Part shown: positions 1-64,000 of the stretch, piece by piece
Position numbering within the stretch: the first letter of the stretch is position 1
How the letters are laid out: every line of letters starts with the position of its first letter
Source of the DNA: Pseudonocardiaceae bacterium
GTDB lineage: Bacteria; Actinomycetota; Actinomycetes; Mycobacteriales; Pseudonocardiaceae
Reading direction: 5' to 3'
Length of the DNA: 64,000 nucleotides
NCBI GenBank assembly: GCA_009379845.1
Contig: WHSZ01000014.1
Span: 36,472-100,471, forward strand
The notes under the pieces: model-generated
Told to the model about the DNA's origin: nothing
Database searches by the model: none
Seen by the model: only the letters and a program-made list of their open reading frames with translations
Position numbers and translations under genes: made by a program

Positions 1-329
1 CCACCGCCCAGGCACTGCCGGAGGCGGAGAAGCAGGCCCTGATGTCCGAGGCCGATGCCATCGTGAATGAACTTGTCGAGACCGGCGAGTGGATCGGCGG
101 CGAGGGACTCGCCGATCCCGCCATCGCCAAGGCGGTCCGGGTTCGCGGCGGCGTCCATGAGGTGACCGACGGCCCCTACGCGGAGGCGAAAGAGCAGATG
201 GTCGGCTACTGCATCGTCGACTGCGAAAACATCGATCGAGCCGTTCAGATCGCGGCCCGCTTTCCCGACGCCCGCCTGTGGGGTTTGGAGGTCCGGCCGA
301 TCCTCAGCCCCGATGGTGTGGAGATGTGA
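1..329 (+). CDS. YCII/DGPF-domain protein, 5' truncated by window edge
   Basis: The frame is open from base 3, ahead of the first ATG at 42, and the upstream residues (ALPEAEKQALMSEA) fit the family, so the true start lies outside the window. The DGPY motif (about residue 45 of the tracked ORF) and the closing VRPI are typical of the small YCII-related DGPF proteins, which often sit beside ECF sigma factors in actinobacteria. No biochemical role is established for the family. The next gene is a RibD-type reductase about 100 bases downstream, with no sign of coupling. Confidence 0.8.
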   Translation, partial: TAQALPEAEKQALMSEADAIVNELVETGEWIGGEGLADPAIAKAVRVRGGVHEVTDGPYAEAKEQMVGYCIVDCENIDRAVQIAARFPDARLWGLEVRPILSPDGVEM

Positions 330-430
330 ATTGCCTGATGCGTGGTGTCGATCGTGGGTGACCTCGTTCGACGTGACTAGTGAGGGCATCACACCGGCGC
401 CCCACGGCAGCGACGAGCGAAGGAAACGAC

Positions 431-1057
431 ATGCGAAAACTGACGGTGACCACGTTTGTGTCTCTGGACGGTGTCATGCAGGCACCGGGCGGGCCAGATG
501 AGGATCCCGACGGCGGTTTCGAGCACGGCGGCTGGACCGTGCCGTACTTCGACGATCAGCTCATCCAGCTGATGACGGAGGTGACCAGCAGGGCCGCAGC
601 GCTGCTGCTCGGGCGCAAGACCTACGACATCTTCGCGGCCAGCTGGCCGCTGGCCGAGCCCGACGACGCGATCGGGGCGAAGCTGAACGGCATGCCCAAA
701 TACGTCGTGTCGCGAACACTGGACACCGTGTCGTGGCAGAACTCGACGTTGCTCACCGGCGACGTCGCCAACGCGGTTGACGAGCTCAAGCAGGGCGATG
801 GCGGTGAGATCCAGGTACACGGCAGCGGCGAGCTGATCCAGACGCTGATCGAGCAGGACCTCGTCGACGAGTTCCAGGTGCTGGTCGTCCCGGTGCTCGT
901 CGGCTCCGGCAAGCGGCTTTTCGGGGGAGGAACCATCCCCGCCGGGCTCAAGCTTGTCGACATCACGACGTCCAGCACGGGCGTCGTGATCAGCAGATAT
1001 ACGCGGGATGGCACGCTCGAATACGGTGCGATGGGCCCGGAAACCGGGAACTGGTGA
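431..1057 (+). CDS. RibD C-terminal-type dihydrofolate reductase family protein
   Basis: A 208-residue protein of the dihydrofolate-reductase-like RibD_C family, presumed NADPH-dependent with unknown substrate. The N-terminus (LTVTTFVSLDGVMQAPGGP), the LLGRKTYD segment and the GSGELIQTLIE ... VLVGSGKRLF C-terminal half are diagnostic. The ORF opens at 380, but the ATG at 431 is preferred because it follows an aaggaaacgac ribosome-binding site and begins exactly at the conserved MRKLTV. A second protein of the same family is at 11812. These single-domain proteins usually occur outside riboflavin operons, and no riboflavin gene is nearby. Confidence 0.88.
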   Translation: MRKLTVTTFVSLDGVMQAPGGPDEDPDGGFEHGGWTVPYFDDQLIQLMTEVTSRAAALLLGRKTYDIFAASWPLAEPDDAIGAKLNGMPKYVVSRTLDTVSWQNSTLLTGDVANAVDELKQGDGGEIQVHGSGELIQTLIEQDLVDEFQVLVVPVLVGSGKRLFGGGTIPAGLKLVDITTSSTGVVISRYTRDGTLEYGAMGPETGNW

Positions 1058-1160
1058 CGAGCAGCCGGTTCAGGGCACGAACGTTGTCGCGGGCCGTCCG
1101 CGGCTCGCGGTTCGAAGCCGTCGTCATTGGCGCCGTCACCCGCGTCCGGGAGGAGTCACT

Positions 1161-2117
1161 GTGATTCGAGCTCTCATCGTTGATCCAGCGGCGCCTGGCG
1201 CTCTTCGCTTGGCCGAGGTCGCCATGCCAGCGCCCGAGCCGAGTCATGTGGTTCTGGACGTACAGCACGCGGCGCTGAACTACGGCGACCTGAACGATGT
1301 CAAGTCGGGCCGGGCGCCACCTGGAGCGGTGCCGGGCTCTGACGCTTCCGGGACCGTGGCGCGCGCGGCGGCCAACGGCGCGGGACCGCCGGCCGGTACC
1401 CGCGTCGTCGCGCTGGTCCCTGGCGCGTTCGCGGAACATGTCGTTGTCGATGTGGACGCCCTGGCGGAGGTGCCCGAGTCGGTGAGCCTGGCCGAGGCGG
1501 CGACGCTGCCTGTCGCCGGGCTGGCCGCGCTGCAGGCGCTCCGCGCCGCCGGCTCGCTGCTTGGCCGCCGCGTCCTGATTACCGGCGCGTCGGGCGGGGT
1601 TGGCCGCTTCGCGGTGCAGCTCGCGGCTCGCGCGGGAGCGCACGTCATCGCCTCAGTGGGCTCGCCCGCTCGGGGCGCGGGCTTGGCGGAGGTCGGTGCC
1701 GATCAGGTTGTTGTCGGTCTGGACGGCATCGAGGGGCCATTGGACGTGGTGCTGGACAACGTGGGTGGCCCGCAGCTCGTCGGTGTGTGGAACCTGCTCT
1801 CGCCCGGCGGGAATATTCAGAGTATCGGTTGGACTTCCGGCGAGCCCGCTTCCTTCCCGCCGTATTCGACCATCGGCCAGCCACGGTCTTTGACGTCGTT
1901 CCTCATCGACGGCAGCGACGTCAACTCCGACCTCGCGACCCTGATCGGTCTTGTCGCCGCGGGCGATCTGACCGTCGAGATCGGCTGGCAGGGCTCATGG
2001 GAGCGCGTCACGGAAGCAGCCGAGGCGCTCGCCGGTAGACGAGTCACCGGCAAGGCAGTGCTGGATGTGGCGACATCACCAGAAGCGGTCACTCGCGGCC
2101 GGGGTAGCGCGTGCTGA
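1161..2117 (+). CDS. Zinc-independent NADP-dependent alcohol dehydrogenase / quinone oxidoreductase
   Basis: A 318-residue MDR-superfamily protein. The GroES-like half contains ALNYGDLNDVKSG and PGSDASGTV. The Rossmann half starts with the nucleotide loop ITGASGGVGRFAVQLA (about residue 137). The zinc-ligand cysteines and histidines of classical alcohol dehydrogenases are absent, which fits the quinone-oxidoreductase branch. The GTG at 1161 is chosen because it follows gggaggagt at good spacing and gives the conserved VIRALIV opening; the longer ORF from 1008 overlaps the preceding gene. The substrate cannot be told from sequence. Confidence 0.88.
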   Translation: MIRALIVDPAAPGALRLAEVAMPAPEPSHVVLDVQHAALNYGDLNDVKSGRAPPGAVPGSDASGTVARAAANGAGPPAGTRVVALVPGAFAEHVVVDVDALAEVPESVSLAEAATLPVAGLAALQALRAAGSLLGRRVLITGASGGVGRFAVQLAARAGAHVIASVGSPARGAGLAEVGADQVVVGLDGIEGPLDVVLDNVGGPQLVGVWNLLSPGGNIQSIGWTSGEPASFPPYSTIGQPRSLTSFLIDGSDVNSDLATLIGLVAAGDLTVEIGWQGSWERVTEAAEALAGRRVTGKAVLDVATSPEAVTRGRGSAC

Positions 2118-2135
2118 TTGCTCGCGAGGCCGGTG

Positions 2136-2411
2136 CTACAGGCCGAAGGCGATCGAGCGGAGGATCAGGGCGAGGATGAAGACGGCCGTGAATGCCAGGT
2201 CGATCGACAGCCCGCCGGCTCGTACCGGCCGAAGCACGCGCCGTGCCGGCGCGATGACCGGTTCGGTCCAGGCATGAGTGAACGCGCGCGCTCGGCCCAT
2301 CCACGGAGGGCTGTTGGTCAGTACGCGCGCCCAGTCCAGCACCAGGCGGACGATCAGCAGCACGATGAACGCCGTCAAGGCGTACCCGAGCAGTGTTCCG
2401 ATCAGGCTCAT
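2136..2411 (-). CDS. YggT family membrane protein
   Basis: A 91-residue protein with a hydrophobic segment at each end and the central WTEPVIAPARRVLRP signature of the YggT family. YggT proteins are small inner-membrane proteins often found near cell-division or pyrroline-5-carboxylate genes, but none of those is adjacent here. A strong ggagg site lies just upstream of the ATG at 2411. It converges with the quinone reductase gene, leaving 18 bases between the two stops. Confidence 0.85.
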   Translation of the reverse strand: MSLIGTLLGYALTAFIVLLIVRLVLDWARVLTNSPPWMGRARAFTHAWTEPVIAPARRVLRPVRAGGLSIDLAFTAVFILALILRSIAFGL

Positions 2412-2549
2412 GTCGAACTCCTCCGTAACGGCATGGTCGACCTCCTACCGGTATCAACGCGGCCGGCGGGAACGAAAGTGTCACCTTCGCCGTATTCTCA
2501 GCCGACTATCAGCTCGTGGCTACCGGCAACTGCTGCCGGTAGCCACGCC

Positions 2550-3497
2550 TCAACGCCTGGGTGGGTGGAAGGCAGCGCGGTAGGCGTTGGGGCTGACGCC
2601 GACGATACGTTTGAAGCTGTCGCGGAAGGCGGTTGGTGAGCCGAATCCGACCTGAACGGCCACCCAATCGATGGTGTGGCTGGTGGATTCGAGCAGGTAT
2701 TGGGCCTGGCGGATGCGGGCACGGTTCAGCCATCGCAGTGGCGTTGCGCCGGTCTGCTCGCGGAAACGGCGGTTGAGGGTGCGGGTACTCATGCCAGCGT
2801 GGGCGGCGATGTCCTTCAGGATGAGGTCTTTCGCGGAGTTGTCGTCCATCCAGCGCAGCACGGGTTCCAGGATGGAGCCGCGCGCCGCCGGCGGTAGGTC
2901 GTGGACGATGAACTGGGCCTGGCCGCCCTCGCGTTCCAGCGGCATGACGGAGAGCCGGGCGGCGTCGGCGGCGACCACGGAGCCGTAGTCGCGGCGGATC
3001 AGGTGCAGGCACAGGTCCAGTCCCGCCGCGGCGCCGGCCGAGGTGAGGAGTTGGCCGTTGTCCACGTAGAGCACGTCGGGGTCGACGTCGATCGCCGGGT
3101 GGAGCTCGGCGAGTGTGGCGGCGCCGGACCAGTGGGTGGTGGCGCGGTGCCCGTCGAGCAGTCCGGTGGCGGCGAGGACGAACGCGCCGGAGCAGACCGA
3201 GGCGATGCGGGTGCCGTTTGCCGCGGCCCGCCGCAGGGCGTCGAGTACCTCGGCGGGGATCGGGCCGGTGGCCTCGGCGCAGCCGGGCAGGATGATGGTG
3301 TCCGCGCCGGCAAGGGCATCCAGCCCCACGGTGGCCGGAGGGTGAACGCTCCGGCGTCCACGGTCGGGGTGGCACCGCAGATCCGGACGCGGTAGGCGGC
3401 ATCTCCTCCGGACAGCCGGGTGCGGGTGAACACCTCGATCGGATGACAGGTCGAACGGGATGACCTTGTCCAGGGCGAGGATGGCCACGGTGTGCAT
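2550..3497 (-). CDS. GlxA-like transcriptional regulator (DJ-1/PfpI domain plus AraC HTH), frame-disturbed
   Basis: The protein has an N-terminal DJ-1/PfpI-like amidase domain (DTIILPGCAEAT, IASVCSGAFVLAATGLLDG) and a C-terminal AraC-type double HTH (LKDIAAHAGMSTRTLNRRFR, VGFGSPTAFRDSFKR). About 100 bases near the N-terminus (roughly 3345-3445) read as low-complexity Arg/Pro sequence in this frame, whereas another frame encodes the expected family sequence (IEVFTRTRLSGGDAAYRVR). Two compensating indels would explain this. They may be sequencing errors or real damage. The regulatory target is unknown. A DUF6010 gene starts about 190 bases away on the other strand. Confidence 0.8.
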   Translation of the reverse strand: MHTVAILALDKVIPFDLSSDRGVHPHPAVRRRCRLPRPDLRCHPDRGRRSVHPPATVGLDALAGADTIILPGCAEATGPIPAEVLDALRRAAANGTRIASVCSGAFVLAATGLLDGHRATTHWSGAATLAELHPAIDVDPDVLYVDNGQLLTSAGAAAGLDLCLHLIRRDYGSVVAADAARLSVMPLEREGGQAQFIVHDLPPAARGSILEPVLRWMDDNSAKDLILKDIAAHAGMSTRTLNRRFREQTGATPLRWLNRARIRQAQYLLESTSHTIDWVAVQVGFGSPTAFRDSFKRIVGVSPNAYRAAFHPPRR

Positions 3498-3687
3498 GAC
3501 AACACGGTAGGCAGCCCACGCGTTCCGGTCCCGCCAACCGCGGTAAGCGTCGACGTGGCTGAGCGTACTGGCGAGAATCCGTTGGTGGCTGTCGCGGCAG
3601 CCACTCCCGTGGCCCGCGGCGACCTCTTAACGTCGGCGACGCCAGTACTTGGCCGTCCAGTCCCACCACAGATGACAGGACCCGACC

Positions 3688-4122
3688 TTGATCGTTGTCG
3701 CACCACTCCTGATCGGCGTCTTGTACGTATTCCTCAACTCCCTCATCCGCGAACCGCATCGGCGGCGGTTCAACGCCATCATGGTGGCCGGCGCCGGGGC
3801 CGCCTACCTCAGTGGCGGTGGTTTCGGTCCCTGGGAGTTCGCCCTCACCATCGTCATCACCTACTGCGCCTACCGCGGCCTTGAGTCGTGGCGGTTCATC
3901 GGCATCGCGTGGCTGCTGCACACCGCCTGGGATGTGGCCCACCACTTGCAGGGCAACCCGATCATCCCGTTCGCCGAGCACTCCTCACTCGGCTGCGCGA
4001 TCTGCGATCCCGTGATCGCCGTCTGGTGCCTCGCCGGCGGCCCGTCGGTCACTGACCTGCTCCGAGCCCGATTCTCCCGGACCAGGAGCCCGGACCATCA
4101 CATCCGACGCACGGCACAGTGA
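3688..4122 (+). CDS. DUF6010 family membrane protein
   Basis: A 144-residue hydrophobic protein with about four membrane segments. The central region RRRFNAIMVAGAGAAYLSGG and the AWDVAHHLQGNPIIPF segment match the DUF6010 group of actinobacterial integral membrane proteins of unknown function. The only reasonable start is the TTG at 3688, preceded by acagga; an ATG at 3672 is out of frame. It is divergent from the GlxA-like regulator, which might control it (inference). The C-terminal tail is basic and probably cytoplasmic. Confidence 0.72.
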   Translation: MIVVAPLLIGVLYVFLNSLIREPHRRRFNAIMVAGAGAAYLSGGGFGPWEFALTIVITYCAYRGLESWRFIGIAWLLHTAWDVAHHLQGNPIIPFAEHSSLGCAICDPVIAVWCLAGGPSVTDLLRARFSRTRSPDHHIRRTAQ

Positions 4123-4221
4123 TCGACACGGTCGGTATGCGCATTTCTCGTAACGTTTCACCTTCATGGCAACGAATCCGCCCGCTCGTGCGAGACACAG
4201 TCACCGCACGAGAGGACACCC

Positions 4222-6888
4222 ATGGCTCGGACACATCGCACGGTGGTCGGAGTGATCGGTTGCCTCCTGCTGACCATCGTCGGATTGATCGTCGTCCCCA
4301 CGCCGCACGCATCGGCGGCCCCGAGCCTGCCGCCCGGCTTCGTACTCCGCGACCAGGCGATCGGGCAGTCCGCTGGTGAGCTCACCGACTTCGGATACCT
4401 GCCCGACGGTGGCGGCATCCTGTCAACCGGCAAGCGGGGCGGGCTCGTCTGGGCGGCACCGGACGGGCGCACTCACACCCTGGCCACGCTGCCGGTGAAC
4501 GCCACGCAGGATCTCGGTCTGATAGGCCTCGCGATCGCACCGGACTACGCCACATCGCGGCAGATCTACATCGCCCGGTCGGTGCCGACCGGGACGAACA
4601 CCTACCTAATCCGGCTCGCCCGGTGGACCGTGACGGGGTCGCCGGAGCCCACCGGGCTTGCGCAGGAACGTGTGCTGTTCGACGTTCCCGGCGACAGTGT
4701 GGTGCACGGGATCACCGGAATCGTCGCGGCGCGGGACGGCACGGTATGGGTGTCGGTCGGCGATGTCGCCGACTACCGCCAGCTGGACCGTAAGGCGTTG
4801 CGCGCGCTCGACCGGAATGCCTTACAGGGCAAGATCTTGCGCCTCACGCCGGACGGGCAGGGGGTGCCTGGCAATCCGTACTACGACCCGGCGAACCCGT
4901 CCGCGACGCGCAGCAAGGTGTACGCCAGCGGGTTCCGCAGCCCGTTCCGCCTTTCTCTCGACCCGGCGACCGGCCAGCCGGTCGTCGGCGACGTCGGCTG
5001 GTCAACCTGGGAAGAAGTCGACGTGGTGCAACCCGGGGGCAACTACGCATGGCCGTGCTGGGAGGGAAACCACCGCACCCCGAGCTACTCCGCCCTGCCC
5101 GAATGCGCGAACGTGGTGAACACGCCACCGTTGTGGGAGTACCACCATGGCGACGGTGTCGATCAGGGCAACAGCGTCACCGGCGGCATCGTTTACGAGG
5201 GCACCAGCTACCCGCAGGCCTACCGCGGTGCCTACTTCTTCGGCGACTACTCCGCGACCAAGTTGTGGTCGCTGCGCTACGACGCGCAGGGCCGGCTCAC
5301 CCAGCGGCCGCAGAGCCCGCCGTTCGGCACGGGAATCGGCCGGCCGGTGAAGTTCGGAGCCGCGCCGAACGGCGACGTCGTCTACGCCGACATCGGCTCG
5401 GGTCGGCTTACCCGCCTGAGCTACACCGAGGGCAACACCACTCCGGTCGCGAAAGCGAGCAGCAGCACCGATCCGGGTACCCGCACGGTCAGCTTCGATG
5501 CCAGCGAGTCGGTCGACTTCGACGGCGATCCGTTGACCTATCGCTGGGATTTCGGCGACGGCACCACCGGCACCGGGGTGCGCGCGAACCACACCTACGC
5601 GCCGGATGTCACGCGCGCCACCGCGCGGCTGACCGTGACCGACGCGCTCGGCGCTAGCGACACCACGACGATCACGGTGGCTCCGGCCAACCGCTCGCCA
5701 CAGCTGTGGCTGAGCCCACCCGGTGAGGCTAACTTCGCGATCAACGAGCCGGTGCGGCTCGCCGCGACGGCCACCGACGCGGAAGACGGCGAACTGCCGA
5801 TCAGCTGGACGACCACCGTACTGCACTGCCCGTCCGAAGCGACCTGCCATGACCACCCAGGCCACGGCGGCTCCGGGGCCACGTTCAGCCTGCCGTTCAC
5901 CGACCATCACGACTCACGGATGACGTTCACCGCGACCGTGACCGACAGCGCGGGGGTATCCAGCAGCGCCACCTACGTCGCGTGGCCGCGGGAGCGCCGC
6001 CTCACGCTGCTGAGCAACGTGCCGGCCGCACTGCGGATCCCGATCGAGGGTGGCGGCAACACCGCGATGGTCACCGAAGGAGCCACCGTGGAGGTGGTCG
6101 CATCGGACACCGCGGCGGACGGTGCCTCGAGGTTCTCCGCGTGGACCGACGGCTCGTCGAGCCGAACGCGATCGGTGACCATGGGCGGCTCGGATGTCAC
6201 GCTGACCGCGCGCTATCTCAGCCCACTCGAGTTGCGATACAACGCGGAACCGGCGTTGCGGCAGCTACTTGGCGCTCCGACGGGGCCGGAGATCATTGAT
6301 GGCGGCGTGCGCTACCGCGGCTACGAGAGGGGTCGGCTGTACGCATCCGCACAGACCGGGACGCACGAGATCCACGGAGCGATCCTCGCGAAGTATCTGA
6401 GTTTGGGCGGCCACAACAGGTTCGGCCCACCGAGCACAGACCAAACGTCCACACCGGACCGGGTAGGGCGCTTCAACCATTTTCCCGGTACGCCGGCGAC
6501 ACTGCGGTCGTCGATCTACTGGACGCCAGGGACGGGCGCACATGCGATCTGGGGCAAGATCCGGGAACGCTGGGCCGCGCTCGGCTGGGAGAAGGGACCG
6601 CTCGGCTACCCGAAGTCCGACGAACTGATCGCGCCCGACGGCCGAGGACGATTCAACCACTTCGCCAAGGGAACCGGCGGATCGATCTACTGGACGGCCA
6701 GCACCGGCGCGCACGACGTGCGTGGGAGCATCCGCCAGCGCTGGGCAGCCCGTGGCTGGGAACGATCCTATCTCGGGTATCCGACCACCGGCGAGTTCGG
6801 CATCAGCGGTGGGCGCCGGAACAATTTCAGGCATGGCTTCATCTCGTGGTATTCACGTACCGGTACAACCGTGGACCGCAGGTACTGA
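4222..6888 (+). CDS. Secreted glucose/sorbosone dehydrogenase-like protein with PKD domain and LGFP repeats
   Basis: An 888-residue exported protein. A Sec signal peptide (about residues 1-33, ending ASAA) is followed by a six-bladed GSDH-type propeller (about 40-395; GLIGLAIAPDY, SGFRSPFRLSLDP, GGNYAWPCWEG). Next come a PKD domain (about 400-490; YRWDFGDGTTGTG), a linker of beta-sandwich type, and LGFP repeats from about 665 onward (LGYPKSDE, RFNHFAKGTGGSIYWT). PQQ-type sugar dehydrogenation is the family prediction and LGFP repeats are associated with cell-wall anchoring in actinobacteria. A carbohydrate-oxidising, wall-bound role is therefore inferred. The start follows gagaggacaccc. Confidence 0.88.
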   Translation: MARTHRTVVGVIGCLLLTIVGLIVVPTPHASAAPSLPPGFVLRDQAIGQSAGELTDFGYLPDGGGILSTGKRGGLVWAAPDGRTHTLATLPVNATQDLGLIGLAIAPDYATSRQIYIARSVPTGTNTYLIRLARWTVTGSPEPTGLAQERVLFDVPGDSVVHGITGIVAARDGTVWVSVGDVADYRQLDRKALRALDRNALQGKILRLTPDGQGVPGNPYYDPANPSATRSKVYASGFRSPFRLSLDPATGQPVVGDVGWSTWEEVDVVQPGGNYAWPCWEGNHRTPSYSALPECANVVNTPPLWEYHHGDGVDQGNSVTGGIVYEGTSYPQAYRGAYFFGDYSATKLWSLRYDAQGRLTQRPQSPPFGTGIGRPVKFGAAPNGDVVYADIGSGRLTRLSYTEGNTTPVAKASSSTDPGTRTVSFDASESVDFDGDPLTYRWDFGDGTTGTGVRANHTYAPDVTRATARLTVTDALGASDTTTITVAPANRSPQLWLSPPGEANFAINEPVRLAATATDAEDGELPISWTTTVLHCPSEATCHDHPGHGGSGATFSLPFTDHHDSRMTFTATVTDSAGVSSSATYVAWPRERRLTLLSNVPAALRIPIEGGGNTAMVTEGATVEVVASDTAADGASRFSAWTDGSSSRTRSVTMGGSDVTLTARYLSPLELRYNAEPALRQLLGAPTGPEIIDGGVRYRGYERGRLYASAQTGTHEIHGAILAKYLSLGGHNRFGPPSTDQTSTPDRVGRFNHFPGTPATLRSSIYWTPGTGAHAIWGKIRERWAALGWEKGPLGYPKSDELIAPDGRGRFNHFAKGTGGSIYWTASTGAHDVRGSIRQRWAARGWERSYLGYPTTGEFGISGGRRNNFRHGFISWYSRTGTTVDRRY

Positions 6889-6984
6889 CCGGTTCTGTCC
6901 ACATTGGTCACTGTCCGAATTGGACCAGGAGCTCGTCTAGTGCGGCAGGAAGCACCAAGCACTCTTCGAAGCTTGATGGGAGCG

Positions 6985-8541
6985 CTAGCTACGGCCACGG
7001 TTTGGTGCGCCATGTATGGGGCTCAGCAGCGTCGATAGGTCTTCCGAGTAGCCGTAGAGGGCTGGCCAGCCGCCGGTGTGCACGAACAGCACGTCGTCTC
7101 CGGTGGGAAATCGATCTTGCCGCACGTACTCGATGAGTGCTGCCATGGCTTTCCCGGTGTAGACCGGGTCCAGCAGGATGCCTTCGAGTTCGGCGAGCAT
7201 CTTGATCGCTTCGAGGCAGGCGGGTGTCGGTGCTCCGTAGCCATCTCCGATGTGGCTGTCGTCGATCTCGATCTCGGGCTTTTCCTTCGTGCTGGACAGA
7301 TGTTCCGTGAGCCCCGTACTCAGGTGATTGACCTTCGCGCGGATATCCGGTTCGCAGCCACCGACGCTGACTCCGATTACGCGCGCTCGGCTGCCGCGTT
7401 CGATCAGGCCCACCGTCAGACCCGCTTGCGTCCCGCCGGATCCGGTGGCGTGCACGATCGTGCCGAGCCGGAGGCCGAACTGGTGCGCCTGGTCGACGAT
7501 TTCGTTGGCACAGCCGATATACCCTTGCGCGCCGACCGTGGCCGAGCCGCCCGCGGGGATCACGTAGGGACAGCGGCCCTGAGCCACGAGTTCCGCTGCC
7601 CACTGCGCTATCGTCGAGTCCGGATCGGTGCCTGCCGGCAGTATCTGGGTACGTGCGCGCAGGAGCCGATCGAGGAGGACGTTGCCGGAGATCCGGTACT
7701 CGGTGGCTTGGTTGGGTACGCCGTCGACGAGCCACAGTTCGCATTCCAACCCTGCTTTCGCTGCGGCTGCCGCGGTTTGCCGCGCATGGTTGGACTGCAC
7801 GCCGCCCGTGGTGAGTAGCACATCGGCTCCCCGCTCCAGCGCATCGGCTACCAGCCATTCCAGCTTGCGTGCCTTGTTCCCGCCGCCCGCGAGTCCGGTG
7901 CAGTCGTCGCGTTTGATCCAGATACGCGGTCCGCCGAGCACCTCGCTGAGCCGGTCAAGTGGTTCCAGCCTCGTTGGCAGGTGGACGAATCGCCGCAGTG
8001 GTGGGATGCCGGGGTCGGAGGGCGGAAGGAGTGCCGGTGCTGCCCATACCGGCGGTCGCCGTTCGGGATCGCCGTTCGATGCGGCCACCGGTCCGAGGAT
8101 CGTGCCGGATGTTTCGGGTGGCAGATACCCGGTCTGGGTCATGATGCAGAACGGGTGTCCAGCCGGGTCGGCGTAGATCTGGAATCGCGCGTTCGCGCGG
8201 TCCGCCGGTTTCGGTAGCGCCGTAGCCCCGGCTCGCATGGCGCGTTCGTGACCTTCGTCGAGCGTGTCGAACAGGATGTCAAGATGAGCCATCTGTGGAC
8301 GCCACCTGTTCGGCCAGGTGGGCGGTTCGTAGTCCGCGACCTGTTGGAACGCCAGGGTCGGGCCGCCGTTCGGGTCGGCCAGCTCCACCCAGGTCGGTAC
8401 CGACGCGGCCTCGTTGACCTGCCAGCCAAGCAGCTCGCCGTAGAACTCGGCCAGTTCGCGGGGGTCGTGACAATCCAACGCGAACGCGATGATTCGCCGG
8501 GGCGAACTTCCTGATCGCCTCACGAGCTCCTCCCAATTCAT
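6985..8541 (-). CDS. Fusion of VOC (glyoxalase-like) domain and D-cysteine desulfhydrase/ACC-deaminase-like PLP enzyme
   Basis: From the ATG at 8541 (MNWEELVRR) the protein has about 518 residues. Residues about 10-140 form a VOC domain (IIAFALDCHDPRELAEFYGE, AGHPFCIMTQ) of the actinobacterial glyoxalase-like type. After a Pro-rich linker, residues about 180-515 are a tryptophan-synthase-beta-fold PLP enzyme. It has the lysine motif GGGNKARKLEWL, the loop TGGVQSNHARQTAAAAA and the C-terminal FVHTGGWPALYGY, typical of D-cysteine desulfhydrase and ACC deaminase. The ORF extends to a TTG at 8625, but those residues are outside any domain. Substrate choice between D-cysteine and another beta-substituted amino acid is not decidable. 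A CGNR regulator is divergent. Confidence 0.85.
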   Translation of the reverse strand: MNWEELVRRSGSSPRRIIAFALDCHDPRELAEFYGELLGWQVNEAASVPTWVELADPNGGPTLAFQQVADYEPPTWPNRWRPQMAHLDILFDTLDEGHERAMRAGATALPKPADRANARFQIYADPAGHPFCIMTQTGYLPPETSGTILGPVAASNGDPERRPPVWAAPALLPPSDPGIPPLRRFVHLPTRLEPLDRLSEVLGGPRIWIKRDDCTGLAGGGNKARKLEWLVADALERGADVLLTTGGVQSNHARQTAAAAAKAGLECELWLVDGVPNQATEYRISGNVLLDRLLRARTQILPAGTDPDSTIAQWAAELVAQGRCPYVIPAGGSATVGAQGYIGCANEIVDQAHQFGLRLGTIVHATGSGGTQAGLTVGLIERGSRARVIGVSVGGCEPDIRAKVNHLSTGLTEHLSSTKEKPEIEIDDSHIGDGYGAPTPACLEAIKMLAELEGILLDPVYTGKAMAALIEYVRQDRFPTGDDVLFVHTGGWPALYGYSEDLSTLLSPIHGAPNRGRS

Positions 8542-8752
8542 CCGCCTGCCGCGCGGCCGTCGGCAAGGTCCGTCACTATTTAAAGGCGTGACGACACGGT
8601 CGGACACTGGATGGTCACCTGTCAAGTCTGTTTAGAATTGATGGATATAATCCCAGTTCAAATGGGGTAATCATGATATAAACTGGTGATGTTTGATGAA
8701 AGTGTGTGCTCGTGGTCAACCCGGCGTTGTCGAGGTCGGTTAAAGTAGTTGC

Positions 8753-9310
8753 ATGGGGCATTCGGTGTTCAGCGAGGAGTTCTGCCTGGATTTCGCGAGC
8801 ACACTGGAGTGGCGGCACACCCGGCGGGTCGACGCGTTTCGCAGCGCTGCTGATCTCGCGCCGTGGTTCTACTCAAATGGCGTACGGCTCCAGCTCGAGC
8901 CACTGGGCGAAGCAGCCTTGGCCAATGCTCACGAACTACGGGACGCGATCCACCATCTGGGGCTGAACTCCGTACACGGAAAGCACTTTGACGTCGACGA
9001 CGTCGCCACCGTCAACCGTTGCGCCCTGCCGGCGCCGCTGGCGATCACGCTCGACAGCGGCGGCACCATGCGATACTCCGGCGATTTCCCCGCACTGCTC
9101 TCCAGCATCGCCAGGGCAGCCATCGAGCTTCTCGCCGGGCCGCACCGCGAACTGATCCGCCAATGTGCCGAACCCGAATGCACCCGGTTGTTCCTGGACC
9201 ACTCACGCGCCGGCGCGCGGCGTTGGTGCGGCACTGCCTGCGGCAACAAGGTCAAGGCTGCCGCCTACCGGGAACGCAAGCGCTCCAAGAAGCCCAGCCG
9301 AGCGAACTAG
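8753..9310 (+). CDS. CGNR zinc-finger / ABATE domain putative regulator
   Basis: A 185-residue protein. An ABATE-type N-terminal domain (FCLDFASTLEWR) is followed by the C-terminal treble-clef CGNR zinc finger with spaced cysteines (CAEPECTRLF, RWCGTACGNKVKAAAYRER). The family is generally annotated as putative stress-responsive transcription regulators. It is divergent from the VOC/desulfhydrase fusion across a 211-base gap that is clearly AT-richer than its surroundings (about 8620-8700) and probably carries both promoters. The regulated gene may be that neighbour (inference). Confidence 0.85.
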   Translation: MGHSVFSEEFCLDFASTLEWRHTRRVDAFRSAADLAPWFYSNGVRLQLEPLGEAALANAHELRDAIHHLGLNSVHGKHFDVDDVATVNRCALPAPLAITLDSGGTMRYSGDFPALLSSIARAAIELLAGPHRELIRQCAEPECTRLFLDHSRAGARRWCGTACGNKVKAAAYRERKRSKKPSRAN

Positions 9311-9398
9311 ACCCGCTACGGTTCACGATCCACGGATGCCGGCTCACCGCCTACACCGTTGCGGTTATCAGCGCCGCCATTGCCGCCGGCTACCCATC

Positions 9399-10067
9399 TC
9401 AGGAGGACACGGGGACGCCGAGCTCTGCGAGCAGGCCCCGTACCCGGCGTTCGATCTCGTCGCGTACCGGGCGCACGTCGGCCACGTTCTTGCCTGCCGG
9501 ATCGTCCAGCGTCCAGTCCAGGTAGCGCTTGCCGGGGAACACCGGGCACGCGTCGCCGCAGCCCATGGTGATCACCACATCGGCGGCGCGCACGATCTCG
9601 TCGGTCCACGGCTTGGGAAACTCGCCGGAGATGTCGATGCCTCGCTCGGCCATCGCGGCGATCGCCGACGGGTTGATCTCATAGCCGGGCTCCGACCCGC
9701 CGGACCACGCCACGGCCCGATCGCCGGCCAGGTGGTGGAAGAACCCGAGTGCCATCTGGGACCGGCCGGCGTTGTGCACGCAGAGGAACAACACCGTCGG
9801 CTTCCCGTCCGCGTGGTGGCCCTCCACCCGGGCCAGCGCGCGCAACCGCTGCCGAGCGAACCGCTCTGCCAGCAACGGCAGGAAGTTGGGCACCGTGGCA
9901 TGCGACGCGAACTGTTCGTAGCTGGTATGCAGGAACCGCTCGATCGTCTCGGTGCCGAAGGCCCCGGCGAACTCGTCACCGAGCCGCGTCGCCGCGGTCC
10001 GCAACGCCAACCGCTGATCGATCGACAACTCTGGGTGTCCGTCGGCCTGGGCTTCGGTGTTGGTCAT
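9399..10067 (-). CDS. arsC: Arsenate reductase, low-molecular-weight phosphatase type with N-terminal helical domain
   Basis: A 222-residue protein. Residues about 10-85 form the helical domain common in actinobacterial arsenate reductases (FLHTSYEQFASHATVPNFLPL). Residues about 88-215 form an LMW-PTP fold with the catalytic P-loop CVHNAGRSQMA and a second cysteine pair region GCGDACPVFPG. Family knowledge suggests arsenate is reduced with mycothiol or thioredoxin systems. The start lies 3 bases after the ArsR-fusion stop, so the two are co-transcribed. No arsenite efflux gene (arsB or acr3) is next to it. Confidence 0.87.
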   Translation of the reverse strand: MTNTEAQADGHPELSIDQRLALRTAATRLGDEFAGAFGTETIERFLHTSYEQFASHATVPNFLPLLAERFARQRLRALARVEGHHADGKPTVLFLCVHNAGRSQMALGFFHHLAGDRAVAWSGGSEPGYEINPSAIAAMAERGIDISGEFPKPWTDEIVRAADVVITMGCGDACPVFPGKRYLDWTLDDPAGKNVADVRPVRDEIERRVRGLLAELGVPVSS

Positions 10068-10070
10068 GAC

Positions 10071-10754
10071 CTACTCCTGTCCACTCGTGACGGTTGGGGC
10101 GAGCCGGTCCACCCGGTCGGCCAGCTCGCGAAACGCGTCCTCGAACGCCGTCTTGGTGCCAACACGGGCCGGGTCGGGCACCGACCAGTGCAACCGCTGC
10201 ACCGCCGGGTCCAGGTCCTCGTGCGCGTTGTCGCACACCGCCACCACAAGGTCACGCGCCCGCAGCACCTCGTCGACATGCGCGGTTCTGGCCCGCGCCA
10301 GTGACATGCGATGCGCCTTCGCGGTCGCCATCGCCAGCGGATGCACCCGCTCCGCCGGCTCGATCCCCGCGGACGCGACGGGTACCCGACTTCGCCGCTT
10401 CCACAACGCGGCCGCCAACTGTGACCGCGCCGAATTCCGTGAGCACACGAACACCACCCGCGGAGCACGCCGATGCCCCACCGGCAGCAGCCCGCCCAAC
10501 ACCGACGGCACCAGCCGCAGGTACGTCCGCCGGCGGTCTCCCTCGGACCGGAGCCGTTCCACGACTCCGGCCTGCTCGAGCAGCTTGACGTGATGCGCGA
10601 GCAGGTTGCTCGACAACCCCAGCTCGCCACCGACCTCGCTCGGCGCGGCATCACCGAGAACGAGGCGGTCCACGATCGCCAACCGCGCAGGGTCACCCAG
10701 CGCCGCATGCACCTGCGCACGCCGGGCGACCTGGCTAAGTAAGTCAGTAATCAT
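10071..10754 (-). CDS. ArsR-family repressor fused to LMW protein-tyrosine-phosphatase/arsenate reductase domain
   Basis: The first 90 residues are a winged-helix ArsR domain (LGDPARLAIVDRL, LSSNLLAHHVKLLEQAGVV). Residues about 100-220 are an LMW-PTP-like domain with P-loop CSRNSARSQLAAAL. The ORF opens at 10823, but the domain begins at the ATG at 10754, which lies inside the left arm of a perfect 15-bp inverted repeat. No Shine-Dalgarno sequence precedes this ATG, so a leaderless mRNA is likely (inference). The classical ArsR metal-binding CxC in helix 3 is not apparent, so the sensing mode is uncertain. Confidence 0.83.
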   Translation of the reverse strand: MITDLLSQVARRAQVHAALGDPARLAIVDRLVLGDAAPSEVGGELGLSSNLLAHHVKLLEQAGVVERLRSEGDRRRTYLRLVPSVLGGLLPVGHRRAPRVVFVCSRNSARSQLAAALWKRRSRVPVASAGIEPAERVHPLAMATAKAHRMSLARARTAHVDEVLRARDLVVAVCDNAHEDLDPAVQRLHWSVPDPARVGTKTAFEDAFRELADRVDRLAPTVTSGQE

Positions 10755-10775
10755 TGAGTCAATGATTACTGACTT
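10741..10775. promoter_or_regulatory. Perfect 15-bp inverted repeat, probable ArsR operator
   Basis: AAGTCAGTAATCATT is followed by a 5-base spacer and its exact reverse complement AATGATTACTGACTT. It covers the start codon of the ArsR fusion. Position and symmetry fit an autoregulatory operator. The overlap with the ATG would block RNA polymerase at or near the transcription start. Confidence 0.8.
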
Positions 10776-11055
10776 AAATTCAGAAGTCAACCGGCAGCCA
10801 AGGTCGCATGGTCCCAAGTCCACCGAGCCAACTCAGCGAAGGCGCCGCTCATCGAGCAGATCCGTCAGCCACAGTTCGCCCGGCCAGCGCTGGCCGGGCG
10901 CGGATACTCCGAACAGGAACATTTCCCCGTCCCGCCCGGCGTCCCGGCCGAGCGGGAAAGCCGACACCCGTGCCCGCACGTGGCTGGATCGGGCGAAGTC
11001 CGGCCACACTGTTCTTGATGGTGGTGTGGGCAGGCAGAGCGAGAGGGCGGCTTCG

Positions 11056-11776
11056 ATGCCACTGGAGATCGAACACCGGTCGTCGGATTCGCCGTACATC
11101 GAGCGTGTGTGGCGAAGCCGTAGCCACCAGGTCGACCAGATGATGGCGGTCGCGACCCCGCGCTGGGCGCTGGTCTTTCTGGGAGCAGTCCGGTCAGATG
11201 TACGCCGTCGTCAAGGGGCCGGAGTCGCGGGCGGGCCACGCACCGGTACCGGAGGAAGCCAGTTTCTTCGGCATCGACTTCGCACTCGGCACGACGATGC
11301 CGCATCTCCCGATCAGCCGGGTCGTCGACGGCGACGCGGCGATACCGGACGCAACGCACCGATCGTTCCGGCTGGCCGGCTCCTCGTGGCACATCCCCGA
11401 CTACGACAACGCCGAGGCGTTCGTCCGGCGGCTCGTACGCGAGGAGATCGTCGTACCTGACCGCCTGGTCACCGAGGTGGCGCGGGGCGCGGCCCTGGCG
11501 GTGTCCGAGCGCACCGTCCAACGGCATTTCCTGGCAGCCACCGGGCTCCCGCACGGGGCGGTCCGGCAGATCGATCGCGCCCGGCACGCCGCGCTGCGGC
11601 TCAAGGAAGGCATGCCGATCCGAGACGTCGTCGACCGGCTCGGCTTTTACGATCAGCCGCACTTGACGCGATCGATGCGCCGGTACGTCGGGCGCGGCCC
11701 GGCCGATCTCAGGGGTGCCGATCAAGTCGAACCCCTGTCGCTTCTGTACAAGACCGGACCCGAGCCGCGCGTCTAA
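11056..11776 (+). pseudogene. AraC-family transcriptional regulator interrupted by a one-base frameshift
   Basis: The ATG at 11056 opens a typical AraC-family N-terminus (LEIEHRSSDSPYIERVWRSR ... WALVF). At about 11176-11182 the frame is lost. The family sequence resumes one frame over from about 11183 (EQSGQMYAVVKGPES) and runs through the HTH (VSERTVQRHFLAATG, DQPHLTRSMRRYVG) to 11776. A single extra T in gtcttt explains the shift, so either a homopolymer sequencing error or a recent inactivating mutation. The track lists only the downstream part (11198-11776). The RibD-like gene follows 35 bases later and may be its target. Confidence 0.78.
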
Positions 11777-11811
11777 GCTCCCAGTTTGGATCCGACTCCC
11801 GAGGAGCAGCA

Positions 11812-12372
11812 GTGGGCAAGATCGTGTCGAGTTTCTTCATCGCGCTGGACGGTGTCGTCGAACAGCCTGACCAGTGGCACTTCCCGTACTTCGACGACGA
11901 GATGGGCGCCGCTATCGGCGAGGGGATGGCGTCATGCGCCGCCTTCCTCATGGGCCGCACGATGTACGACGAGTGGTCGACCTACTGGCCGTCGATAGCA
12001 GAGGACTCCGAGGAAGCCGAGATCGCCGCGTTCTTCAACAACATCCGGAAGTACGTCATCTCCAACTCGCTCACCGAAGCGAAATGGCAGGAAAGCACGA
12101 TCATCTCCGGCGACATCGAGACGAAGGTGCGGCGGCTCAAGGACGAGACCGACGGCAACATCAACATGTCGGGAAGCGCCAAGACCGTCCGGTGGCTGCT
12201 GGCCCACGGGCTGGTCGACGAACTCGAGCTGATGGTCCACCCGATCGTCGTCGGGAAGGGACAGCGACTGTTCAACGAGCAGCTGCCGGCCGTGCCGCTG
12301 AAGCTGCTGAGCAGCAAGACCTTCGGCTCCGGCGTGCTGCACCTGCGCTACGGCCCGGACACCGCGAAGTAA
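11812..12372 (+). CDS. RibD C-terminal-type dihydrofolate reductase family protein
   Basis: A 186-residue RibD_C/DHFR-fold reductase (KIVSSFFIALDGVVEQPDQW, FLMGRTMYDEW, HPIVVGKGQRLF). The GTG at 11812 follows cgaggagcag. The fold and NADPH dependence are from family knowledge; the substrate is unknown. It lies just downstream of a frameshifted AraC regulator in the same direction, a common pairing for this family, so loss of the regulator could have changed its expression. It is only distantly similar to the paralogue at 431. Confidence 0.85.
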   Translation: MGKIVSSFFIALDGVVEQPDQWHFPYFDDEMGAAIGEGMASCAAFLMGRTMYDEWSTYWPSIAEDSEEAEIAAFFNNIRKYVISNSLTEAKWQESTIISGDIETKVRRLKDETDGNINMSGSAKTVRWLLAHGLVDELELMVHPIVVGKGQRLFNEQLPAVPLKLLSSKTFGSGVLHLRYGPDTAK

Positions 12373-12472
12373 CTCTTGTCATCGCTGTTTCGTCGTAGCG
12401 ATCGGACCGGTTCGTTTCGGGCACGAATTCATCCCTCGCTGTCGGACGGAAGAACCGCGATACTGGCTGGCG

Positions 12473-12709
12473 ATGACGGGATGGCTCACGGTTGGCGTGG
12501 TCGCGGGGGCTGTGCTTGTCATGTTGATGGTCGTGCTGGTTGGGGTGTTGTGGCGGTATGTGCGGCGGGCACGCAGGCCGCAGCTCTATACGGCCGTCCG
12601 TCCGGGGCCGGATCAGGTGCGGTGGGCGCTGGTGAAGGTGGATCCGGAGCGGGTGGCGGATCGTGACGAGCGGCTGGATACCGATCATGACCCGCCTGGG
12701 CTGGGCTAG
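12473..12709 (+). CDS. Small single-pass membrane protein, hypothetical
   Basis: A 78-residue ORF with one N-terminal transmembrane segment (about residues 5-28, VVAGAVLVMLMVVLVGVLW) followed by a basic stop-transfer motif RRARRP and a hydrophilic acidic tail. I recognise no family. The ribosome-binding site is weak. Hydrophobic-then-basic topology and good GC3 use support a real gene, but it could be spurious. Confidence 0.45.
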   Translation: MTGWLTVGVVAGAVLVMLMVVLVGVLWRYVRRARRPQLYTAVRPGPDQVRWALVKVDPERVADRDERLDTDHDPPGLG

Positions 12710-12806
12710 GGACCGTCGTCAAACCAACCTTGAGCGCTGAGTCACGAGTGCCGTAGCATATCGAATATCGATAGATTTCCATCGCGGCTCGATCGAAGGA
12801 GAGACG

Positions 12807-13286
12807 ATGGGAAAGCTGACAGTGGTCGCACTGCGCGCGGTGCTCGTGGTGCTGCTCGCCGGCTCGGTGTTCGTGCAGGCGGTGCTGGTGCCGCTGCTGG
12901 CGATCGACCTCAGGGGGTTCAGCCTGCGCACGCCGTTCCTGGTGGTCACGATCTTGGGAGTCGTGACGGCCCAGGTCGTCCTCGTTTGCGTGTGGCGGCT
13001 GATAACGATGGTGCGACGCGGGACCGTGTTCTCGCACGCGACCTTCCGGTACGTGCACGTCGTGATCGGCGCGATCGTGGCGGCCGCCCTCCTGATGTTC
13101 GCGCTCGCGGTCATCCTGGCGCCTGGCAACACCGCCCCGGGCATCGTTCTGCTGATTTGCGGGGCAAGCGTGGCAATCCTGGGGGTCGCGCTCGTCGTGC
13201 TCGTGCTGCGGATGCTGCTCGCTCAGGCTATCGAGCGCGATCACGAGGCGGCGCAGCTGCAGGCCGAGCTGGAAGAGGTGATCTGA
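12807..13286 (+). CDS. DUF2975 family membrane protein
   Basis: A 159-residue protein with four predicted transmembrane helices and the DUF2975 pattern (LAIDLRGFSLRTPFLVV, RGTVFSHATFRYV). The start follows cgaaggagagacg. Its stop overlaps the ATG of a small XRE-type regulator, the standard DUF2975/Cro arrangement. Function in the family is unknown; the invariant pairing suggests the regulator and membrane protein act together. Confidence 0.88.
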   Translation: MGKLTVVALRAVLVVLLAGSVFVQAVLVPLLAIDLRGFSLRTPFLVVTILGVVTAQVVLVCVWRLITMVRRGTVFSHATFRYVHVVIGAIVAAALLMFALAVILAPGNTAPGIVLLICGASVAILGVALVVLVLRMLLAQAIERDHEAAQLQAELEEVI

Positions 13287-13636
13287 TGCCGATCGCCGTC
13301 GACATCGACGTGATGCTGGCCAAGCGGAAGATGTCGGTTGGCGGGCTCGCGGACCGCGTCGGGATCACGCCCGCCAACCTGGCGGTGCTGAAGAACGGCC
13401 GCGCCAAGGCAGTGCGGTTCACGACGCTCGCCGCGCTCTGCGAGGTGCTCGAGTGCCAACCGGGAGACCTGCTTCGCTGGCAGGCTACCGACGCCGCCGA
13501 CGCCAATGACCCCAGCGATGGGAACGACGCCGACGGTGGGCCCCGTCAGCCCTCGGCGGCGGTGGCCGGCGCCGACCCGTCGCGGACCTCGGGTTTCCCG
13601 GATCCCGACCGGTCGATGCGCGACCCCGCCCCGTAG
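13286..13636 (+). CDS. XRE/Cro-type helix-turn-helix regulator (YozG-like)
   Basis: The N-terminal 70 residues are a compact Cro/C1 HTH (MSVGGLADRVGITPANLAVL, KAVRFTTLAALCEVLECQPG) of the kind paired with DUF2975 genes. The ATG at 13286 overlaps the upstream stop (TGATG), so translation is coupled. The remaining 47 residues are a low-complexity Asp/Pro/Gly tail, unusual for these otherwise short regulators and possibly disordered. The longer ORF from 12986 is a shadow. Confidence 0.86.
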   Translation: MPIAVDIDVMLAKRKMSVGGLADRVGITPANLAVLKNGRAKAVRFTTLAALCEVLECQPGDLLRWQATDAADANDPSDGNDADGGPRQPSAAVAGADPSRTSGFPDPDRSMRDPAP

Positions 13637-13731
13637 GCCGCCACACGGACCTGCAGCCCGGTCGGTCGGGTCGGCAGGGCCCCTCCGGCATGCCGTTTCG
13701 TGCCGCCGTCGTGATCGGCGCCCGCGGCCTG

Positions 13732-14607
13732 TCAGTGGGTGTCCAGTAGTTCCTTGAGTTTCTCGGCGAACGCGGCCGGTTCGCCCGGCATGCCGTACTC
13801 GTCGCCCAGGAAACCACCGTGGTGGCTGGGGAACATGACGAGCTCGGAGCCGAGGCGGTCGGCGATCTCGCGTGATGCCCGCGCGGTCATCTGGCCTTCG
13901 GATTCCGTGCCCGCGGCCAGGTGGATCGTCGTGGATGCTGCCGTCAGGGCGTCGAAGTCATGCTCGTAGGTGGGGACGGTGAGCATGGCGATGCCCAGCA
14001 GTGGGTCGTCTCGGCTACCGTCGTCCTCGCTTGGCAGCCCGAACTGGGCGGGGTCCGGCGCGGGCAGCTCGGACCAGTCCTTGGGCAGTTCACCGGTGTG
14101 GCTGGTCAGCGCGATGAACTTGGCCATGGCCGCACCCATGCCGTCGCGCTGGTATGTCTCGTGGATGTCGCGGCAAGCCGTCTCGAGTTGCTCGCGGTCG
14201 GGCAGCACCGACACGGAGGGTGGTTCGTGCGCGACGAGGATCCGCACCTGCTCGGGGTGGGCGGCGACCAGGGCAAGCGCGTTGATCGCGCCGCCGCTGC
14301 TGCCGAAGATGTTCACCTTCGGCAGGCCCAGGTCGTTGATCACGCGGTGCACGTCGTCGGCGTGCACGTCCGGCGTGACCTCGGAGTCGTCGGTTCGCTC
14401 GCTGCGGCCGGTGTGGCGCGGGTCGTAGGTCACCACGGGCCGGTCGGTGAGGTAGCCGGCCAGCGTGCCGAACCCGGTCGCGTCCATCGGCGAGCCGATC
14501 AGGAGCACGGCGCGTTCGGCGGCACCGGTTGCGGACAGGTCACCGCGGATGTCGTACCGCAGACGCGCGCCCGGTACGTCGAGGACGCGGGTTTCGATGT
14601 CGGGCAT
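13732..14607 (-). CDS. Alpha/beta hydrolase
   Basis: A 291-residue alpha/beta-hydrolase-fold protein. It has the oxyanion region LLIGSPMDATGFG, the strand YDPRHTGRSERT, the nucleophile elbow GSSGGAINAL (Ser at about 124) and a C-terminal His region PSHHGGFLGDEYG. The family includes esterases and haloperoxidase-like hydrolases; the substrate is unknown. The ATG at 14607 lies downstream of an aaggag site. The gene stands alone, convergent with the XRE gene. Confidence 0.87.
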   Translation of the reverse strand: MPDIETRVLDVPGARLRYDIRGDLSATGAAERAVLLIGSPMDATGFGTLAGYLTDRPVVTYDPRHTGRSERTDDSEVTPDVHADDVHRVINDLGLPKVNIFGSSGGAINALALVAAHPEQVRILVAHEPPSVSVLPDREQLETACRDIHETYQRDGMGAAMAKFIALTSHTGELPKDWSELPAPDPAQFGLPSEDDGSRDDPLLGIAMLTVPTYEHDFDALTAASTTIHLAAGTESEGQMTARASREIADRLGSELVMFPSHHGGFLGDEYGMPGEPAAFAEKLKELLDTH

Positions 14608-14907
14608 AGGGCTCCTTCGGGTATGCGCCAGTCATCTACTCAGACCGCGCGGCGGCGCGGAACTCATCGCGCGAGTCCATCGCACTAGAGAAGTCGTCCT
14701 ACGCTCAGCATCCACTACGGCCGCTCCCGGAATCGGGGCGAACTCGAGGATCCCGGCTTCATGTCCGGCGGTCCCGATCTCGCGCCGATCTGCCGATTTA
14801 GCCGACCGAGTCCGTTGAGGATTCCGGAGCGCGGCGACGCTGGACTTGCACGGTACGTTGGTCCGCCAGGTGGCGGGTGCTCTCGCCGGCCTCGCCGCAC
14901 CGGGTCG

Positions 14908-14977
14908 GCGCCGCGGGACGAGCGCCGCGGGACGAGCGCCGCGGGACGAGCGCCGCGGGACGAGCGCCGCGGGACGA
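14908..14977. repeat. 14-bp tandem repeat, five copies
   Basis: The unit CGCCGCGGGACGAG occurs five times head to tail without mismatch and then decays. Since 14 is not a multiple of 3, the unit changes reading frame each time. It lies directly upstream of an SDR gene fragment whose N-terminal half is missing. Confidence 0.9.
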
Positions 14978-14980
14978 GCG

Positions 14981-15418
14981 ACGCCGCGATGCGGGCAGCC
15001 GGCTTGGCGTACCGCAGAAATTTTCCGGATCCGATGCGCGGTGGATGTCGATTCCAAACTGGCTGTAGGCGGCATTTTGGGGCACGGCGTGAGCGCGGCT
15101 GGCAAGGAGGCTTTCTCGCGGATTCTGGCCGCGGAGCTGGCACCCAGCAACGTCCGGGTCATCGGCATCCGTCCACATGCGACCGTCGATGCGCCGGCAG
15201 CTGGTTCCTTCACCAAGGACCTCTTCAAGCAAACCGCGGCAGCGGCCGGGCAGTCGGTCCAGGAATTTCTCGAAGGCGGGCTGGCGAAGGGGACGCTTCT
15301 GAAAAGGTTGCCCACGCTGTCTGAAATAGCCGAGACGGCCGCGTTCCTGGCTTCAGATCGAGTTGGAGCCATGACCGGAACGATCGCCAATCTGTCCGGC
15401 GGCGCACTTGTCGACTGA
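14981..15418 (+). pseudogene. SDR-family oxidoreductase, C-terminal fragment
   Basis: Only the last 120 or so residues of a short-chain dehydrogenase are recognisable (FSRILAAELAPSNVRVIGI, TLLKRLPTLSEIAETAAFLA, GTIANLSGGALVD). The Rossmann nucleotide-binding half is absent and the upstream frame runs into the 14-bp tandem repeat, so no functional enzyme can be made. The repeat may mark the deletion junction. No start codon with a convincing ribosome-binding site is present. The remaining 14608-14907 stretch shows nothing I recognise. Confidence 0.75.
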
Positions 15419-15631
15419 GTTTCGGGGTTTGCGGTGTGGCCGTAGTTAGAACAGTCTCCGGGCCCTGCGGTGGCTCATCGGGCCACTCCCCGGCCCACGT
15501 GGCGGCTCGGGGCGACGGTGCCCCCAGGGGCAGCCGGATGAGTTGCGGCTCACGCATCGATGCTCGATCGGGCCATTACTGCCATAGTGTTGCAATAACG
15601 CGTCCCTGCAATAACTGGCGAGAGGAAGATC

Positions 15632-16441
15632 GTGCACCGTTCGGGCGTTCACCACGATGACTTGGCGTTGGACGGCGCCGTGGTCCTCCATGCGGCGTTC
15701 ACACCCACGGAGGTAACCCGCCTTCGGATGGGGGTGGAGGCGGCCGTCGAGCGCATCACGCGGTGTGCGCGGTCCGAGCCGGAGCCGGTGGCCACGAGCC
15801 AGTCGAGCCAGGGGCACCGCCTGCAAACCGTGCACGGCACGTCGATTCATTGGGAGCCGGACACCAGCCGGCCAACGGTGCGGAATCTCCGGCCGGTAAC
15901 GCACTTGGATGCGCGTCTCACGCAACTCTGGGACGAGCCACGCCTGACCCGACCGGCAGCCGATCTTCTCGGGGTGCCCGAGGTTGGCCCGCTCACCTCG
16001 AAGATCAGCTTCAAGCGGGCCGGGGTGGGCTCGGAGTTCATCTGGCATCAGGACTACACGTTCCTCCAGCGCTTCCTGGGAACCGCCGCACGGGAAGCCG
16101 TGACCGCCATGGTGTTGCTCGACGACGCGGATGCGGACAACGGAGCGCTGACCCTGGTTCCGGGGAGCCACCTCGCCGGGCCGCGGCCCGACGGCGAGCC
16201 ACCGAACGCCGCCGACGCGCCACCGGTCACCATCGAGGCGGCGGCGGGATCGGTGCTGCTGTTCCCGACCCTGATGCTGCACAGCTCGGGGCCGAATCGA
16301 TCCGAACGAGACCGCCGGGCGCTGCTCCTCCTCTACCAGCCCGCGGGCCGTCCCAACCTCGACGAAACCCACTCACGGGTGGCCGAGACGGGCGGCGGCG
16401 ACCAGGTCACGAGCACCGCGGGATTCGGGAGCGGTGAGTAG
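15632..16441 (+). CDS. Phytanoyl-CoA dioxygenase (PhyH) family Fe(II)/2-oxoglutarate oxygenase
   Basis: A 269-residue PhyH-fold protein. The HxD iron ligands are in FIWHQDYTF (about residue 134), the distal His is in LMLHSSGPN (about 213) and an Arg-rich 2-oxoglutarate site follows (RDRRALLLLYQP). LTLVPGSH is the usual double-stranded-helix motif. The GTG at 15632 follows gagaggaag. The 3' end overlaps the tail of the ABC ATPase gene by 69 bases, tail to tail, so both transcripts are antisense there. It could hydroxylate a product of the neighbouring metallophore-like operon, but only its position suggests this. Confidence 0.84.
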   Translation: MHRSGVHHDDLALDGAVVLHAAFTPTEVTRLRMGVEAAVERITRCARSEPEPVATSQSSQGHRLQTVHGTSIHWEPDTSRPTVRNLRPVTHLDARLTQLWDEPRLTRPAADLLGVPEVGPLTSKISFKRAGVGSEFIWHQDYTFLQRFLGTAAREAVTAMVLLDDADADNGALTLVPGSHLAGPRPDGEPPNAADAPPVTIEAAAGSVLLFPTLMLHSSGPNRSERDRRALLLLYQPAGRPNLDETHSRVAETGGGDQVTSTAGFGSGE

Positions 16442-17935
16442 CCGGTAGGTGGATGCGGTTTCCACGCAGCGCCCGTCCTGCAGCAGGCAGATCTGATCCG
16501 CGATGCCCGAAATCGCGGCCAGATCGTGGCTGATCAGCATCAAGCTGATGTCCATCGTGGAGCGCGCATGCGCAAGGACGTCCAGCAGTTCGGCCTGGTT
16601 GACCAGATCCAACGACGCGGTGATCTCGTCGCACAGCAGCACGGCTGGACGTGCGAGTAGCGCCCTAGCCAACGCGGCACGCCGCAACTGCCCGCCGGAG
16701 AGCTCGAAGGGATGGCGGAGCAGCTGATCCGCTCGTAGGCCAAGTGATTCGCAGAGCTCGATTGCCTCGCGCCTGGCGTCCTCCCGTGCCATGCCGCGCA
16801 GCAGCCGTGCCGTCCTGGCCACCTGGACACCCACCGGCCGGTACTCGTCGAACGACGCACTGGCGTCCTGATGGACGTACTGCACCAGGCGCCGCTGCGC
16901 GGGTCCGCGTTGCCGCGCGGTCGCGGCCAGTGGTACGTCGCCGAGCAGCACCTGCCCGGTGCCCGGCCGGGTCAGTCCCGCCACGCATCGGGCCAGCGTG
17001 GTCTTGCCCGCACCGGAGCGACCGATGATCGCAAGGCACTGCCCGCCAGGGAGTACCAGGTTGATGTCGGCGAGCAGCTCGGTGCCGTCCGTGGCCCGCC
17101 GGCCGAGCCCGCGCACGACCAGATCACGCACGCCGTGCCTGGTACCGCGCGCGCCGGTTGGCCTGTCAAGCAACCGTGGTTCCGAGGCGAGCAGCCGCCG
17201 GCTGTGCGGCTGTGCGGGGGCGTGCAGCGGGCGGGTGCCAGGGCCGTGTTCGATCACCCGGCCGTCCTGCAGCACGATCACCTCATCGGCAAGCCGGCGG
17301 GCGAGCGCCAGGTCGTGGGTGAGCAGCACCAAGGCCGTGCCGGCGCCGACCAGCCCGGCCAGCATGTTGGTGACATCGGCTTTCGTCGTTGTGTCCAGCC
17401 CGGTGGTGGGTTCGTCCAGCACCAGGACCTCCGGCCGGGTGATCAGCGCCAGCGCCAGCGCCACCCGCTGCTGCTGCCCGCCGGAGAGCTGGTGCGGGTA
17501 GCGGCGCAGCAGCCACGGCTCGGCAGGCATCTGGGCCGCGTGCAGCGCCTCGGCAACCGCGGTGCGGCGGGCCGAACGGTGCCGGTGCCGCAGCCCCGCG
17601 TACTCCGCGAGCACGGACCCGATGCGGCGCACCGGATTCAGCACGGTCGCGGGGTGTTGCGGGAGATGCCCCAACACGCCGGCACGCGCCGCGCGGCGCC
17701 GCCGATCCGGTAGGCCGAGCAGTTCGGTGCCGTGTAACCGGACGCTGCCGGCCAGTTCGATACCGTGCCGGTACTCGCCGTGTAGCGCGAGCCCGAGCGT
17801 GGTCTTGCCGCTGCCGGACTCTCCGAGCACCGCGAGCACCCGCCCCGGAAAGATGCTCAGCTCGATTCCGTCCAGCAGGGTGTGGCCGGACGCGCGGGCA
17901 CGGAGGCCGGACGTGGCGAGGATGGCTTCGGTCAC
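16373..17935 (-). CDS. Fused double ATPase of a Dpp/Opp/Nik-type ABC importer
   Basis: One 520-residue polypeptide carries two complete ABC ATPase domains. The first (about 1-245) has Walker A GESGSGKTTLG, signature LSGGQQQRVALAL and Walker B VLVLDEPTT. The second (about 270-510) has GRSGAGKTTLARCV, LSGGQLRRAALARAL and VLLCDEITAS. These correspond to DppD and DppF. The GTG at 17935 overlaps the permease stop by 4 bases. It is the last gene of the riboswitch operon and energises uptake through the two upstream permeases. Confidence 0.92.
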   Translation of the reverse strand: MTEAILATSGLRARASGHTLLDGIELSIFPGRVLAVLGESGSGKTTLGLALHGEYRHGIELAGSVRLHGTELLGLPDRRRRAARAGVLGHLPQHPATVLNPVRRIGSVLAEYAGLRHRHRSARRTAVAEALHAAQMPAEPWLLRRYPHQLSGGQQQRVALALALITRPEVLVLDEPTTGLDTTTKADVTNMLAGLVGAGTALVLLTHDLALARRLADEVIVLQDGRVIEHGPGTRPLHAPAQPHSRRLLASEPRLLDRPTGARGTRHGVRDLVVRGLGRRATDGTELLADINLVLPGGQCLAIIGRSGAGKTTLARCVAGLTRPGTGQVLLGDVPLAATARQRGPAQRRLVQYVHQDASASFDEYRPVGVQVARTARLLRGMAREDARREAIELCESLGLRADQLLRHPFELSGGQLRRAALARALLARPAVLLCDEITASLDLVNQAELLDVLAHARSTMDISLMLISHDLAAISGIADQICLLQDGRCVETASTYRLLTAPESRGARDLVAAARLGHP

Positions 17936-18735
17936 GCCGGCACCACCCGCCGGTTCGCCAGCGCCCGATCCACCACCAGATTGCCACCGGTACACAGCAC
18001 GACCAGCAGCGCGGCCGGGACGAGCACGGCGAGTGGCTGGATGAACACCGCCTCCCGATTACGTTCGATCAGCACCGCCCAGTCGCTTGTGGACGGTTCC
18101 AGCCCAAACCCGAGGAAGTTCGCCGAGGCGATCAGGTACAGCACCAGGATCAGCCGGCTGCCGGCGTCCACCAAGGTCGGCCCGAGCACCGTGCGGCCCA
18201 CGTAGCCGAGGTGGATCCGCCACCAGGGTTCGCCTTGCAGCGTCATGGCCTCCACCGCGGCACGGCATCCGGGCGCCAGCGCCGCACCTCGCACCAGTCG
18301 GACCACGGCGGGCAGCTGCAACGCCGCGGCGGTCACGATCAGCATGCCGGCGCCCTGCCGGCCGGTCGCCGCCAGCACCAGCAGCACGAGCAGGCCGGGC
18401 AGCGCGAGTAGCAAGTCCAGCACCCGCAGCAGCGCCTCGTCCAACCACCGGTGCCGCTGCCCGGCGGCCAGCAGCGCGAGCGGGACACCGGCGAGGTAAC
18501 ACAGCAGCAACGCCAGCCCGGCCAGCAGCAGGACCGAACGCCCGCCGGTGAGCACCAGCGCGAGCACGTCCCTGCCGAGCACGTCGGTGCCGAGCGGGTG
18601 CGCGTCGCTCGGTGGCCGCAGCGGAGCCGCCTCGGATCGCGGCGAACCGGCCACCAGCGGCCCGGCAAGGGCCGTGGCCACCGGTGCTGCCAGCAGCACC
18701 CAGCCGAGCACCGCGGTCGGCGACAACCGTTTCAC
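17932..18735 (-). CDS. ABC transporter permease, DppC/NikC type
   Basis: From the GTG at 18735 the protein has 267 residues, about six membrane helices and the DppC features HPLGTDVLGRDVLALVLTGG near the N-terminus and ANFLGFGLEPSTSDWAVLI. The longer ORF to 19056 overlaps the upstream permease and is rejected. The start overlaps the DppB stop (GTGA). Family transporters import peptides, nickel or metal-metallophore complexes; the operon context favours the last. Confidence 0.9.
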   Translation of the reverse strand: MKRLSPTAVLGWVLLAAPVATALAGPLVAGSPRSEAAPLRPPSDAHPLGTDVLGRDVLALVLTGGRSVLLLAGLALLLCYLAGVPLALLAAGQRHRWLDEALLRVLDLLLALPGLLVLLVLAATGRQGAGMLIVTAAALQLPAVVRLVRGAALAPGCRAAVEAMTLQGEPWWRIHLGYVGRTVLGPTLVDAGSRLILVLYLIASANFLGFGLEPSTSDWAVLIERNREAVFIQPLAVLVPAALLVVLCTGGNLVVDRALANRRVVPA

Positions 18736-19673
18736 GCCACCATCTCCCGCTGCGGTACCAGCCGTCGGGCGGCCAGATCCGCGAGTAGATTGATGGCCAC
18801 GGTGGTTGCCGCGAACACCAGCGCGTAGCCCTGTACGGCTGGCAGATCGCGAGCCTTGACCGCGTCGACGAACGCGGAACCCAAGCCCGGCAACGCGAAC
18901 AGCGCCTCCACCACGACTACACCGCCCAGCAGCCCATCCACGGTGCGGGCCAGCTGCTGCACCGCGGGCCGCACCGCGTTGGGCAGCACGTGCCTGGCAA
19001 GCACGGTGCGTTCCGGCAGGCCGAGCAGCCGCGCGTGGATCGCGTACTCCGCGCACGTCGCCTCCGCCACGCCGATCCGCACCTGCCGAGCCAGCGCGCA
19101 GAGCTGCTTACTCACCAGCACCGCGACCGGCAGCACCAGCACGGCCGGCTCGCTGGCCAACGACCAGCCGGAGAGGCCAGCCGCGGTGGCCGGCAACCAC
19201 CCCGCTTGCACGCACAGCAAACCGATCAGCAGCAGCCCGAGCGCGAACTCCGGTACCGAATTCAGCAGCACCGCGACGGAACTGAGCGCGCGATCGGTTC
19301 GCGACCCCTGCCGCATCCCGCTCGCCATCCCGATCCCCAATGCCAGCGGAATCACCAGCGTAAGCGTGAGAATCGTGAGCAGCGCGGTGGTCGCGACGCC
19401 GCGGGCCAGCTGGTCCGCGACGGGTTCCCCGGTCAGCAACGAGGTACCGAAGTCGCCGTGCAGCAGGCCGCCCGTCCAGTCCAGGAACCGCTCGTGCGCC
19501 GGCCGATCCAGCTGGAGTCGTTCGCGCAGCGCAGCCACCTGCTCGTCGGTAGCGTGCTCGCCCGCGATTACGATCGCGGTGTCACCTGGCAGTACCGCGG
19601 TCAGCGTGAACACCGCGGCCAGGACCGCGGCGATCTGTAGGACCGCGACCGCGAGCCGGGCAACCCGCGACAT
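18732..19673 (-). CDS. ABC transporter permease, DppB/NikB type
   Basis: From the ATG at 19673 the protein has 313 residues and opens with a membrane helix (RLAVAVLQIAAVLAAVFTLT). It has DppB-family features such as LPGDTAIVIAGEHATDEQ, GDFGTSLLTGEPV and VNSVPEFALGLLLIG, though the last begins LLNSVPEF in this protein. About six membrane segments are visible. It starts 2 bases after the solute-binding-protein stop. The extended ORF to 19787 overlaps that gene. Confidence 0.9.
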   Translation of the reverse strand: MSRVARLAVAVLQIAAVLAAVFTLTAVLPGDTAIVIAGEHATDEQVAALRERLQLDRPAHERFLDWTGGLLHGDFGTSLLTGEPVADQLARGVATTALLTILTLTLVIPLALGIGMASGMRQGSRTDRALSSVAVLLNSVPEFALGLLLIGLLCVQAGWLPATAAGLSGWSLASEPAVLVLPVAVLVSKQLCALARQVRIGVAEATCAEYAIHARLLGLPERTVLARHVLPNAVRPAVQQLARTVDGLLGGVVVVEALFALPGLGSAFVDAVKARDLPAVQGYALVFAATTVAINLLADLAARRLVPQREMVA

Positions 19674-19675
19674 GC

Positions 19676-21208
19676 CTAACCGAGCGACGCGTGGTCGAAG
19701 CGGGCCCAGTGCAGCGAATTCGGTGGTGCCGCGCGCATTCCACGTAGTTCGCTGGAGATGCCCACGTTCCAGTTGCTGAATCCCCACACCAGCATCCCGC
19801 TGTCGTCGCGGATCAGGCGTTGCGCGTCGGCCAGCAGCTCGGCCCGCCTGGATTCGTCCTGGGTGCGCAGCGCCCGGTCGAACAGTGAGTCGAACCCGTC
19901 GGACTGGTAGCCGGTGTAGTTGTTGATGTCCGCCCCGCCGCGCATCCGCTGCCCGAGAAACGTCGCGATCGGCAGCGACGAGGTGCGGGTATGCCCGGCG
20001 ACGCCACTGCTTTCGATGTCCGAGAAGTACGTCTCGGATGGCCCCACCCGTGGGCTGACCCGGATGCCGAGCTCGCCCAGCTGCTCGGCGATCAGGCTCG
20101 CGGCCGATTCGAAGTACGGATCCACCGCGCTGGTGTTGAGCTCGAACGTGAGCCGCTCCGCCCCGGCCTCCCGCAGCAGCGACCTCGCCCGATCGACGTC
20201 CCGACGGCGTTGCGGCAGCGCATCCGGGTAGTACTTCAGCCCCTTGCCGAACAGGTCGTTGCCGAGCTGACCCTGACCGCTCAGCGCGACGTCCAGCAAC
20301 TGCTGCCGGTCAACACCGAGCAGCACGGCCCGTAGCACCCTCGGGTCTGAGAACGGCCGGCGGTCGATCTTGAACGCCACCGCTTGCATCGTGCCGTGCT
20401 TGGCGGCGAGCACCCCGGTGCGCTGCTCCCGATGCAGCTGGCTCGCGGAGTTCGCGCTCACGTCGTTCGCGTAGTGCACCTGACCGGAAAGCAACGCGGA
20501 AACTCGTGCGGCTTCCTCGTTGATGGACACGAACTCCACCTCAGCCGGGTTCGGCGCCCCCGCCCAGTACCCGTCGAACTTCTTGACCACTGTGGACTGT
20601 CCTGGCTGGAATGAGGCAAGCTGGAACGGCCCGGATCCCACGGGGGCACGGAACTTCGTGGTGCCGGCCGGGATGATCTCGGCGCCGGGTGCACCCCATG
20701 CGGAGGCGAATTCGAAGTTCGGTGCGCGCAGTACCAACTCCAGTTCGGTGGCGGATCGTGCCCGACTGGCTGTGAAGTCCACCTCGGTGAAGTACGGCCG
20801 GGCCGGCGACGCGGTGGCCGCCTCGGCGATCCGCCGGTAGCTGTACAGCACATCCTTCGCTGTCACCGGGCGGCCGTCATGGAATCTGGCCCGCCGCAAC
20901 CGGATCAGCCATCGCGTGCCGGTGGGGTCCGGTTCCCACGACACGGCGAGCCTTGGCACCGAACGCATCTCGCTGTCATAACCGACCAGCGTGTCGAACA
21001 ACGCCTTCGCCCTTGCCTGATCCACGAACAACGAGCTGATATGTGGATCAAGGGATTCGCCGGAACCACCGGTGGGAAACGCCGCGCGGATCCGGTTGTC
21101 CGAACCCGCGCCGGTACCGCCACAGCCGGGCACGGCCGCGATCGACGCCGCGGCCGCGAGCGCGGTGCCGAGCACCCGCCGCCTGCTCCACGAGCTTTCC
21201 ACCGTCAC
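19676..21208 (-). CDS. Family 5 extracellular solute-binding lipoprotein of the ABC importer
   Basis: From the GTG at 21208 the protein has 510 residues. The N-terminus has a twin-arginine-like RRRVLGTA, a hydrophobic stretch and a lipobox VPGC, so a membrane-anchored lipoprotein is expected. The mature part is a family 5 (DppA/NikA) binding protein (FHDGRPVTAKDVLYSYRRI, VEFVSINEEAARVSALLSG). The start overlaps the MFS stop by 4 bases. By analogy with CntA-type proteins it may bind a metal-loaded small ligand; no ligand-specific residue can be read off. Confidence 0.9.
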   Translation of the reverse strand: MTVESSWSRRRVLGTALAAAASIAAVPGCGGTGAGSDNRIRAAFPTGGSGESLDPHISSLFVDQARAKALFDTLVGYDSEMRSVPRLAVSWEPDPTGTRWLIRLRRARFHDGRPVTAKDVLYSYRRIAEAATASPARPYFTEVDFTASRARSATELELVLRAPNFEFASAWGAPGAEIIPAGTTKFRAPVGSGPFQLASFQPGQSTVVKKFDGYWAGAPNPAEVEFVSINEEAARVSALLSGQVHYANDVSANSASQLHREQRTGVLAAKHGTMQAVAFKIDRRPFSDPRVLRAVLLGVDRQQLLDVALSGQGQLGNDLFGKGLKYYPDALPQRRRDVDRARSLLREAGAERLTFELNTSAVDPYFESAASLIAEQLGELGIRVSPRVGPSETYFSDIESSGVAGHTRTSSLPIATFLGQRMRGGADINNYTGYQSDGFDSLFDRALRTQDESRRAELLADAQRLIRDDSGMLVWGFSNWNVGISSELRGMRAAPPNSLHWARFDHASLG

Positions 21209-22485
21209 GATGTCGCACTCCTTTCGCGCGCCGGTGTGGCGCGTTCCGTCCGAGCGAGCAGGCCCCGGCGTTCCATGGTGGCGGCACCCGCGGAGCCGGC
21301 CAGCCCCACCGCGAGGAGCGCCAGCCACGGCAGCCAGCGCAGTGCCGGCTCGCCCGTTCCGTCCAGCAGGGCCCCGACGAGCCCGCTCACGCCTGCCGCG
21401 ACGAGGCTGGAAACCAGGTAGTAGAAGCCGTAGTAGGTGCCAGCGAGGCGCTCACTTCCCACGATCGGCAGCAACTCCATGGCGAATGGGTTGGTGATCG
21501 CCATACCCACGGTGAACAGCGCCGTGGTCAGCAGCACGGGCAGGCAGGCGAGAAGTACCTGCGGGCTGAGCTCGCTGGCCTGCCTGGCCGGTTGCAGCGG
21601 GCCGCTGAGTAACACGGGCAGGAACGAGGCGCCCATGCACGCCAATCCGATGGTCACCGAACGGCCCGCGGTCCACCGGTTGCGGCACCACTGGGTGATC
21701 CGTACCTGGCCGAAAATCCCGATCAGTGTGGACACCGCGAACACCGCCGCGATCGCCCCGGCGAACCCGGACACTCGCTGCGCCTCGAGCGGCAATGTAA
21801 GGTACAGCTGGTTGTACAGCCCGAAGTACGCGGACAGCGTGAGGGTGAAGCCCAGAAATCGCCGATTGCCAACGACTTCCCGCCAGCTCGCCAGCATGCC
21901 CTGCTGCTGCGGTTCCACCTGCCGCCGAGGCAGCAGCGCGAGCTGCGCGACGGTGAGCGCGGCGAACGCCACACAGGCCACCAGCGCCACGAGCCGGAAA
22001 TCCACCATCAGCAGCGCGGTGCCGAGTAGCGGCCCGACCAGAGTGCCGGCGTGCGCGAAGACGTTGAACACCGCGAATACCTCGGCGCGTCGCTCGCCGC
22101 CCTCGTGCATGAGGTAGGTGCGTACCGCTGGGTTGAACAACGCGCCGGCGAGTCCGGTGAGCACCGCGGCGGCCAGCAACCCTGGCAGTGCGGTGAGCAC
22201 CGCGAACAACGCGAACGACACGACCCGCAGCGCGCAGCCGACGATGATCATCGGGCGGCAACCGAGCCGGTCGGCCGCGGTGCCGCCGATCAGGAACATG
22301 CCCTGCTGGCTGAGATTGCGCACCCCGAGTACCAGGCCGATCATCGCGGCGCCGTAGCCGAGATCGTCTCGCATGTACGAAGCGAGGAACGGCAGCAGCA
22401 TGTAGAAGCCGACATTGATGCCGAGCTGGTTGATCACCAGTAGCTTCGCCGCGGCGGACAGTTGCCGGAAGCCGATCTTGCTCAC
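21205..22485 (-). CDS. MFS transporter, probable small-molecule exporter
   Basis: From the GTG at 22485 the protein has 426 residues and about 12 membrane helices, with the MFS loop motif GTAADRLGCRPMIIVG between helices 2 and 3 and a sequence typical of drug:H+ antiporter-like exporters. It overlaps both the PLP enzyme upstream and the solute-binding protein downstream by 4 bases. Its place between a biosynthetic pair and an importer recalls CntE in staphylopine operons, which suggests it secretes the ligand made by the first two genes (inference). Confidence 0.88.
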   Translation of the reverse strand: MSKIGFRQLSAAAKLLVINQLGINVGFYMLLPFLASYMRDDLGYGAAMIGLVLGVRNLSQQGMFLIGGTAADRLGCRPMIIVGCALRVVSFALFAVLTALPGLLAAAVLTGLAGALFNPAVRTYLMHEGGERRAEVFAVFNVFAHAGTLVGPLLGTALLMVDFRLVALVACVAFAALTVAQLALLPRRQVEPQQQGMLASWREVVGNRRFLGFTLTLSAYFGLYNQLYLTLPLEAQRVSGFAGAIAAVFAVSTLIGIFGQVRITQWCRNRWTAGRSVTIGLACMGASFLPVLLSGPLQPARQASELSPQVLLACLPVLLTTALFTVGMAITNPFAMELLPIVGSERLAGTYYGFYYLVSSLVAAGVSGLVGALLDGTGEPALRWLPWLALLAVGLAGSAGAATMERRGLLARTERATPARERSATS

Positions 22486-23600
22486 CGGTCGACCTCCCGC
22501 GCGCACACGTCGCACGTCGCCGGCGGGTCACCGCGCCTGCCACACGGATCGCTGACCGTCCGGCACCGGCTCCAGTAACCGGTTGCCGCGCTCGGACCAT
22601 CCACTTCGGACGGTTCGGTGATGGTGGCAGGGATGAGACCGTGGCCTCGGCAGAACTCGTCGTCGTAGATGGTGTCCCAGTAGCGGTGCGGGCCGTCCGG
22701 GAACACCGCGACCACCCGGTCGGTGCCGGCCTTCCTCGCGTGCCAGGCGGCGACCAGTGCCGCCGCGCCGGTACTCCAGCCGCCTGTGACGAACGTGTCC
22801 CTGGCTAGCCGGCGGCAGGCGTCGACCGTTTCCGCCGGACCCACCCAGTGCACTTCGTCGAATGCCCGGTAAGCGACGTTGTCCGGGTGAATGCTGCTAC
22901 CGAGCCCGCGCATCAGCCGCCGGCCCGCTTGCTGGCCGAACACCGTGGAGCCCGGCGTGTCCACGCCGATGATCCGCACCGCTGGCCAGCGCTCGCGTAG
23001 CACGGCGGCGATTCCCGCGCTGTGCCCGCCGGTTCCTACACTGCATACCACCGCGTCCAGCTCGTCGAACTGCTCGACGAGTTCGCGTCCCAGCCCTCGG
23101 TAGCCCTCCGGGTTGTCCGGGTTGTTGTACTGGTCCGGCCAGTAGGCTTCCGGCAGCCCGGCGAGCAGCCGTCGCACCACTTCGAGCCGGGCGCGCTGCC
23201 AGCCGCCCACCGGATGGGGGCGATGCACGATCTCGACTCGGGCGCCGTAGGCGCACAGCAGCGCGCGCGTCATCGGGTCGAGCTCCTGATCGGCCACGAT
23301 CACCACGGGATGCCCGAGCAGGGCGCCGACATAGGCCAGCCCGATGCCCAGCGTTCCGCTGCTGGACTCCACCACGGTGCCGCCCGGCCCGAGCTGCCCA
23401 CGGTCTCGTGCCCCGGTGAGCATGGCCAGTGCGGCCCGTGCCTTCATGCTTCCGGGCGCGAGCCCTTCGAGCTTCGCCCAGAACCCGGGATGCCGCTTGG
23501 GAAGTGGAGTGTCCACACGCAACGCTGGGGTGTTGCCGATCAACTCGAGTAGTGATGCGCACCGCGGCCCGCCGAGCCGCTCCGCCGAGGTGGTCATCAT
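22482..23600 (-). CDS. Cysteine-synthase-family PLP enzyme with Cys-rich C-terminal extension
   Basis: A 372-residue fold-type II PLP enzyme: lysine motif APGSMKARAAL (about 54), substrate loop ESSSGTLGIGLAYVG, phosphate loop SVGTGGHSAGIAAVL. It is most like the cysteine synthase/SbnA group, which makes or uses beta-substituted alanines; SbnA yields a diaminopropionate precursor of a siderophore. The last 40 residues carry several cysteines (RCRTVSDPCG, TCDVCARE) outside the catalytic fold, perhaps a metal site. The ATG overlaps the DUF364 stop (ATGA). Likely substrate is a serine or cysteine derivative, unproven. Confidence 0.87.
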   Translation of the reverse strand: MMTTSAERLGGPRCASLLELIGNTPALRVDTPLPKRHPGFWAKLEGLAPGSMKARAALAMLTGARDRGQLGPGGTVVESSSGTLGIGLAYVGALLGHPVVIVADQELDPMTRALLCAYGARVEIVHRPHPVGGWQRARLEVVRRLLAGLPEAYWPDQYNNPDNPEGYRGLGRELVEQFDELDAVVCSVGTGGHSAGIAAVLRERWPAVRIIGVDTPGSTVFGQQAGRRLMRGLGSSIHPDNVAYRAFDEVHWVGPAETVDACRRLARDTFVTGGWSTGAAALVAAWHARKAGTDRVVAVFPDGPHRYWDTIYDDEFCRGHGLIPATITEPSEVDGPSAATGYWSRCRTVSDPCGRRGDPPATCDVCAREVDR

Positions 23601-24436
23601 TCGTGATCATCGCCCCCGTACGTGTAGATCTCGCCTGCGTCACCGGTCAGCCAGAAGAACGGGTACGGCTCCGCGGACAACGCGTCCACACCGGAACCGA
23701 GCAACTCGCGCAGCACGGCGCTGCCGGTCTGCGCGAACACCACCAGCGGCAGTTCGCGGCTCCGGCAGCACGCGGCGATCTCCTCGAAGGTGCCGTTGCC
23801 GAGCACCATCCCGGAGGCGAGCACTGCCCGGCAGCCCGCGATCGCGCGGGTGTGATCCCGCAGCACCGGCTCGCCCCACTCGGTGCGCCCGCCTTTCAGA
23901 TCGCAGGCCCGGTAGCTGATGCCCCGTTCCCGCAACGCGGCAAGCACCGAGTTGACCACGCCGATCACCGCGACCGGCCCGCCGTCGGGTAGCAGGGATA
24001 CCACCGCGCGGGCCCGGGCCTCGGATTTCCGCAGCGAGTCCCCGGCCGGCAGACGCACGGCGCGGGCACTCGGATGCCGGGCGTGTGGCAGCACGTTCAA
24101 CAGGTAAGCGTCCAAAGTGGCCACTCGCACGGCCCGGTCCGGGTGGCCGAGCAATTCGGCGACGCCGCGCCCGGCGGTATCTCGTACCGCACGCTCGTCG
24201 AGTTGTCCTGGCTCAACCGCGCAGGATCCGACGGCCGCGCCGACGCGGATGCTGAACACCGTGTTGAGGTAGCCGGCCTGCCGGCCGGCGTGCTTGGCTC
24301 CCTGCACGGTCAGGAAAGCCACGGATGCGTGGGTATCACTAGCGCGCTCGCGGGCGAAGTCGCCGGCGAGCGCGCGCCGCACAAGGGAGTCGAGGGTGGG
24401 CACGGTTGTTCGGGTAGCGGGCACAGGTGTCTCCAT
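23597..24436 (-). CDS. DUF4213/DUF364 (putative heavy-metal chelation) protein
   Basis: A 279-residue protein matching DUF4213 followed by the Rossmann-like DUF364 domain (VVSLLPDGGPVAVIGVVN, ASGMVLGNGTFEEIAACC, PLVVFAQTGSAVLRELLGSG). Pfam names DUF364 a putative heavy-metal chelation domain; its activity is unknown. It is the first large gene after the cobalamin riboswitch and leader ORF and overlaps the PLP gene by 4 bases, so both should be induced when cobalamin is scarce. A role in making or handling a metal ligand is inferred. Confidence 0.83.
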   Translation of the reverse strand: METPVPATRTTVPTLDSLVRRALAGDFARERASDTHASVAFLTVQGAKHAGRQAGYLNTVFSIRVGAAVGSCAVEPGQLDERAVRDTAGRGVAELLGHPDRAVRVATLDAYLLNVLPHARHPSARAVRLPAGDSLRKSEARARAVVSLLPDGGPVAVIGVVNSVLAALRERGISYRACDLKGGRTEWGEPVLRDHTRAIAGCRAVLASGMVLGNGTFEEIAACCRSRELPLVVFAQTGSAVLRELLGSGVDALSAEPYPFFWLTGDAGEIYTYGGDDHE

Positions 24437-24490
24437 CCGGTTCGTGGGAACGGTTGGAACATCCGGCAGAAGGATCGCCGGACCTGTGCG

Positions 24491-24550
24491 TTACGTGCGG
24501 AAGTGTTCCTGTCGCTTCAGGACTGAGATGTGCGCCGCGTGGTGCCGCAT
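24491..24550 (-). CDS. 19-residue leader peptide between riboswitch and operon
   Basis: A short ORF (MRHHAAHISVLKRQEHFRT, stop TAA) has the best ribosome-binding site of the region, ggaggaggtaccc, immediately before its ATG. It lies just downstream of the cobalamin aptamer and ends 54 bases before the DUF364 start. Four of 19 residues are His. It may be the element the riboswitch directly controls, coupling translation or attenuation to the operon. It has loose resemblance (LKRQEHFR) to the short leader peptides found before sulfur-metabolism genes in actinobacteria, without their cysteines. Confidence 0.55.
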   Translation of the reverse strand: MRHHAAHISVLKRQEHFRT

Positions 24551-24587
24551 GGGTACCTCCTCCGGGGCTCCGCGACCCCGTGTGAAT

Positions 24588-24750
24588 CGGTACGACGGCG
24601 CCAGTCTCCTGACTCGTGGATCGGCGTTGCCCTCCGGCCTTCCCGCCGGTAACCCGGCAGTGGCGTCGGTGGAGGGAATTCCCCACTCACAGTGGCGGGA
24701 CCGTGCCGGATTCGCACCGGCTTCCTGCACACCGTCGCGTGAACGTCTTT
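24588..24750 (-). ncRNA. Cobalamin (B12) riboswitch
   Basis: Read on the minus strand, the segment has the hallmarks of the AdoCbl aptamer in order: GGAAGCCGGTGcGAATCCGG, the CGGTCCCGCCACTGTGA core, a second GCCACTG element, GGGAAGGCC, GCCGATCC and the closing GAGTCAGGAGACTGGC. It precedes the DUF364-to-ABC operon by about 150 bases. In known cases cobalamin binding represses the downstream genes. The ribosome-binding site of the leader ORF lies within 35 bases of the aptamer's 3' side, so translational control is plausible. Confidence 0.95.
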
Positions 24751-24753
24751 TCG

Positions 24754-24782
24754 AAGGTTGCAGCCACCCCCGGCATTGTCAA
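24754..24782 (-). promoter_or_regulatory. Probable sigma-70-type promoter of the riboswitch operon
   Basis: On the minus strand TTGACA (24782-24777) is followed after 17 bases by the weak -10 candidate AACCTT. A start a few bases further on would place the 5' end of the RNA right at the beginning of the aptamer, which supports the assignment. Confidence 0.5.
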
Positions 24783-24784
24783 GA

Positions 24785-24811
24785 CGTTGTTGCGAGGAAT
24801 GTGCAACAACG
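24785..24811. promoter_or_regulatory. 9-bp perfect inverted repeat upstream of the -35, putative operator
   Basis: CGTTGTTGC and GCAACAACG are separated by 9 bases. The palindrome ends 2 bases upstream of the predicted TTGACA of the riboswitch operon, a position used by activators or by repressors. I do not recognise it as a Zur, IdeR or NikR box. Confidence 0.5.
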
Positions 24812-25327
24812 CGGGCGTGAATCGAGCCAAGGGGAGTGGATCGCCGAGGGCGGGCAGTTGGGTAATCAACGGCTACCAGGGCGCGGCGTGCCCGGTAGGA
24901 CACCGAGGTGCGCACTCGGTGATGCTCGACACCTTCTACCGAGTGCCTGGGCCAAGCCGGTGACCAGAACGTCCTGGCGATATCCGGACACACCGAATGT
25001 CTTTCAGCCGCGCCGCCATCCAGACTCGCCACCTGGCTGCTGTTCGTTGTCCTTGGCCGTCGACCCGTCCGGGGTGGAACTCACCGACCTGCGCGCGACA
25101 CGCTCAGACCAGCACGAGCCAACCGAGCGCATTTCTTGCTGGACAGGACTTTCCGATACCCCGTGACGTCGGAGCCGGTCTTCATCCCACATCTTCGCGG
25201 GCCACCCGCCCTGTGGCCACGCCTGGGCTCGCTGCGGCGCGACGTGACCGAGAGTATCGTGTCGATGTGTCCTGCAACGGGCGCAGGCGTGCTGAGCTGG
25301 TGATGAAGGCGGCCCCAGGAGGCACCG
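24812..25327. other. Intergenic stretch without a recognisable gene
   Basis: About 515 bases between the operon control region and the DUF3040 gene. ORFs listed here on both strands have no family features, poor ribosome-binding sites and overlap one another. A ggaggcacc site at the end belongs to the next gene. I see nothing else. Confidence 0.6.
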
Positions 25328-25648
25328 ATGAACAGCGATCGTGAAAACGAGCAGCTCCGCGATTTGGAAGAGCAACTCGCCGCAGAAGACCCGACCTTGG
25401 CGGAATCGCTACGCGCCCTGCATTGGCGAGGTCGGTTACCTTACCGGCGCTGGGCATGGAATGCCGCGCTGGTCACCACACTCGTCCTGGCGGTGATCTG
25501 CCTGATGCTCGGGGAGCTCGGCGTGGCGGCTCTGCTCGGTGCACTCGCCCTGATACTCGGCTGGGCTCGTCAACGTTTGTACCCGGCTGGTCCCTCCGGC
25601 CGGCAGGGGGACTCAGGTTGGGATAGCGACTCGGGACCGCGCCGGTAG
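25328..25648 (+). CDS. DUF3040 domain membrane protein
   Basis: A 106-residue protein with the DUF3040 layout: an acidic N-terminal helix (NEQLRDLEEQLAAEDPTLA), then two adjacent membrane helices (about 47-82). The ATG follows ggaggcaccg. These short actinobacterial proteins are of unknown function. It is transcribed divergently from the riboswitch operon but more than 500 bases away. Confidence 0.82.
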   Translation: MNSDRENEQLRDLEEQLAAEDPTLAESLRALHWRGRLPYRRWAWNAALVTTLVLAVICLMLGELGVAALLGALALILGWARQRLYPAGPSGRQGDSGWDSDSGPRR

Positions 25649-25774
25649 GTGAGTGGCTACGTCAGATCACCGCACCGCCGGGGACCGTGCCAGGAAACAA
25701 CCGCCATCTCGTGGTTAAAGGCCGCCCGCTAGCGAATTAGATAAGAAGAACGAAAGCGACAAAGGCCACGAGAA

Positions 25775-26095
25775 TTGAACGGGGTGGGTCCGGCCATGCT
25801 CGAAGTATCCGACACAACGCGGGATACTCGCGGAGTGTGGGAAACGCCCGCGAAGCACCGGCCCGGCAAATCAGCGTGGCTCGGACCGGTCGCGCTACTC
25901 CTGGCACTCGGCAGCTGGGCCACGCCTCTCGCCGGCCCGGCCATGGCGCTCGCCGCGACCATCGCGGGAGCCGTCTCCATCGCCACCCGGCGGCAATTCC
26001 GCATCGACTGGACCGCCATCGCAGGGATCGTCACTGGACTCGGCCAACTCCTCTTCGCGCTGATCCTGTTCACCATGGAGACAAGCGGCCTCTAG
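25775..26095 (+). CDS. Small multi-pass membrane protein, DUF4190-like
   Basis: About 100 residues with three hydrophobic segments (SAWLGPVALLLALGSWATPL, AMALAATIAGAVSIA, GIVTGLGQLLFALILF), a pattern like DUF4190 proteins, but the match is not certain. The TTG at 25775 and the ATG at 25796 are both possible starts and neither has a strong ribosome-binding site. It ends 42 bases before the LysR gene, in the same direction. Confidence 0.6.
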   Translation: MNGVGPAMLEVSDTTRDTRGVWETPAKHRPGKSAWLGPVALLLALGSWATPLAGPAMALAATIAGAVSIATRRQFRIDWTAIAGIVTGLGQLLFALILFTMETSGL

Positions 26096-26137
26096 GTTGG
26101 GCACCGCGAGATATCCGGTGGCGGGGTATCGTGTGGC

Positions 26138-27127
26138 GTGCTCTTACGGCAGTTGGAGTACCTGTGCGCACTCGCCCAGGAGGGCCATTTCGGGCGCGCC
26201 GCAGAGGTATGTCACGTCTCGCAGCCCGCGCTGTCGGCCGCGATCCGCAAGATAGAAGCCGAGCTCGGTGTGCAGATCGTACTCAGGGGGCAGAAGTTCG
26301 GCGGTCTCACCCAGGAGGGCCAGCAGGTGGTCTCGTGGGCGCACCGCGTCCTGGCCGAGCAGGAAGCGTTGCGCCAGCAGCTGTCCGGGATGCGCGGCGG
26401 GTTGTCCGGGACGCTGCGCATCGGTGCGATCCCGACCGCGCTGACCGTGGCCTCGCTGCTGGCGCAGCCCTTGCACGAGCGGCATCCGAAGGTGCGGTTT
26501 TGCCTCGAGTCGCTGACTTCGCGGCAGATCGTGCACCGGCTGAGCGAGTTCGAGCTCGACGTCGGTATGACCTATGTGGATGGTGAATCGCTCGGCGCCG
26601 TGCACACCGTCCCGCTCTACGGCGAGCGGTATTTGCTGCTGACTCCGCGCCATAACGAGTTCTCGGAGCGGTCGATGGTCGGCTGGGCGGAGGCGGCCGA
26701 CCGGCCGCTATGCCTGCTCTCGCCGGTGATGCAGAACCGTCGCATCCTGGACCGCAACTTCGCCGCGGCGGGAGTCGCGGTGCATCCCGTTGTGGAAACG
26801 GACACCGTGTCCGCGATCTATGCGCACGTCCGGTCCATGGGCTTGTCCAGCGTCATCGCGCACGCTTGGCTGCATCTGTTCGGCGTTCCCGAGGATATGC
26901 GGGTGATCCCGATGGAGCGGCCGCCGCACGAATACCAGGTGGGTCTGGTACTCGCAGGCTGGCGGTCGGAATCCTTGCTGGTAAACGCCCTGCTCGGGGT
27001 CGTGTGCGAGGTGGACCTGCCCGGCGAGCTGGAACGGATCATGCGGCAGAGCGTGAATCCGGCCGGCGTGGATCTGGACGAGGTAGATCGGGGCGAGGTG
27101 GATCGGGGCGAACCGGAACCCCGATAA
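26138..27127 (+). CDS. LysR family transcriptional regulator
   Basis: A 329-residue LTTR. The winged HTH (LEYLCALAQEGHFGRAAEVC, VSQPALSAAIRKIEAELG) is followed by the periplasmic-binding-like effector domain (GTLRIGAIPTALTVASLLAQ, FELDVGMTYVD). The GTG at 26138 starts at the usual position. The last 18 residues contain an imperfect acidic repeat (EVDRGEVDRGE) beyond the normal family end. No divergent target gene lies upstream, so its regulon is not evident. Confidence 0.88.
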   Translation: MLLRQLEYLCALAQEGHFGRAAEVCHVSQPALSAAIRKIEAELGVQIVLRGQKFGGLTQEGQQVVSWAHRVLAEQEALRQQLSGMRGGLSGTLRIGAIPTALTVASLLAQPLHERHPKVRFCLESLTSRQIVHRLSEFELDVGMTYVDGESLGAVHTVPLYGERYLLLTPRHNEFSERSMVGWAEAADRPLCLLSPVMQNRRILDRNFAAAGVAVHPVVETDTVSAIYAHVRSMGLSSVIAHAWLHLFGVPEDMRVIPMERPPHEYQVGLVLAGWRSESLLVNALLGVVCEVDLPGELERIMRQSVNPAGVDLDEVDRGEVDRGEPEPR

Positions 27128-27259
27128 AGTGTTGGCTGTGAACTGATCGGAGGTACGCCTTGATCACGCTGCCGTTCCTCCATCGTGGTCGGTCTGATGC
27201 CTGAATGATCAGTGCACGCGACGCCCGGTCCAAGCTCGCTGACGCTACGGCTTCCTTGG

Positions 27260-27613
27260 CTAGCCTCGTGCGGCGGAGATGACGGCCATGTTCTGTTCGC
27301 CCCAGTCGCCGAGCGGACGAAGCGCGAGATCGAGGTGGACGCCGCGCTCGGTCAGGCTGTAGACCACCTTGGGCGGCACCTCCTTGAAGATTTCCCGCTG
27401 GACCACACTGTCGCGTTCGAGTTCTCGAAGCTGCTGGACAAGCACCTTCTCCGAGATCCCGGGCAGTTCGCGGCGCAGCTCGCTGGTACGACACGGCTGC
27501 TCGCTGAGCGCCCATAGGATCAGGGGCTTCCACTTGCCGCCCACGACCGCCACAGCGGCGTCGAGGCCACACAAGAACTGAGCCACCGGAGCCCTCCCAT
27601 CGCTTGGCACCAC
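27260..27613 (-). CDS. HxlR family transcriptional regulator
   Basis: A 117-residue HxlR-type winged helix (AVVGGKWKPLILWALSEQPC, RTSELRRELPGISEKVLVQQ, EVPPKVVYSLTERG). It starts with a GTG at 27613. The gene is divergent from an imine reductase with 82 bases between, the standard layout for HxlR control of an oxidoreductase. It has one N-terminal Cys (FLCGLD), the position used as a redox switch in several HxlR proteins. Confidence 0.87.
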   Translation of the reverse strand: MVPSDGRAPVAQFLCGLDAAVAVVGGKWKPLILWALSEQPCRTSELRRELPGISEKVLVQQLRELERDSVVQREIFKEVPPKVVYSLTERGVHLDLALRPLGDWGEQNMAVISAARG

Positions 27614-27625
27614 TCGATGAGCGCA

Positions 27626-27647
27626 ATACTAACCTCAAGGTGGGTAT
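27626..27647. promoter_or_regulatory. Imperfect palindrome, candidate HxlR operator
   Basis: ATACTAACCTC and AAGGTGGGTAT form a 22-bp palindrome with 8 of 11 positions matching, 13 bases upstream of the HxlR start and inside the HxlR/imine-reductase divergent promoter region. The assignment rests on symmetry and position only. Confidence 0.4.
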
Positions 27648-27695
27648 AGCACAAAATAGTATGTACTTGCCCATGGCTAATGTACGCCTACGCTG

Positions 27696-28598
27696 GTGGG
27701 CATGACCTTCTCTTCGAACGAGCGCAGGGCACGCTCGGCGACCGTCGTCGGCCTCGGTCCCATGGGCGCGGCGATAGCGCGCGCCTTCATCCAGGCGGGC
27801 GTCGACACCACGGTGTGGAACCGAACGCGCTCGAAAGCCGACGCACTGGCCGCAGATGGAGCACGCGTCGCTGCCGACCTTGGTAGCGCCGTCGGCCATG
27901 CTGACCTGGTTGTCACAGTCTTGCGCGACCACCAGACCACTCGTCGGTTCTTGGAGACCGTTCCCGCTGATCTCCGGCAAGGGCGCACGTTCGTGGTGCT
28001 GGCCTCGTCGAGCCCGGCGGAGGCGCGTCAGACGCAGGCGTGGGCCGAACAGAACGGCCTCGACCTGCTCCAGGGCGCGATCATGGTGCCGGAACCACTA
28101 ATCGGCACCGACAACGGGCTGATCCTGTACTGCGGGGACGAGAAGCTGCTGGACCGGTGGCGACCCGTCCTCGAGATCGCTGCGCCTCGCTCGCCGTTCC
28201 TCGGTCTGGACCCCGGTCTCGCCGCGCTCCACGACACCGCCATGGTGCAGGTGTTCTTCGCCGCGATGACCGCCTTCCTCCACTCCAGCGCGATGGCCAC
28301 CGCGCAGGGCCTGACGGCGAAGAATTTCCTGCCCTGGGCGGAGGAGATGCTGGCCATCCTGCCCGCCACCTTCGAGCAGCTCGCCCATGACGTGGACGGC
28401 GGCGCATACTCCGGCGCCGAGGACAACCTGCTCATGGAGCTATCCGCGCTCGAACACATCCACACGACCAGTGTGGAGACGGGTGTCGATCCCCAGCTGC
28501 CCGCGCTGATGCGTGACCTGGCACGCCGGGCCCTCGACGACGGCCACGGCGCGGACTCATGGTCCCGCATCGTCGAGGGGCTCCGCTCGACCGTCTGA
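27696..28598 (+). CDS. NAD(P)-dependent imine reductase / beta-hydroxyacid dehydrogenase-like protein
   Basis: A 300-residue protein. The Rossmann domain has VVGLGPMGAAIARAFIQAG followed by WNRTRSKAD, indicating NADPH use. The C-terminal helical dimerisation domain (TAMVQVFFAAMTAFLHSSAM, EDNLLMELSALEHI) matches imine reductases rather than 6-phosphogluconate dehydrogenases, as the catalytic lysine of the latter is not present at the usual place. The start is the GTG at 27696 or the ATG at 27702. It is divergent from the HxlR regulator. Confidence 0.83.
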   Translation: MGMTFSSNERRARSATVVGLGPMGAAIARAFIQAGVDTTVWNRTRSKADALAADGARVAADLGSAVGHADLVVTVLRDHQTTRRFLETVPADLRQGRTFVVLASSSPAEARQTQAWAEQNGLDLLQGAIMVPEPLIGTDNGLILYCGDEKLLDRWRPVLEIAAPRSPFLGLDPGLAALHDTAMVQVFFAAMTAFLHSSAMATAQGLTAKNFLPWAEEMLAILPATFEQLAHDVDGGAYSGAEDNLLMELSALEHIHTTSVETGVDPQLPALMRDLARRALDDGHGADSWSRIVEGLRSTV

Positions 28599-28861
28599 CC
28601 CAGCTCCTCGTCGACATCGGCGGGGGTCGGCCGTCGCGCGGCAGCCTGTCCACCACTCACAGCCAGGCCCGAACGGGGCTCGACCCAGATCCTCGACATC
28701 GTCACCGACCTCGGCGTCCTCTACGTCAAGTGCGACCCAACTGAACGCCGCCTGCCGGGTTGCGGCGGGGATTGCCGACTCGCTAGTCGTGGGCCGCGTG
28801 CTCGCGTGGCCGACAGTCCTCGGGACGTTCACACAACTCGCCATTGAGCGCTCCGATCATA

Positions 28862-28882
28862 TAAACTGAACGGAATAGTTTA
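28862..28882. promoter_or_regulatory. TetR-type operator 1 (TAAACT-N9-AGTTTA)
   Basis: A perfect 6-bp inverted repeat with a 9-base spacer, about 70 bases upstream of the tetR gene. The same AAACT-N9-AGTTT layout recurs at 29603 on the other side of that gene. The rest of 28599-28953 has no recognisable gene. Confidence 0.6.
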
Positions 28883-28953
28883 GAAAAGAAGTGGATCGAT
28901 GCGTGGTGTCAACGGTCCCGCCGTCGATGGAGGGCACGGACTAAGGTTGTGTT

Positions 28954-29553
28954 GTGCAGGATGAGGTGAGGCCGGCCCGGCGAGGCCGGGCGCGGGACCA
29001 CACGAAGGACGCCGCGGTCCTGGAGGCAAGCATCAAGCTGCTGGCGGTCGAGGGGCTCGCCGGCATGTCGATGGACCGCGTAGCCGCGGAAGCCGGTGTC
29101 TCCAAGGCGACCGTGTACACGCGCTGGCGGAGCAAGGTCGAGCTGACCGGCGCGGCGCTCACGCACCTGCGGGTCGAGAACATCCCAGCGCCGACCGGTG
29201 AGCTGCGTACGGATCTCGTCGCGCTGCTCGACGCGATGCGACGGCAGTACGACGAGGTCGGCGGCATGAGCATCATCGGTAGCTGCCTAGTGGACGAGGC
29301 GTCGTCGGGCAACTTGCTCGCGATCATCAGGAAGAGCACGTTGCTCCCACGCCGGCGGCTCTTCGCGCACGTGCTGCGTTCCGGGGTGGACAGCGGGGAG
29401 CTGCGTGCCGACCTTGACATCGAGCATGCCGTCAGCATGATGGTCGGCGTTCTCTACGCCGACCATCTCGCCGGACGCCCCATGGAGCCGGGTTGGTCGG
29501 AGTCTGTTGTGGACAGTGTGCTGGACGGTCTGCGGGCCGAGGCGAACACCTAG
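28954..29553 (+). CDS. TetR/AcrR family transcriptional regulator
   Basis: A 199-residue TetR-family protein. The N-terminal HTH (AGMSMDRVAAEAGVSKATVYTRW) and the C-terminal TetR_C_11-like domain (NLLAIIRKSTLLPRRRLFAHVLR) are clear. The GTG at 28954 has only a weak ribosome-binding site. Two near-identical inverted repeats flank the gene, so autoregulation and control of the downstream MetE-like gene, now decayed, are inferred. Confidence 0.86.
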   Translation: MQDEVRPARRGRARDHTKDAAVLEASIKLLAVEGLAGMSMDRVAAEAGVSKATVYTRWRSKVELTGAALTHLRVENIPAPTGELRTDLVALLDAMRRQYDEVGGMSIIGSCLVDEASSGNLLAIIRKSTLLPRRRLFAHVLRSGVDSGELRADLDIEHAVSMMVGVLYADHLAGRPMEPGWSESVVDSVLDGLRAEANT

Positions 29554-29602
29554 CTGGCTGCGGCGTTGACACCGTCCGTGGATACTCCCTACGCTGATTT
29601 TT

Positions 29603-29623
29603 CAAACTAAACCTACTAGTTTG
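29603..29623. promoter_or_regulatory. TetR-type operator 2 (CAAACT-N9-AGTTTG)
   Basis: A perfect 6-bp inverted repeat with a 9-base spacer, 30 bases upstream of the MetE-like remnant. Half-sites share AAACT with operator 1 at 28862. Identical spacing makes chance unlikely. Confidence 0.6.
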
Positions 29624-29652
29624 GATTAGTGTCACACGCTGAGCGACCCGAG

Positions 29653-30289
29653 GAGACCCGTTAGCGACGACGCCGACCGGATCCTGACGACCCAAGCTCG
29701 GCTTCTTCAGCTACGCCGCCGAGCGGCTCGGCGGCGTCGAGCAGCGTCCCGGCGCGGCGTTCCCGTTCACCTTCGAGGCGGAGGAGCGGGCGTTTCCCGA
29801 GTACTAAGAGCAGTACTTCGCCGCCGCGATGATGGGCGGGCACGGTGGCCTCGGTGAAGCCGCTCGTGTGCGAAGCGCCCCTGACATACCGCGGTGAGCG
29901 AGCGCTGCGGCAGGATCTGGACACCTTGCCGCGGCGCTCGGCGAGGCCGACCGGTCGACTGCGTTCGTGCCGTCGATCGCGCCCAGCGGCGTCGGTGTCA
30001 ACGAGTACTACGGCTCCGAGGAGGAGTACTTCTCCTCGGTCGCCGAGGCTATGAGCACCGAGTACCGGGCGATCGTCGACGCCGGGTTCCTGCTGCAGAT
30101 CGACGACCCGTTCCTCACCGAGGTGTTCAGCTTCGCCGGGTTATCCGAGGGCGAGCGCCGCGCGCGTGGCGAGATGTGGGAGTCCGTGCGCCTGCCCGAG
30201 GGCAAGATGCTAATGCCCGGGTCATCACACACGCGAGCAACATCGTGGAGCATCCGGAGTTGGTCGCGGAGCGGTTGGTGCGCCCATGA
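29653..30289 (+). pseudogene. Decayed MetE-like (cobalamin-independent methionine synthase family) gene
   Basis: Pieces of a MetE C-terminal-domain-like protein appear in order but in different frames: DADRILTT at the start, FSYAAERLGGVEQRPGAAFP, then from about 29967 SGVGVNEYYGSEEEYF and FLLQIDDPFLTEVFSF, WESVRLPEGKMLMPG, and after another shift VITHASNIVEHPELVAERL. Several frameshifts, an in-frame stop (EYY to EY-stop at about 29806) and internal deletions show it is non-functional. These short MetE-like proteins have the methionine synthase fold but often unknown substrates. Confidence 0.75.
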
Positions 30290-30410
30290 CGAGATTCTGG
30301 CCGCGGCGCGCCGCGGAGACGTCGACGCGGTCATCGCGGCCCTCGATTCCCACAGGAACCGTGCATTGGTTGTGTTGAAAGGGATTCTGGCGCCTGCGCC
30401 GCACGCGTGA
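30286..30410 (+). pseudogene. Fragment of a GntR-family (FCD domain) regulator
   Basis: The last 38 codons before 30410 (HDEILAAARRGDVDAVIAAL ... ALVVLKGILA) match the final helices of FCD-domain GntR regulators. The HTH and most of the effector domain are missing and the fragment is fused in frame to the MetE remnant. From 30411 to 30572 I see nothing. Confidence 0.6.
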
Positions 30411-30572
30411 CCAGCTTGGCCATGCGCACCGTCGCATGAAGCTTGCACATCAAGGGCAGTAGCGAATGATCTCGGGGAGTGCTCCGCAGGGCTCGCCCGG
30501 CTCTACGACGACGAACTACGGCTTGAGCTGCGTTACGAGCAAGAGGGGTCAGACGCGCGCCGGTTACGGCGT

Positions 30573-32324
30573 TCAGGATGGTCGAGCGAGGAGCTGGCGC
30601 ATCGTGTTGGTGAGGGTCCGGACTGGATCGTCAACGGCGGTGTGGCTGCGCCATGCGATATAGCGGTCCGGCCTTACCAGAAGGCAGCCACTACCGTCGA
30701 TATCGCGTAGCCGCGCCCAGTCGCCGTAGACATCGTGGTACTCCTGATCGTGGTCGACAACGGCGCCTCTGATTGGCACGCCGAGTGCGTGCGCGGCGTG
30801 CTGCGCGGCGCTGACCCAGCCGCTCCCGCCGATGCCGGTAATCACCGTGAAACCGCCACGGTCGGCGATGTCGAGACTGGAAAGAGCGATGCCGGTTCGC
30901 TCAAGCCATGCGTGTGGCAGTGGCGAGCCGGGGATTGTGCTCGGCTCGTAGCGCAACTGTTGGTCACGGTCAGCACGGGCAGGCAGCTCATTGTCGTCGG
31001 CGATCACGGCTCCCACCGCATAGCGCTGGCCGCACTCCATACCGTGGTCATTGAGCTGGCCATCCTGCAGTAGCAGTGCATCGCGGAGTTCGCGGCGGCA
31101 TTGCCGGCCGCGCTCGCCGCCGCTGGCGAGAGTGGAAAGCCGCTCCTGGCTCTCCGCCTCGGTTCGATCAGGCTCGAGTCCAAACGCGGCAAGCAGGTGG
31201 TCCATGTTCCTGAGGCTGTCGGTCGCGCGTCTGATGACGTCCCGCGCCACCGGCTGCCGTTCAGCGTGGTACGTGTCGAGCAAGGAAATCCCGGCGGCGT
31301 CCGAGCAGATCGCGGCGAGTTTCCAGCACAGGTTGAACGCATCCTGGATGCCGGTGTTGAGCCCGAGTCCGTTGGGCGGTGGATGCCGGTGGGCGCTGTC
31401 GCCGGCGAGCAGCACCCGGCCCTTGAGGTACTCGCGGGCAAGAGCCGCGCCGACCGCCCATGGGCTGATGGCCTTGATCCGGATGTTGACGTTGGGATCG
31501 TCCACCATGGCGCTGGCATGCTCGAGCGCTGTCGCCTCGTCGACCCGCGGTTCGGTGTGTGAGGCGGGGTACACCAGCGCCATGACCCACTCGTGCCAAG
31601 GCCGGACGCAGATCCAGGCACTGCTGCTGTGTAGGCCGCCGCCGGGCTGGTGGATCCAGTACAGCAGTCCCGGTCGATGGGAGCAGTGCGCGGCAAGGTC
31701 GGCATCCACCCATACGTTGATGCCCCAGTTCATCACTCCCGTGTCGTGCTCGTAGTCGAACCCGGCCTGGGTTGCCACGGTGCTCCTGGCGCCGTCAGCG
31801 CCGAGAACGAACCGAGCCCGGATGCGGTGCTGCCGACCGTCGGCACGATCGCGGATCGTCGCCAGCACGCAGTCGGCGTCTTGGTGCAGCGTGACGAGTT
31901 CGGACCGGAACCGGATGTCCGCGCCCAACTCCTGCGCGCGCGAGATGACTACCGGTTCCAACCGGTGTTGTGGCACGTTCCAGATCCCGCATGGGCTAGA
32001 GGCCTCGTATTCGTCGCGACGGTCTGGCCCTGTTCCCCAGGAACGTCTCCGCGCGAGCTCCGGTCCGGCAAAGCTTGTCGCCCACACGGTGTTGCCCAGC
32101 GACGAGATCGACGTGCCGGCCGCGCGCACGCCCTGCTCGATCCCGAGGTCGCGGAATCCTTCCATGGTGCGCTGGTTGATGAAGTGCGCTCGCGGGGTCG
32201 GTGCGGTACCGGAGTGTTTGGTGACGGTGACGGCGTCGACGCCGTAGGAAGCCAGGAGCGCCGACGCGGTCAGGCCAGTGGGCCCGGCGCCGACGACGAG
32301 CACGTCGGTTTCGACCATCTCCAT
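30573..32324 (-). CDS. TfdB-type FAD-dependent aromatic hydroxylase (paralogue A)
   Basis: From the ATG at 32324 (after actggagcaaa) the protein has 583 residues. It has the dinucleotide fold VLVVGAGPTGLTASALLAS, the TfdB-like VTVTKHSGTAPTPRAHFINQ, the second FAD motif GRVLLAGDSAHRHPPPNGLG and the thioredoxin-like C-terminal domain. Family enzymes ortho-hydroxylate phenols with NADPH and O2. It is one of three paralogues in the cluster (33717, 47346). The ORF extends to 32648, but that part covers the divergent promoter region. Likely hydroxylates an aminohydroxybenzoate-derived intermediate (inference). Confidence 0.88.
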   Translation of the reverse strand: MEMVETDVLVVGAGPTGLTASALLASYGVDAVTVTKHSGTAPTPRAHFINQRTMEGFRDLGIEQGVRAAGTSISSLGNTVWATSFAGPELARRRSWGTGPDRRDEYEASSPCGIWNVPQHRLEPVVISRAQELGADIRFRSELVTLHQDADCVLATIRDRADGRQHRIRARFVLGADGARSTVATQAGFDYEHDTGVMNWGINVWVDADLAAHCSHRPGLLYWIHQPGGGLHSSSAWICVRPWHEWVMALVYPASHTEPRVDEATALEHASAMVDDPNVNIRIKAISPWAVGAALAREYLKGRVLLAGDSAHRHPPPNGLGLNTGIQDAFNLCWKLAAICSDAAGISLLDTYHAERQPVARDVIRRATDSLRNMDHLLAAFGLEPDRTEAESQERLSTLASGGERGRQCRRELRDALLLQDGQLNDHGMECGQRYAVGAVIADDNELPARADRDQQLRYEPSTIPGSPLPHAWLERTGIALSSLDIADRGGFTVITGIGGSGWVSAAQHAAHALGVPIRGAVVDHDQEYHDVYGDWARLRDIDGSGCLLVRPDRYIAWRSHTAVDDPVRTLTNTMRQLLARPS

Positions 32325-32646
32325 TTTGCTCCAGTGCCCTCCTTGCCCGGTGTTGACGGAATCGGCAGTGCGCTGAGTCGGGCCGACGCGACTTGTTACC
32401 TGTCTCATCTCCGGCGTGCTGCCTGAACGATGTAGCAGGTCGCGACCACCCAGTCTGCTTTCGCGAAACACGCGCGATCGTCCGACATCCGAAAAGAACT
32501 TGTCCATGTTGGGAACTGTGTTGGGTACGCCGCAACAGGGACGATCCGCCACCCGTGGGTGGGGCGTTTGCGCCTCTTGCCAATGTGTCCTGGCGGTCGT
32601 GACGATGCACCTCTTGCGGCGGTGTCTCGTCGCGGAAGGAGCACCC
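32325..32646. promoter_or_regulatory. Divergent promoter region between hydroxylase A and O-methyltransferase 1
   Basis: A 322-base gap between two divergent tailoring genes. It holds a ribosome-binding site for each (cactggagc on the minus strand, gcggaaggagc on the plus strand). ORFs that read across it have no family similarity. I found no match to the StrR consensus or to an obvious palindrome. Confidence 0.5.
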
Positions 32647-33720
32647 ATGGCCGGAATTGATCATGAAGTGCGGTCCACGCGTCTCGCGAGGATGATGGAC
32701 GGCGTTCTGGTGGCCCAGCTGATCCATGTCGTAGCGGAACTAGGCATCGCGGATTTGCTCCGCGATCAGCCGATGCCCGTAGCGCAACTGGCGCGGCGTA
32801 CCGGCACTGATCCGGACGCGCTGTACCGCGCGCTGCGGGCGCTGGCGGGCGAGGGTGTGTTCACGGAGTCCGGCCCGCGGACTTTCGGACTGACCCCGCT
32901 GGCCGAGCCGTTGCGCACCGACGCGCCGGACTCGGTGCGCAACATCGCGCGGATGCGCGGAGGACGTGAGCACTGGCTGGCATGGGCGGAGCTGCAGCAC
33001 AGCATCCGCACTGGCAGTTCGGCGTTCCGCCATGCTCACGGCACGGACCTGTGGACCTACCTGGCGTCCCACCCGGACCAGGCCGCTGTGTTCGACCGGG
33101 CGATGGGAGATGACGCGCAGCACATCCACGCTGCGGCCGCTAGCGTGCTCGATCTGTCGGACGTGAGCAGGCTGGTCGACGTCGGTGGGGGTCACGGCTA
33201 CCTGGTTGCGCGGCTGCTGCGGCGTTACCCGGAACTGAGCGCCGTCGTACTGGACCAGCCGCACACCATGCAGGGCGCCGAGCGAGTGCTCGCCGAGGCC
33301 GGCGTGCGCGACCGCTGCGAGCTAGTTGCCGGCGACTTCTTGGACTCGGTGCCCACCGGCGGCGACGCGTATGTGCTCTCCCGGATCCTGCACGACTGGG
33401 ACGACCAGGCATGCCTGCGGGTGTTGGGAAACATCCGGCACGCGATGGCGGCGGCCGGGCAAGTGATCGTCGTCGACTCGGTCGTGCCCGAGGGCGATAC
33501 GCAGCACTCCGCGAAGCTGGTGGACATCATCATGCTCGCCCTCAACGAGGGGCGGGAGCGAAGCGAGGCAGAGCTCGCCACCCTGCTTGAGGCCGCGAGG
33601 CTGCGCCACACCGCGACCTTGGACACCTCTTCGCATATCAGCGTCATCATCAGCGATGTTCAACCGGGGAACATTCCCACTTGCACCAGGGAAGTCGAAC
33701 ACACAGGGAGCGGGCAGTGA
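32647..33720 (+). CDS. SAM-dependent O-methyltransferase 1 (AcmT/plant COMT-like)
   Basis: A 357-residue class I methyltransferase with an N-terminal dimerisation/winged-helix domain (MMDGVLVAQLIHVVAELGIA) and a Rossmann C-domain. It has SAM motif LVDVGGGHGYLVARLL (about 177) and the catalytic histidine in LSRILHDWDD (about 247), and belongs to the family methylating phenolic hydroxyls of antibiotics. The ATG at 32647 follows ggaaggagcaccc. It overlaps the next hydroxylase gene by 4 bases (GTGA), so the pair is coupled. A close paralogue is at 52021. Confidence 0.9.
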   Translation: MAGIDHEVRSTRLARMMDGVLVAQLIHVVAELGIADLLRDQPMPVAQLARRTGTDPDALYRALRALAGEGVFTESGPRTFGLTPLAEPLRTDAPDSVRNIARMRGGREHWLAWAELQHSIRTGSSAFRHAHGTDLWTYLASHPDQAAVFDRAMGDDAQHIHAAAASVLDLSDVSRLVDVGGGHGYLVARLLRRYPELSAVVLDQPHTMQGAERVLAEAGVRDRCELVAGDFLDSVPTGGDAYVLSRILHDWDDQACLRVLGNIRHAMAAAGQVIVVDSVVPEGDTQHSAKLVDIIMLALNEGRERSEAELATLLEAARLRHTATLDTSSHISVIISDVQPGNIPTCTREVEHTGSGQ

Positions 33721-35462
33721 CCGAGATGAGAACCGAGGACACCGACGTACTGGTAGTCGGTGGCGGGCCGACCGGTCTGATCGCCTCTGCGTTGCTCGGG
33801 CGCCAGGGCGTCGACGCCATCACCATCACCAAGCACGGTAGTACCCGCTCGCACCCGCGCGCGGTCTACATCAACCAGCGCACCGTGGAGATTTTCCGGG
33901 AGCTGGGCGCCGAGGACGAGCTACGCCGGGTTGGCATACCGATCCGCACCCTCGGCAACAATGTATGGGCGACCAGTTTCGCCGGAACCGAGCTCGCCCG
34001 GATTCACGCCTGGGGCACCGGCCCGGACCGCCGCGGCGAGTATGAGGCCACCAGTCCGTGCGAGATCCTCAACGCGCCGCAGCACGCCTTGGAGCCGGTT
34101 GCGCTCGACGCGGCGCGCAAGGCGGGAGCGGAAATCCGGTTTCAAGCCGAGCTGGAGGACCTGACCGAAGACGACCACTACGTCACCGCCACGATCCATG
34201 ATTGGGCGAGCGGTCAGCGGTACCGCGTCCGTGCCCGCTACCTCATTGGCGCTGACGGTGGCGGCAGCCTCGTTGCCCAAAAGTCGGGGATTCCTTACGA
34301 GGCAAAATCCGGCGTGCTCAACCGGGCTGTGAACGTGTTCCTCGAGACTGACCTCAGCGAGTACTGCGCGCACCGCCCAGCGCTGATGTATTGCATCTAC
34401 CCGCCGGGGGAGCGGTTTCACAGCTGCACCTGGATCACGATCAGCCCCTGGTCGGAGTGGGTCATGAGCGTCATCTACCCCAGCGACGAGGAACCGGCCC
34501 TCGACGAGCAGGAGGCGATCGGGTATGCGCGCGCCATGATCGGCAATCCGGATGCCGACGTACGAGTCAATGCCATGACCACATGGTCGGTGGACAAGGC
34601 GGTCGCCGCGACGTTCCGGCGCGGCCGGATCCTGCTCGCCGGCGACAGCGCCCACCGCAACCCTCCGCCGAACGGGCTCGGCAGCAACACCGGAATGCAG
34701 GACGCACTCAATCTCTGCTGGAAGCTCGCGATGGTCCTACACGGCCATGCCGGCGATGACCTGCTCGACAGCTACCACGCCGAGCGCAAGGCCGTCGCCA
34801 ACGCCGTCCTCGGCCAGACCATGCAGAGCCTGCGATACATGGACGACCTGGTACGTGCTCTCGGTGTCGATGCCGAGCCCAGCACCGACCGGGCGTGGCA
34901 GGAGGTCGCTGAGCTATCCGCCGACAGTGAGCGCGGGCGCCAGCGCCGCCGCGAGCTAAGGCATGCACTAGAGCTCCAGCAGTACCACTTCAACTGCCAC
35001 GGTACCGAGGCCGGCATCCCCTACACGGAGCAGGCCCGGCAGGAGGACGGCGAGGCGCCGAGGCGCAGCGCGAGTGAGCAGCTGCACTACATGCCGAGCA
35101 CTGCCGCCGGTCACCACCTGCCCCATGCCTGGATCGAGCGGGACAGGATGTCGATGTCGACGCTGGATGTCGCGCCGGGGGACCGGTTCACGCTGATCAC
35201 AGGCGCCAGCGGGGCGCAATGGGCTGACGCGGCGGAGCACGCGTCCCGGCGGCTCGGTCTGCCGATAGCCACCGTGGTGATCGACCACTTCCAGCAGTAC
35301 CACGACACCTACGGGACCTGGGCCGATGTCCGGGAGGTCGACGAGGACGGGTGCCTGCTGGTCCGCCCGGACCACCGCATCGCGTGGCGCTCGCCTGGCC
35401 CAGCGGCGGCCCCGGCGGACGAGTTGCACAACGCACTGTCCGCTGCCCTCGGGAACGGATAG
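33717..35462 (+). CDS. TfdB-type FAD-dependent aromatic hydroxylase (paralogue B)
   Basis: A 581-residue flavoprotein hydroxylase: VLVVGGGPTGLIASALLGRQ, AITITKHGSTRSHPRAVYIN, RILLAGDSAHRNPPPNGLGS, and the C-terminal domain LPHAWIERDRMSMSTLDV. The GTG at 33717 overlaps the methyltransferase stop; an ATG at 33726 is an alternative. Residues WATSFAGTELARIHAWGTGP are almost shared with paralogues A and C, so the three arose by duplication. Coupling with a methyltransferase suggests hydroxylation followed by O-methylation (inference). Confidence 0.9.
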   Translation: MTEMRTEDTDVLVVGGGPTGLIASALLGRQGVDAITITKHGSTRSHPRAVYINQRTVEIFRELGAEDELRRVGIPIRTLGNNVWATSFAGTELARIHAWGTGPDRRGEYEATSPCEILNAPQHALEPVALDAARKAGAEIRFQAELEDLTEDDHYVTATIHDWASGQRYRVRARYLIGADGGGSLVAQKSGIPYEAKSGVLNRAVNVFLETDLSEYCAHRPALMYCIYPPGERFHSCTWITISPWSEWVMSVIYPSDEEPALDEQEAIGYARAMIGNPDADVRVNAMTTWSVDKAVAATFRRGRILLAGDSAHRNPPPNGLGSNTGMQDALNLCWKLAMVLHGHAGDDLLDSYHAERKAVANAVLGQTMQSLRYMDDLVRALGVDAEPSTDRAWQEVAELSADSERGRQRRRELRHALELQQYHFNCHGTEAGIPYTEQARQEDGEAPRRSASEQLHYMPSTAAGHHLPHAWIERDRMSMSTLDVAPGDRFTLITGASGAQWADAAEHASRRLGLPIATVVIDHFQQYHDTYGTWADVREVDEDGCLLVRPDHRIAWRSPGPAAAPADELHNALSAALGNG

Positions 35463-35544
35463 GTACCTACCAGCCGAAGTTGTCCTCGATGGTCCAGGTC
35501 GCCGCGCCGTCAGCGGCCGCATGGCACTGCACTACAGTGGGTTC

Positions 35545-36138
35545 TCACCCGGCGGAGGGCGCCGAACTGCTGTACAGCCAGCGCGGGACATCGGCCAGCT
35601 CGCCGACGACGCGAGCCAGGTGCGCCTGCGACTGCGGGTCGTGCAAATGGCCTTCGGCGTCGAAGGCGGTATCGGCGTGTGCGACACACAGCGGCTCGCC
35701 GACCACGTGCGCGCCACAGGCATTGAGCACGCCGCGGATGGCCTGCTGCGCCCATTGCGCGCCGTAAGGCGTGAGGCTGGCCCCGACCACGGCGGTGGGC
35801 TTACCAACGAGGACGCCGCGGTGTGTGGGCCTGGAGGCCCAATCAAGCATCGTCTTCAGCTGCCCTGGCACGGTGGTGTTGTATTCCGGGGTCGCGATCA
35901 GGACCGCATCGGCGGACTCGATGGCCGAGCGCATGTGTGTCACCGCCGCCGGTGGCCGATCCTCGTGATCCTCGTTGAACGGTGGCACGTCGGCTAGGCC
36001 GCGCCACAGGCGGACATCGGCGGGAGCCGCCAACCGCATCGCGAGCCGAAGCAGCGCGCTGTTGTATGAGCCGCTGCGCAGGCTCCCGGAGATCCCGAGG
36101 ATGTTCACCTCGGCGGATAGTGTGTCTTGGTCGGTCAC
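35545..36138 (-). CDS. NADPH-dependent FMN reductase / quinone reductase
   Basis: From the GTG at 36138 the protein has 197 residues with a flavodoxin-like fold: the FMN phosphate loop ISGSLRSGSYNSALLR (about 15), ATPEYNTTVPGQLKTMLDW (about 78) and GASLTPYGAQ. Family members reduce FMN, quinones or azo compounds. The start overlaps the MFS stop by 4 bases, so the two are co-transcribed. It could keep an aminoquinone product or intermediate reduced before export (inference). The ORF reading to 37599 is an artefact through the MFS gene. Confidence 0.89.
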   Translation of the reverse strand: MTDQDTLSAEVNILGISGSLRSGSYNSALLRLAMRLAAPADVRLWRGLADVPPFNEDHEDRPPAAVTHMRSAIESADAVLIATPEYNTTVPGQLKTMLDWASRPTHRGVLVGKPTAVVGASLTPYGAQWAQQAIRGVLNACGAHVVGEPLCVAHADTAFDAEGHLHDPQSQAHLARVVGELADVPRWLYSSSAPSAG

Positions 36139-37646
36139 GACATGTCTCCTTCGTTTTCGTTTCGGCCACTGGCGCTGTGTGTGCCGGTGACGGGAAAGGC
36201 GATCCGGCCGTTTCGGTCGATCCTGACACCGGCCCGCATCTGGACCGCCGAAACTGGCGCATGATCCTTGCCGCTCCTTCGGGTGCGGACAAGTGCCAGC
36301 GATATGAGCAGGCCGACCGCAGCGAGTGCGGAATCCAGCAGGTAACCGGTGGCGTAGCTGACGACCGGCCGCGCCCCAGGGCCGGCCAGAGCGACCGCGG
36401 CGGAAATGACGGCGGCGAGGCCGACGGCGAAACCAACCTGCTGCGCGGAGTTGACGACGCCGGAGGCGAGGCCGTGGTCGCTGTCGGCCACGCTGCGGGT
36501 GGCGCCGCTGATCGCGGCGACGAATGCCATGCCCTGCCCGAATCCGATGAGAGCGAACCCAGGCAGCACCGCAGTCACGTAGGTGCCGTCGGCGGAGACC
36601 CCGCTGAGCAGCAGCCCGGCCACGATGAGGATGGCAAAGCCAGCGACCAGGATGACGCCTGGGCCGAGGCGGTGGCGCAGCCGGGTCGCTAGCGCGGAGC
36701 CAGCCACTACGAGCACGCTGTTCGGCAAGAACGCCAGCCCCGTCTGCAACGCCGTGAGGCCCAGGACCTGCTGGACGTAGAGCGTGGTGAAAAACAGGCT
36801 CGACGCGACGATCATGGTCAGGGTTAGCGCGGCGATGTTCGCGGCCGCTACGCCGGGCACCCGCAGCAATCGGGGTGCCACCAGCGGGTGGCTCGCCCGG
36901 CGCTGGATCACCGCGAAGGCGGCGAGCAAAGCAACCGCGCCGGCCAGTACCCCGATGACGGGGTCGGCGCCGAACCCGGCGTGCCCGCCCTGGCTGAGTC
37001 CGAGGATCAGCAGCCCTAGACCGGCGGTCAGAGTGACCGCTCCCGGCAGGTCGAGGCCCACATTGCCCCGATCCCCGGCTGGCAGCAGCCGGGGCGCCAC
37101 CCAGGCAGCGGCCAGCCCGATGGGCACGTTGATGAGGAAGATCGACGGCCAGCCGAGCAGATCCGTCAGCGTCCCGCCCAGGATGAGTCCGCAGGCGCCT
37201 GCGCCGCCGCCGACCGCACCCCACGCGCCGAGGGCCCGGTTGCGGGCCGTCCCCTCCGCGAACAGCGATGTCAGTAGTGCCAGCGCGGACGATGAGACCA
37301 ACGCGCTGCCGACGCCCTGCACGACCCGCGCCGTCAGCAATACCCCCGCGTTCGGGGCCGCCCCGCAAGTCAGCGAAGCCAGCGTGAACACAAGCAGGCC
37401 GACCACGAGCAGCCGCCGGCGCCCGAGCAGATCCGCGGCCCGCCCGGCGGCGATCATCAGCCCGCCGAATGTCAGTGCATACAACGAGATCACGTACTGC
37501 AACCCAGCCTCGGAGGTGAACCCGAGATCGGCCCCGATGCCGGGCAGGGCCACGTTGACGATCGTGGTGTCGAGCACGACGAGGAACTGCGCCAGGCACA
37601 ACAGGCCCAGCACGAGCCCCGAGCGCCTCGGTCTCTCGTCCGCCAT
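36135..37646 (-). CDS. MFS exporter, DHA2 (EmrB/QacA) family
   Basis: From the ATG at 37646 the protein has 503 residues and about 14 membrane helices. Motifs include VVLDTTIVNVALPGIGADLG in helix 1, AGRAADLLGRRRLLVVG in loop 2-3 and GAGACGLILGG in the helix 5 antiporter region. DHA2 proteins are drug:H+ antiporters and common self-resistance exporters in antibiotic clusters. Divergent from a tetR gene with a tandem operator between them, so drug-inducible derepression is likely. Probably exports the cluster product. Confidence 0.91.
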   Translation of the reverse strand: MADERPRRSGLVLGLLCLAQFLVVLDTTIVNVALPGIGADLGFTSEAGLQYVISLYALTFGGLMIAAGRAADLLGRRRLLVVGLLVFTLASLTCGAAPNAGVLLTARVVQGVGSALVSSSALALLTSLFAEGTARNRALGAWGAVGGGAGACGLILGGTLTDLLGWPSIFLINVPIGLAAAWVAPRLLPAGDRGNVGLDLPGAVTLTAGLGLLILGLSQGGHAGFGADPVIGVLAGAVALLAAFAVIQRRASHPLVAPRLLRVPGVAAANIAALTLTMIVASSLFFTTLYVQQVLGLTALQTGLAFLPNSVLVVAGSALATRLRHRLGPGVILVAGFAILIVAGLLLSGVSADGTYVTAVLPGFALIGFGQGMAFVAAISGATRSVADSDHGLASGVVNSAQQVGFAVGLAAVISAAVALAGPGARPVVSYATGYLLDSALAAVGLLISLALVRTRRSGKDHAPVSAVQMRAGVRIDRNGRIAFPVTGTHSASGRNENEGDMS

Positions 37647-37686
37647 CAAATCCTCTCCGTGCGGATGGTGGTCCACCCTGCGACCG

Positions 37687-37725
37687 TTAACCGGAACGGG
37701 TTCCACTTAACCGGAACGGGTTCCG
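37687..37725. promoter_or_regulatory. Tandem TetR operator (two exact 18-bp copies)
   Basis: TTAACCGGAACGGGTTCC occurs at 37687 and again at 37708, spaced 21 bases start to start (two helical turns). Each contains the near-palindrome GGAAC-CG/GG-GTTCC seen in TetR operators. It lies between the divergent MFS and tetR genes. Confidence 0.8.
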
Positions 37726-37796
37726 GATGTCAAACAAGAGTGGTGGCATTTCGGTAATGTCAGGAGCTCAGTACGTGGGAAGGACTCGCTGGCGCG

Positions 37797-38429
37797 ATGG
37801 CTACCGACGCAGTACCCGGAAGCAACTCGGCGGACTCGCTGGCAGGTCGCGAGCAGGGGGAGCGGGCGGACGCGGCCCGCAACCGCGCCAAAATCCTGGC
37901 CGCTGCCGAGAAGTTGGTCGCCGCCCGTGGCGTCGACTGGTCGATGTACGACGTCGCCAGGGCGGCCGGGGTGGGCGTCGGCACCATCTACCGGCGCTTC
38001 GGCGGACAGGCCGGCCTCATTCAGAGCCTCATGGACGAGCGCGAGGACGCGCTGCAGCAGGCAATGACGACCGGGCCTCCGCCGCTGGGGCCCGGCGCGC
38101 GGCCGGTCGAGCGCATCCGCGCCTTCTTGCACGCCTACGTCGACCTGCTCGACACCTACGGCCCGCTGATGGCCACCGCCGAAGCGGCGATGTCGTCGGC
38201 GCGCCGATTTCGCACCGGGCCCTACGCCGTCCACCAACGGCACCTTGCCACCCTGATCGCCGAGATCGATCCCTCAGCCGACGCGAACTTCCTCGCCGAC
38301 GCGCTGCTGGCTCCCCTGGCAGCGGGCCTGTTCACCTTCCAGCGCTACGACGAAGCCAGCAGCATCGAGCGCATCAAGAGCGGCATGGACGCGCTGCTGG
38401 CCGGGATCGAATCAATGGAGAGCCACTGA
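37797..38429 (+). CDS. TetR family repressor, probably of the MFS exporter
   Basis: A 210-residue TetR protein: the HTH (VDWSMYDVARAAGVGVGTIY RRFG, split here for length) and a C-terminal domain typical of SbtR-like regulators (RIRAFLHAYVDLLDTYGPLM). The start is the ATG at 37797. It is divergent from the MFS/FMN-reductase operon across a region with two exact operator copies, which makes local autoregulation and exporter control very likely. The ligand is presumably the cluster product or a late intermediate. Confidence 0.88.
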   Translation: MATDAVPGSNSADSLAGREQGERADAARNRAKILAAAEKLVAARGVDWSMYDVARAAGVGVGTIYRRFGGQAGLIQSLMDEREDALQQAMTTGPPPLGPGARPVERIRAFLHAYVDLLDTYGPLMATAEAAMSSARRFRTGPYAVHQRHLATLIAEIDPSADANFLADALLAPLAAGLFTFQRYDEASSIERIKSGMDALLAGIESMESH

Positions 38430-38497
38430 ACGCCGCGTCGACCCGGCTTGCCGCCCCGGCTTCGCCGAAATCCCGATCATGACTGGGAAATCGGCCG

Positions 38498-39583
38498 TTG
38501 AACAACGATCCATTCTGGTTGACACCGGCACTGCTGACGGGTTCCCTGGCAAGAGGAACACGTTCCGCTTACGCCGCCGATGGTTGGAATATGGATCATA
38601 TAGAACCCGAGCCCGAATTGATCAACCTTGATGCCTTGCGTGAGTCGGATTCGCCTCGATTGAACGGCGAATCCGAGGACCACATCAGGGCATTGATCGA
38701 ATGCGAGGACCAACTTCCTCCGATAATCGTTCACCGCGACACCATGCGCATCATCGATGGCATGCATCGGTACCGCGCCGCGATGCGTCGTGGTAAAACG
38801 GTGATTCCAGTAATTCTGGTGGATATCGCCGAGTCCGACAACTTCGCCTCTAGCGTCGAGCGCAACGTCCGGCACGGACTGCCACTGTCGCTGGCCGACC
38901 GCAAGGCGGCGGCAAGCCGCATCATCAACTTGCGCACCGACCGCTCCGACCGCACCGTCGCGCGCATCACCGGGCTTTCCCATAAGACAGTCGGCGCGAT
39001 CCGGAGACAGGCACACGTGGCCGGTCGCCAGGAGCCCGCACGTGTCGGCGCTGACGGGCGGATCCGGCCCATCGATCAATCCGCCGGACGTCGGCGCGCT
39101 CACGAACTGCTGGCGGAGAACCCCGAAATGCCGCTGCGGCGGGTCGCGGAGTCGGCAGGCATCTCGCCCGCCACCGTCCGCGATGTGAGGGATCGCCTGA
39201 GCCGGGGTGACAGCCCTACGCCTCAGCAGCAGTCTGCCAGCCGCCACGGGGAGATACCGCGACCCCGCGGAGTCCCTGCGGAAACCTCGCGTCGCGAGCC
39301 TGAGACCGTTGGACCAACCCATCGCCTCGCCGGCATACTCGACCGGCTGAAGAGCGATCCGGCGCTGCGCTTTAACGAAGCAGGTCGGGGCCTGCTACGG
39401 ATGCTGCACCTGCATCTGATGGCCGACACCGACTGGGAGCGGCTCGCCGCCCATGTCCCGCCGCATCACGCGGTCTCCGTGGCGCATGCAGCGCAAGAAT
39501 GTGCAAGTAATTGGCGAGACTTTGCCAATAGGCTGATGTCAGTAGGCCCGCAAGAATCCGAAGAAGTGAGAGGAACAGGCTGA
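38498..39583 (+). CDS. StrR-family (ParB-like) pathway-specific regulator
   Basis: A ParB-N-like domain (ESDSPRLNGESEDHIRALIE, QLPPIIVHRDTMRIIDGMHR, VRHGLPLSLADRKAAASRII) is followed by an HTH (ARITGLSHKTVGAIRRQAHV) and a second HTH-like segment (PLRRVAESAGISPATVRDVR). This is the architecture of StrR, NovG and the Bbr/Tei15-type activators of streptomycin, novobiocin and glycopeptide clusters. The track start is a TTG at 38498 without a clear ribosome-binding site; the ATG at 38591 (MDHIEPEPEL) better fits StrR proteins. Probable activator of the cluster; I found no GTTCRACTG-type site. Confidence 0.88.
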   Translation: MNNDPFWLTPALLTGSLARGTRSAYAADGWNMDHIEPEPELINLDALRESDSPRLNGESEDHIRALIECEDQLPPIIVHRDTMRIIDGMHRYRAAMRRGKTVIPVILVDIAESDNFASSVERNVRHGLPLSLADRKAAASRIINLRTDRSDRTVARITGLSHKTVGAIRRQAHVAGRQEPARVGADGRIRPIDQSAGRRRAHELLAENPEMPLRRVAESAGISPATVRDVRDRLSRGDSPTPQQQSASRHGEIPRPRGVPAETSRREPETVGPTHRLAGILDRLKSDPALRFNEAGRGLLRMLHLHLMADTDWERLAAHVPPHHAVSVAHAAQECASNWRDFANRLMSVGPQESEEVRGTG

Positions 39584-39888
39584 GCATCGGCGATCGAAGT
39601 CGTGTTCAAGGCACCAATTCTTGCCATACACCGAGATTGAATACGATCTACGGAAAGACCGCACCTCGTTCGGCTAGTAAGTTTCGCAGTGAGTTTGCTA
39701 GCCCCTGTGATGTGCCGATGGGGGCGGCACAGGCTACTGCAGAATTGGGACAGCTATCCGATTCTAGTCAATTAGTGAGTGGCATTTTGCTTTGCTGAAT
39801 GCCGATTTGCTCGGCGCGGTAAGGGCTTCGGGTCGATGGCTTTACGGGTCACCGTACGCGAGGCGCGTCACCAAGGAAGGAGGACGGA
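39584..39888. other. Intergenic stretch, no gene seen
   Basis: 305 bases between the StrR-type gene and the DoxX gene, locally AT-richer than its surroundings. The ggaaggagg at the 3' end is the DoxX ribosome-binding site. An ORF starting at 39792 shows no family features and is likely a shadow of the DoxX gene region. Confidence 0.5.
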
Positions 39889-40392
39889 ATGTTCGATCTC
39901 GGTCTGCTGATACTCCGTGCGCCTGCTGGATTGTTGCTTGCCGGTCACGGCGCGCAGAAGTTGTTTGGCTGGTTCGGTGGGGACGGGCCGGCTGTGACTG
40001 GACAGGGATTCGAAAGTCTGGGCTACCGGCACGGTAAGGCGATGGCCGTCGTGGCCGGGTTGACCGAACTGGCTGCCGGGCTGGGCATCGGCGTCGGGTT
40101 GCTGACTCCCTTCGCCGCAGCCGGCGTGATCGGCACGATGTTGAATGCCGCGGTCGCGGCGCACGGTAAAGCCGGCCTGTGGGCTCAGAACGGCGGTTAC
40201 GAGTATCCTCTGGTGTTGGCCGCGATGGCAGCCGGGCTGGCAATGCACGGACCCGGCGGGGTGTCCTTTGATGCGGCATTCGGTCTGGAAATCGCTGGCG
40301 TTTGGTGGGGTGTCGGCGCCGTACTCGTCGGCGTCCTCGCGGCCTCGGCTGTGCTGAGCACCCGCAGACAGCCGAGCAGGCTCGCCGCCTGA
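39889..40392 (+). CDS. DoxX family membrane protein
   Basis: A 167-residue four-helix membrane protein with the DoxX pattern (RAPAGLLLAGHGAQKLFGWF, TELAAGLGIGVGLLTPFAAA, AQNGGYEYPLVLAAMAAGL). The start follows ggaaggagg. DoxX proteins are linked to redox stress and quinone-related membrane complexes. Here the gene sits between the StrR-type regulator and the aminohydroxybenzoate genes, which may be coincidental or may help tolerance to redox-active products (inference). Confidence 0.86.
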   Translation: MFDLGLLILRAPAGLLLAGHGAQKLFGWFGGDGPAVTGQGFESLGYRHGKAMAVVAGLTELAAGLGIGVGLLTPFAAAGVIGTMLNAAVAAHGKAGLWAQNGGYEYPLVLAAMAAGLAMHGPGGVSFDAAFGLEIAGVWWGVGAVLVGVLAASAVLSTRRQPSRLAA

Positions 40393-40871
40393 GACGCAAT
40401 CGCGACATCAGTCGTCGCGGCGAGATCATGCGGAACCGACGCATAGCGGAATACGGCGGTCCTCGTGCCGTCAGGCCTACCGTACGCCCGGCTACCGGAT
40501 GAGACTCCGGTTCTCACGTAGCACATGTGTTCGCACCGGTTTATCCGCCGATCGTAGCGGCCTGAAGGTTCGAGAAGAACTTTCGCGGCTCATATGTCTA
40601 GGTGTAAGCGGCCGTTTCGCCCAAACAGGCGCTGGATACCCGCCGAGGCGACTAAACAAAGTTGTCCCCTTAGCCTGTTCGCGGGTGGCATGATTCACGC
40701 CTTTATTTGATGATCAAGAATTGCAAATCGCCGCATTTGACAGCCGCGGATCCGGTTAGCTATACAGTTCGGGACATCGCTGGAAAGCGATTTTCGATGA
40801 TGATCTGATTAATGGATGATCAACATCAAAGACCTGATTTATATTCAGATCTGGGGTATAGGTGCCTGATT
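40393..40871. promoter_or_regulatory. Upstream region and promoter of the 3,4-AHBA operon
   Basis: A 479-base gap before the nine-gene operon. TTGACA at 40737 and TATACA at 40761, 18 bases apart, form a good sigma-70-type promoter about 100 bases upstream of the first start. The segment around 40690-40870 is clearly AT-richer than its surroundings. A short hairpin (ACCGGA/TCCGGT) at 40493-40510 could terminate doxX. No StrR-type operator was found. Confidence 0.6.
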
Positions 40872-41675
40872 ATGGAATTGACGACCAATATCGTCGGTGG
40901 GAAGCGTATGCGCATTACCCGCCTTGGGCGCGAGAAGGACAGCGGAACATTCATTGTTCCGATGGATCACTCGGTAACCGTCGGACCGATCGCGGATGGC
41001 GACGGACTGAACCGGATGCTTGACGTGATCTCGCGCAACGGCGCCGACGGCGTCGTGCTGCATGCGGGGCGTGCCCGTTTTGCGGAGCCGGAGCTGTTTC
41101 GCCACTTGGCGTTGATCGTCCACTTGAGTGCGAGCACAGCGCAGGCTCCGGACACGGACGAGAAGGTGCTGGTCGCTCAGGTCGAATTAGCGCTGGAACT
41201 AGGTGCGGACGCGGTGAGTGTGCACGTGAATCTCGGCTCGGACACCGAGTCGGCGCAGCTAGCCGACCTCGGCCGGGTCGCGGCGAGATGTACCAGGTGG
41301 GGAGTGCCGTTGTTGGCCATGGTCTACCCGCGTGGTCCACGGATCGCTGACCCGTCGGATCCGGAGCTGGTGGCGCACGCGGCAAACGTGGCTGCCGACT
41401 TGGGTGCCGACATGGTCAAGACGCCGTACACCGGGTCCACGGAGACCATGACCGCGGTGGTCGACACCTGCCCGATTCCGGTGTTCACCGCCGGCGGTTC
41501 TCGTGTGGACGGTGAATCGCAGTTGTACGGCTCGATCCGGCAGGTGATGCGCGCAGGTGCCGCTGGGGTCGCGGTGGGCCGCAATGTGTTTCAGGCCAAG
41601 GACGTGGGCCGAGTTACCCGGGAAATCTCAGACATCGTGCACGACGCCAGCAGCCTCAAGCAGAACATCGCGTGA
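40872..41675 (+). CDS. 2-Amino-4,5-dihydroxy-6-oxo-7-(phosphonooxy)heptanoate synthase (GriI-like)
   Basis: A 267-residue DhnA/class I aldolase-like protein: IVPMDHSVTVGP near the N-terminus, DAVSVHVNLGSD, the Schiff-base lysine region GADMVKTPYTGS (about 180) and TAGGSRVDGE. GriI joins dihydroxyacetone phosphate with aspartate 4-semialdehyde in the first step to 3-amino-4-hydroxybenzoate. The ATG at 40872 gives the family length; the ORF to 40812 has no ribosome-binding site. Next to a GriH homologue and an aspartokinase, so the assignment is strong. It heads a nine-gene operon. Confidence 0.93.
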   Translation: MELTTNIVGGKRMRITRLGREKDSGTFIVPMDHSVTVGPIADGDGLNRMLDVISRNGADGVVLHAGRARFAEPELFRHLALIVHLSASTAQAPDTDEKVLVAQVELALELGADAVSVHVNLGSDTESAQLADLGRVAARCTRWGVPLLAMVYPRGPRIADPSDPELVAHAANVAADLGADMVKTPYTGSTETMTAVVDTCPIPVFTAGGSRVDGESQLYGSIRQVMRAGAAGVAVGRNVFQAKDVGRVTREISDIVHDASSLKQNIA

Positions 41676-41691
41676 GAACCGGAGGACACTG

Positions 41692-42804
41692 ATGAAACTC
41701 GCCTGGATTGACCTACGCGGCCTGGACGATCCGAAGGCCGTCGCCGAGGAGGCAGTACATGTCGGTGTGCACGGCCTGCTCAGCGACGATCCCACGTTGT
41801 TGAACGTCCTTCCGCCATCCGTACGCCGGGTGGGGCTGGCGGGCTTCGGCACGCCAGAATCCCAGTTCGCGGAGCTCTGCGACGCGGCTGACCTGGTGGT
41901 GCGGGATCACCGCGAGATCGCCGACTGGTCGGCGACACAGGTGCCAGGCTTCGAAACCGAACTTGGCGCCTATGTCGTTGTGGACAACCACACATCGTTG
42001 GAAACCGCGTGCGCCTCCGCGTCCCGGTTCGGGTGGACGGTCATCGAGTTCACCGACCCGACGAAGATCCCGCTCGAGATCGTGCTCGCCGCCGCGGACA
42101 AGTCCGAGGGACACACCATCACCGTGGTGCGTGACATCGAGGAGGCGGAGATCGTGCTCGGCGTGCTCGAGCGCGGTTCGGACGGCGTGGTCTTCGCACC
42201 GCGGGGAATCGGCGACGCTGGTGATCTTGTACGGCTGACGCATGCCGACTCTCCGCACATGCAGCTGGAGGAGCTTGAGGTAAGAAGGATCGTCCACGTT
42301 GGACTCGGAGATCGTGTCTGCGTGGACACCTGCTCGCACTTCGGCGAGGATGAGGGAATCCTGGTCGGCTCCTACTCCTACGGGATGATCCTGGCCTGCA
42401 GCGAAACGCACCCGCTGCCGTACATGCCGACCCGTCCGTTCCGGGTCAACGCCGGCGCTCTACACAGCTACACGGTCGGCCCGGACAATCGCACCCGCTA
42501 CCTCAGCGAATTGCGAGCAGGATCCGAGTTGCTTGCGGTGCGTACCAACGGCGAGACCCGTCGGGTCGTGGTTGGCCGCGCCAAGATGGAGACCCGGCCG
42601 ATGTTGCAGATCGACGCGAAGTCCTCATCCGGTACCGCGGTCAATCTGCTCGTTCAGGACGACTGGCACGTACGTGTCCTCGGTCCGCAAGCCGAGGTCA
42701 ACAACGTCACGGAACTGCGTCCGGGCGACAGGATCGCGGGTTCCACGCTCACCGAGCCGCGGCATGTCGGATACGCGGTCCGCGAATTCTTGCTCGAACA
42801 GTAG
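41692..42804 (+). CDS. 3-Amino-4-hydroxybenzoate synthase (GriH-like, DHQ synthase II family)
   Basis: A 370-residue protein of the archaeal-type 3-dehydroquinate synthase II family (MKLAWIDLRGLDD, GFETELGAYVVVDNHTSLET, LEVRRIVHVGLGDRVCVDTC, GSYSYGMILACSETHPLPYM). GriH uses the GriI product to form 3,4-AHBA and needs a divalent metal. The ATG at 41692 follows ggaggacactg and lies 16 bases after griI. The GriI/GriH pair is the hallmark of grixazone, asukamycin, bagremycin and platensimycin-type aminobenzoate biosynthesis. Confidence 0.93.
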   Translation: MKLAWIDLRGLDDPKAVAEEAVHVGVHGLLSDDPTLLNVLPPSVRRVGLAGFGTPESQFAELCDAADLVVRDHREIADWSATQVPGFETELGAYVVVDNHTSLETACASASRFGWTVIEFTDPTKIPLEIVLAAADKSEGHTITVVRDIEEAEIVLGVLERGSDGVVFAPRGIGDAGDLVRLTHADSPHMQLEELEVRRIVHVGLGDRVCVDTCSHFGEDEGILVGSYSYGMILACSETHPLPYMPTRPFRVNAGALHSYTVGPDNRTRYLSELRAGSELLAVRTNGETRRVVVGRAKMETRPMLQIDAKSSSGTAVNLLVQDDWHVRVLGPQAEVNNVTELRPGDRIAGSTLTEPRHVGYAVREFLLEQ

Positions 42805-42833
42805 GCGAATCTGCTTACGGAGGATCGATCATC

Positions 42834-44144
42834 GTGCATGTCTCGGTGCAGAAGTACGGAGGCACGTCGCTCAGGGACGCGTCTTGCCTCAAAACAATAG
42901 CGGACCGCGTAGTCGATACGCAGCGGGCTGGATACCAAACCGTCGTGGTCGTCTCCGCGATGGGCAACACCACCAATGAGCTGATTGACCTCGCCGGGCA
43001 ATTCGGCCCGGAAGCGCACGGCAGGGAACTCGACGCCCTGTTGAGCACCGGCGAGTGCACCTCGGCGGCGTTGCTTGCCATGGCGATCCAGCAGCGCGGG
43101 GTCCCGGCGTGTTCGATGACAGGCGCACAGGCCGGAATCCTCACCGACCGCGCTTTTGGTAGAGCTCACATCGTGGACGTCCACCCAGCCAGAGTCAGCC
43201 GCGAGCTTACTCTGGGGCAGATTGTGGTTGTGGCCGGTTTCCAGGGCAAGGCACAGGACACCGGATGTATCACCACTCTGGGGCGCGGTGGATCGGACGC
43301 CACTGCGACAGCACTGGCAGCCGCTTTGCGCGCGGATGTGTGCGAGATCGGCACCGACGTCGACGGCGTCTACACCGCCGACCCGCGACACGTCCCCGAC
43401 GCGCGCAAGCTGGACAGCGTCGGCTACGACCAGATGCTCGAGCTGGCACGGGGCGGAGCCAAGGTGCTGATGCCGCGGTGTGTTGAATATGCCAGGACAC
43501 ATGGGGTGCGATTGCACGTCCGTGCCGCGAACGGCCGGAGTGACGGCACCTGGGTGGAGGGTAGTCCACCGGAATCCACTGTGGAGCGATTGTCCGAGCG
43601 TCCTGCGGTGCTCGGGCTTGCCCATCTTGCCGGACAAGTGCGATACACCGTCAACGGCGTGCTCGACCAGCCGGAGTCACTGCTCGCGGTGTTCTCTGCG
43701 CTCACCGATTCGGCCGTCGACCCGGACCAGACGACGTGGACGCAGTCGGCCACCCGCAATGGGGCCCTGGATGTCTCCTTTGTGGCGCCGGGAAGTAGCG
43801 GCGAGCGGATCGACGCCGTGCTGGACGCCACACGGACAGCATCCGGCGGGGACCCGATCCAGCACTCTGAGCCGCTCGGCAAGCTATCGGTAGTTGGCAG
43901 CAGGCTTCGCTCCCATCCGAGCGCGTTGCCCAACTTGTTGCACGCACTCTCGGCGGCAGGTGTTGGTGTCAAGAATGCAGAGGTCTGCGATAGCCGGATA
44001 ACGGTCGGTTGTGAGGACAGTGACCTCATCCCGGCGGTGGTCGCCGCGCATGATGCGTTCGGGCTGGCCGAAGAAGGCGGCGGGCAACCGCGATACGCGG
44101 AACGCATCACGGTGCCAAAGCGGGTACCGGCCGGGCGGACCTGA
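42834..44144 (+). CDS. Aspartate kinase dedicated to the 3,4-AHBA pathway
   Basis: A 436-residue aspartokinase with the catalytic KYGGTSL at the N-terminus, TLGRGGSDATATALAAAL and DVDGVYTADPRHVPDARKL. The C-terminal ACT region (from about 265) is poorly conserved: the usual effector-binding stretch around NID is replaced by VDPDQTTWTQSATRNG. It supplies aspartyl phosphate, hence aspartate semialdehyde for GriI. A divergent regulatory domain suggests weak feedback by lysine or threonine (inference). The GTG at 42834 follows acggaggatcg. No aspartate-semialdehyde dehydrogenase gene is in the window. Confidence 0.92.
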   Translation: MHVSVQKYGGTSLRDASCLKTIADRVVDTQRAGYQTVVVVSAMGNTTNELIDLAGQFGPEAHGRELDALLSTGECTSAALLAMAIQQRGVPACSMTGAQAGILTDRAFGRAHIVDVHPARVSRELTLGQIVVVAGFQGKAQDTGCITTLGRGGSDATATALAAALRADVCEIGTDVDGVYTADPRHVPDARKLDSVGYDQMLELARGGAKVLMPRCVEYARTHGVRLHVRAANGRSDGTWVEGSPPESTVERLSERPAVLGLAHLAGQVRYTVNGVLDQPESLLAVFSALTDSAVDPDQTTWTQSATRNGALDVSFVAPGSSGERIDAVLDATRTASGGDPIQHSEPLGKLSVVGSRLRSHPSALPNLLHALSAAGVGVKNAEVCDSRITVGCEDSDLIPAVVAAHDAFGLAEEGGGQPRYAERITVPKRVPAGRT

Positions 44145-44176
44145 TCGCCGCCGGCGCCGGTCGAACAAGGACGACG

Positions 44177-45376
44177 ATGAACGAAGACCAGACAGCGTGC
44201 ACCGCACCAGACGTAGGCATCCTCGGGGGCGGTATCGCCGGACTCACCGCCGGCGTAGCCATGCGGCGCGCCGGTATCCAGTGCACGGTATATGAGCAGG
44301 CGGAACGGCTCGGCGAGGTCGGCGTCGGTATTCAGCTCACACCCAACGCCACCAGACAGCTGGAGCTGCTCGGACTCGCCGAGCCGTTGCGCGCCATGGC
44401 CGTGCGGCCTGCGTCCCTCGACCTGCTGCGTTGGCAGGACGGCCGTTTGCTGGCGAGAATGCCACTCGGTGCCGAGTGTGTGGCGCTGTTCGGCGCACCG
44501 TACTACTCGTTGCACCGGGCGGACCTGCATCGGATCCTGTGTGACGCGCTGCCGCCGGATGCCATCGCACTGAACCACCGATGCGTCGACGTACAGGTCG
44601 GCGGGGATTCGGTCGACGTGACGTTCGCCCACGGTGCACCACGACGGATCGGTCTGGCACTCTGCGCGGACGGCATGCACTCGGTCGCGCGCAGGGCACT
44701 CAGCTCGGACGCACCGCGGTCCTCCGGCCAGTTCGCCTTTCGCGGGCTGGTTCCGGCCGACCGTCTGCCTGATTTCAGCGCCGACCCGAGGGTGCGTGCC
44801 TGGTTCGGCCCCGAGCAGCATTGCGTATGCTACCCCGTTTCTGGCGGTGACTGGATTAGCTTCACCGCGATGGTGCCGGCCGACGCAGCCCGGTCGGACA
44901 CCTGCTCCGAAGAGGACTCCTTGGAGACCCTGGCCGAGGCCTATCTGCACTGGGATCCCGCCCTGCTGACCATGTTCGGGTCCGCCGAGTCGATCGGCAG
45001 ATGGGAGTTGTGCGACAGGGATCCGCTGCGGCGGTGGACGACTGGGCGGTTGGCCTTACTCGGCGACGCCGCACACCCGATGCTGCCGTTCCGTGCACAA
45101 GGTGCCAACCAGGCCATCGAGGATGCCGTCGTGCTGGTCGACTGCCTGCGCATGGCGGGTAGCGACGTGCCGGGTGCGCTACGACGGTACGAACGTATCC
45201 GGCTGCCCCGCGCGACCGAGATTCAGCGCGGCTCGAGGAACAGTTCGAACACCTTCCATCTTGGTGACGGCGACCGTCAGCTCGTGCGTGACCAGAGCAT
45301 GCCGGAACAGTGGACATTGGACAGTCAGCGATGGACTTTCGGATACCGGGCCGATCTCGTCGCAAGCCAGCCATAA
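44177..45376 (+). CDS. Salicylate hydroxylase-like FAD-dependent monooxygenase
   Basis: A 399-residue class A flavin monooxygenase: GXGXXG motif VGILGGGIAGLTAGVAMRRA, VGVGIQLTPNATRQLELLG, the Asp-Gly motif LALCADGMHSVARRAL and GRLALLGDAAHPMLPFRAQG. Closest in type to salicylate or 3-hydroxybenzoate 6-hydroxylases. In platensimycin biosynthesis a similar protein hydroxylates 3,4-AHBA; in other cases such enzymes decarboxylate while hydroxylating. Directly after the aspartokinase in the operon, so it probably acts on 3,4-AHBA (inference). A second one is at 49590. Confidence 0.89.
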   Translation: MNEDQTACTAPDVGILGGGIAGLTAGVAMRRAGIQCTVYEQAERLGEVGVGIQLTPNATRQLELLGLAEPLRAMAVRPASLDLLRWQDGRLLARMPLGAECVALFGAPYYSLHRADLHRILCDALPPDAIALNHRCVDVQVGGDSVDVTFAHGAPRRIGLALCADGMHSVARRALSSDAPRSSGQFAFRGLVPADRLPDFSADPRVRAWFGPEQHCVCYPVSGGDWISFTAMVPADAARSDTCSEEDSLETLAEAYLHWDPALLTMFGSAESIGRWELCDRDPLRRWTTGRLALLGDAAHPMLPFRAQGANQAIEDAVVLVDCLRMAGSDVPGALRRYERIRLPRATEIQRGSRNSSNTFHLGDGDRQLVRDQSMPEQWTLDSQRWTFGYRADLVASQP

Positions 45377-45410
45377 GCCCGTCTCGAACTCAAACTGGAG
45401 GGTACTCGGC

Positions 45411-46445
45411 ATGATCGCAGAGCAGGTCGCGGACCTAACCGCCGCGACACCAGGCCGTACGGAAGGCAACATCGGCGTTCTCGGCACCGGTGCGTATCTC
45501 CCCGAACACGTGGTCGCGAACACCGAAATCGGTCCACCGGCCGGTGTAAGCGACGAATGGATAATCAGAAAGACCGGCATCCACAGTAGACGCTACGCTG
45601 AGCGAGGCGAAGCGACATCTGATCTCTGTCTCTCGGCTGCGCATGCGTCGTTGAAGGAGTCCGGGTTGACACCGGACGACCTGTCGCTGATTGTCGTGGC
45701 CACGTCCACTCCGGATTCACCGCAGCCGCCGACCGCCGCGGTGCTCGCCGCCGCCCTCGGTGCGCCGCCGACCGCCGCCGCGTTCGACCTGAACGCCGTC
45801 TGCAGCGGGTTCGTGTTCGCCGTCGACGTCGCCCGCCGCTTCCTCACCGCCGGATGCACCGGGCACGCCCTGGTGCTCGGCGCCGACCTCTACTCCCGGA
45901 TCATCAATCCGTCCGACCGCAAGACCGCCGTGCTCCTCGGTGATGGCGCGGGCGCCGCCGTCCTCGGGCCGGTCGAGCACGACCGAGGGATACTGGCGAC
46001 CCAGTTGATGACTTTCGGCGAGTACCAGGATCTTGTCCAGGTGGCCGCGGGAGGCAGTCGGTTGCCCACGTCGGCGGAAACCCTTGCACAGGAACTGCAT
46101 TACTTCACCATGCAGGGCCGTGAAGTCGCCAACTTCGTGCGGACCCACATTCCGAAGGTGGTCGACGCCTTCCTCAGTGCACACGACTTCGACGCAGCCG
46201 ACGTGCGCCACCTGGTGCCGCACCAGGCCAATGGCAACCTGATCCAGACGCTCGCAGCAGACCTCAGTCTGCCCACGGCGACGACCCACACGACCGTCGA
46301 CCGGTATGGCAATACCGGCGCAGCCTCGGTCGCCGTCACATTGGACGACGCGGCCAAGAAGAACCTATTCGAGCCAGGGCAACTGGTGCTATTGGCCGGA
46401 TTCGGCGGCGGGATGTCCATCGGACTCGCCTTGATCCGCTGGTGA
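45411..46445 (+). CDS. FabH-like beta-ketoacyl synthase III
   Basis: A 344-residue KAS III. The catalytic triad is intact: Cys in FDLNAVCSGFVFAVD (about 135), His in VPHQANGNLIQ (about 268) and Asn in YGNTGAASVAV (about 299). GDGAGAAVLGP is conserved. So a condensing enzyme is predicted rather than the CHD-type acyltransferases. There is no acyl carrier protein or PKS in the window. It may make a short acyl group for the neighbouring N-acyltransferase, or be a resistant FabH copy. The start follows ctggagggtactcggc. Confidence 0.9.
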   Translation: MIAEQVADLTAATPGRTEGNIGVLGTGAYLPEHVVANTEIGPPAGVSDEWIIRKTGIHSRRYAERGEATSDLCLSAAHASLKESGLTPDDLSLIVVATSTPDSPQPPTAAVLAAALGAPPTAAAFDLNAVCSGFVFAVDVARRFLTAGCTGHALVLGADLYSRIINPSDRKTAVLLGDGAGAAVLGPVEHDRGILATQLMTFGEYQDLVQVAAGGSRLPTSAETLAQELHYFTMQGREVANFVRTHIPKVVDAFLSAHDFDAADVRHLVPHQANGNLIQTLAADLSLPTATTHTTVDRYGNTGAASVAVTLDDAAKKNLFEPGQLVLLAGFGGGMSIGLALIRW

Positions 46446-46488
46446 ACATCCGCGACACGGTGCAGCGTTAGCAGCACGGGAGGAACAC

Positions 46489-47346
46489 ATGGGACTTGAT
46501 GACGCGACTACCGACTCGTACCTGCACCGGATCGGCGCTGAGCGGCCGGATCGACTGGACGTAACGGCGCTACGGAACCTGCAGGAACGGCACGTCATGT
46601 CCATTCCGTTCGAGAATGTGGACTGCTACTGCCGCCGGCCGCTCGGTCTCGGCCAGGCGGCTGCGCACAAGATCGTGCACCGGCATCGAGGTGGTGGCTG
46701 CTATGAGCAGAACTCCGCGTTCGGGTTGCTGCTGAGGTCGCTCGGCTACTCCGTCACGATCATGGGAGCCAGCGTCTACCACGGTGAGAACCTGCTCGGA
46801 CCGCTGCGTCACCTGGTTTTGAGGGTCGACACACCGGAACCGTGGTTGGTGGACGTTGCCTTCGGGTTCGGCAGGGACCGCAACAGCCGGTTCCCGTTAC
46901 GCCTCGACGAGCCGTCAACACAACCGGATCCGCACGGCACTTACCAGCTCCGCGCCGCGTCGAACGACGATATCGACGTCATTCGCGACGGCACCCCGCT
47001 CTACCGGTTGGAGCGGCGTCCGCGCACCGTGGAGGACTTCGAGCTGACCCTCTGGTGGTTTCACACCAATCCGGACTCACCCATGCTGCAAGCATTGTTC
47101 TGCCTGCTGCCCACCGAAACCGGGCGGGTGGCCTTGAAGGACCGCACGCTGACCCACATCGACGACGGAGCAAAGACCTCGGTCGAACTCGAGGACGAAG
47201 ACGAAGTTCGTGCGGCACTTGCCAAATACTTCGGCATATCGCTCACCGAGATACCGGATTTCGGCAAAACCAGGCACGAACTCGCGAACATCATCGCGAC
47301 GGAGATCACCTCCGACAACCAGGTAAACGGGGCGAGTGCGGCCTGA
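46489..47346 (+). CDS. Arylamine N-acetyltransferase family amide synthase
   Basis: A 285-residue NAT-fold protein with the Cys-His-Asp triad: Cys in HRGGGCYEQNSAFG (about 73), His in GPLRHLVLRV (about 110), Asp in WLVDVAFGFG (about 125). Relatives include RifF, which closes the rifamycin macrolactam, and PtmC, which attaches the terpenoid acid to aminodihydroxybenzoate. Here the arylamine of a 3,4-AHBA derivative is the obvious acceptor. The acyl donor is unknown, but a product of the adjacent KAS III is plausible. Its stop overlaps the next ATG (TGATG). Confidence 0.91.
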   Translation: MGLDDATTDSYLHRIGAERPDRLDVTALRNLQERHVMSIPFENVDCYCRRPLGLGQAAAHKIVHRHRGGGCYEQNSAFGLLLRSLGYSVTIMGASVYHGENLLGPLRHLVLRVDTPEPWLVDVAFGFGRDRNSRFPLRLDEPSTQPDPHGTYQLRAASNDDIDVIRDGTPLYRLERRPRTVEDFELTLWWFHTNPDSPMLQALFCLLPTETGRVALKDRTLTHIDDGAKTSVELEDEDEVRAALAKYFGISLTEIPDFGKTRHELANIIATEITSDNQVNGASAA

Positions 47347-49106
47347 TGCAGGACACGGCGACAGACGTTCTGGTGGTCGGCGCCGGGCCGGTCGGGTTGA
47401 CCGCATCAGCACTTCTGGCTCGATACGGGATCGATGCGATCACAGTAGCCAAGCACGCCGGCCCGTCGGACACCCCGCGCGCCCACATAACGAACCAGCG
47501 TTCAATGGAAGTCTTTCGTGAGTTGGGTCTTGAGGACGAGGTGACTCAGTTCGGGACGCCGATTCGGTTGCTGGGCAACAATGTGTGGGCGACGAGCTTT
47601 GCCGGTCTTGAGTTGGCTCGGATGCCTGCGTGGGGGGCCGGTTGGGATCGGCAAGGTGAGTACGCGGCGACGAGCCCGTGCGAGATTTTCAATGCACCGC
47701 AACACCTGTTGGATCCGGTGATTCTTTCTGGTGCGCGTAAGGCCGGAGCGGACGTTCGGTTCGGGATGGAGGTTACCTGGCTGGAGCAGGGTGCAGAGGA
47801 GGTTGTTGCGTCAGTACTGGATCGAGAGTCCGGTGATGTGGGGCGGATACGGGCTCGGTACGTGGTCGGTGCTGATGGAGCGCGCAGTACTGTCGCTCGA
47901 CAGACCGGTTTCGATTATGAGGGTGAGACCGGCGTGCTGAACTACGCGGTGAACGTGTGGTTGGAGGCTGATCTCACCGAATACTGCGCTCACAGGCCGA
48001 GCCCGCTGTACTGGATATACCAACCGGGCGACGGTTGCCACAGCAGCACCTGGATCACTGTCAGGCCATGGACCGAATGGGTCATGGCGGTGGTGTATCC
48101 CGCACATGGCGGCGAACCCCAACTCGACACCGAGACCGCGTTGACGTACGCGCGGCAGATGATCGGCGATCCACAGGTGACGATTCGCGTCAAGGCGATC
48201 AGCCCGTGGTCGATCGCGCACGCGGTCGCCACCGAGTACCGCCGCGGCCGGGTGTTGCTGGCCGGCGACAGTGCTCACCGGCATCCACCGCCGAACGGGC
48301 TGGGTAGCAATACCGGCGTGCAGGACGCACATAACCTGTGCTGGAAGCTGGCCATGGTGCTGCGCGGTCAGGCGGGTGATGGGCTGCTGGACACCTACCA
48401 CACCGAACGCCAACCGGTCGGCCGCCAAGTTGTCGATCGCGTGATGCGCAGCCTGCACAATATGGACCCTCTTACCCGCGCGATCGGATTCGATCCCCAG
48501 CAGACGGCAGAGCAAGGCTGGGTGAAGATCGGGGAGCTGTGTGCGGACGATGCGCGCGGCCGCAAGCGCCGTGCGGACCTGTGCGAAGCCCTCGAACTTC
48601 AGCAATATCAGTACAACTGCCACGGCGTGGAGTCCGGCATGCCGTACAACGCCGGCGCAATCGTGCTCGACAATGGTACGCCAGCCGAATCCCCGGAACC
48701 ACCACCCAAAGATGCCGAGCTGAATTATGCGCCGAGCACGATTCCCGGTTCGTTTCTGCCGCATGCGTGGTTGGAGCGGGATCGAGTTCCGGTGTCTACT
48801 GCGGACATAATTGGGGACGGCAGGTTCACGTTGGTCGCCGGAGTGGGCGGGCGAGACTGGATCGCCGCTGCCGAACAGGTGTCACGGCGCTTTGGTGTGC
48901 CGATTTCCGCGGTGATGGTCGGACATCACCTGGAATACCACGACGTATATGGAGACTGGGCGCGGGTGCGCGCGGTCGGGGAGGACGGTTGCGTTCTGGT
49001 TCGTCCCGATCGTCGCGTTGCCTGGCGGGCCATGCACCGCTGTGCCGACCCCGCTACCGCACTCAGCATCGTGCTGCAACAAGTACTACACGAGGAGAGT
49101 GAATAA
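47346..49106 (+). CDS. TfdB-type FAD-dependent aromatic hydroxylase (paralogue C)
   Basis: A 586-residue flavoprotein: VLVVGAGPVGLTASALLARY, AITVAKHAGPSDTPRAHITN, RVLLAGDSAHRHPPPNGLGS, and the C-terminal LPHAWLERDRVPVSTADI. It is closely related to paralogues A (30573) and B (33717), sharing stretches such as LGNNVWATSFAG. Translation is coupled to the NAT gene through TGATG and the NTF2-like gene follows after 2 bases, so it acts in the same steps. NADPH-dependent hydroxylation of the N-acyl aminophenol is the likely reaction (inference). Confidence 0.9.
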   Translation: MQDTATDVLVVGAGPVGLTASALLARYGIDAITVAKHAGPSDTPRAHITNQRSMEVFRELGLEDEVTQFGTPIRLLGNNVWATSFAGLELARMPAWGAGWDRQGEYAATSPCEIFNAPQHLLDPVILSGARKAGADVRFGMEVTWLEQGAEEVVASVLDRESGDVGRIRARYVVGADGARSTVARQTGFDYEGETGVLNYAVNVWLEADLTEYCAHRPSPLYWIYQPGDGCHSSTWITVRPWTEWVMAVVYPAHGGEPQLDTETALTYARQMIGDPQVTIRVKAISPWSIAHAVATEYRRGRVLLAGDSAHRHPPPNGLGSNTGVQDAHNLCWKLAMVLRGQAGDGLLDTYHTERQPVGRQVVDRVMRSLHNMDPLTRAIGFDPQQTAEQGWVKIGELCADDARGRKRRADLCEALELQQYQYNCHGVESGMPYNAGAIVLDNGTPAESPEPPPKDAELNYAPSTIPGSFLPHAWLERDRVPVSTADIIGDGRFTLVAGVGGRDWIAAAEQVSRRFGVPISAVMVGHHLEYHDVYGDWARVRAVGEDGCVLVRPDRRVAWRAMHRCADPATALSIVLQQVLHEESE

Positions 49107-49108
49107 CC

Positions 49109-49537
49109 GTGCAGGCGCCAGCCACATCGAACCCGATCGCCGTGCTCGAGCGTTTCATCCAGGCCGAGGTGGAGTATTTCGCGGCAGAAGACGCCGATTT
49201 CCCGGCCGAGGAGCACCTCGATCCCGAGTTCGTCCTCTATGAACCGGAATCGATGCCCTATGGCGGCGAATGGCACGGGCGGGACGGGTTCCGGCGATTC
49301 CTGAAGGTGATGGACCAGACCTGGAGCCAGATGGGACCGCTCAACCCGCCCGCACTGATCGAACACGGCGACACGGTCGTCGTACTCGCCACACTCGACG
49401 CGCGGGCGCGCGGCACCGAGCGGGTCATCCAGCCGCCTGTGTGCCAGGTGGTCCGGGTGCGCAACGGCCTGCTGCTCGAAGCTCGGATGTTCTATTGGGA
49501 CACCGCGGCCATCAACAACGCTCTCCGGCGCGAATAG
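49109..49537 (+). CDS. SnoaL/NTF2-like small protein
   Basis: A 142-residue NTF2-fold protein (IAVLERFIQAEVEYFAAEDA, EWHGRDGFRRFLKVMDQTW, QVVRVRNGLLLEARMFYWD). The fold includes polyketide cyclases, epoxide hydrolases and ketosteroid isomerases, so function cannot be fixed by sequence. It starts (GTG) 2 bases after hydroxylase C and precedes another monooxygenase. It may rearrange or open an oxidised ring product (inference). Confidence 0.8.
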   Translation: MQAPATSNPIAVLERFIQAEVEYFAAEDADFPAEEHLDPEFVLYEPESMPYGGEWHGRDGFRRFLKVMDQTWSQMGPLNPPALIEHGDTVVVLATLDARARGTERVIQPPVCQVVRVRNGLLLEARMFYWDTAAINNALRRE

Positions 49538-49589
49538 GAGTAATGACGGGCCAGGACCGTCCGGCAAGGCCAGCATGAAGGGGAGTGTG

Positions 49590-50783
49590 ATGATCGACAA
49601 CCGAGATGTCGTCGTAGTCGGTGGCGGCATCGGTGGCCTCACCGCAGCACTCTGTATCGCACGCACGGGCGCCAGGGTCACCGTCCTCGAACAGACAGAG
49701 AAACCGCGCGAGGTCGGCGCCGGGATCCTACTGATGAACAACGGGCTCTCCGCGCTCGCCGGACTCGGCATCGAGGCCGAGCTCCGCAGCTCCGGGCATG
49801 ACGTGCGATCCGCCACGCTGCACGACGCGTGCGGTTCGGTGCTGACCACGATACCGGTGCGCGACTGCGGTCCCGGCTTGGACTACGCGCTGATGTTACG
49901 CCGTAGCACCCTGCATAGGGTGCTGTTGGATGCCGTCCGCGCGCACCCGGGGATCACCACCCGGTTCGGGACCAGGGTGAGCGCCGCGACGCCCTCCGGC
50001 CGCGTCAGCATCGGCAGTCCCGGCGGCGTCTCCGAGATCGTCGCGGATCTGGTGGTGGCCGCGGACGGCGTGCATTCGACGTTGCGTCAGCATGGCGACT
50101 TCGGTGCCCAGGTACGCGATCTGGAGGCGTTGTCGATCCGAGGTATGGTGGCCGCTGAGTGTTCCGCGCTGGCAGGTTTGCAGGAGTACTGGTGCCCTGC
50201 GGGCGTGTTCGGCGGTGCCCCGATGGGCGATGGCAGCACGTACTTCTTCACCTCGGCAACCAAGCATCCGTTGCCTCAGATCGTCGCACTGAGGGATCTG
50301 AAGCGGTTCCGGGACGTCTGGCGAGCCGCCCTTCCTCCGGTCGCGCCGGTGCTCGATCAAGTACGCAGCTTCGACGATCTCTACGTAACCAATATCGTCC
50401 GAGTGGATTGCCGCCGCTGGGTGCACGACCGCCTGGTGTTGCTCGGCGATGCCGCGCACGCGATGCCGCCAAATCTCGGGCAGGGCGGCAGCTCCGCCAT
50501 CTTGGACGCTGCGGTGCTGGCCGCCGAGCTCGCGGCGGAACCTGATCAATCCGAAGCGTTGCGACGATACACCCAGCGCAGGTGGCCGGCGGTCCGTGCC
50601 GCCCAATCGAAGGCCTGCCGGCTGTTCGACCTCACTGAGTCCCCACTGCCCGGTTTCAGCGGGCTGCGCAATCTCGCGGTCCGGCTGGCGGGGCTGCTGC
50701 CCGGCGCGACGGCCAGGAGTGGACTGCTGCAGGAGGAGCCGGCCCGACTCTACGCCGAAACCGCAGCGCTGGGCGGCGAGTGA
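49590..50783 (+). CDS. FAD-dependent monooxygenase (3-hydroxybenzoate 6-hydroxylase-like)
   Basis: A 397-residue class A flavin monooxygenase: VVVVGGGIGGLTAALCIART, LEQTEKPREVGAGILLMNNG, VVAADGVHSTLRQ, LVLLGDAAHAMPPNLGQGGS. The ATG at 49590 is preferred over 49575 because it follows aaggggagtg and opens with the conserved strand. Last gene of the operon, 52 bases after the NTF2-like gene. It resembles the enzyme at 44177 in family only. Probably hydroxylates or epoxidises a late intermediate. Confidence 0.88.
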   Translation: MIDNRDVVVVGGGIGGLTAALCIARTGARVTVLEQTEKPREVGAGILLMNNGLSALAGLGIEAELRSSGHDVRSATLHDACGSVLTTIPVRDCGPGLDYALMLRRSTLHRVLLDAVRAHPGITTRFGTRVSAATPSGRVSIGSPGGVSEIVADLVVAADGVHSTLRQHGDFGAQVRDLEALSIRGMVAAECSALAGLQEYWCPAGVFGGAPMGDGSTYFFTSATKHPLPQIVALRDLKRFRDVWRAALPPVAPVLDQVRSFDDLYVTNIVRVDCRRWVHDRLVLLGDAAHAMPPNLGQGGSSAILDAAVLAAELAAEPDQSEALRRYTQRRWPAVRAAQSKACRLFDLTESPLPGFSGLRNLAVRLAGLLPGATARSGLLQEEPARLYAETAALGGE

Positions 50784-51203
50784 TCAACCCGGTGTTTTGG
50801 GACGGCGGAGGCCGGCGCAGATGGCGGCGGTCAGCACCGCCGTGCCGCCACCGGCCGCGGCGAACAGGCCCCGACTCCGTGCCGGAAGGTGGCGCCACGC
50901 AAGGAGTGTAGACACGCCATCGACGGCGTCGACAACGCCGCCGGCCGCCAACCAACCGCCCGCGTCACCTTCGGGGCGAGCCAGTGCGGCCAACCCGCCC
51001 ACGCCGAGCATGAGATCGCGACCCGCGGAAGCGCGCCCGAGCACCCGTACCGCTGGTAGCGTCCCGGAGCCGGCGTGATCCCCCAGCCAACTGCGTGCGA
51101 GGCCTTCGGGCCGAAGGACGGCTCCGAGGCCAACCGCCATCCTGGTAAGCAACATCGCCGCGGCGGATCCGCGAACCAATCGTGTTTTCGTCGACGTACC
51201 CAT
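50784..51203 (-). CDS. Hypothetical membrane protein (DUF4267-like)
   Basis: From the ATG at 51203 (after ctgggagataac) the protein has 139 residues and about four hydrophobic segments. RMAVGLGAVLRPEGLARSWL and RVLGRASAGRDLMLGVGGLA fit the DUF4267 group. It lies back to back with the monooxygenase gene (adjacent stops) and downstream of the DUF6506-like gene in the same direction. The link to the pathway is unclear. Confidence 0.65.
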   Translation of the reverse strand: MGTSTKTRLVRGSAAAMLLTRMAVGLGAVLRPEGLARSWLGDHAGSGTLPAVRVLGRASAGRDLMLGVGGLAALARPEGDAGGWLAAGGVVDAVDGVSTLLAWRHLPARSRGLFAAAGGGTAVLTAAICAGLRRPKTPG

Positions 51204-51252
51204 CTTGGTTATCTCCCAGCTTCGTTGGCCCGATTGGAATTGGTTCCGGGCT

Positions 51253-51819
51253 TCACGCCGTTGATCCGATCGGGATCCGATCCGCGATCGCATCGATGAC
51301 CTGCGCGGTAGCCGTCTGCCCTATGCCGCGGTATAGCTCAACCAAGTCGACCTTCTCGCTATCGACCAGCGCGGTGGCCTCTGAAGCGGCAGCAGATTCG
51401 TGTGGAACAGGAACAAAAATCATCCGCACGACACCACGCTCGATCACCACACGGTCGGCGACCGGATTGGCGCCCTTTGAAACGTAAAGTATTGCCACGG
51501 CAACCTGGTTACCCCCGCTAATTTTCTGGTCAAAAGTGGCGGCCCCGGCGATGGATTCGATGCCGAACGTACATACTCCGACCGAAATTCGGTTCCCGGT
51601 CGCCTCCAGCACTGCGGCCGCCGTACGCGGACCAAGTGCACCGCACACCTCGATCCGTTGTACACCATCGTTTTCCAAGGAAGACGCGAGCTTCGCTGCT
51701 GACTTCTCGTCGGCGGCCGGCACAAAGACCGTCCTGTCAAAATCATTTCCACGCGCGAACGGGTCGATAACAGGACCCGCTATCGGGTCGTTGAAGATAA
51801 CGGCATGAAGGTTTGCCAT
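51253..51819 (-). CDS. Tandem DUF6506-like protein
   Basis: A 188-residue protein that appears to contain two copies of a DUF6506-like unit. Copy 1 (about 1-95) has FVPAADEKSAAKLASSLEND followed by IEVCGALGPRTAAAVLEATG. Copy 2 (about 105-188) has FVPVPHESAAASEATALVDS and VELYRGIGQTATAQVIDAIA. The family has no known function and its members normally contain one unit. It ends 49 bases before the DUF4267-like gene and stands divergent from O-methyltransferase 2. Base composition is noticeably less GC-rich than the operon. Confidence 0.7.
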   Translation of the reverse strand: MANLHAVIFNDPIAGPVIDPFARGNDFDRTVFVPAADEKSAAKLASSLENDGVQRIEVCGALGPRTAAAVLEATGNRISVGVCTFGIESIAGAATFDQKISGGNQVAVAILYVSKGANPVADRVVIERGVVRMIFVPVPHESAAASEATALVDSEKVDLVELYRGIGQTATAQVIDAIADRIPIGSTA

Positions 51820-52020
51820 CTCGCATCATTCTCCTCGAGTCCGGATGTGCCGACACTAAACCGTTTCGGCCATTGCTGTCATCGTGTGTGAACACTCTCG
51901 ACAAGACCATTACCTAGCAGATGTAATTTCCCTGATCTGCGGCCCTTGGCCGCCTACGTAAACAAAGTCCGGACCGAGCCAAACCGAGCAATCGGATAAT
52001 CAAGGTAACGAGGTAGTCGA

Positions 52021-53070
52021 ATGACAGAGAGCGCGACCGAGCCATCGGTCGAGATCACCCGCATGATGGACGGAGCGGTAATCGCGCAGCTCATTCATCT
52101 GGTTGCGGAGCTCGGCGTGGCCGACGTCGTCGACGGTGCACGATCAGTGGATGAGCTCGCCTCGTTCACCGGCACTGAACCAGAAGCGCTATACCGGGCG
52201 CTCCGCACGCTCGCCAGCATCGGTGTGTTCACCGAAGTGGCACCCCGCACCTTCGATCTGACGTCGTTGGCGGTCCCATTGCGCTCCGACGCGGAAGACT
52301 CGGTACGAGAGCTAGCCACCGTTCGCGGCAGCCGGGAACACTGGCTGGCGCTCGGCGAGCTGCGGCACAGCCTGTGTACCGGGCGCTCGGCGTTCGCCCG
52401 TGCGTACGGCACGGACTGGTGGTCCTATCTGGACGAGAACCCGGAGCACGCTGCCAAGTTCAGCAAAGCGATGGGCGACAACTTCGCACAGGTGCATGCG
52501 GCCGCCGCCGGCGCGTCCGATTTTCCGGACACGAAGCTCCTCGTCGACATCGGCGGCGGTCGCGGTGATCTGGTAGCCACCCTGTTGCAACGTCATCCCG
52601 CCATGCACGCCGTCGTCTTCGACCGGCCGCATGCGGTCGCCGATGCCGCCGAACTGTTGCAGTCGGCGGGAGTCGCCGACCGCGCGCAGGTGACGGCTGG
52701 CGACTTCTTCGAAGGTGTGCCGGAGGGCGGCGACACCTATGTGCTGTGCAGGATCCTGCACGACTGGGACGACCAGCAGGCCGCGCACATCATGTCCAAT
52801 GTGGCCGACGTGTTGCCTGCCGGAGGACGCGTCGTCGTGATCGAAGCGGTCGTGCCGGAAGGGGACGAGAGCCATCCGGCAAAGCTGATGGACATCACCA
52901 TGCTCGCCATGCACAAGGGGAAGGAGCGCTCAGAATCGGAGTTCGCCGCGCTGTTCGAGTCGGCCGGGCTGCGCCATGTGCGGACCCTGCATACCAACGC
53001 CCAGATCAGCGTGCTCATCGCAGAGGTAGACCGGACAACCAAAGTCCAGGAGAAGCCACCGAGCCAGTGA
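52021..53070 (+). CDS. SAM-dependent O-methyltransferase 2 (paralogue of OMT 1)
   Basis: A 349-residue class I methyltransferase closely related to the one at 32647: N-terminal MMDGAVIAQLIHLVAELGVA, SAM motif LVDIGGGRGDLVATLL, catalytic His in LCRILHDWDDQQ, and VIEAVVPEGDESHPAKLMDI. It presumably methylates another phenolic hydroxyl. The ATG at 52021 is preceded by gaggtagtcga and by a 200-base AT-richer gap shared with the divergent DUF6506-like gene. It marks the right edge of the cluster. Confidence 0.9.
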   Translation: MTESATEPSVEITRMMDGAVIAQLIHLVAELGVADVVDGARSVDELASFTGTEPEALYRALRTLASIGVFTEVAPRTFDLTSLAVPLRSDAEDSVRELATVRGSREHWLALGELRHSLCTGRSAFARAYGTDWWSYLDENPEHAAKFSKAMGDNFAQVHAAAAGASDFPDTKLLVDIGGGRGDLVATLLQRHPAMHAVVFDRPHAVADAAELLQSAGVADRAQVTAGDFFEGVPEGGDTYVLCRILHDWDDQQAAHIMSNVADVLPAGGRVVVIEAVVPEGDESHPAKLMDITMLAMHKGKERSESEFAALFESAGLRHVRTLHTNAQISVLIAEVDRTTKVQEKPPSQ

Positions 53071-53255
53071 CCGGCCATGCTGGAGTACTGAGCTTGACCT
53101 CGATCAGGTCGTACAACGTCGGCACGCGCAGCGGCGGCATGTGCACGTTCCGCGGCAAGTTGAACGTTCCGCCTGTACTTGAGCGCTGCACGTGCATTTG
53201 CTCAAGTGGACCGGAAGGCAGCCGACACTCCGGTCACGCACCCGAACCGTGGATG

Positions 53256-53918
53256 TCAGGAATCGCGCGGGGATACCAGGCCGGATTCGTAGGCGAGGAC
53301 TACGAGTTGGGCGCGGTCGCGGGCGTGCAGCTTGGTCATGGCTCGGTTGATGTGGGTTTTCGCGGTCATCGGGCTGATCACCATGCGGGCGGCGATCTCG
53401 TCGTTGGACAGGCCCTGCGCGACGAAGGTGACGGCCTCGCGTTCCCGGTTGGTCAGTTCCGTCAGCCCCGTGTCGGTGCCGATGTTGAGCGGCTGGGTGA
53501 CGTACCGGTTGATCAGCTTGCGGGTGATCGACGGTGCGAGCAGGGCGTCGCCGCGCGCGGCGACGCGTACGGCGTGCAGGAAGTCTTCCGGCTCGATGTC
53601 CTTGACGAGGAACCCGGCCGCGCCGGCGCGTAGCGCATTGAAGACGTATTCGTCCAAGCCGTAGTTGGTCAGGATGACCACGTGTACCGAAGCCAGAGTC
53701 GGGTCCGCGGCGATGCGCCGGGTCGCCTCGATGCCGTCGATGACCGGCATCCGGATGTCGATGAGCGCGATGTCGGGCAGGTGTTGTCTGGCCAGCGCCA
53801 CGCCCTCGCTGCCGTCGGCGGCCTCGGCCACCACCTCGATGTCGTCCTCGATGTCAAGGAGCGCGCGGAATCCGCTGCGAATGAGCGGCTGGTCGTCGAC
53901 TAGCAGGACGGTAATCAC
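53256..53918 (-). CDS. NarL/FixJ-family response regulator
   Basis: A 220-residue response regulator. The receiver domain has VLLVDDQPLIRSGF, the phospho-acceptor Asp in IALIDIRMPV (about 54) and a conserved Lys in GFLVKDIEPE. The LuxR-type HTH is LTNREREAVTFVAQGLSNDE. It follows the sensor kinase by 34 bases in the same direction. No cell-wall or antibiotic link is visible. The 53071-53255 gap carries nothing I recognise. Confidence 0.92.
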   Translation of the reverse strand: MITVLLVDDQPLIRSGFRALLDIEDDIEVVAEAADGSEGVALARQHLPDIALIDIRMPVIDGIEATRRIAADPTLASVHVVILTNYGLDEYVFNALRAGAAGFLVKDIEPEDFLHAVRVAARGDALLAPSITRKLINRYVTQPLNIGTDTGLTELTNREREAVTFVAQGLSNDEIAARMVISPMTAKTHINRAMTKLHARDRAQLVVLAYESGLVSPRDS

Positions 53919-53952
53919 CGCGCCTCCGCTGGGAAGAGTACGTCGGCGCGGA

Positions 53953-55101
53953 TCATGACGTGTGGTCTGACGTGTGGTCTACGGGAAGTTCGGCGTGGAC
54001 GGTGAAGCCGCCCTCGCTGCGCGGTGCGGCCCGCAGCTGACCGCCGAGGGCGGTGACTCGTTCGCGCATCCCGAGCAGCCCGACGCCGGGCACTGGCGCG
54101 GTGTCCGGTGTGGCTTTGCCGTCGTCATCGACCCGTATGACCAGGGCATCGGGACGGTAGTCGATCCGGACCGCCGCGGTCGCGGCGGCGGCGTGCCGGG
54201 TGACGTTGGTCAGCGACTCCTGAACGATCCGGTACGCGGTCCGGTCCACCGCGTCCGGCACGTCGTGTGGGTGTCCCTCAATCGACAGCTTCGTGTCCAG
54301 GCCGCTCGTCCTTGCCCGTTGCACCAGGTCCGGGACGTGGTGGAGCCCGTGCGGCGGGTTCTTGTTGTCCGGGTTCTTGTCGTCGGTCTTGTCGTCGCCG
54401 CGCAGCGCCTCCAGGGTCGCTCGCAGTTCCCTCGCCGCCTCACGACCGGCCTCCCGGATCGCCAGCAGGGCATCCGGCACCTGCTCACCCCGCCTGTGGG
54501 CCAGGTGGACGGCGACTTCGGCCTGCACCTTGATGACGGAGATCTGGTGGGTGAGCGAGTCGTGCAACTCCCGCGCGATGTGCAGCCGCTGCTCGTTGGC
54601 GCTGCGCCGCGCGGTCTCCTCACGGGTACGTTCGGCCTCATCCGCCCGGCGTTCGGCCTGTCGCAGCGCTTCACCCGCCGCACCGGCCGCAATCAGCCAG
54701 GCTATCTCGAGGGCGCCCCGGGCCTGCGTGAACGCCTCGCCCGCGTCGTGCAGAGAGACCAGGGTCGCGAGCGGGAGAGCGGCCAACATGATCACCGAAC
54801 CCACCACGGCGACGATGCGGTATCCCGCCCGCACCGTGGCATACACCGCGAACAGATACGCGACAGCAGGCACGTCGAACCCAACGGCTTGATAACCCAG
54901 CGCGCACAACCCGGTCGCGGCCAGCACGATGACCGGAGCCCAGCGGCGAGCGGCCAGCGCCAGACCGCCGGCCAACAACAACGCGTAGCCCAGCGGGTCG
55001 AGACTCGTGGCGGAGTGTTGCTCAGACAGCCCGGCGACCAACAAGGTCGCCGTCACGCCGGCGGCGATCGCCCAGTCGATGACAGCGATCCGGGCCCTCA
55101 T
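53953..55101 (-). CDS. HisKA_3-type sensor histidine kinase
   Basis: A 382-residue NarX/DesK-type kinase with about six N-terminal membrane helices (to about 150), a coiled stretch (AERRADEAERTREETARR), the phospho-acceptor His in HIARELHDSLTHQISVI (about 178) and the ATPase boxes (YRIVQESLTNVTRHA, GVGLLGMRERVTALGGQL). A low-complexity insert DDKTDDKNPDNKNPP lies between the two. It pairs with the response regulator downstream. The DUF6223-like gene is divergent and may be its target. Confidence 0.92.
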   Translation of the reverse strand: MRARIAVIDWAIAAGVTATLLVAGLSEQHSATSLDPLGYALLLAGGLALAARRWAPVIVLAATGLCALGYQAVGFDVPAVAYLFAVYATVRAGYRIVAVVGSVIMLAALPLATLVSLHDAGEAFTQARGALEIAWLIAAGAAGEALRQAERRADEAERTREETARRSANEQRLHIARELHDSLTHQISVIKVQAEVAVHLAHRRGEQVPDALLAIREAGREAARELRATLEALRGDDKTDDKNPDNKNPPHGLHHVPDLVQRARTSGLDTKLSIEGHPHDVPDAVDRTAYRIVQESLTNVTRHAAAATAAVRIDYRPDALVIRVDDDGKATPDTAPVPGVGLLGMRERVTALGGQLRAAPRSEGGFTVHAELPVDHTSDHTS

Positions 55102-55318
55102 GTGTGCACACTAGCCGCGTGTTCGCGCGGACGACTCCTGCGCACGGAGGATTGGCCGGCTACCGCACACGTCGTAGGTTCGCGACGCCTGCAGCGTCCG
55201 CGGCAGTCGGCTACGGCACCGGCGGCAGCGCGAATTGCCCGCGTCAGCAGGACGACCGGCGGGGCGCCGACGGACACGATCGGACGACGTCCAGTCGTAG
55301 GAGCAGAAGGAGCGCCTC

Positions 55319-55714
55319 ATGTTCGTCCGTCACCTGCTTGGCACACCAGCCGCCAGTCACTTCTTCGTCCGGTCGGCCGACGTCGATGCTTATACGCTGA
55401 CCGCCGGGCGGTTCTTGGCCACCTCGGCCGCGCTGCTGGGGCTGGTCGGCGCGGTCATCGGCGGGCTGGCTCTGGCCCGTTCCGTCCGCCGCATCGGCAA
55501 CGGCGGGAGAAGAGGGGGCATCGTGGCCCTGATGTCTGGGCTGGTCGCCGTGGTCGGCGGCGCGCTGAATCTGGCCGTCGCCGACGGTGGTCCCGGCACT
55601 GGTAACGGAGTAGTCGGTGGCGCCTTGGCCGTGGTGGTGGGGCTGATCGCCATGGCCCTCGGCTGGCTGGCTCTGACCCGCTCCCGCCGCACCGCTGACC
55701 GGCTGACCGGCTGA
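55319..55714 (+). CDS. DUF6223 family membrane protein
   Basis: A 131-residue protein with three hydrophobic stretches (FLATSAALLGLVGAVIGGLA, GIVALMSGLVAVVGGALNL, VVGGALAVVVGLIAMALGWL), matching DUF6223. The ATG at 55319 is preceded by gaaggagcgcctc. Divergent from the two-component system, a frequent place for a regulated target. Function unknown. Confidence 0.75.
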   Translation: MFVRHLLGTPAASHFFVRSADVDAYTLTAGRFLATSAALLGLVGAVIGGLALARSVRRIGNGGRRGGIVALMSGLVAVVGGALNLAVADGGPGTGNGVVGGALAVVVGLIAMALGWLALTRSRRTADRLTG

Positions 55715-55848
55715 CCGCAGCACTGGCGCACCAACGCTCGCCGTCCGCGCCCCAGCGGGTTGTGGCTGCCCGCCGGACGCTGAGCCCAGCTGTCCGCGTC
55801 CGGCGATCGCGGCCGGCTCAGCGGAGCAGCCGGCACGGCGTGCGCAAG

Positions 55849-56622
55849 CTAAGCGACATTCGAGGGCAGCTCTTGCTCGCGGTGGCCGGCAGGGTCCTGC
55901 CCGTAGTGCAGCTGGTAGCTACCCGCACGTTCGGTGATGGTCAGCGACCGTGCGGCCGCGGCGAGCAACAGCAGAACGCCGATATTCTCGCCGAGTTCCT
56001 CAGCGTGGTAGGTCAGCACGTAAAGCGGACCGCTCTCGCCGACAGCGATGAGCAATCCCTGCAGCACCTCGCCGACCATCGCACCACCGAGCAGTACCGC
56101 GCAGCCGAGCACGATGTACCAGCGCGCCTTGCCGCGCAGCCTGGCCGCCAGCAGCAACAGCGCGGCCGCGACCAGGGCGCCCATGATCACTCCGGGGATC
56201 AGCCAGTAGAACGGAAAGCTCTCGAAAGTCACGAGCTGTTTGCCGATCCGATCCATGCGTTCGTGCAGCATCGTGTGGTCGTCGAGGGACAGCGCGCCGA
56301 GCAGTGCCGCACTGACGAACCACGCCCATGCACCGGGCGCTCGTCGCGCGCGGGCCAGTACCGCGACGACGAAGTGCGCCACTGCCGTCATGACCAGCAG
56401 TCCGGTGCTCCACCAGGTGGGCAGGTTTGCTTCTTCGAACACGTCGACGTACCGCCGGATCTCGCCTCGCTCGGTGGTGAGCGGGTGGTCGATCAGCGCC
56501 GGCACACCCATGCTCAGCACACTCAACGCCGCCGAGATGCCGAATAGTATCCACCCGGCCCTCCGGAACCGGAGCTGCCGTTCAGCGCCCGGTGCCGTCT
56601 TCCCGTCGTCCGAGTCATGCAT
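55849..56622 (-). CDS. Multi-pass membrane protein of unknown family
   Basis: A 257-residue protein with about six to seven membrane segments (GWILFGISAALSVLSMGVPA, WWSTGLLVMTAVAHFVVAVL, YWLIPGVIMGALVAAALLLL). A charged segment between helices contains LDDHTMLHERMDRIG, with several His and Asp residues that could bind a metal. I do not recognise the family. Isolated gene with no operon partner. Confidence 0.68.
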   Translation of the reverse strand: MHDSDDGKTAPGAERQLRFRRAGWILFGISAALSVLSMGVPALIDHPLTTERGEIRRYVDVFEEANLPTWWSTGLLVMTAVAHFVVAVLARARRAPGAWAWFVSAALLGALSLDDHTMLHERMDRIGKQLVTFESFPFYWLIPGVIMGALVAAALLLLAARLRGKARWYIVLGCAVLLGGAMVGEVLQGLLIAVGESGPLYVLTYHAEELGENIGVLLLLAAAARSLTITERAGSYQLHYGQDPAGHREQELPSNVA

Positions 56623-57281
56623 TACCAGTGCTCCAACCGGGGTAGTTCGAATGAGCGAGCACGGTATGTCCCGAACATGAAAACAGTGTGAAAAAACTTC
56701 GAAGTGTCAGGATGGTAATAGGCACCTCTTCGTCGCTGCCGGTGAATAACACACCGGCGTAAAGATCGGCAGTTCGTGCTCGACCGGATTGAGCTGTATC
56801 TCGATACCCCACATGGGGTCTAGGAAATGCCCGTTGCGGCCGAGCACATCTGCGACGACTTGGCTTTCGAGGTGCACGGACCTCCCATGGCTTGAATCTC
56901 TGATCGTTCCTGAGATAGGGCCACCGTCGTTTCGGCTATAGCGCGATCCATCCTCCGTCAGCCATGACGTTCGCGCCGGTCATGAAACTGGCGCGCTGGA
57001 CGCGAGAAAGGCGATGACCTCACCGATTTCGGCGGTGTCGGCGATGCGCTGACGCTGTGACCGGGAGACCTGATCGCTACAACTACACCAACCGCGTCGT
57101 CGCCGGCTGGTCGTTGGTGCGCTGCGACCCGGCGTGCCAATCTGGAAAATCCCCTCACAGGCCGGCAACACGGTCTGGCAGGCCATCGTGCCGGGGCAAC
57201 ATCGGACCGTCGACACGCTCGTCGACATTGCCACCATGCTCAGAGTGTTTCCCTGAAGCCGCCAGCGCCGGTGGCTGGCAG
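56623..57281. other. Gene-poor stretch with remnants
   Basis: About 660 bases between the membrane protein and the HxlR gene. It contains the SDR remnant listed separately and short open stretches with no family features. On the minus strand around 56730-56880 one frame reads GIEIQLNPVEHELPIF, which looks protein-like, but I cannot place it. Confidence 0.5.
56938..57065 (-). pseudogene. C-terminal fragment of an SDR oxidoreductase, frameshifted
   Basis: The minus strand reads RIADTAEIGEVIAFLAS and, after a one-base shift, FMTGANVMADGGWIAL then a stop. This is the standard C-terminus of FabG-like SDR enzymes. No other part of the gene remains. Confidence 0.72.
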
Positions 57282-57650
57282 TTACTCCTGCGAGACAGAG
57301 CCGCTGGCGTTGTGTTGTGTGCGCTCCCATTTCCGGTAGTTGTGGCCCCACTGCTCGAGCTCGTTGGTGATGGCGCGCAGGCTTTCGCCGATGTCGGTGA
57401 CCGAGTACTCCACCTTTGGTGGCACCTGCGGGTACACAGTGCGCTGCACCAGGCCGTCGGTCTCTAGTTCACGGAGTTGCCGGGTCAGCATCCGCGGGGT
57501 GATGCCGTGGAGGGCCTTGTCGAGTTCATTGAATCGCTTGGTTCCTTCCAGGAGGTGCCGCAGGATCACGAGCTTCCATTTGCCGCCGATGACCTCGAGC
57601 GCGGCTTCCACATCGCATTCTTCCGCAACTTCGTCGATGCGAGGGCGCAT
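57282..57650 (-). CDS. HxlR family transcriptional regulator
   Basis: From the ATG at 57650 (MRPRIDEV, 6 bases after gaggag) the protein has 122 residues: CDVEAALEVIGGKWKLVILR, the recognition region KALHGITPRMLTRQLRELET and QVPPKVEYSVTDIGESLRAI. It has an N-terminal Cys in EECDVEA, the redox-sensing position of several HxlR proteins. It is divergent from a RidA-like gene, with AGTACT palindromes between them. The ORF extension to 57995 is a shadow. Confidence 0.88.
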   Translation of the reverse strand: MRPRIDEVAEECDVEAALEVIGGKWKLVILRHLLEGTKRFNELDKALHGITPRMLTRQLRELETDGLVQRTVYPQVPPKVEYSVTDIGESLRAITNELEQWGHNYRKWERTQHNASGSVSQE

Positions 57651-57671
57651 AGCCATCTCCTCGGTCCCGTA

Positions 57672-57711
57672 ACTATACATCGTGATAGTACTGGTCAAGA
57701 AAGACAGTACT
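57672..57711. promoter_or_regulatory. Overlapping palindromes, probable HxlR operator
   Basis: Two AGTACT hexamers (57687 and 57706) are 13 bases apart, and ACTAT/ATAGT (57672-57689) overlaps the first. They lie in the 95-base gap between the divergent HxlR and RidA-like genes; GTACT half-sites are common in HxlR operators. Confidence 0.55.
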
Positions 57712-57745
57712 TGTGCCGGATGCTGCCAAAGATGAGGCTGTCCGC

Positions 57746-58134
57746 ATGACTTCGATGCAACGAGTGGAACATGACCCCGACTGGTACGAGCGGTACCGCA
57801 TCTCGCTGGCGATAAAGGCGAACGGCCTTGTCTTCGTTTCCGGTCAGGCGGGGATTGACGAGCGCGGGCGAACCGTGGCGTGGGTGATTTCGAAACCCAG
57901 GCGCGCCGGGTGTTCCAGAACCTGGCGACGGTGCTCGAACAGGGTGGCAGCAGTCTCGCGGATGTCGTGAAGGTGACCATCATGGTTACCGACATGAGCT
58001 ATCTGGATCAGATCGTGCGGCTGCGCGAGGAGTACTTCACCGAGCCGTATCCGGCCGACACGTTGTTGCAGGTGGCCGGCCTCGCCCAGCCCGACTGGAT
58101 GGTGGAGATCGACGCGATCGCGATCGCCCGGTAA
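57746..58134 (+). pseudogene. RidA (YjgF/YER057c) family gene with a one-base frameshift
   Basis: The N-terminal part (DWYERYRISLAIKANGLVFV SGQAGIDE, split for length) and the C-terminal part (DFETQARRVFQNLATVLEQG, VTIMVTDMSYLDQIV, LREEYFTEPYPADTLLQVAG) are standard RidA-like sequence in two frames. The switch is at about 57875: gtggcgtggg would read through if it were gtgggcgtggg, so one G is missing from a short run. RidA proteins deaminate reactive enamines and imines. The track lists the two halves separately. A sequencing error is as likely as inactivation. Confidence 0.8.
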
Positions 58135-58286
58135 GGGCGTCCTTTCTCGAATCGTCACCCTGTCCGGGGTGAGGAAGTGGAGGGGCTTTACCGCACGTCG
58201 GGCTGCGCGCCACGGGTCTGTAGGTGAATCGGGGTAAGCGGTCCTGGCGCCGGTTCGATCGGTCCGGTGGAGATCGAGGTGCCGGT

Positions 58287-59109
58287 TCAGCTGATCAGGC
58301 TTTCGGGAACGCGGAGGTCGTCGTGGTCGTAGAGCGCCTTCACGGCTTCGGGAGTCGGTTGCGCAAGCTTCGGCGAGTTCGTCGAGAAGTGCATCGTAGT
58401 CCGCGCCGGTCTTTCCCTGGTAGGCGTCGGTCATCCGGCCCCATTCGTCCCACGGAAGCGTTTCGACCTTGTTCAGCGCGGCAAGGTCCTTTACGGCGTT
58501 GCCACGGATCTCGGCTGCTCCCCAGTTCTGGGTTCCGTAAACGCCGAAGAGGGAGGCGTCGATCTCTCCTCGCCGGAAGGCGCTCCATGCCTCGCCTCCG
58601 GAGAGGAACTCGCCGGGGCGCAGGTCGTATGGGTGCGGCAGCACCGTTTGGCCGAGGACCTCGGAGTCGATGCGAACCCAGCGAGAGCCGGCATCGTCCC
58701 AACACTCGGCTATCCAGTGGTCCAGGCTCCGGCCCGGTTGGAAGTAGGTGGCGAAACCGCAACGAACGCGGGAGGCGATACCGCGATAGCGCAGCAGTGC
58801 GCAGCTCAGCAGCGCGAAGTGCCGACATGTGCCAATCACGCGCTTGTCCGGTTCACGGGTCGTTGTCAGAGGTGCCGGATCCAGCGCCAGCAACTGCCGG
58901 ACCAGTGCACTGGAGGGGCGAACCTGGTTCTCGCCGAAGCGTTCGGCGGGAAGGTTCAACTCTTGCGCGTCAGTGGGTTGAATGACCAGGTTGTGGACAG
59001 GGAAACAGATGTCCACCGGATCAGTCGCAACCGGCTCAAGCGCGAGCGGGCTAACGCCGTCAAGGCTCGTGAACGGACCAGGTGCTGCATAGTCAATGAC
59101 CGTCACCAT
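58287..59109 (-). pseudogene. Transglutaminase-like protein with C-terminal frameshift
   Basis: From the ATG at 59109 the protein has a transglutaminase-like core: Cys in IGTCRHFALLSCALLRYRG (about 101), His in PGRSLDHWIAECWDD (about 130) and Asp in SRWVRIDSEVLG (about 146). Near 58365 the frame shifts: one extra T in gcttgcg. Beyond this point the other frame gives the family ending (TPEAVKALYDHDDLRVPESL). In the tracked frame the ORF runs on to 57844 as an artefact that overlaps the RidA-like gene. The damage affects only the last 25 residues, so activity may persist. Confidence 0.75.
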
Positions 59110-59364
59110 GCAGGTCATCATATGCGGCGTCACGGCGTTCTGACCCCAGAATGCGCTTCCCGTGACCAGCTAGCTGGGGACGGACGTCAGCTCCACCGCC
59201 GCGGCGTACGTCGGCGACGCGGCGGCCGACCTGCAATGCGCACAGAACGCAGCCGCTTTGCGGTCCATGCGGCATGGTGTGCCTAAACCGTTGCGGTACA
59301 GGGCATCCGGGCCGTTGCCATCACCCCGCGGGGACGTCATCCGGCTGCTGTCCGAGCTGGACGC

Positions 59365-59853
59365 TCAGGGCGACGCGGGAAACCGTGCGCCGTATTTGCG
59401 AGACAATGCCCCGGGAACCAGGTCTTTCAGGTAGCGCGTACTGCGATCGGCCCAGTCCTGGTAGCCGAGACTCCGATAGAACGGATGGGACTCGGTACGG
59501 CCGCGCGCGCTGGTGACCTCCATCGTGACGCAGCCAAGGTCGCCGGCCGCCGCTTCGGCCGCTTCCACGAGCTGTCGTCCCACGCCCTGCCCGCGACACT
59601 CGGCGGAGACCACCAGTGCGACGATTCGTCCCCAGCGTCCTTCCCGTTCCAGATAGGGAATCGCTGTCACCGCGACCGTTCCGACCACCCGGCCATTGAG
59701 CTGCGCCACCAGTACGATACCGGCCGGCTCTCGTGCCCACATCGCCAGCCGTTGTTCGACAGCGTCCACCTCGTTGTCGGGATACCCGAGCTCGACCAGC
59801 AACGCAGCTACGTCGGCCGCGTCGTCCTGCCGGGCGCGTCGAAGCGAAACCAT
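59365..59853 (-). CDS. GNAT family N-acetyltransferase
   Basis: A 162-residue GNAT protein: VSLRRARQDDAADVAALLVE at the start, LVVSAECRGQGVGRQLVEAA (the acetyl-CoA R/QxxGxG loop, about 85) and FYRSLGYQDWADRSTRYLK at the C-terminus. The substrate is unknown. It lies just downstream of the vanX stop on the same strand (39 bases), but has high GC like the chromosome and is probably not part of the van cassette. 59110-59364 shows nothing else. Confidence 0.87.
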   Translation of the reverse strand: MVSLRRARQDDAADVAALLVELGYPDNEVDAVEQRLAMWAREPAGIVLVAQLNGRVVGTVAVTAIPYLEREGRWGRIVALVVSAECRGQGVGRQLVEAAEAAAGDLGCVTMEVTSARGRTESHPFYRSLGYQDWADRSTRYLKDLVPGALSRKYGARFPASP

Positions 59854-59891
59854 GCACTTGCTCCTTAGACCCTTCAGTTGGGCCGGCTCAA

Positions 59892-60500
59892 CTATGTGAT
59901 GGGAAAATCAAAATAGGTGTCTGGATAAGGTTCGTCTTTCAGTGTGTAATGCCACCACTCGCGATCGTATGGGCTAAAACCGCAGGCCTCCATGATAGAA
60001 CAAAGGTATTGACGGTTTCTCGCTTCGACTTGCGTGATCTCTTTAGCACCATGATGTGAGATTAAATCCATCAAGTCGTGATCGCCACCCATGGGAGCAA
60101 GTTCACCGGTAGCCAAGTGATAGAGCGTCAAGTCAACGGTGCTGCCCCGGCTGTGGCCCGACTTAGTGGCCACATATCCATTTTCAAACATCTCGGTTCT
60201 GTCGATATTTGGATAGTGTCGGAGCTTCGTTCGGCCATCCTCCGGCTCTTTTGACCAGCGCAGAAAATAGTCTACGGCGCGTTGCGGACGATAACAATCC
60301 CAAAGAAGCAAGCCAAAGCCAAAGGATGCGGCTTTTTCTTGCGCTTCTTCCAGGGCTGCGCACAAAGCCCTCGTACCGACAACTCGATTTGCCACATATC
60401 CATCCACCGGTTTGCCGGTAAAGTTATCCCACGTGGCGTACTTGGCGTCCCAACGTATTCCGGATACAAACTCGTCTACAAAGACAAACTCATCTTTCAT
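59892..60500 (-). CDS. vanX: D-Ala-D-Ala dipeptidase VanX
   Basis: A 202-residue zinc dipeptidase that destroys D-Ala-D-Ala so that only D-Ala-D-Lac enters peptidoglycan. All signature residues are visible: SGHSRGSTVDLTL (zinc ligands His and Asp, about 115-122) and REWWHYTL (catalytic Glu and zinc His, about 178-182), as well as DCYRPQRAVDYF. The ATG overlaps the vanA stop by 4 bases. GC (about 50-55% by eye) is well below that of the flanks, which supports import of the cassette. Confidence 0.96.
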   Translation of the reverse strand: MKDEFVFVDEFVSGIRWDAKYATWDNFTGKPVDGYVANRVVGTRALCAALEEAQEKAASFGFGLLLWDCYRPQRAVDYFLRWSKEPEDGRTKLRHYPNIDRTEMFENGYVATKSGHSRGSTVDLTLYHLATGELAPMGGDHDLMDLISHHGAKEITQVEARNRQYLCSIMEACGFSPYDREWWHYTLKDEPYPDTYFDFPIT

Positions 60501-61537
60501 CGGATTTTTCCTGTCAATGCCAACGACACCGTCCGGTCGATCACTTCGGCAAGCGGCAACCCCGCGGCTGCCATCATTCTCGGATAACGGCTGTAGGAGG
60601 TCATGCCAGGAAAAGTATTGACCTCGTTAAGCACCACGCCTCCGTCTTCCTTGAGGAACATGTCCACCCGCGCAAGCCCCCTGCATCCCAAGGCGCGATA
60701 TATGTCCTTCGCGGTCTCCTGAACGAGCGAGCGCGACTCTGCCGAAATGTCAGCGGGAACGATAAATGTTGAGTTCTCGGATCCCGTTTCGGGGTCATCC
60801 TCCTGATGGATTCTGAAAAAGCCATGAGACAGAGCAATTCGATCTACCTCGCCCGCTATCAAATCCAGATCGTTGCCTAATATGGAACATCCGATTTCAC
60901 TGCCGGCAACGGCCTCCTCGATCAATACCTTCGAGTCATACTTCCTTGCGGTTTCCACCGCGCTCAGCAGTTCTTCTTTTCGAGATACCTTACTGACGCC
61001 GAAAGACGACCCGGAACGGGCCGGTTTTACAAAGACGGGATAGGTAAGCCGGTCGATATCAATATCCTCGTCCGCCGTGACGGTCCAGAAATTCGGCGTA
61101 GCAATTCCCGCGCTGCCGACGACGGTGTAAGTAAGGGATTTGTCCATACACAGAGCAGAACTTTGGACATCGCAGCCTACGTAAGGGGTGCCGGAGAGCT
61201 CCAACAAACCCTGGATCGCACCGTCCTCACCGAGTTTGCCGTGCAGAACGGGCAACACGATGTCCAAACTGATCGTTTTGTATTGTCCCTGCTCCAGAAC
61301 AAGCAATCCGTGTACGCTTCGGTCCGGTGACAGCACAGCCGGGCGGCCACTGCCGTTTTCCCAATTTGTGTCAGGGCCGTCACAAAGCTTCCAAGCACCG
61401 CTCTTCGTGATCCCGATATAGAACGGTTCGTACTTTTCGACATCGAGGTTCTTCGCGATCTCTTCCGCCGATTTGACGGAGACGGGATGTTCTTCGGAAA
61501 CACCCCCGAATATGATTCCGACCTTCAATCTATCCAC
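60497..61537 (-). CDS. vanA: D-alanine-D-lactate ligase (VanA/VanB/VanM type)
   Basis: A 346-residue ATP-grasp ligase forming D-Ala-D-Lac, the glycopeptide-resistant precursor end. It has the N-terminal VGIIFGGVSEEHPVSVKSAE, CDVQSSALCMDKSLTYTVVG, VFVKPARSGSSFGVSKV and VVLNEVNTFPGMTSYSRYP. The omega-loop KSLTY motif with the following His position marks the lactate ligases rather than house-keeping Ddl. The sequence looks as close to the enterococcal VanA, VanB and VanM enzymes as to actinomycete ligases. The GTG start overlaps vanH by 8 bases. GC is low. Confidence 0.95.
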   Translation of the reverse strand: MDRLKVGIIFGGVSEEHPVSVKSAEEIAKNLDVEKYEPFYIGITKSGAWKLCDGPDTNWENGSGRPAVLSPDRSVHGLLVLEQGQYKTISLDIVLPVLHGKLGEDGAIQGLLELSGTPYVGCDVQSSALCMDKSLTYTVVGSAGIATPNFWTVTADEDIDIDRLTYPVFVKPARSGSSFGVSKVSRKEELLSAVETARKYDSKVLIEEAVAGSEIGCSILGNDLDLIAGEVDRIALSHGFFRIHQEDDPETGSENSTFIVPADISAESRSLVQETAKDIYRALGCRGLARVDMFLKEDGGVVLNEVNTFPGMTSYSRYPRMMAAAGLPLAEVIDRTVSLALTGKIR

Positions 61538-62570
61538 GCTGATTCCTGCTTTCGAATTTCAGGCAGTTGGCAATAGAATTTTCGACCGTGTCGCTCAGGG
61601 CGTGGTCTGTGTAATAGGCGGTGTGCGGACTGATGAGTACATTCGGCATTTCTTGTAGCCGCAGCAACGGCTTGCTTTCAATGGGTTTGTTTCTGCAGTC
61701 GGCGTAGAATATTCCTTCCTCTCCTTCGAGGACATCCAACGCCGCACCGCCTAATCGGCCGCTTTCCAATGCTGCAATAAGGGCCTCGGTATCGAGAAGT
61801 GGACCGCGTCCAGTGTTGATAATGAACGCGCCGCGCTTCACCTGCTCGATGCGTTGACGATCTAAGAGATGGTGTGTATCGGCGTTAAGCGGTGTATGGA
61901 GCGTTACAATATCGCTCTGCTGTAACAATTCGTCCAGAGGAACGTAATTGGCAGAGGTACTCGGACGATTGTCGTAGGCCAATATTCGGCAGCCGAAACC
62001 CCGTAGCCGGTCCATGACTGCTGCGCCAATGCGGCCTGTTCCAATTACCCCAACGGTCAGATCGCGTAATTCTTTCCCGCGCACATCATTCAGTCTGTAA
62101 TCATGAGCATCCACGCGGCTGATAATGGATTTCGCATTCCGCGCCGCCATCAGCATCAGCATCAATGTGTAGTCAGCCACGCTATCGGGTGAATAGGCGA
62201 CATTTTCAACGGAAATGCCAAGGCTCTCCGCGTATTTCACATTGATATGATTATAACCAACGCTTCTAGTGGAGATATACATTACGCCGGCTTGGCTAAG
62301 CGCAAGAAGAGTGGAATTGGTGATTTGAGTTTTATGGCTGACGCTTATACATCGATTTCCAGATGCCAGTTCAATATTCGCTACAGATGCCGCTGTTTCT
62401 GTGATAGTTGGCATCACGCCAAAGCGAGGCGCCATCTCTCGGAACAAAACGGCCTCGTCCTGCTCGCATCCATAGATTGTAATTCCAATTTTTGGGACTG
62501 CCGAGGGGGATGAGGACATCAGCGATCGGGTGCGGTGGGCCGCTGTTCGTGCTAGTTCGCTGTCGGTCAT
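61530..62570 (-). CDS. vanH: D-lactate dehydrogenase VanH with vanY-derived N-terminal extension
   Basis: A D-2-hydroxyacid dehydrogenase reducing pyruvate to D-lactate for VanA: IGITIYGCEQDEAVLF, VAYSPDSVADYTLMLMLMAA, VGVIGTGRIGAAVMDRLRG, FIINTGRGPLLDTEALIAAL, PHTAYYTDHALSDTV. The usual start would be near the ATG at 62519 (MSSSPSAV), which has no ribosome-binding site. The ATG at 62570 is in frame and lies in a copy of the vanY promoter and first codons, following actggaggc. Translation from there adds 17 residues (MTDSELARTAAHRTRSL) like the VanY N-terminus. The 45-residue extension in the track begins at a further upstream codon. Confidence 0.93.
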   Translation of the reverse strand: MTDSELARTAAHRTRSLMSSSPSAVPKIGITIYGCEQDEAVLFREMAPRFGVMPTITETAASVANIELASGNRCISVSHKTQITNSTLLALSQAGVMYISTRSVGYNHINVKYAESLGISVENVAYSPDSVADYTLMLMLMAARNAKSIISRVDAHDYRLNDVRGKELRDLTVGVIGTGRIGAAVMDRLRGFGCRILAYDNRPSTSANYVPLDELLQQSDIVTLHTPLNADTHHLLDRQRIEQVKRGAFIINTGRGPLLDTEALIAALESGRLGGAALDVLEGEEGIFYADCRNKPIESKPLLRLQEMPNVLISPHTAYYTDHALSDTVENSIANCLKFESRNQRG

Positions 62571-62635
62571 GCCTCCAGTCAAGGCAGCGTGGTGTTGCCA
62601 GCGCGTATCTGGTTTTCGATATGCCGACGATATGC
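62523..62635. repeat. Direct repeat copy A: duplicated vanY promoter and first codons, ahead of vanH
   Basis: About 100 bases nearly identical to 63522-63622: the 86-base core (62550-62635) differs at few positions, and the coding end contains a 12-base insertion. It carries GATATGC at 62618 and 62629, an 11-base direct repeat typical of OmpR/VanR-type sites. It supplies both promoter and start codon to vanH. Confidence 0.9.
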
Positions 62636-62754
62636 TACCGGCCAGTAACACGCGATAGCGTGCGTGCGCGCCGGCTCCCGGACCCGTCCACCGCCCTCGT
62701 AGTCGGCGATCAACGCCTCAACCTCGGTGGGGGACCGGTGCGATTGGATGCCTC

Positions 62755-62868
62755 GACCTGGTCCATCGATACACGTCCGACCACCTGGTGGCGCCGTCCG
62801 TGGATCTCTACCGAGGCGCCCGGGGAGTCTCGGGCAGGCTTCTCGGCCATGCCGATGTCCATGTGAAA
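62755..62868 (-). pseudogene. Alanine racemase C-terminal fragment
   Basis: The minus strand encodes DIGMAEKPARDSPGASVEIH followed by GRRHQVVGRVSMDQ, the C-terminal beta-domain signature of alanine racemases. Nothing else of the enzyme is present and the frame stops soon after. In 62660-62740 another frame reads SPTEVEALIADYEGGGRVRE, vaguely like a resolvase HTH. The fragments between vanH and vanY suggest past rearrangement. Confidence 0.6.
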
Positions 62869-62966
62869 GTGGACCCGTCGGGCAGTAGACGAAGTTTCCT
62901 TGCAGCGTCGGCGGTAGGATGCCGACGGGTCGACGGATCTGGGCTGGGATATGGCAAGCGTGCTGC

Positions 62967-63557
62967 TCACTGCTGCATCCTTGGATCGTGCGAAGGGTCG
63001 GCATACATGGGCGGGCAACCGTGATCGATGGCTTCGGGGCGCAGTTCGTAGTGCCAGGGTTCGTTGCGGTAGATCTGGCACAGCCCGTACGCGGCGCCAT
63101 GCTCGGACAGCCACGCCTGGGCATCGGAGGGTCCAATGTCGACCGCGTGCCCTGACACGTGAGCGGACGTGTCGGCGGTGGTTACCCATCGGGCAGCTTC
63201 CCTTTCCGAGCCGTACTTCGAGACCGCACCACGGAGTAGTTGTTCCTGGTACTCCGGAGAACGCCAGCCACTATTGACGACGAACTCGATCCCCTCGTCC
63301 GCGGCATCAGTTGCGGCTTGGCGCAGGGCACCGAGCAGATCGGGGTCGAGGTTGGCCACGGCAGGAACTTCGTCATCGAAGACCGTCACGCCGTCAGGGA
63401 CGGCGCCATCTGCCTCGCCGAGGGCGCGCCCGGCGGCCGAGGAGGACGAGGACGCCAGCGATTGGTAAAGGAGGACGCCGGCAAGCATCGCGCTGACGGC
63501 GACGAGGCCAGTGAGGACGGTCGATCGGGTACGGCGTGCTAGTTCGCTGTAGGGCAT
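62967..63557 (-). CDS. vanY: VanY-type D,D-carboxypeptidase (M15B), membrane-anchored
   Basis: From the ATG at 63557 the protein has 196 residues: an N-terminal membrane anchor (about 12-35) and a peptidase M15B domain with NSGWRSPEYQEQLL, the zinc-binding SAHVSGHAVDIG (His and Asp) and NEPWHYELR (Glu-like position and zinc His). It would trim the terminal D-Ala from pentapeptide, removing the glycopeptide target. A TTG at 63569 is an alternative start. High GC, unlike vanHAX. It is divergent from the VanR-like gene across the repeat copy B promoter. Confidence 0.92.
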   Translation of the reverse strand: MPYSELARRTRSTVLTGLVAVSAMLAGVLLYQSLASSSSSAAGRALGEADGAVPDGVTVFDDEVPAVANLDPDLLGALRQAATDAADEGIEFVVNSGWRSPEYQEQLLRGAVSKYGSEREAARWVTTADTSAHVSGHAVDIGPSDAQAWLSEHGAAYGLCQIYRNEPWHYELRPEAIDHGCPPMYADPSHDPRMQQ

Positions 63558-63622
63558 GCCTCCAGTCAAGGCAGTGTGGTGTTGCCAGCACGTATCTGGT
63601 TTTCGATATGCCGACGATATGC
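63522..63622. repeat. Direct repeat copy B: vanY promoter and first codons
   Basis: Partner of copy A (62523-62635). It contains the vanY start region and the paired GATATGC heptamers at 63605 and 63616, 11 bases apart, and lies between the divergent vanY and VanR-like genes. High-GC context and a resident gene make this the likely original. Confidence 0.9.
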
Positions 63623-63646
63623 CCCGGGTCGTAGCATCGTAGCTGT

Positions 63647-64000
63647 ATGCGTGTGTTGATCGTCGAGGACGAACCCTATCTGGCCGAGGCCATCCGCGAT
63701 GGCCTGCGCTTGGAAGCGATCGCCGCCGACATCGCCGGTGACGGTGACACCGCTCTGGAACTGCTGAGCATCAACGCCTACGACATCGCCGTCCTCGACC
63801 GCGATGTCCCCGGGCCCTCCGGTGACGAGATCGCCGAAAGCATCGTTGCCTCTGGCAGCGGCATGCCGATTCTGATGCTCACCGCTGCCGACCGGCTTGA
63901 CGACAAGGCCACCGGATTCGAGCTCGGCGCCGACGACTACCTCACGAAGCCCTTCGAGCTCCGAGAACTCGTGCTCCGTCTCCGAGCGCTCGACCGCAGA
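63647..64000 (+). CDS. VanR-like OmpR-family response regulator, 3' truncated by window edge
   Basis: Not in the ORF track. The ATG at 63647 opens MRVLIVEDEPYLAEAIRDGL; the phospho-acceptor Asp is in IAVLDRDVPG (about 51), Thr in LMLTAADR and Lys in GADDYLTKPFELREL. The receiver domain is complete and the winged helix would follow outside the window, probably with a sensor kinase. It is divergent from vanY and close to the OmpR-type direct repeats. It likely controls vanY and, through the duplicated promoter, vanHAX (inference). Confidence 0.88.
   Translation, partial: MRVLIVEDEPYLAEAIRDGLRLEAIAADIAGDGDTALELLSINAYDIAVLDRDVPGPSGDEIAESIVASGSGMPILMLTAADRLDDKATGFELGADDYLTKPFELRELVLRLRALDRR

Follow-up and report, generated by a model that had tools for sequence, protein, structure and literature searches.

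The window, that is the whole stretch of 64,000 nucleotides analysed here, carries an operon that in our view encodes a B12-repressed cobalt metallophore (cobaltophore) system related to Zur-controlled zinc versions. We give this reading a probability of roughly three in four. The operon consists of seven minus-strand genes (16373–24436) downstream of a cobalamin aptamer, and every gene was found to belong to the family named in the initial annotation. At five of the six junctions the genes share exactly 4 nt (ATGA/GTGA), as expected from the mostly 4-base overlaps described there; the sole non-overlapping junction is a gap of 2 nt between the genes of the substrate-binding lipoprotein (SBP) and the DppB-type permease. 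The left limit of 15632, however, had to be corrected to 16373, because 15632 belongs to a plus-strand gene for a PhyH dioxygenase. This gene was rejected as an operon member, since it is convergent and was not found near relatives.

24777..24782, minus strand: -35 box TTGACA of the operon promoter, at conserved spacing upstream of the aptamer core
about 24755-24760, minus strand: weak -10-like caacct, putative promoter element
24580..24751, minus strand: cobalamin riboswitch aptamer RF00174 (100.9 bits, E 4.5e-24, full model 1-189)
24563..24580, minus strand: hairpin CGGGG-TCGCGGAG-CCCCG, directly 5' of the Shine-Dalgarno sequence of the leader ORF
24556..24563, minus strand: Shine-Dalgarno sequence GGAGGAGG of the leader ORF, from leader comparison
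24491..24550, minus strand: leader ORF (uORF) of 19 codons, MRHHAAHISVLKRQEHFRT, between aptamer and operon
24430..24434, minus strand: Shine-Dalgarno sequence GGAGA of the DUF364 gene, common to most relatives
23597..24424, minus strand: DUF364 enzyme (PF04016), GTG start 24424; longer ORF from ATG 24436
22482..23600, minus strand: PLP fold-II enzyme, SbnA/cysteine-synthase-like (PALP, 200.6 bits)
21205..22485, minus strand: MFS exporter (MFS_1, 122 bits), export inferred
19676..21208, minus strand: family-5 substrate-binding lipoprotein (SBP_bac_5, 234 bits)
18732..19673, minus strand: ABC permease, DppB/NikB type (BPD_transp_1)
17932..18735, minus strand: ABC permease, DppC/NikC type (BPD_transp_1)
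16373..17935, minus strand: fused double ABC ATPase, NikD-NikE/CntD-CntF type (two ABC_tran domains)
15632-16441, plus strand: PhyH dioxygenase gene, convergent, overlapping the 3' end of the ATPase gene

The riboswitch leader

A covariance-model search confirmed the cobalamin aptamer recognized earlier: it matches RF00174 over the full length with 100.9 bits against a curated cut-off of 31.5 bits and thus meets the membership test. It is the strongest of six RF00174 matches in the genome, five of which exceed the cut-off. The remaining riboswitches above the cut-off precede metE, cobN, cbiC/cbiX and a BtuFCD-like importer and make up a normal B12 regulon, while the weak one lies on contig C87, where CbtA stands between riboswitch and kdpA. 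The operon's own clade, A1, comprises 14 genomes, namely this one and 13 named relatives. The riboswitch upstream of DUF364 is kept in all 13 relatives and hence in 14/14 operons, and with this conserved position the test of B12 regulon membership is met. A TTGAC motif precedes the aptamer core by 60–66 nt in 13 of the 14 A1 leaders and in the three split importer leaders examined.

The hairpin following the aptamer is likely the expression platform. It is nearly invariant, its pattern matched A1 loci only among the loci searched, and the same platform is situated upstream of the importer in two split genomes. A leader ORF, absent from the initial annotation, is found in each of the 14 A1 leaders with its start codon 3–8 nt past GAGGAGG and a length of 19–38 codons; its peptide sequence displayed no conservation across the 14 leaders compared. 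At low cobalamin the leader RNA would expose the Shine-Dalgarno sequence of this uORF, and its translation may then permit translation of the operon, a mechanism that is inferred. B12 riboswitch leaders with a short translated ORF affecting downstream expression have been described for metE and ppe2 of Mycobacterium tuberculosis (PMC11260477). Leader sequence and targets are different there, whereas hairpin and Shine-Dalgarno platform recur here in 14/14 A1 leaders.

Related clusters and their regulation

The combination of DUF364, SbnA-like PLP enzyme, MFS exporter and ABC importer recurs in three clades, A1, A2 and B, each of which forms one side of one branch in the DUF364 tree. The neighbourhoods tie the SBP to the enzymes, as had been presumed: the seven-gene order is kept in nine of the 13 named A1 relatives, and in the other four, whose ABC half is detached, an importer lies elsewhere behind a cobalamin riboswitch of its own (4/4). 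In G299, G300 and G303 an SBP orthologue (64–69%) directly follows this riboswitch (98.7, 92.2 and 89.9 bits, respectively), and DppBC come next; the detached importer of G302 is only a distant homologue behind a 48-bit riboswitch. Clade A2 (Streptomyces, Rhodococcus) possesses an additional ATP-grasp ligase, enolase-type racemase and methyltransferase, with DUF364, PLP enzyme, ligase and racemase present in 67/67. Clade B contains DUF364, the PLP enzyme and FecBCD-type genes in 20/20, its importer being unrelated to that of type A. The unit is kept despite this unrelated importer, and synthesis, export and retrieval of a product is the simplest reading.

The regulatory elements differ between the clades. 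A motif scan, supplemented by Rfam for seven A2 loci, detected riboswitch cores near none of the 67 A2 operons. Using the ChIP-derived Zur motif of S. coelicolor, tGaNNatSatNNtCa (PMC5472717), a Zur box was located within 330 nt upstream of the A2 operon in 57/67, and Zur-like boxes in 18/20 B loci; these are motif matches without binding data. Within 1 kb upstream of the A1 operon no Zur box was found in any of the 14 leaders (best score 6–8 of 11), and the A1 loci hold a single Zur-like site in 260 kb, away from the operon. By motif, the Zur regulon test is therefore met for A2 and B but not for the A1 operon. Iron control via IdeR/DtxR boxes was rejected, as there was only one weak match, in locus L038. 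Because the sister clades carry Zur sites where A1 has the riboswitch, the chemistry appears, on sequence comparison, to have been redirected from zinc towards cobalt. This replacement strengthens the initial inference of cobalt, which had been drawn from B12 control.

The same Zur boxes, standing at A2 and B with the same core enzymes, make zinc binding by this ligand chemistry probable as well. Hence, the operon could specify a broad-spectrum, staphylopine-like metallophore (Zn/Ni/Co/Cu) under B12 control, with a cobalt selectivity that is regulatory rather than chemical. Without the ligase, racemase and methyltransferase found in A2, A1 may also make a simpler and less selective ligand. We consider this possible but unlikely, since all 14 A1 loci have the B12 switch only, their operons being without a Zur box, and since the genome of the window harbours a type B cluster (L037) with which its Zur-type box lies, suggesting a division of labour. 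Zur-like sites occur at six places in this genome: one is at the type B cluster, and the remaining ones adjoin ABC transporters, methyltransferases and a flavoprotein but no textbook zinc genes, which counts against our reading.

Regarding the cobaltophore, the supply of cobalt in A1 genomes is of relevance. CbiM, NicO and CbtA are all missing in 7/14 A1 genomes versus 3/26 relatives (Fisher p=0.018), but the test overstates independence because the genomes compared are related. CbiC of B12 synthesis is kept in 14/14. It counts against our reading that a cobalt importer, known or predicted, is also present in half of the A1 genomes, including that of the window (CbtA, C87:8794).

DUF364 protein and PLP enzyme

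Judged from the sequence, the true start of the DUF364 gene is probably GTG 24424 behind GGAGA. It is preferred because ATG 24436 abuts this Shine-Dalgarno sequence and most relatives have GGAGA-n-GTG. The PF04016 score is barely above the cut-off (23.6 versus 23 bits), so that membership is met, and a profile search matched 3npg at 6e-6. For the AlphaFold model (pLDDT 93.1) the top Foldseek matches were the two solved DUF364 structures, 3l5o (Dhaf4260) and 3npg (PH1506), which by this model have the same fold. Both are very distant (about 15% identity), and neither an SbnA-like partner nor a B12 switch has been described for them, whereas the operon has both. We know of no reaction demonstrated for DUF364.

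In 2010 it was proposed that DUF364 proteins near metal ABC transporters help make metal chelators, and the DUF364 pocket was found to resemble corrinoid/heme sites (PMC2954201). Together with the B12 control, this pocket could also indicate that the operon serves no metal chelator but the synthesis or transport of an intermediate of the corrinoid pathway or of a lower-ligand precursor, or else cobamide salvage. This seems very improbable to us: B12 salvage leaves unexplained that enzyme pair and exporter also occur with Zur boxes and two different importers, and a distinct, BtuFCD-like importer is encoded in this genome behind another riboswitch.

Among the NCBIfam models, SbnA fits the PLP enzyme best in both types, with 268 bits in type A and 135 bits in type B. 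The SbnA equivalog test (TIGR03945) is not met, with 268.4 bits versus a cut-off of 349.95; on this sequence evidence the enzyme is homologous to SbnA but is not assigned as SbnA. It aligns to the SbnA structures 5d84–5d87, and its residues K53 and Y158 are invariant. The PLP lysine and Y152 of SbnA from staphyloferrin B synthesis have kept equivalents, while S185 corresponds to glycine. The staphyloferrin B pathway further employs the partner SbnB and NIS synthetases, neither type being present in this operon. A true SbnB member (TIGR03944, 406.8 bits) is encoded on contig C86, but was set aside as a pathway partner, since it lies on a separate contig without linkage to the operon. A GHMP kinase is found in 18/20 B clusters, and we see it as a parallel to SbnI, the kinase that supplies SbnA with phosphoserine.

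Exporter and importer

The nearest named family of the MFS protein is MdtH, with a score under the cut-off. The SBP has a lipoprotein-like signal at its N-terminus, and its modelled fold (pLDDT only 76) matches Nik/Opp/opine binding proteins; such a predicted fold does not tell metal chelates from peptides or opines. For the DppB-type permease the best NCBIfam is Opp2B, 'nickel ABC transporter permease', again under the cut-off. The fused ATPase scores 306 bits with NikD and 299 bits with NikE, both under the cut-offs, and is nearly as close to CntD/CntF. The best NikA/B/C/D/E scores thus remain under every curated cut-off, so the NikABCDE test is not met, and none of the operon's ABC genes reaches the curated cut-off of a nickel or staphylopine family in NCBIfam. 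With this result and the promiscuity of family-5 systems, the ABC genes might form an ordinary dipeptide/nickel importer that shares the operon only incidentally with enzymes for an unrelated metabolite. There is little to recommend this, given that the unit is kept across A1 and A2, that the split halves each retain a cobalamin riboswitch, and that the enzymes themselves stand behind B12 or Zur elements.

For the cobaltophore we propose the following route. The SbnA-like enzyme would couple a second amino acid to activated serine (or similar); DUF364 would then finish the product as a small ligand resembling aminopolycarboxylates. The MFS protein may export this ligand, with direction of transport inferred, and the family-5 lipoprotein with the DppBC/ATPase importer would bring the metal complex back in, providing cobalt for insertion into B12. 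The chelator, its chemistry and the preference for cobalt are inferred in the absence of product, metal-binding or transport data, and it is likewise only an inference that the product needs no enzymes beyond DUF364 and the PLP enzyme. Comparative evidence supports the metallophore reading made at the outset, while chelation of cobalt by the product is still an inference.

Comparison with known systems and significance

In staphylopine and pseudopaline (cnt) systems, too, a single metal-repressed unit combines biosynthetic enzymes with an MFS exporter and a Nik/Opp-type ABC importer. With exporter and importer next to biosynthetic genes the operon passes the transport part of the opine-metallophore test, and the parallel drawn in the initial annotation holds functionally. 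It does not extend to the enzymes, and the biosynthetic part of the test fails: a nicotianamine-synthase-like enzyme (CntL) and an opine dehydrogenase (CntM) are absent among the seven operon genes, and the conserved neighbours scanned in relatives belong to other families. Further, cnt systems use a metal-sensing repressor, in contrast to the B12 riboswitch and the DUF364/SbnA-like enzyme pair of this operon.

Amycolatopsis japonicum makes the Zur-regulated zincophore EDDS by a non-NRPS, non-NIS route (PMC4993170, PMC6103462). As such an actinomycete chelator, [S,S]-EDDS/EDHA (aes) resembles clades A2 and B. It is not excluded that type B and the aes cluster are the same; the lack of a DUF364 match in seven genomes of group g4 (possibly Amycolatopsis) argues weakly against it. 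NikABCDE importers of Clostridium tetani and Desulfitobacterium hafniense are under B12 riboswitches and were set apart from nickel-specific ones (PMC2667541). They share the Nik/Opp-type importer and its control with this operon, but accompanying biosynthetic and export genes are not described in the part of that source available to us.

No paper on a cobaltophore was found in the open-access literature searched, close synonyms included. Both the system and its assignment to cobalt appear to be new, while the DUF364-chelator idea dates from 2010. We lean, with some reserve, towards a dedicated cobaltophore, the first known: an exported ligand belonging to a new biosynthetic class (DUF364 plus SbnA-like PLP enzyme), made only at low B12 and derived from a Zur-controlled zincophore pathway that came under the control of a cobalamin riboswitch, with translation coupled to a uORF.

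Siderophores, zincophores, chalkophores and lanthanophores are already known, and bacterial B12 supplies other organisms. The operon touches the open question of how soil bacteria that make B12 compete for trace cobalt, and it offers a testable case in accessible strains, e.g. Saccharopolyspora spinosa, as well as a candidate role for the DUF364 enzyme family. The comparison further points to candidate zincophores under Zur control in two large families, one of them in many Streptomyces, and the sister pathways under zinc-type and B12 control constitute a natural experiment on metal selectivity.

Operon and leader

The initial annotation placed seven minus-strand genes behind a canonical cobalamin aptamer, and both the genes with their domain content and the aptamer were borne out. 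In the covariance search the aptamer reaches 100.9 bits where the cut-off is 31.5, which excludes a chance match. Five of the six gene junctions are 4-nt stop/start overlaps, as claimed for most of them; the remaining one is a 2-nt gap. The proposed left end at 15632 had to be abandoned, since this position belongs to a PhyH-type oxygenase gene, a convergent neighbour that has no counterpart near relatives and is not an operon member.

Features of the operon region (window positions)
15632-16441, plus strand: PhyH-type 2-oxoglutarate oxygenase, convergent with the operon, 69-nt overlap with the ATPase 3' end
16373-24436, minus strand: seven-gene operon, co-directional genes with domain assignments
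24491-24550, minus strand: leader open reading frame (uORF), start codon behind the Shine-Dalgarno sequence GGAGGAGG
24580-24751, minus strand: cobalamin aptamer
24777-24782, minus strand: -35 box TTGACA, near-constant spacing to the aptamer core in the window and 12 of 13 relatives

Between aptamer and first gene, the window and all 13 named relatives share a hairpin that hardly varies (CGGGG TCGCGGAG CCCCG), a strong Shine-Dalgarno sequence (GGAGGAGG) and, 3-8 nt past it, the start codon of a uORF of 19-38 codons, whose peptide sequence is not conserved among them. In three relatives the uORF end can pair with the Shine-Dalgarno sequence of the DUF364 gene; judged from sequence, this pairing would couple translation of the two. 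By inference, B12 would block translation of the uORF and thereby of the operon. A precedent exists in M. tuberculosis, where uORFs of B12 riboswitches have been measured to affect the gene that follows (PMC11260477). The CobN and CbiC riboswitches of the window's genome also precede very short ORFs (L058:7150-7210, MAPD, overlapping the probable cobN start; L059:7858-7990, MVPESCARGAGCVPG), so uORF coupling may be general in this genome. A divergent GNAT acetyltransferase gene, often found upstream of related clusters (types A1 and A2 below; L082-L084 and L086, about 8.8-9.0 kb, and several A2 loci), is absent from the window's operon.

Cluster types and their regulation

DUF364 relatives occur in 32 of 299 genomes of the order, and a scan of about 85,000 species genomes gave 310, the best 80 of these 310 entering the neighbourhood comparison. 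The neighbourhoods sort into three types, each forming one side of one branch in the DUF364 tree (SH-aLRT 96, 84 and 100 for A1, A2 and B).

Types of DUF364 cluster
A1: DUF364-PLP-MFS-SBP-DppB-DppC-ATPase; Saccharopolyspora, Actinopolyspora, Prauserella, Saccharomonospora, window's genome
A2: ATP-grasp ligase-DUF364-PLP-enolase-superfamily racemase-MFS-methyltransferase-SBP-DppB-DppC-ATPase; Streptomyces, Kitasatospora, Rhodococcus, Actinokineospora
B: FecCD-ATPase-Peripla_BP_2-(methyltransferase)-DUF364-GHMP kinase-SbnA-like PLP, MFS exporter inside or adjoining; includes a second cluster of the window's genome (L037, contig C31)

An RF00174 match lies a few hundred nucleotides upstream of DUF364 in all 13 named A1 loci. 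The riboswitch core motif was found at 13/13 A1 and 0/67 A2 operons, and an Rfam search of seven A2 loci detected no cobalamin riboswitch at the operon. Word counting upstream of A2 clusters yielded an AT-rich near-palindrome, TGAAAAYGATTATCG, agreeing with the Zur box tGaNNatSatNNtCa, ChIP-defined in Streptomyces coelicolor (PMC5472717). In a scan with TGANAATNATTNTCA (at least 10 of 11 positions), 57 of 67 A2 loci carry this box no more than 330 nt ahead of their first gene, with only three matches elsewhere. Of the 20 B loci, 18 have a box, usually located in the promoter or in the divergent region. None was found at A1 operons; the single match in 260 kb of A1 sequence lies away from the operon. 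Thus the predicted signal is zinc-type in A2 and B and B12 in A1. The window's genome holds one version of each kind, zinc-signal (B) and B12-signal (A1).

The ten-gene Zur-box cluster of clade A2 (L090-L156, e.g. L092:8754-20000; many Streptomyces and Rhodococcus), with ATP-grasp ligase, DUF364, SbnA-like PLP enzyme, DgcA/dipeptide-epimerase-like racemase, MFS, methyltransferase and family-5 ABC importer, is a strong candidate for a zincophore not described so far. Streptomyces sp. AP-93 carries an extra PLP-MFS pair on the opposite strand adjoining its A2 cluster (L126:2355-5000; 53% and 42% identical to the proteins of the window). Clade B loci (L037, L038-L042, L052-L056, L067-L075) combine a FecBCD importer, GHMP kinase, SbnA-like PLP enzyme and Zur-type box. 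Horizontal movement of the clusters is possible, since DUF364 relatives of this family also occur on plasmids (nine PLSDB records, e.g. NZ_LR134468.1:41870-42616, Tsukamurella tyrosinosolvens, and NZ_CP104318.1:55811-56596, Streptomyces angustmyceticus).

Split operons and cobalt supply

In four A1 genomes (L077/G299, L078/G300, L080/G302, L081/G303) the ABC genes are missing from the DUF364-PLP-MFS cluster. Three of them encode an SBP orthologue (64-69% identity) on a separate contig, immediately downstream of its own cobalamin riboswitch (98.7, 92.2 and 89.9 bits) and ahead of DppB and DppC; two of these three leaders also contain the hairpin, Shine-Dalgarno and uORF platform. The importer of the fourth is more distant (36% identity with the SBP of the window and 44% with the A2 type), with a 48.3-bit cobalamin riboswitch upstream. 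Given some 5-10 such riboswitches per genome, their presence at both halves far exceeds what chance would give; enzymes, exporter and importer are thereby linked in function, independently of operon membership.

CbiM, NicO and CbtA, the known or predicted cobalt importers, are all missing from 7 of 14 A1 genomes versus 3 of 26 relatives without A1 (40 genomes; p = 0.018; shared ancestry weakens the test), and CbiC is present in 14/14 A1 genomes. These counts support cobalt supply by A1 but are not decisive. The window's genome encodes the B12-synthesis proteins CbiC, CobN and CbiX behind riboswitches. It is not, however, among those lacking all three importers: CbtA is present (G000:C87:8794-9468), and a sub-threshold aptamer just upstream (26.8 bits, G000:C87:8441-8513) is consistent with B12 control of this predicted transporter.

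Enzymes and product

DUF364 proteins were proposed from genome context to help make metal chelators (Miller et al. 2010, PMC2954201). The DUF364 model (pLDDT 93.1) resembles structures 3l5o and 3npg. The nearest characterised siderophore enzyme to the PLP enzyme is SbnA, which joins O-phosphoserine to glutamate. Neither Lys53 nor Tyr158 of the PLP enzyme varies among type A and type B sequences. Its score for the SbnA family is below the cut-off, however, and a glycine replaces Ser185 of SbnA; therefore its substrates may differ. A GHMP kinase in 18 of 20 B clusters would fit a supply of phosphorylated hydroxyamino acid. From the SbnA-like enzyme, the chelator proposal and this kinase, an aminopolycarboxylate-like product is expected by inference. 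The SBP fold resembles Nik, Opp and opine binding proteins alike, and the comparison does not tell them apart.

B12 riboswitches ahead of Nik-type importers were noted by 2009 (PMC2667541). The open-access literature searched, which leaves out subscription papers, notably those on the EDDS and EDHA genes, contained neither 'cobaltophore' or close synonyms nor a paper combining cobalamin riboswitch, metallophore and cobalt, and just seven papers there name DUF364 or its Pfam synonyms. A metal-repressed system of synthesis, export and re-import is of a known kind; the enzymes, metal and control of A1 appear new. Taking B as the outgroup, a single switch from Zur control to the riboswitch, at the base of A1, would be the most parsimonious history. 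From these data the chelator proposal of 2010 for DUF364 gains a defined setting.

Follow-up and report, generated by a model that had tools for sequence, protein, structure and literature searches.

Short upstream open reading frames (uORFs) that carry a regulatory signal from a leader structure to the next gene have been described in a few natural and engineered settings. The experimental precedent for a relay from a B12 riboswitch through a uORF to a gene is uPPE2 of M. tuberculosis (PMC11260477). There, the expression-platform hairpin of the riboswitch controls the Shine-Dalgarno (SD) sequence of a short ORF, and the SD-less ppe2, whose start overlaps the ORF stop as AUGA, depends on translation of this ORF through termination-reinitiation, while the content of the ORF is secondary. 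Synthetic ribo-attenuators (PMC5496857) are man-made devices in which a riboswitch precedes a 150-bp ORF with a TAATG junction, and ribosomes arriving on this ORF open a hairpin that masks a second ribosome-binding site (RBS). In Salmonella, translation of the tiny mgtQ ORF, which has no riboswitch and needs particular acidic codons, frees the following gene's RBS, which a stem-loop otherwise sequesters (PMC8092293). Finally, the Mg2+ Mbox of M. tuberculosis pe20 directly controls translation of a small uORF, Rv1805A, which has a highly conserved peptide and acts with Rho (PMC12810186).

We examined a leader of related plan in a 64,000-nucleotide stretch of DNA from a Pseudonocardiaceae bacterium (hereafter the window). 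The elements of the leader and its first gene are as follows, with both SD sequences, the uORF and the two arms read from the sequence:

24751-24580, minus strand: cobalamin riboswitch aptamer (RF00174, 100.9 bits, E 4.5e-24)
24563..24580, minus strand: P13-like hairpin CGGGG-UCGCGGAG-CCCCG (GGGG-UCGCGGAG-CCCC at 24579-24564), between the aptamer and the uORF SD and abutting the latter
24563-24556, minus strand: uORF SD GGAGGAGG, with a 5-nt spacer to the ATG
24550-24491, minus strand: 19-codon uORF encoding MRHHAAHISVLKRQEHFRT followed by a stop; position and size are conserved, the peptide is not
24489-24482, minus strand: 5′ arm of a second hairpin, GCACAGGU, at +4 to +11 (counted from the uORF stop codon's first base) and reachable by a terminating ribosome
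24428-24421, minus strand: 3′ arm of the second hairpin, ACCUGUGC, covering the DUF364 start codon
24430..24434, minus strand: DUF364 SD GGAGA, at -10 to -6 of GTG 24424
23597..24424, minus strand: DUF364 protein (PF04016, Pfam 23.6 bits against a cut-off of 23), start at GTG 24424 set by orthologues

The aptamer scores far above the gathering score of 31.5 bits and covers the full model (1-189). The P13-like hairpin that follows it is near-invariant across the 27 leaders assembled below. In the same set L5 GUCCCGCC (with CCCGC) is invariant and L13, UCG(C/A)GGA, nearly so; the two could pair, with no covariation to prove it, and the hairpin loop is a candidate kissing-loop partner of L5 on the model of metE and ppe2 in M. 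tuberculosis (PMC11260477). A preliminary description of this DNA had assigned the strongest RBS downstream of the aptamer to the 19-codon ORF, and this is confirmed: GGAGGAGG stands 5 nt before the ATG, and the RBS of DUF364, GGAGACACCU-GUG, is weaker. The uORF reads ATG CGG CAC CAC GCG GCG CAC ATC TCA GTC CTG AAG CGA CAG GAA CAC TTC CGC ACG TAA and includes four histidines among its 19 residues. DUF364 probably starts at GTG 24424 and not at the longest-ORF ATG 24436, which overlaps the RBS; its orthologues mostly keep GGAG, a short spacer, and then GTG or ATG.

Relatives of this leader were collected by searching for the DUF364 protein in 151 family genomes and then as an alignment in genome contigs. 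Every orthologue of 63-69% identity from the family-genome search (L008-L020) has a cobalamin riboswitch, and the matches of 59-68% identity from a second scan (L037-L049) have a riboswitch leader as judged by motif, with representatives verified by Rfam. DUF364 matches of lower identity lack the riboswitch: in a scan of 80 loci the motif occurs only in the 13 best matches (59-68%), and the other 67 (≤59%, mainly Streptomyces and Rhodococcus) are without it. Of 392 family genomes, 26 contain the motif formed by the hairpin and SD; a class sample of 395 genomes yielded it only in the window's own genome.

The resulting set comprises 27 distinct leaders from Pseudonocardiaceae, of which 22 precede DUF364, one precedes a decayed DUF364 (L131) and four precede a paralogous operon that begins with a solute-binding protein (L127, L135, L144 and L145). 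RF00174 matches all 27, that is, the window and 26 others. In all 27, too, the SD is followed at 3-10 nt by a start codon (expectation 0.23 per shuffled leader), the frame closes at a stop before or, in one leader, overlapping the gene start (expectation 0.41), and the uORF spans 17-38 codons (expectation 0.20 for 16-39 codons), with kinship reducing the effective number of leaders to about 11-21 clusters. The invariance of the SD reflects how the set was selected, because the SD is part of the search motif that defines it. Homologous operons lacking the ORF were looked for, and none was encountered in these 27 leaders; the uORF is present in every riboswitch-bearing DUF364 operon found. This supports the earlier proposal of a riboswitch-plus-leader-ORF system in which the ORF is the unit under regulation. 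The frame of the uORF relative to the gene varies (0, 1 and 2) across leaders; these mixed frames, together with the stops in all leaders, therefore rule out that the uORF is an N-terminal extension of DUF364.

In L131, DUF364 appears to have been deleted and fused in frame to the next gene, for a PLP enzyme, with an 11-bp hairpin kept in the leader. In some genomes of the family the same succession of riboswitch, hairpin and uORF precedes the separate solute-binding-protein operon (L127, L135, L144 and L145), and L144 seems to have an additional small ORF whose end shares an ATGA with the binding protein.

The regulated region reaches beyond 24491-24550, because bases just 3′ of the uORF stop pair with the DUF364 start. 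In the window, GCACAGGU and ACCUGUGC form a perfect 8-bp helix that is also present in the predicted fold. Helices of 8-11 bp occur in the clearest lineages, and their sequences change wholesale between lineages while complementarity is kept, as in L016 (UCCACAUCGCG/UGCGAUGUGGA), L020 (CUCCACAUCG/CGAUGUGGAG), L131 (CCGCGCAGGUC/GACCUGCGUGG) and L037 (GUCUCCCG/CGGGAGAC). No single consensus second structure was found among the leaders, and the arms lie at different places in different lineages; complementarity was therefore tested by pairing the uORF-stop region of each leader with its own gene-start region and then with those of other leaders.

Own pairings are stronger than swapped ones when contiguous helices are compared in 13 chosen representatives (p=4e-4). 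With random representatives drawn per cluster, p ranges from 0.0007 (19 clusters at 75%) to 0.0017 (9 clusters), and for DUF364 leaders alone (15 clusters) z=-4.28 and p=0.001. Contiguous helices, and then cluster-controlled permutations, were used in place of RNAduplex with free interior loops, which was too permissive (median p 0.22). The beginning of the uORF gives no own-versus-swapped signal with the gene start. Eighteen control windows from the gene body and aptamer of DUF364 leaders yielded z values of -1.70 to +1.45, none with p below 0.05; one control window (gene body +40 to +65) gave p 0.009-0.02 when the solute-binding-protein leaders were included.

Predicted folding energies address the same relationship. 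Opening the DUF364 start region of the window is predicted to cost 16.6 kcal/mol, compared with 9.8 +/- 2.4 in shuffles (p=0.02), and removing the bases that a ribosome at the uORF stop would cover lowers this cost to 11.2 kcal/mol (5.4 less). For the window alone this drop has p=0.10 against shuffles; taken over the representatives, a ribosome at the stop lowers the opening energy by more than in shuffles (Wilcoxon p=0.005, Fisher p=9e-4). L009, L019, L049 and L119 have a weak hairpin or none by the simple helix measure, and the opening-energy model shows no gain in L040, L045, L017/L120 and the long-gap leaders L127, L144 and L145. The defining feature of hairpin-based translational coupling, in which a downstream RBS or start pairs with upstream sequence that the ribosome covers, is present here at the level of sequence.

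From these observations we consider it likely that the leader works as a two-step translational relay, in which the apo-riboswitch permits translation of the uORF and this translation opens the operon. In the first step, the aptamer and the P13-like hairpin would control access to GGAGGAGG, which B12 would close. When B12 is low, ribosomes would translate the 19-codon uORF, whose amino-acid sequence would be immaterial, and a ribosome at its stop would occupy the 5′ arm, freeing the DUF364 RBS and start that are otherwise buried in the second hairpin. DUF364 could then be translated from its own SD, and the following genes through stop/start overlaps such as the ATGA at 23600-23597. At high B12, no ribosome would enter the uORF, the second hairpin would stay closed and the operon would be silent. 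We infer both that the uORF is actually translated and that the ribosome opens the second hairpin mechanically; the presumed B12-OFF direction follows the riboswitch class, notably the work on M. tuberculosis metE and ppe2 (PMC11260477).

Several leaders bring the uORF stop and the gene start together by other means. In L135, which belongs to the sister riboswitch operon, uORF stop and binding-protein start have 4 nt in common (GTGA), and second copies of the motif also occur in two congeners. In L046 the gene starts 3 nt after the uORF stop (TAGGCCATG). Stop/start overlaps of the NUGA form are also seen in other operons: another B12 riboswitch in the window's own genome (L004, 45729-45856) is followed by an SD-led uORF of 19-20 codons that shares ATGA with a CbiC/CobH-like gene, and in a congener (L151) the overlap is GTGA and the peptide differs. 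The recurrence of overlaps and near contacts favours the view that the uORF serves translational coupling. A cursory class-wide survey of 59 loci turned up nine candidates, about seven of which look convincing by eye. Six loci in other actinomycete families (L186, L187, L193, L197, L209 and L224) have a B12 riboswitch and then a short SD-led ORF, with -4 to +5 nt between its end and a long ORF; by eye, several of the long ORFs look CobN-, CbiB- or chelatase-like. Such relays may be common.

Two other readings concern the nature of the frame itself. It could have arisen by chance, with the conserved GGAGGAGG merely part of the riboswitch fold, as might be suspected given that the DNA is GC-rich, that the SD abuts an invariant hairpin and that the peptide is unconserved. 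However, start spacing and length hold in 27 of 27 leaders and the complementarity centres on the ORF's own stop, and we regard a chance frame as highly improbable. The preliminary description had also raised the possibility of a small metal-binding peptide, and a functional product, whether a His-rich metal binder or a sensor that stalls on His or Arg codons, might be suspected from the four histidines and from pooled His codons that make up 40 of 480 (8.3%) in frame versus 18 of 461 (3.9%) and 24 of 461 (5.2%) in the other frames. Part of this excess may be supplied by the CUCCAC arm itself, and histidine is missing from the uORFs of the orthologues L008, L010, L012, L015 and L037. The proposed check of synonymous-site conservation speaks against selection on the peptide: over eight close pairs, pooled pN/pS is 0.82 in frame, near the value of one wrong frame (1.29 and 0.88 in the other two), and the alignments of several close pairs contain gaps whose length is not a multiple of three. 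Neither a conserved peptide nor regulatory codons, as expected of a peptide-dependent attenuator, were found in the leaders compared. Because the peptide is unconserved and several orthologues have no histidine, the uORF encodes neither a metal-binding peptide nor a His attenuator, and a functional peptide of any kind has very little chance of being correct. A loose N-terminal pattern, M-x-x-R/H-A-A-H/R, is common to the peptides of the window, L131, L144, L127, L145 and L013, which otherwise diverge, and cannot be separated from common descent of the initiation region. Conservation falls on where the uORF lies, on its RBS and on how its end complements the start of the next gene, and not on the peptide.

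Two further readings accept a translated uORF and assign it a different role. Its translation might chiefly shield the leader from Rho, so that a block by B12 exposes untranslated RNA and leads to termination before DUF364, and the hairpin is secondary. Rho-dependent termination has been described for mycobacterial riboswitch leaders with uORFs (PMC12810186; metE in PMC11260477), and shielding needs no conserved peptide; however, neither a uORF end specifically complementary to the gene start nor the 4-nt overlap of L135 would be expected from it, and shifts of the uPPE2 stop codon argued against Rho as the main cause there (PMC11260477). We consider this unlikely as the principal mechanism, and a Rho effect could act in addition to the relay. 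The uORF might instead be inhibitory, drawing ribosomes away as a decoy and so reducing DUF364 expression, in the way that translation of uMetE2 suppresses MetE in M. tuberculosis (PMC11260477). But uMetE2 lies inside the aptamer, whereas the present uORF is located downstream of it and has the leader's best RBS; moreover, opening-energy modelling predicts a gain when the uORF is translated, and in L135 and L046 the gene begins at the uORF stop. Inhibition by a decoy therefore seems quite improbable, and the two-step relay is the reading that we prefer.

Beyond DUF364, the operon continues on the same strand:

22482..23600, minus strand: PLP enzyme, SbnA/CysM-like (PF00291; best NCBIfam model SbnA, below its cut-off), whose start overlaps the DUF364 stop as ATGA
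21205..22515, minus strand: MFS transporter (PF07690)
19676..21328, minus strand: nickel/peptide-type solute-binding lipoprotein, SBP_bac_5 (PF00496; NikA-like models below cut-off)
18732-19787 and 17932-19056, minus strand: ABC permeases of nickel/cobalt type
16373-17995, minus strand: fused ABC ATPase of nickel/cobalt type

For the ABC set (16373..19787) the NCBIfam matches are Opp2B/Opp2C- and NikD/NikE-like, all below curated cut-offs. The region 16373-24424 places DUF364, an SbnA-like PLP enzyme, an MFS exporter and a NikA/Cnt-like ABC importer under one B12 riboswitch, and it looks as if it makes a metal chelator, perhaps one for cobalt, exports it and takes it up again. Because all NCBIfam matches fall below curated cut-offs, transport of cobalt or a metallophore is a guess from context and B12 control.

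M. tuberculosis ppe2 is the one B12 riboswitch-uORF relay with experimental support, and the present leaders would extend it to a family conserved in Pseudonocardiaceae. They would also add a second way of coupling, through a hairpin lock that sits at the uORF stop and evolves along with the gene start of each species. Unannotated uORFs are suggested to be a recurrent part of actinobacterial B12 riboswitches, and in such cases fusions of the aptamer to the annotated gene alone would miss the regulated unit. On balance, we favour a broader description as a natural ribo-attenuator: the riboswitch would leave the structural genes alone and gate only a content-free frame, and the moving ribosome would open a separately evolving operon lock. 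Such relays would have been taken up repeatedly by actinobacterial B12 riboswitches, their hairpin, NUGA-overlap and near-contact versions being interchangeable. The open-access literature searched, the coverage of which was incomplete, contained no description of a natural riboswitch relay with such a hairpin.

Set against the known systems, all 27 leaders share with uPPE2 a uORF whose SD lies directly under the riboswitch, and on the relay reading the window leader would also share with uPPE2 a downstream gene that depends on translation of an ORF whose content is secondary. Unlike ppe2, DUF364 has an SD of its own (GGAGA), placed in a second hairpin, and a 66-nt gap takes the place of the NUGA overlap (39-85 nt in most leaders); among the 27, only L135 has such an overlap and only L135 and L046 resemble uPPE2. 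The Mbox of pe20 similarly acts directly on translation of a small uORF, but it responds to Mg2+, works with Rho and controls a conserved peptide, unlike the window leader. With mgtQ the leader would share the release of a buried RBS when a tiny ORF is translated; it differs in having a riboswitch upstream and no conserved codon. The synthetic ribo-attenuators have the same succession of riboswitch, short ORF and hairpin-masked second RBS, which arriving ribosomes would open here too; the present leaders are natural, have uORFs of 17-38 codons and usually lack an overlap. The second half of the system is closer to mgtQ, and its overall plan is closer to the synthetic ribo-attenuators than to uPPE2; it would be a natural counterpart of a synthetic-biology part.
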